Origin: Fidelibacterota bacterium
GTDB taxonomy: Bacteria > Marinisomatota > Marinisomatia > Marinisomatales > TCS55
NCBI GenBank assembly: GCA_002717765.1
Contig: PBCB01000016.1
Span: forward strand, 44,060 to 52,713
DNA length: 8,654 nt
Direction of reading: 5' to 3'
Under the pieces are notes generated by a model, which saw only the letters and a list, made by a program, of their open reading frames with translations, made no database searches and was not told the DNA's origin. Positions 1-8,654 of this stretch are shown one piece after another. A program made the translations under genes and the position numbers. Position 1 is the first letter of the stretch; the number at the start of each line of letters is the position of its first letter.

Positions 1-24
1 TCAAGAAAAAGATAAATTGGCATT

Positions 25-3000
25 ATGATTATTAATTTAATTAATAAAATTTTTGGGACACGATCTGATCGCGAGATAAAATTGCTCTACCCAATAGTTG
101 ATGAAGTAAATCAATTGGCTGAAAAATTAAAAAATAAATCCGATGATGAAATAAGACAGCGCACTAAAGAATTAATGGATGAAATTCTCACTGCACGAAA
201 AGAAGCGGAGGCTAAAGCTAAAGATGAAATTAGCGATAAAGAGGAAGCGAGAAAGTTTGTTTTACTTAGTGAGCATAAAAAACTTGATTCTATCTTACCT
301 GAAGCCTTTTCTATGGTTAAAGAAACCTGTAGAAGGATGTGTGGGACAAGCTGGAGTGTTGTTGGTCGTGAACTGAGTTGGGATATGGTACCTTATGATG
401 TTCAAATCATAGGAGGTATCATTTTGCATCGTGGGAATGTTGCAGAAATGAAAACTGGTGAAGGAAAAACTCTGGTCGCAGCTTTCCCAATATTTTTAAA
501 TGCCCTTACAGGTAGAGGGGTACATTTAATTACAGTAAATGATTATTTAGCTCAAAGAGATGCGGAATGGATGGGTGAGGTTTATAAACGTCTGGGGTTG
601 ACCGTGGGATTCATTCTTAACAATATGTCACCCGATGAAAGAAGAAAAAACTATAATTGTAATATTACCTATGGTACAAATAACGAATTTGGCTTTGATT
701 ATTTGAGAGATAATATGTCCCTGCAAAAAGAAGATCAGGTTCAGCGCGAATATGCTTATGCGATTGTTGATGAAGTTGATTCAGTATTAATTGATGAAGC
801 AAGAACTCCATTAATTATTTCAGGTGCAGTTGACGCTCCTGTTGATACAACATTTAGTGAATTGAAACCCCTTGTTCAAAATTTAGTACGAAAACAAAAT
901 GAATTAGTTGCTCAAATTGTTAAAGAAGCCCAGTTATTAATCGATGAAAATAAAGACAGTGAAGCTGGATACAAGTTACTACAGGCCCTAAGAGGAGCTC
1001 CAAAGCATCCCCGGGTAATGAAAATTTTTCAAGAGTCAGGCACAAAAAAACTTGCCCATCAGGTCGAATCTGAGTTTATGAGAGATAAAAAACTTCATGA
1101 AGTTGATGATGATTTATATTATAGTATCGATGAAAAAACCCATGTTATTGATATAACCGATAAGGGAAGAAATGTTTTAGCCCCAAATAAACCAGAGGTA
1201 TTTATTATTCCAGACCTTGGCGAGATTTTACATGATATTGACACTAATGAAGCACTCACCAAAATAGAAAAAGATAAAGATAAAGAATCTGCCTATCAAA
1301 CCCACGCTGAAAGATCAGGAAAAATTCATAATATGAGCCAGCTATTACGCGCATATACACTTTATGAGAAAGACGTAGAATATGTTGTGCAAGATAGCAA
1401 GGTTCAAATTGTTGATGAATTTACCGGTAGGGTATTATCAGGTAGAAGATATAGTGATGGCTTGCATCAGGCATTGGAAACAAAAGAAAATGTAAAGGTA
1501 GAGCGCGAAACTCAGACTTTAGCAACAATTACTATCCAAAATTATTTTAGAATGTATGATAAGTTAGCTGGAATGACTGGTACAGCTGAAACCGAAGCTG
1601 AAGAGTTTGGATCGATCTATAATTTAGAAGTTGTCGTGATACCTACGCATCAACCTGTAATTCGCGATGATCGTAATGATTTAATCTATAAGACTAAAAG
1701 AGAGAAGTATAATGCTGTCGTAGAAGAGATTGCTTTAAGGTCTAACGAAGGACAGCCAACCTTGGTTGGTACCATCTCTGTTGAAGCTTCTGAATTATTA
1801 TCTAGAATGTTAAAACGGAAAGGAATCCCCCATAATGTATTAAATGCCAAACAGCACCAAAGTGAAGCAGAAATCGTTGCAAGGGCAGGTCAAAAAGGAG
1901 CTGTAACAATAGCAACCAATATGGCGGGTCGCGGGACAGATATCAAATTAGGACAGGGAGTTAAAGACCTTGGTGGATTACATATCATTGGAACTGAAAG
2001 GCATGAATCAAGAAGGATTGATCTGCAGCTTAGAGGAAGATCTGGGCGACAAGGCGATGCCGGTTCAAGTGTTTTTTATTTATCTCTTGAAGATGACTTA
2101 ATGAGATTATTTAACAGTGAGAGAATTGCAGCTGTGATGGATCGACTTGGAGCTGAAGAAGGAGAAGTTATAACTGCAAAGATGGTTACCAGGGCTATTG
2201 AGAATGCGCAGAAAAAAGTTGAGCAAAGGAATTTTGGTATCAGAAAGCATTTATTAGAATATGATGATGTGATGAACCAACAACGGCAAGTAGTCTATAA
2301 TATTAGAAAACATGCATTAAATGATAATGATATTTCAGAAATCATTGATGATATGATCACCGATTTTGTTGAAGATGAGCTTGAAAAGCTAGAAGAAACA
2401 AATGTTCAAAATTGGGATTGGAGCAATTTAAAGCAAAATATTTCTTCGCATTTATTAGTTGATGTAAGCTTGGAAGCTGTTCAAGAACATATTGATAGCG
2501 ATGATGTTGGGATTGATGATGTAAAAAATTACATTACCAGCAAGGCAAGCGAGGTGTATTCTACTAGAGAATCTCTTATTGAGCCTGATATATTGAGAGG
2601 TTTCGAAAAGTTTATTTCCTTACGTACTATAGATGAAAAATGGAAAGATCACTTATATGCGATGGATCAGCTACGAGAAGGAATTAATCTAAGAGCCTAC
2701 GGTCAGAAAAATCCACTTCTTGAATACAAATCAGAAGGATTTCAAATGTTTCAGCAGATGATGGTTGATACGACATCGGATACGGTTAAGCGTCTTTATA
2801 GGACTCAAATACAAGGTATCGATTCAAGGCCAAGTAATCTTAGAGATAATACTTCAAATATTCAGGTAAGACATGATGAATCGCAGGGAATGGGGCTTAA
2901 TACCCCGTCATTGCAAGAGCAAGCCGCTAATTCATCCGGTGCACTGAAATCACCAGTTAAGGTAGATGAAAAAATAGGAAGAAATGAAAAAATTAAATTA

Positions 3001-3081
3001 GTAAGTCCAAGCGGAAAACAAATTGAAGTGAAATTCAAAAAGCTTCAGCATTATTTAAATCAAGGCTATACAAAGGTATAA
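25..3081 (+). CDS. secA: SecA, preprotein translocase ATPase
   Basis: SecA is the cytoplasmic ATPase that drives unfolded preproteins through the SecYEG channel. All hallmark motifs are visible in the 1018 residues: Walker A MKTGEGKT at 142-149, the DEVD box at 249-252, IDEARTPLIISG at 256-267, MTGTAETE at 517-524, TNMAGRGTDI at 631-640, the arginine-finger motif QLRGRSGRQGD at 668-678, and the helical scaffold/wing segment around EKWKDHLYAMDQLREG at 871-886. It is longer than E. coli SecA (about 900 residues), mainly through extra sequence near 105-122, 270-360 and 400-435, an FCB-like pattern. The C-terminus keeps a GRN anchor (985-987) but lacks the usual CxCxSG...CH zinc-binding tail. The start is secure because an in-frame TAA lies at 13-15 and no other start falls between. 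There is no clear Shine-Dalgarno sequence. The next gene begins five bases after the stop. Confidence 0.98.
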   Translation: MIINLINKIFGTRSDREIKLLYPIVDEVNQLAEKLKNKSDDEIRQRTKELMDEILTARKEAEAKAKDEISDKEEARKFVLLSEHKKLDSILPEAFSMVKETCRRMCGTSWSVVGRELSWDMVPYDVQIIGGIILHRGNVAEMKTGEGKTLVAAFPIFLNALTGRGVHLITVNDYLAQRDAEWMGEVYKRLGLTVGFILNNMSPDERRKNYNCNITYGTNNEFGFDYLRDNMSLQKEDQVQREYAYAIVDEVDSVLIDEARTPLIISGAVDAPVDTTFSELKPLVQNLVRKQNELVAQIVKEAQLLIDENKDSEAGYKLLQALRGAPKHPRVMKIFQESGTKKLAHQVESEFMRDKKLHEVDDDLYYSIDEKTHVIDITDKGRNVLAPNKPEVFIIPDLGEILHDIDTNEALTKIEKDKDKESAYQTHAERSGKIHNMSQLLRAYTLYEKDVEYVVQDSKVQIVDEFTGRVLSGRRYSDGLHQALETKENVKVERETQTLATITIQNYFRMYDKLAGMTGTAETEAEEFGSIYNLEVVVIPTHQPVIRDDRNDLIYKTKREKYNAVVEEIALRSNEGQPTLVGTISVEASELLSRMLKRKGIPHNVLNAKQHQSEAEIVARAGQKGAVTIATNMAGRGTDIKLGQGVKDLGGLHIIGTERHESRRIDLQLRGRSGRQGDAGSSVFYLSLEDDLMRLFNSERIAAVMDRLGAEEGEVITAKMVTRAIENAQKKVEQRNFGIRKHLLEYDDVMNQQRQVVYNIRKHALNDNDISEIIDDMITDFVEDELEKLEETNVQNWDWSNLKQNISSHLLVDVSLEAVQEHIDSDDVGIDDVKNYITSKASEVYSTRESLIEPDILRGFEKFISLRTIDEKWKDHLYAMDQLREGINLRAYGQKNPLLEYKSEGFQMFQQMMVDTTSDTVKRLYRTQIQGIDSRPSNLRDNTSNIQVRHDESQGMGLNTPSLQEQAANSSGALKSPVKVDEKIGRNEKIKLVSPSGKQIEVKFKKLQHYLNQGYTKV

Positions 3082-3086
3082 AAATT

Positions 3087-4256
3087 ATGTCTAAAAAGTC
3101 AAAATGGGGCTTTGCAACAAAATCAATCCATATTGGAAATAAGGCCAATAAGGAACATGGTTCTGTAGCCCCCCCAATTCATTTAACATCAACCTTTAAG
3201 CAGGATGGCGTAGGTCAAAATCGCGGTCATGATTATTCACGCGTTTCTAACCCCACGCGTAGTCGACTAGAAGAAAACCTTGCTGCGCTTGAAGGTTCAA
3301 ATTATGCAGTATGTTATAGTTCGGGAATGGCTGCTACAACAGCGCTTTTCCAATTATTTGATAAAGATGATCATATATTAGTTTCAAGAAATACTTATGG
3401 TGGTACATATCGAATGGCAATGAATGTCTTGAGTCGCCAAGGCATAGATTTTGAATGGATAGATACTAGAGACCCTCAGAATATTAATAAAAGAATTAAA
3501 GAAAACACAAAACTTGTTCATGTTGAGAGCCCAACCAATCCTCTTCTTGAGTTATGTGATATTGAGGAAACAGCAAAAATTTGTAAAAGCAAGAATGTCC
3601 TGCTAAGCGTTGACAATACATTCATGAGTCCATATGGTCAAAGGCCACTTGAGATTGGTGCGGATATTGCGATGCAGAGTTCAACAAAATCATTGTCTGG
3701 ACACTCAGATATTCTTGGAGGCGTATTGACAACTAATGATGATGAATTGCATGAGCGATTGCAATTTATGCTTAAGGCAACCGGTGGCGTTCCTAGTCCT
3801 TTTGATAATTGGATTACTCTTAGGTCAACTAAGACTTTAGCGCTTCGTTATCAGAAAGCATCAGATAATGCCCTTGAACTTGCAAAGTGGCTATCGACTC
3901 TTACAAATATTCATAAAACTATTTATCCGGGACTGAAATCTCATCCTCAGCATGATATAGCGACTAAACAACAATTGAGCCCTAATGGCGATGTAGTGTA
4001 CGGAGCCATGCTTTCAATTGATGTTGGAAACGTCAATACTAGAGATGAATTTTTAAAGAAAATTGAAATTTTCCAATTGGCTGAAAGCTTAGGGAGTGTA
4101 GAGAGTTTAGTTTGCATACCTTACTTTATGACGCATGCTGCGGTTCCAGAGAGCACTAAATTAGAGATGGGAATCACTGAATCCCTAATTCGCCTTTCTA
4201 TTGGTATTGAAGATTTCAGTGATCTTAGAACAGATTTAGCTGACGCACTAAGTTAA
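3087..4256 (+). CDS. Trans-sulfuration PLP enzyme (cystathionine gamma-synthase/gamma-lyase type)
   Basis: This 389-residue protein belongs to the Cys/Met metabolism PLP-dependent family, fold type I, which makes or cleaves cystathionine in methionine and cysteine metabolism in the cytoplasm. Visible active-site elements are YSRVSNPTR at 50-58 (Tyr50 and Arg52 contact PLP phosphate of the partner subunit), Tyr104 stacking on PLP, Asp176 in SVDNTF, the Schiff-base lysine Lys201 in SSTKSLSGHSD, and Arg369 in LIRLSIGIED for the substrate carboxylate. Glu333 in LAESLG sits 36 residues before Arg369, as do Glu339 of human gamma-lyase and Glu325 of E. coli gamma-synthase. That argues against beta-lyase. 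Asp49 before Tyr50 resembles E. coli gamma-synthase, but synthase, gamma-lyase and O-acetylhomoserine-type activities cannot be told apart reliably from sequence. Length is normal for the family. It follows secA by five bases, with a weak AAAGG at 3072-3076, so co-transcription is likely although no functional link to SecA is evident. Confidence 0.93.
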   Translation: MSKKSKWGFATKSIHIGNKANKEHGSVAPPIHLTSTFKQDGVGQNRGHDYSRVSNPTRSRLEENLAALEGSNYAVCYSSGMAATTALFQLFDKDDHILVSRNTYGGTYRMAMNVLSRQGIDFEWIDTRDPQNINKRIKENTKLVHVESPTNPLLELCDIEETAKICKSKNVLLSVDNTFMSPYGQRPLEIGADIAMQSSTKSLSGHSDILGGVLTTNDDELHERLQFMLKATGGVPSPFDNWITLRSTKTLALRYQKASDNALELAKWLSTLTNIHKTIYPGLKSHPQHDIATKQQLSPNGDVVYGAMLSIDVGNVNTRDEFLKKIEIFQLAESLGSVESLVCIPYFMTHAAVPESTKLEMGITESLIRLSIGIEDFSDLRTDLADALS

Positions 4257-4285
4257 AGAAATAAACTACTTAACTATTTCTTTAA
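4253..4285 (+). terminator. A+T-rich inverted repeat overlapping the stop codon; probable transcript-end hairpin
   Basis: A perfect 11-base inverted repeat, TTAAAGAAATA at 4253-4263 and TATTTCTTTAA at 4275-4285, encloses an 11-base loop. The left arm includes the TAA stop codon (4254-4256) of the trans-sulfuration gene. Its position just before a tRNA gene fits a terminator or mRNA 3'-end hairpin for the secA-containing unit. The stem has only one G-C pair and no run of T follows, so it is not a classical intrinsic terminator. Confidence 0.4.
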
Positions 4286-4307
4286 GCTGGTCAAACTTCG
4301 TAATTTA

Positions 4308-4330
4308 TATAATTCAATACAGGATATAAA
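4308..4330 (+). promoter_or_regulatory. Candidate -10 boxes upstream of tRNA-Leu
   Basis: The 84-base gap before the tRNA contains TATAAT at 4308-4313 and TATAAA at 4325-4330. Either could be a -10 element giving a short leader of about 4 to 20 bases before the tRNA 5' end at 4341. No convincing -35 hexamer sits 16 to 18 bases upstream of either, and such A+T-rich DNA produces these hexamers by chance. A promoter is nevertheless expected here if the inverted repeat just upstream ends the previous transcript. Confidence 0.3.
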
Positions 4331-4340
4331 ATTAATGTAA

Positions 4341-4422
4341 GCCGCGGTGGTGGAATTGGTAGACACGCTGGTCTTAGGAACCAGTGCCTTATGGCGTGAA
4401 GGTTCGAGTCCTTTCCGCGGCA
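4341..4422 (+). tRNA. tRNA-Leu (anticodon UAG)
   Basis: A complete class II cloverleaf can be folded by eye. The acceptor stem GCCGCGG (4341-4347) pairs perfectly with CCGCGGC (4415-4421), with discriminator A at 4422, as leucine tRNAs require. The anticodon stem CTGGT/ACCAG (4368-4372/4380-4384) holds the loop CTTAGGA with anticodon TAG at 4375-4377, reading CUA and related CUN codons. A long variable arm (4385-4397) contains a GCC/GGC stem, and the T arm is GAAGG-TTCGAGT-CCTTT (4398-4414). The 3' CCA is not encoded (CTT follows the discriminator), so it must be added after transcription. The next protein gene starts 15 bases downstream. Confidence 0.97.
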
Positions 4423-4437
4423 CTTTGAATTATTGTT

Positions 4438-5295
4438 ATGCACGAATCTCAATCTGAAGAAAAATCAATTCTCAAGGTAGTTATTCATAGTTTTTTTGTT
4501 GTCCCATTGGTTATTGCAATTTTTGCTGTAATAATTTTTTTGGTGATTCGAATAATGACTACTGAGCCAAACTCTGCTCGAGACTATCTTGAGGATGTAA
4601 AAATTGGCGGCACGACCAAAAGATGGCAAGGGGCTTTTGAGCTTTCAAAAATGCTATCAAATCCTAAAATGATACCCAAAGATGATCTTTTTGCTAATGA
4701 ATTGATTGCAACTTTTGAATATTCATCTAATGATAGAGATGAGCGAATTCGCCAGTATCTAGCAATTGCTATGGGAGCAACTAAAGATGAACGCTATGTA
4801 CCAACTTTGATTGATGCGATACAAAGCTCTGATATAGGCGTTGTTCAGGCGTGCGCTTTTGCATTAGGAAATATTGGAAGCACTGAAGCCATTGAGCCAT
4901 TAACCGAGCTGCTTGATGAGCCAGATCCGCAAGTTCGCCTTCATAGCGTTATAGCTCTTGGTAAGATTGGCGGGCAAACTGTTGTTCCTTATCTTAAAAA
5001 GATGTTAACAGATATCGAACCCAATGTTAGGTGGGATGCAGCTATAGGATTGGCCAAGCAAAAAGATTCAACCGCAAGAACGATTTTATTAGACCTCTTA
5101 GATAGAAAGTATTTAAATTCATTTCCCAATATAGATGAAAAAGAAAAAGTACAGGTTATCTTGGTTGTAATTAGTGTTTCACATTTTATTCAAAATCAGG
5201 AACTTAAATCTAAATTAGAATTTCTTAAGAATGAGGATTCAAACTTAAAAATTAGAGAAGCTGCTAGAATAGCGCTTGAGAAATATATTATCTAA
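4438..5295 (+). CDS. Membrane-anchored HEAT-repeat protein, first gene of the bc-complex operon
   Basis: This 285-residue protein has one strongly hydrophobic N-terminal segment (about residues 16-38, VIHSFFVVPLVIAIFAVIIF onward) followed by a soluble alpha-helical repeat domain. At least four HEAT/PBS-lyase-like units are visible: around 102-128 (DERIRQYLAIAMG), 133-163 (VVQACAFALGNIGSTEAIEP), 165-194 (QVRLHSVIALGKIGG) and 196-222 (NVRWDAAIGLAKQ), with a last helix pair near 270-284. No catalytic motif or CxxCH haem site is present, so it is probably a protein-binding scaffold. The ATG at 4438 is chosen because an in-frame TGA lies at 4426-4428 and the start leads straight into the membrane anchor. 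No Shine-Dalgarno sequence is seen. It sits 12 bases before the Rieske gene, which suggests a role in assembly, stability or partner docking of the bc complex. That role is inferred from position only. Confidence 0.88.
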   Translation: MHESQSEEKSILKVVIHSFFVVPLVIAIFAVIIFLVIRIMTTEPNSARDYLEDVKIGGTTKRWQGAFELSKMLSNPKMIPKDDLFANELIATFEYSSNDRDERIRQYLAIAMGATKDERYVPTLIDAIQSSDIGVVQACAFALGNIGSTEAIEPLTELLDEPDPQVRLHSVIALGKIGGQTVVPYLKKMLTDIEPNVRWDAAIGLAKQKDSTARTILLDLLDRKYLNSFPNIDEKEKVQVILVVISVSHFIQNQELKSKLEFLKNEDSNLKIREAARIALEKYII

Positions 5296-5307
5296 GTGTT
5301 TACATAG

Positions 5308-5880
5308 ATGTCAGAAAAATCAAACAAAAAAACTTCGACAATAAGCCCAAAGTCTCCACCACCTGCAGCATTGAATAAGGTTGAAAATGAATCTAGTGTA
5401 GATCGCCGTACATTTTTTTCCTGGCTTTCTTTGGGTTGGATTGCATTTGTCGCTGCCACCGGCGGGTTTTTTACTATGATGCTTAGATTCTTTTTTCCTA
5501 ATGTCCTTTTTGAGCCAGTCCAAACATTTAGAGCTGGATACCCTGATGATTATACGGTTGGTGAAGTTGATCTTAGATGGAAAGAAAAATATGGAGTTTG
5601 GATGGTAAGAAATGATGAAGGAATTTATGTATTATCAACCACTTGTACTCATTTGGGTTGTACTCCAAATTGGCAACCTTCTGCAAGAAAATTTAAATGC
5701 CCCTGCCATGGAAGTGGTTTTCGTGTTACTGGTATTCATTTTGAAGGTCCGGCACCAAGGCCTTTAGAAAGATTTAAGATAACTCTTGCAGATGATGGGC
5801 AAATTATTGTTGATAAGACGCAAAAATATCAACAGGAAAAAGGTCAATGGAATGATCCAGAATCATTTTTGAAGGTATAA
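5308..5880 (+). CDS. Rieske [2Fe-2S] iron-sulfur subunit of a cytochrome bc-type complex
   Basis: The 190-residue protein is the high-potential iron-sulfur subunit that takes the first electron from quinol at the Qo site and passes it to a c-type cytochrome. Box I is CTHLGC at 113-118 and box II is CPCHGSG at 131-137. Cys113, His115, Cys131 and His134 should bind the cluster, and Cys118 and Cys133 should form the stabilising disulfide. GPAPRPLERF (147-156) is the family's proline-loop region. The N-terminus has a twin-arginine-like signal, DRRTFFSWLSL at 32-42, leading into a single membrane helix (about 38-60), as in other Tat-exported Rieske proteins that keep their anchor. A short charged tail (170-190) follows the Rieske fold. 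An in-frame TAG at 5305-5307 fixes the ATG. Only one base separates its stop from the cytochrome b start. It is equivalent to qcrA/petC. Confidence 0.96.
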   Translation: MSEKSNKKTSTISPKSPPPAALNKVENESSVDRRTFFSWLSLGWIAFVAATGGFFTMMLRFFFPNVLFEPVQTFRAGYPDDYTVGEVDLRWKEKYGVWMVRNDEGIYVLSTTCTHLGCTPNWQPSARKFKCPCHGSGFRVTGIHFEGPAPRPLERFKITLADDGQIIVDKTQKYQQEKGQWNDPESFLKV

Positions 5881-5881
5881 T

Positions 5882-6670
5882 ATGTCTGATAAGAAAAATA
5901 TATTTGAAAGAATAGCACAAGGGCAAATTTGGAAATCTATATTCCGTGGAGGAGGTACGCCAAAAACCAGACGTCAGCGAATGATGATTGTGCTAAACTC
6001 TGTATTTCTTCATTTGCACCCCGTTCGACTACCTAAGCATGCTGTTAAACTCAAATTCACTTGGTGCATGGGAGGGTTATCATTTTTTATTTTTCTAATT
6101 TTGACAATCTCTGGAATACTTTTGATGTTCTATTATAGGCCCACTATTGAATACGCATATACTGATATTATGGATTTGACTGAACAGGTTCCATTTGGAA
6201 TAATGCGAGAAATTCATAGATGGGGTGCGCATGCTATGGTAATCACTGTGTGGTTGCATATGTTTAGAGTATTTATGACAGGATCATACAAACCGCCAAG
6301 GGAATTCAATTGGGCGGTTGGTGTCATTCTCCTTGTTTTGACATTACTATTAAGTTTTACCGGATACTTACTTCCTTGGGATCAATTAGCAATATGGGCT
6401 ATTGCAGTTGGCTCAAATATGGCAGGAGCAACCCCTTTTCTAGGAGCAGAAGGTCCAGGATCATCATTGCTTGCTATTGGAGATATCAATTTTATTACAA
6501 AGGCAAGTGATGCAAGGTTTGGATTGATTGGCGGTAGATTTTTAGGTGAAGCAACGCTGTTAAGATTTTATGTTCTTCATTGCATAGGTCTACCATTTAT
6601 TATTATGATATTCATGGCTGTTCATTTTTGGAGAATACGTAAAGACGGGGGTATCTCTACTCCAGTTTAA
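5882..6670 (+). CDS. Cytochrome b N-terminal subunit (cytochrome b6-like), haem b carrier
   Basis: This 262-residue membrane protein corresponds to cytochrome b6 or the N-terminal half of cytochrome b, which carries the two b haems that move electrons across the membrane between the Qo and Qi sites. Four helices are seen at about 61-85, 107-134, 143-164 and 230-252. Haem ligands are His112 and His126 (HRWGAHAM and LHMFRVF) and His233 and His248. The last pair is 15 residues apart, as in b6, rather than 14 as in mitochondrial cytochrome b. TGYLLPWDQ at 160-168 is the conserved helix C end. Cys62 in KFTWCMGGLS aligns with Cys35 of b6, which attaches haem c_i. The C-terminus, IRKDGGISTPV, matches the b6 ending. 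Compared with b6, about 20 extra residues lie near 188-212. GAAGG at 5871-5875, six bases before the ATG, is the best ribosome binding site in the operon. Confidence 0.96.
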   Translation: MSDKKNIFERIAQGQIWKSIFRGGGTPKTRRQRMMIVLNSVFLHLHPVRLPKHAVKLKFTWCMGGLSFFIFLILTISGILLMFYYRPTIEYAYTDIMDLTEQVPFGIMREIHRWGAHAMVITVWLHMFRVFMTGSYKPPREFNWAVGVILLVLTLLLSFTGYLLPWDQLAIWAIAVGSNMAGATPFLGAEGPGSSLLAIGDINFITKASDARFGLIGGRFLGEATLLRFYVLHCIGLPFIIMIFMAVHFWRIRKDGGISTPV

Positions 6671-6675
6671 ATGCT

Positions 6676-7794
6676 ATGGAAGGTTTTAAGTCATTAATCA
6701 ATTATATTTCTAATCCTACTATACTGGTTACTGCGGTTATTGTAGGATTCCCTTTTGTTTTTCCACCTTCAAATTGGTTTTATAGGATCCACAAAAAACT
6801 TGGGCTAGATAAGCTATGGACGATGAAAGGTTTAATTGTAATGACATCAGTTACAATTGCCTTTTTTATATTTGGACTTGGTGATGATAATTTTAAGAAA
6901 ATTGTTTTAAAACCTGATAATGTTCCAATATCGGGCCTTATTATTTTATTGATATTTTTTACTTGGCTAAGTATGCATCAAGCTTATAAAAATGATAAGC
7001 TTATTGATCAAGGAAAACCTGTTGATGAGCATTATGAAGCTCCTAATGACAAGGTACTTGTTTGGCCAGATTTAGTATATGTAGAGCTTATCTCATTGAT
7101 TTTATTTTCTGCATTCATGTTGATTTGGTCAATTGGACTACCAGCTCCATTAGAACAGCCAGCCAATCCATCCGAATCTCCAAACCCAGCAAAAGCTCCT
7201 TGGTATTTTTTAGGCCTTCAGGAAATGCTTGTATATTTTGACCCATGGTATGCAGGTGTCGTTTTACCTACATTTATTATTATTGGTTTAATGGCAATCC
7301 CCTATATTGATTCTGATCCAAATGGCTCGGGCTATTTTAGTTACAAAAATAGAATGCTTTCTGTTTCGATCTATCTTTTTGGATGGCTTGTATTGTGGAA
7401 TGTTTTAATCGTTATTGGTACGTTTTTAAGAGGTCCGAATTGGGGATTTTTTGGCCCATTTGAGTACTGGGACCCCCATAGACTTGAGGCTCTAACCAAT
7501 GTTAATCTATCCGAACTTTTTTATGTTAAATGGCTTAATACTGGTCTACCATCTAATATTTTACTGAGAGAAGCGCCAGGCCTATTTATAGTATTTATTA
7601 TTTTTGCTGTTTTACCTCCTTTGCTTGCAAAGACACTATTAAAAAGTTTTTACGATAGGCTAGGTAGCGCCAGATATACTATTTTTGTAGTGTTGATGCT
7701 TTTTGGTGCATTACTCCCTGTAAAAATGTATCTTCGCTGGTTCTTTAACCTAAAATATATTATTTCGATGCCTGAGTTCTTTTTCAATTTTTAA
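6676..7794 (+). CDS. Cytochrome b C-terminal subunit (subunit IV-like), enlarged
   Basis: This 372-residue membrane protein contains the C-terminal cytochrome b region that completes the Qo site. Residues 125-210 align with subunit IV of b6f: the conserved WPDLVYVELI helix (about 131-152), EQPANPSESPNPAKAPWYF, then a helix at 190-210. The Qo signature PEWY is replaced by APWY (174-177). Eight hydrophobic segments are visible: about 14-32, 50-67, 84-100, 131-152, 190-210, 228-249, 299-320 and 333-352. Subunit IV has only three helices in about 160 residues, so this protein has an N-terminal extension of about 120 residues with up to three helices, plus extra C-terminal helices. The segment LRGPNWGFFGPFEYWD (251-266) forms a loop after the helix at 228-249. 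No bis-histidine haem pair is present, as expected for this half. It starts five bases after the b6-like gene with no evident Shine-Dalgarno sequence. Confidence 0.93.
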   Translation: MEGFKSLINYISNPTILVTAVIVGFPFVFPPSNWFYRIHKKLGLDKLWTMKGLIVMTSVTIAFFIFGLGDDNFKKIVLKPDNVPISGLIILLIFFTWLSMHQAYKNDKLIDQGKPVDEHYEAPNDKVLVWPDLVYVELISLILFSAFMLIWSIGLPAPLEQPANPSESPNPAKAPWYFLGLQEMLVYFDPWYAGVVLPTFIIIGLMAIPYIDSDPNGSGYFSYKNRMLSVSIYLFGWLVLWNVLIVIGTFLRGPNWGFFGPFEYWDPHRLEALTNVNLSELFYVKWLNTGLPSNILLREAPGLFIVFIIFAVLPPLLAKTLLKSFYDRLGSARYTIFVVLMLFGALLPVKMYLRWFFNLKYIISMPEFFFNF

Positions 7795-7805
7795 TTTATT
7801 GATAT

Positions 7806-8654
7806 ATGCCGATTAACCAAGAAGAAAGATATTATAATGTATTGAAACTCAATAAGTGGTTTGCTATATCTAGCTTACTGTTTACCGCTTTTTGGATTAT
7901 TACATTTGCAGATGACTATAATCGACCATGGAAAAAGTATCAGTATGAATTTAGAAAATTGGAGATTGAAAATGTTAAGCAGAAGCTGACTAATCAAGAA
8001 TTAATTCTTTCTGAAAATTCTGACTATCAAAATCTATTAAGTGAATTAGAAAAAAGACAAACTGAATTAGTAAATCAATCTGATAAGGTTGAAAGAATTC
8101 AAGCGCAAATCAATGATTTGGATGCTACTCTTTATCAGTCAAATCAAGATTATCAATTTGCTAAGGCAGACTTCGATGCTGCAAAATATACTTTAGAAGA
8201 ATCTCAATTCGGGCACGGTGATCTTGAAAAAGCAAAAAAGAATTACAATAGACTTAAGAAAAAAACAGATGCCGCATTTTTAATTGCTGAAAAAAATCAG
8301 TCCTTGGTTGATAGTCTTGATCAAGAATTGAAAGTAATCAATTCATTCATTAAACAAACGAATGACGCGCTATATGCCATAGGTAGTGAAAAACAATTAT
8401 TAGAAAGACAGTTGTCAAAATTAGATCCTGAAGCTATGACTTTTGCCAATAAAATAGCCAATATCGTTCGAGATGTTCCCGTTATAGACTTTATTGACCC
8501 CTACTATGAAGTAAAGCAGACAGTGGTAAATGACCTTGAGGATGATCTTGTATATATGGGCATGCCTAAAGTAGATAGATGCATAACTTGTCATGTGGGT
8601 ATTGATAAAAAAGGATTTGAAGATGCACCACAACCATACACCACCCACCCAAGG
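7806..8654 (+). CDS. Membrane-anchored coiled-coil cytochrome c, partial (3' end beyond window)
   Basis: An open frame of 283 codons runs to the window edge without a stop, so the gene is truncated here by the window and not by mutation. The product has a membrane anchor at about 18-34 (WFAISSLLFTAFWIITFADD region), then a long charged helical segment with heptad-like spacing at about 45-207 that looks like a coiled coil. After a conserved-looking stretch (VPVIDFIDPYYEVKQTVV, 224-241) comes a c-type haem motif, CITCH at 259-263, and the last residues are YTTHPR. More haem motifs are likely beyond the window but cannot be seen. The ATG at 7806 follows an in-frame TGA at 7800-7802 and lies 11 bases after the cytochrome b stop. 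By position it should take the role of cytochrome c1 or f, accepting electrons from the Rieske protein in the periplasm. I recall related proteins beside split cytochrome b genes in Planctomycetes-like bacteria, unverified. Confidence 0.9.
   Translation, partial: MPINQEERYYNVLKLNKWFAISSLLFTAFWIITFADDYNRPWKKYQYEFRKLEIENVKQKLTNQELILSENSDYQNLLSELEKRQTELVNQSDKVERIQAQINDLDATLYQSNQDYQFAKADFDAAKYTLEESQFGHGDLEKAKKNYNRLKKKTDAAFLIAEKNQSLVDSLDQELKVINSFIKQTNDALYAIGSEKQLLERQLSKLDPEAMTFANKIANIVRDVPVIDFIDPYYEVKQTVVNDLEDDLVYMGMPKVDRCITCHVGIDKKGFEDAPQPYTTHPR

What the first reader, a model, noticed from the sequence alone, without database searches (positions are those of the whole stretch)
6065..6067. Cytochrome b subunit has the cysteine that attaches haem c_i (c_n)
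Seen: Cys62 lies in FTWCMGGLS just before helix A, followed by FYYRPT. Known: in b6f, Cys35 in the near-identical context IFYCLGGIT covalently binds haem c_n at the Qi site, and Firmicutes QcrB has YCFGGL. Inference: this FCB-like bacterium makes a bc complex with a third haem at the quinone-reducing site, outside the phototrophs and Firmicutes where this haem was characterised. The b6-like C-terminal IRKxGIS motif, near the haem site in b6, is also kept.
Basis: partly seen in the sequence, partly recalled or inferred. Interest (0 to 1): 0.72.

Follow-up and report, generated by a model that had tools for sequence, protein, structure and literature searches.

The report
Third-haem cysteine in Marinimicrobia cytochrome b
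A Marinimicrobia-like marine bacterium makes a respiratory cytochrome b with the same cysteine that plants, cyanobacteria and Bacillus use to hold an extra haem at the quinone-reducing site, so it very probably holds that haem too; it is a new member of a known kind, but some relatives lack the cysteine, which offers a natural test of what the haem bond is for.

Summary
TGC 6065-6067 is Cys62 of a 262-aa b6-like cytochrome b and aligns with b6 Cys35. It is kept in 118 of the 120 best protein hits and in 80 of 80 fetched genome loci, labelled as nine phyla. The host is Neomarinimicrobiota-like: three MAG loci are 97-98% identical. The operon is HEAT - Rieske - cytochrome b - subunit IV - octahaem cytochrome c. 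Subunit IV has Glu137 at the PetD Phe40 position, the haem c_i ligand site. I put a covalent haem c_i at 0.85.

The priority claim is weaker. Anammox complexes with c_N haems were modelled in 2025 (PMC12954380), and anammox-type cytochromes b with this Cys are the sister clade (support 90/80).

Nineteen loci of the wider family have Gly, Arg or Tyr there, yet 15 of them keep the Glu; gain against repeated loss is unresolved. CCB2/4 was found in 0 of 14 carrier genomes, and YggT (the CCB3 family) in none of four near genomes, so how the haem is attached is open.

The parts
4438..5295 (+). HEAT-repeat protein with an N-terminal hydrophobic segment (read from the sequence), first gene of the operon (285 aa)
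   Evidence: Pfam HEAT_2 E 7e-27; an ORF of similar size lies in the same place in L001, L002, L016 and L017
5308..5880 (+). Rieske [2Fe-2S] protein (190 aa); cluster motifs CTHLGC 5644-5661 and CPCHGSGF 5698-5721 (Ser/Phe pair as described for anammox Kustd1480)
   Evidence: Pfam Rieske E 7e-9; motif coordinates; Ser/Phe pair described in PMC12954380
5882..6670 (+). b6-like cytochrome b (262 aa) with all four haem-b histidines
6065..6067 (+). Cys62, predicted single thioether attachment site of haem c_i (= b6 Cys35)
6638..6640 (+). Arg253, aligned with b6 Arg207 (role near the haem c_n propionates is recalled, not from a call)
   Evidence: invariant in the 69-row alignment with Bacillus-type QcrB
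6676..7794 (+). Subunit IV-like protein (372 aa; PetD is 160 aa); Qo motif APWY at 7195-7206
   Evidence: PF00032 E 1e-5; PetD E 3e-5; hhalign probability 96.4, E 1e-9
7084..7086 (+). Glu137 of subunit IV, aligned with PetD Phe40; candidate axial ligand of haem c_i
   Evidence: in 80 of 80 loci, but also in 15 of 19 Cys-less loci of the wider family
7806..8654 (+). N-terminal part of the octahaem cytochrome c (cut by the window end), coiled-coil-like; first CxxCH (CITCH) at 8580-8594
   Evidence: ORF open at the window end; full relative in L001 is 1014 aa with 8 CxxCH; 66 of 80 loci have an ORF with 8 CxxCH here that ends inside the locus

Best explanation
The window encodes a Rieske/cytochrome b6-type quinol:cytochrome c oxidoreductase of a Neomarinimicrobiota-like bacterium whose cytochrome b binds a third haem (c_i, also called c_n) at the quinone-reducing (Qi) site. 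The haem is held by one thioether bond to Cys62 next to haem b_N, with Glu137 of subunit IV as likely axial ligand. Electrons from quinol oxidised at Qo split: one goes to the Rieske protein and then the octahaem cytochrome c, the other through haems b_P and b_N to haem c_i and a quinone at Qi. Shown here: residue positions, conservation, operon and kinship. Inferred: covalent haem, Glu ligation and electron route. The quinone species is unknown.
For: Cys62 pairs with the b6 Cys35 position in all five b6 alignments shown, with no gap near it. The Cys is kept in 118 of 120 proteins and 80 of 80 genome loci labelled as nine phyla, in a context shared with Bacillus-type QcrB (YC.GG in 120 of 120). 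Glu137 of subunit IV sits at the PetD Phe40 position by HMMER and by profile-profile alignment, the position whose glutamate is said to ligate haem c_N (PMC12954380). Haem-b histidines, Rieske ligands and Arg253 are intact. The nearest published kin, anammox-type complexes, branch as sister clade and are modelled with c_N haems (PMC12954380). The fold matches b6 best among solved structures.
Against: No spectroscopy, haem stain or structure of this protein was seen. Nineteen loci of the wider family have Gly, Arg or Tyr instead of Cys, yet 15 of them keep the Glu, so the Glu does not prove a haem. No CCB1 or CCB2/4 over cut-off, and no YggT in four of the five nearest genomes, although Firmicutes are not known to need CCB (recalled). 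The AF2 model is weakest just before the Cys (residues 44-61, pLDDT about 40), and its first aligned residue is offset by one from the sequence alignment.
Confidence: 0.85

Rival explanations
1. Cys62 is not haem-bound. It is a structural or redox-silent residue in a normal two-haem cytochrome b, and its resemblance to b6 Cys35 comes from shared ancestry of the helix A entrance.
For: The site is labile: 19 fetched loci of the wider family (L170-L180, L190-L192, L195-L197, L206, L220) have Gly, Arg or Tyr there. No known attachment factor CCB1 or CCB2/4 is found over cut-off.
Against: Within the Cys clade the residue is nearly invariant, the Glu ligand position is filled, and the lineages named as having this haem (b6f, Firmicutes; PMC5526843) have this cysteine.
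Confidence: 0.1
2. The haem site is used, but as an electron exit rather than for quinone reduction: as proposed for anammox, electrons pass from the b_N/c_N haems to a cytoplasmic NAD(P) oxidoreductase.
For: The anammox complexes, which have both a c_N haem (modelled) and an NAD(P) oxidoreductase, are the nearest published kin (PMC12954380). Relatives L176 and L191 encode a PRK12771/GltD-like NAD(P) oxidoreductase next to the Rieske gene.
Against: The window operon and its relatives L001 and L002 have a HEAT protein before the Rieske gene; no ORF of that oxidoreductase kind was seen among their + strand ORFs, judged by reading, without a family search of the flanks. A partner encoded elsewhere is not excluded.
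Confidence: 0.08
3. The complex binds a haem at Qi without needing the thioether bond: Glu137 is the main anchor, and the Cys only stabilises a site that is haem-bearing in Cys-less relatives too. (Compatible with the best explanation for the window itself.)
For: Glu137 persists in 15 of the 19 Cys-less loci (exceptions L177, L178 Ile and L190, L191 Gly).
Against: No structure of a Cys-less member was seen; the Glu could serve proton transfer to quinone instead. The placement of L192 is uncertain (long branch).
Confidence: 0.25

Closest known systems
Anammox Rieske/cytochrome b complexes Kustd1480-1485 and Kuste4569-4574 of Kuenenia stuttgartiensis (PMC12954380)
   Same: b6-like cytochrome b with separate subunit IV-like protein, Rieske with Ser/Phe pair as in Kustd1480, large multihaem cytochrome c with long helices, Glu at the c_N ligand position; anammox-type rows form the sister clade
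   Different: No NAD(P) oxidoreductase seen in the window operon; HEAT protein instead; Neomarinimicrobiota-like host.
Cytochrome b6f complex (PetB/PetD) of cyanobacteria and plastids
   Same: Cys35/Cys62, four haem-b histidines, split cytochrome b and subunit IV
   Different: No cytochrome f in the operon; octahaem c instead; Glu instead of Phe40; Qo motif APWY instead of PEWY; no CCB1 or CCB2/4 over cut-off in carrier genomes; the family's Cys rows and b6 as one clade are rejected
Bacillus-type menaquinol:cytochrome c reductase QcrABC
   Same: Cys in YCFGGL, split cytochrome b
   Different: QcrC is fused to a c-type cytochrome in Bacillus (PMC3475470, passages); 39-43% identity; separate branch
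NCBIfam ExtP/ExtQ (selenite/tellurite operon cytochrome b and membrane protein)
   Same: Best NCBIfam hits for cytochrome b (270.6 bits) and subunit IV (54.9 bits)
   Different: Both below the curated cut-offs (290 and 150 bits), so not a member by that test

Membership tests
Rieske/cytochrome b6-type complex with haem c_i | Single cysteine at the b6 Cys35 position before helix A | tested here: met
Rieske/cytochrome b6-type complex with haem c_i | Two bis-histidine haem b sites in helices B and D | tested here: met
   H112, H126, H233, H248 at the b6 His86, 100, 187, 202 positions (b6 ligand numbers recalled)
Rieske/cytochrome b6-type complex with haem c_i | Split cytochrome b: b6 part and separate subunit IV | tested here: met
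   ORFs 5882-6670 and 6676-7794
Rieske/cytochrome b6-type complex with haem c_i | Residue able to ligate or contact haem c_i in subunit IV (Phe40 or Glu) | tested here: met
   Glu137; not discriminating, as 15 of 19 Cys-less loci keep it
Rieske/cytochrome b6-type complex with haem c_i | Haem covalently bound to cytochrome b on the negative side | not testable with these tools
   needs haem stain, spectroscopy or structure
Rieske/cytochrome b6-type complex with haem c_i | CCB (System IV) attachment factors in the genome (known for oxygenic phototrophs; not a defining feature for the Bacillus type, recalled) | tested here: inconclusive
   PF11152 0 of 14; PF12046 over cut-off 0 of 19 (one match below it, in G011); PF02325 7 of 14 genomes; MAG completeness is not given and the window's own genome is not held
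Anammox-type NAD(P)H-forming Rieske/cytochrome b complex | b6-like cytochrome b in one clade with anammox-type proteins | tested here: met
   window clade (24 rows, 100/98) and anammox-type clade (13 rows, 99/98) are sisters at 90/80, moderate support
Anammox-type NAD(P)H-forming Rieske/cytochrome b complex | Large multihaem cytochrome c subunit in the operon | tested here: met
   octahaem ORF in L001 and most relatives; cut off in the window
Anammox-type NAD(P)H-forming Rieske/cytochrome b complex | NAD(P) oxidoreductase subunit encoded in the operon | tested here: not met
   no such ORF seen beside the operon on the + strand in the window, L001 or L002 (read by eye)
NCBIfam NF040969 ExtP | Score over curated cut-off (290 bits) | tested here: not met
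   270.6 bits

The most novel reading that the evidence does not exclude
Haem c_i did not arise once. The attaching cysteine was acquired independently in the ancestor of the anammox-type and Neomarinimicrobiota/Omnitrophota/Acidobacteriota-type complexes, apart from b6f and Bacillus, in a family whose Qi site already had the glutamate ligand. It is attached there without CCB factors, either by itself or by an unknown route. Cys-less sisters in the same family would then carry the same haem non-covalently, or none.
Probability: 0.35. Interest if true: 0.68.

Novelty: new member of a known kind. Interest (0 to 1): 0.42.

Why it matters
Haem c_i sits at the quinone-reducing site and its purpose is still debated (recalled). 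If the prediction holds, it is not a speciality of photosynthesis, Firmicutes and anammox but a common feature of an octahaem Rieske/cytochrome b complex found in bins labelled as nine phyla, marine Neomarinimicrobiota foremost. The wider family holds Cys and Gly/Tyr members with related operons, which gives natural with-and-without pairs for asking what the covalent bond does. The lack of CCB factors in the genomes searched makes the attachment route an open and testable question.

Tried and rejected
1) Glu137 as an independent, coupled marker for the haem: rejected as diagnostic, because 15 of the 19 Cys-less loci keep it.

2) A single origin of all Cys rows: the AU test rejects holding b6, QcrB and this family's Cys rows as one clade (p 8.98e-07 with 81 rows; p 0.0008 with 77 rows before anammox-type rows were added). 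In both, L186 was left out and P0119 put in. Within the family alone one clade of Cys rows is not rejected (p 0.144). These groups were named after seeing the first tree, and the b6 rows are hand-copied pieces, two of them N-terminal only.

3) Convergent gain as proven: not claimed. Two-state ancestral estimates with rates fitted on the whole tree favour a Cys-less family ancestor (P(Cys) 0.006-0.011). With rates refitted per scenario, a Cys ancestor with losses only is just about 2 log units worse than a Cys-less one for the family (-14.51 against -12.47) and for the wider set (-20.61 against -18.77). My first 'loss-only' figure had a wrong root prior and is discarded.

4) Structure: the first AF2 job with 17 close rows gave pLDDT 47.7 and was not used. 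The second gave 65.9 and serves only for fold level.

5) Menaquinone as the substrate: not shown. MqnA/D and menD were not found in the genomes of L001, L002, L003 and L005.

6) The hydrazine synthase search in the 'phylum of G011' found nothing in 384 genomes. That group is probably Omnitrophota despite the record title, so it says nothing about anammox. On 33 genomes picked from the G012 group it rang in 24. One of those, G776, has 23 HZS_alpha matches and is not counted as anammox; its one read locus (L196) has Tyr, so with it the Cys count in positive genomes is 18 of 19.

7) Literature: nine searches. In the listings shown (a part of the hits) I saw no paper on haem c_i in Marinimicrobia; the one search that required Marinimicrobia, Rieske and cytochrome b gave one paper, on Caldithrix. 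A key paper on the evolution of these complexes (Dibrova 2013) is not held, so priority is not established.

Full report
What is there. The window carries SecA, a cystathionine gamma-synthase-like gene and then an operon on the + strand: HEAT protein (4438-5295), Rieske protein (5308-5880), b6-like cytochrome b (5882-6670), subunit IV-like protein (6676-7794) and the start of a large cytochrome c cut by the window end (7806-8654) (the SecA and cystathionine names are read from the sequence, no family search was run). Codon 6065-6067 is TGC, Cys62 of the cytochrome b. No whole genome is held for the window. Three Neomarinimicrobiota MAG loci are 97-98% identical in cytochrome b (L001-L003), and in L001 and L002, whose + strand ORFs were listed, the same gene order with a SecA-like ORF is present. 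The host is therefore Neomarinimicrobiota-like.

Is it more than chance? Cys62 is present in 118 of the 120 best protein hits; the exceptions are Gly (P0119) and one Thr. In 80 of 80 genome loci the Cys, Glu137 and the Qo motif APWY are all present (a further 23 loci of that count are overlapping pieces of the same or like places in genomes already counted, and three rows that are other cytochromes b, L081, L094 and L104, lack the Cys). By their labels the 80 loci fall in Fidelibacterota (50; Neomarinimicrobiota in the record titles), Omnitrophota (12), Acidobacteriota (6), Planctomycetota (3), Poribacteria (2), Spirochaetota (2), one each in Hydrogenedentota, Verrucomicrobiota and Pseudomonadota, and two unassigned. 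Bin labels may be wrong in places. The scan kept the best 80 of at least 560 relatives. Operon form: Rieske just upstream in 73 of 80 (four of the other seven have under 700 bases held upstream), subunit IV just downstream in 79 of 80, and an ORF with 8 CxxCH that ends inside the locus in 66 of 80; of the other 14, ten are cut or without such an ORF and four have fewer motifs.

Relatives without the cysteine. In a search of 61 genomes of the phylum of L001's genome, 24 had a match, and 29 new loci were read: 9 have the Cys and 20 do not (one of these read by eye). More telling are 19 loci of the same wider family, with subunit IV-like partners or fused subunit IV and mostly related multihaem cytochromes: L170 (63% identical), L171-L175, L176-L180, L190-L192, L195-L197, L206 and L220. 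They have Gly, Arg or Tyr. Fifteen keep Glu137; L177 and L178 have Ile, L190 and L191 have Gly. So Cys and Glu are not strictly coupled.

Anammox kin. In 392 genomes of the phylum of G012, 235 have a match to the L191 cytochrome b, and the 30 loci given were read: 25 have the Cys, 3 Tyr, 2 Gly. Of 33 of these genomes tested, 24 carry the hydrazine synthase alpha domain, which I take as the mark of anammox. Of the 19 read loci in positive genomes, 18 have the Cys; the other, L196, has Tyr and lies in G776, which has 23 copies of the domain and is unlikely to be anammox. On an 81-row tree with the Cys column removed, the window's clade (24 rows, 100/98) is sister to an anammox-type Cys clade (13 rows, 99/98) at 90/80. 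Gly/Arg/Tyr rows lie below, with one more Cys pair (L198, L199) among them, and b6 and Bacillus QcrB lie elsewhere. The tree used a hand-picked subset: 16 rows of the first 77 were dropped and 20 added.

Gain or loss? All Cys rows as one clade (L186 left out, P0119 added) are rejected. Within the family, one clade of Cys rows is not rejected (p 0.144). Parsimony needs six changes. Likelihood estimates depend on how rates are fitted: a strongly Cys-less ancestor, but only about two log units between the scenarios. I conclude that the Cys has switched several times and leave the direction open.

Attachment and maturation. CCB2/CCB4 was found in 0 of 14 carrier genomes, and CCB1 over cut-off in 0 of 19 (five of them from the anammox-type group; one match below cut-off, in G011). 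Both rang in the Synechococcus control. The YggT family (to which CCB3 belongs, recalled) is in 7 of 14 but in none of the genomes of L001, L002, L003 and L005; that of L004, also near, was not searched. The CcmF/CcmC-type family PF01578 is in 18 of 18, fitting the octahaem cytochrome. Completeness of these MAGs is not given, so single absences are weak; four of four is suggestive.

How it most likely works. Shown: gene set, ligands, conservation, kinship. Inferred: a Q-cycle in which the low-potential electron reaches haem c_i via b_P and b_N and reduces a quinone at Qi, while the other electron leaves through the Rieske protein and the octahaem cytochrome. The anammox proposal of electron exit to NAD(P) (PMC12954380) is less likely here because no NAD(P) oxidoreductase gene was seen beside the operon (read by eye, + strand). 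The quinone is unknown: neither the futalosine enzyme family nor menD was found in the four near genomes.

Comparison and verdict. Split b6-type complexes in non-phototrophs are also known in print, for example in Nitrospina (PMC3578206, passages). This is a new member of a known kind, with a wider spread than the papers I saw describe. The unexpected part is that the cysteine comes and goes inside one wider family while the glutamate mostly stays.

Noticed in passing
L176 502-8000; L177-L180; L190-L191 (genomes G171, G216, G179, G134, G122, G013, G020): A PRK12771/GltD-like NAD(P) oxidoreductase (family search in L176 and L191 only; ORFs of like size in others) beside a Rieske/cytochrome b complex, an anammox-like arrangement in groups not known to be anammox; in L176 a NarG-like ORF follows (under the family cut-off, ORF cut by the locus end), and L179 and L180 share its motif. 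All carry Gly or Tyr instead of the haem c_i cysteine.
   Followed up: partly
genomes of L001, L002, L003, L005: Neither MqnA/D (PF02621) nor menD (TIGR00173) was found in these four near Neomarinimicrobiota genomes, so the quinone used by this complex is unknown.
   Followed up: partly
window 7195-7206: Qo motif is APWY, lacking the glutamate of the PEWY motif; constant in the 80 loci and in the relatives aligned, Cys-less ones included, except L192 with APWI.
   Followed up: no
L186 2875-3921: A bc-type cytochrome b of another subfamily has WWFCLGGTPA with Cys at the same position, while its nearest rows (L107, L108, L117) have Ala: possibly a separate gain.
   Followed up: partly
P0119: A close relative (75% identical) with TWGMGG: Gly in place of the Cys inside the Cys clade, a recent natural loss or a sequence error.
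   Followed up: partly
window 7806-8654; L001 8927-11971: The octahaem cytochrome has a long N-terminal part that weakly matches SMC-like models, recalling the long helices reported for Kustd1485.
   Followed up: no
L016 / G011: Record title says Planctomycetales, but the cytochrome b (81-82% identical) and the small genomes of its group fit Omnitrophota; probably a mislabelled bin.
   Followed up: no
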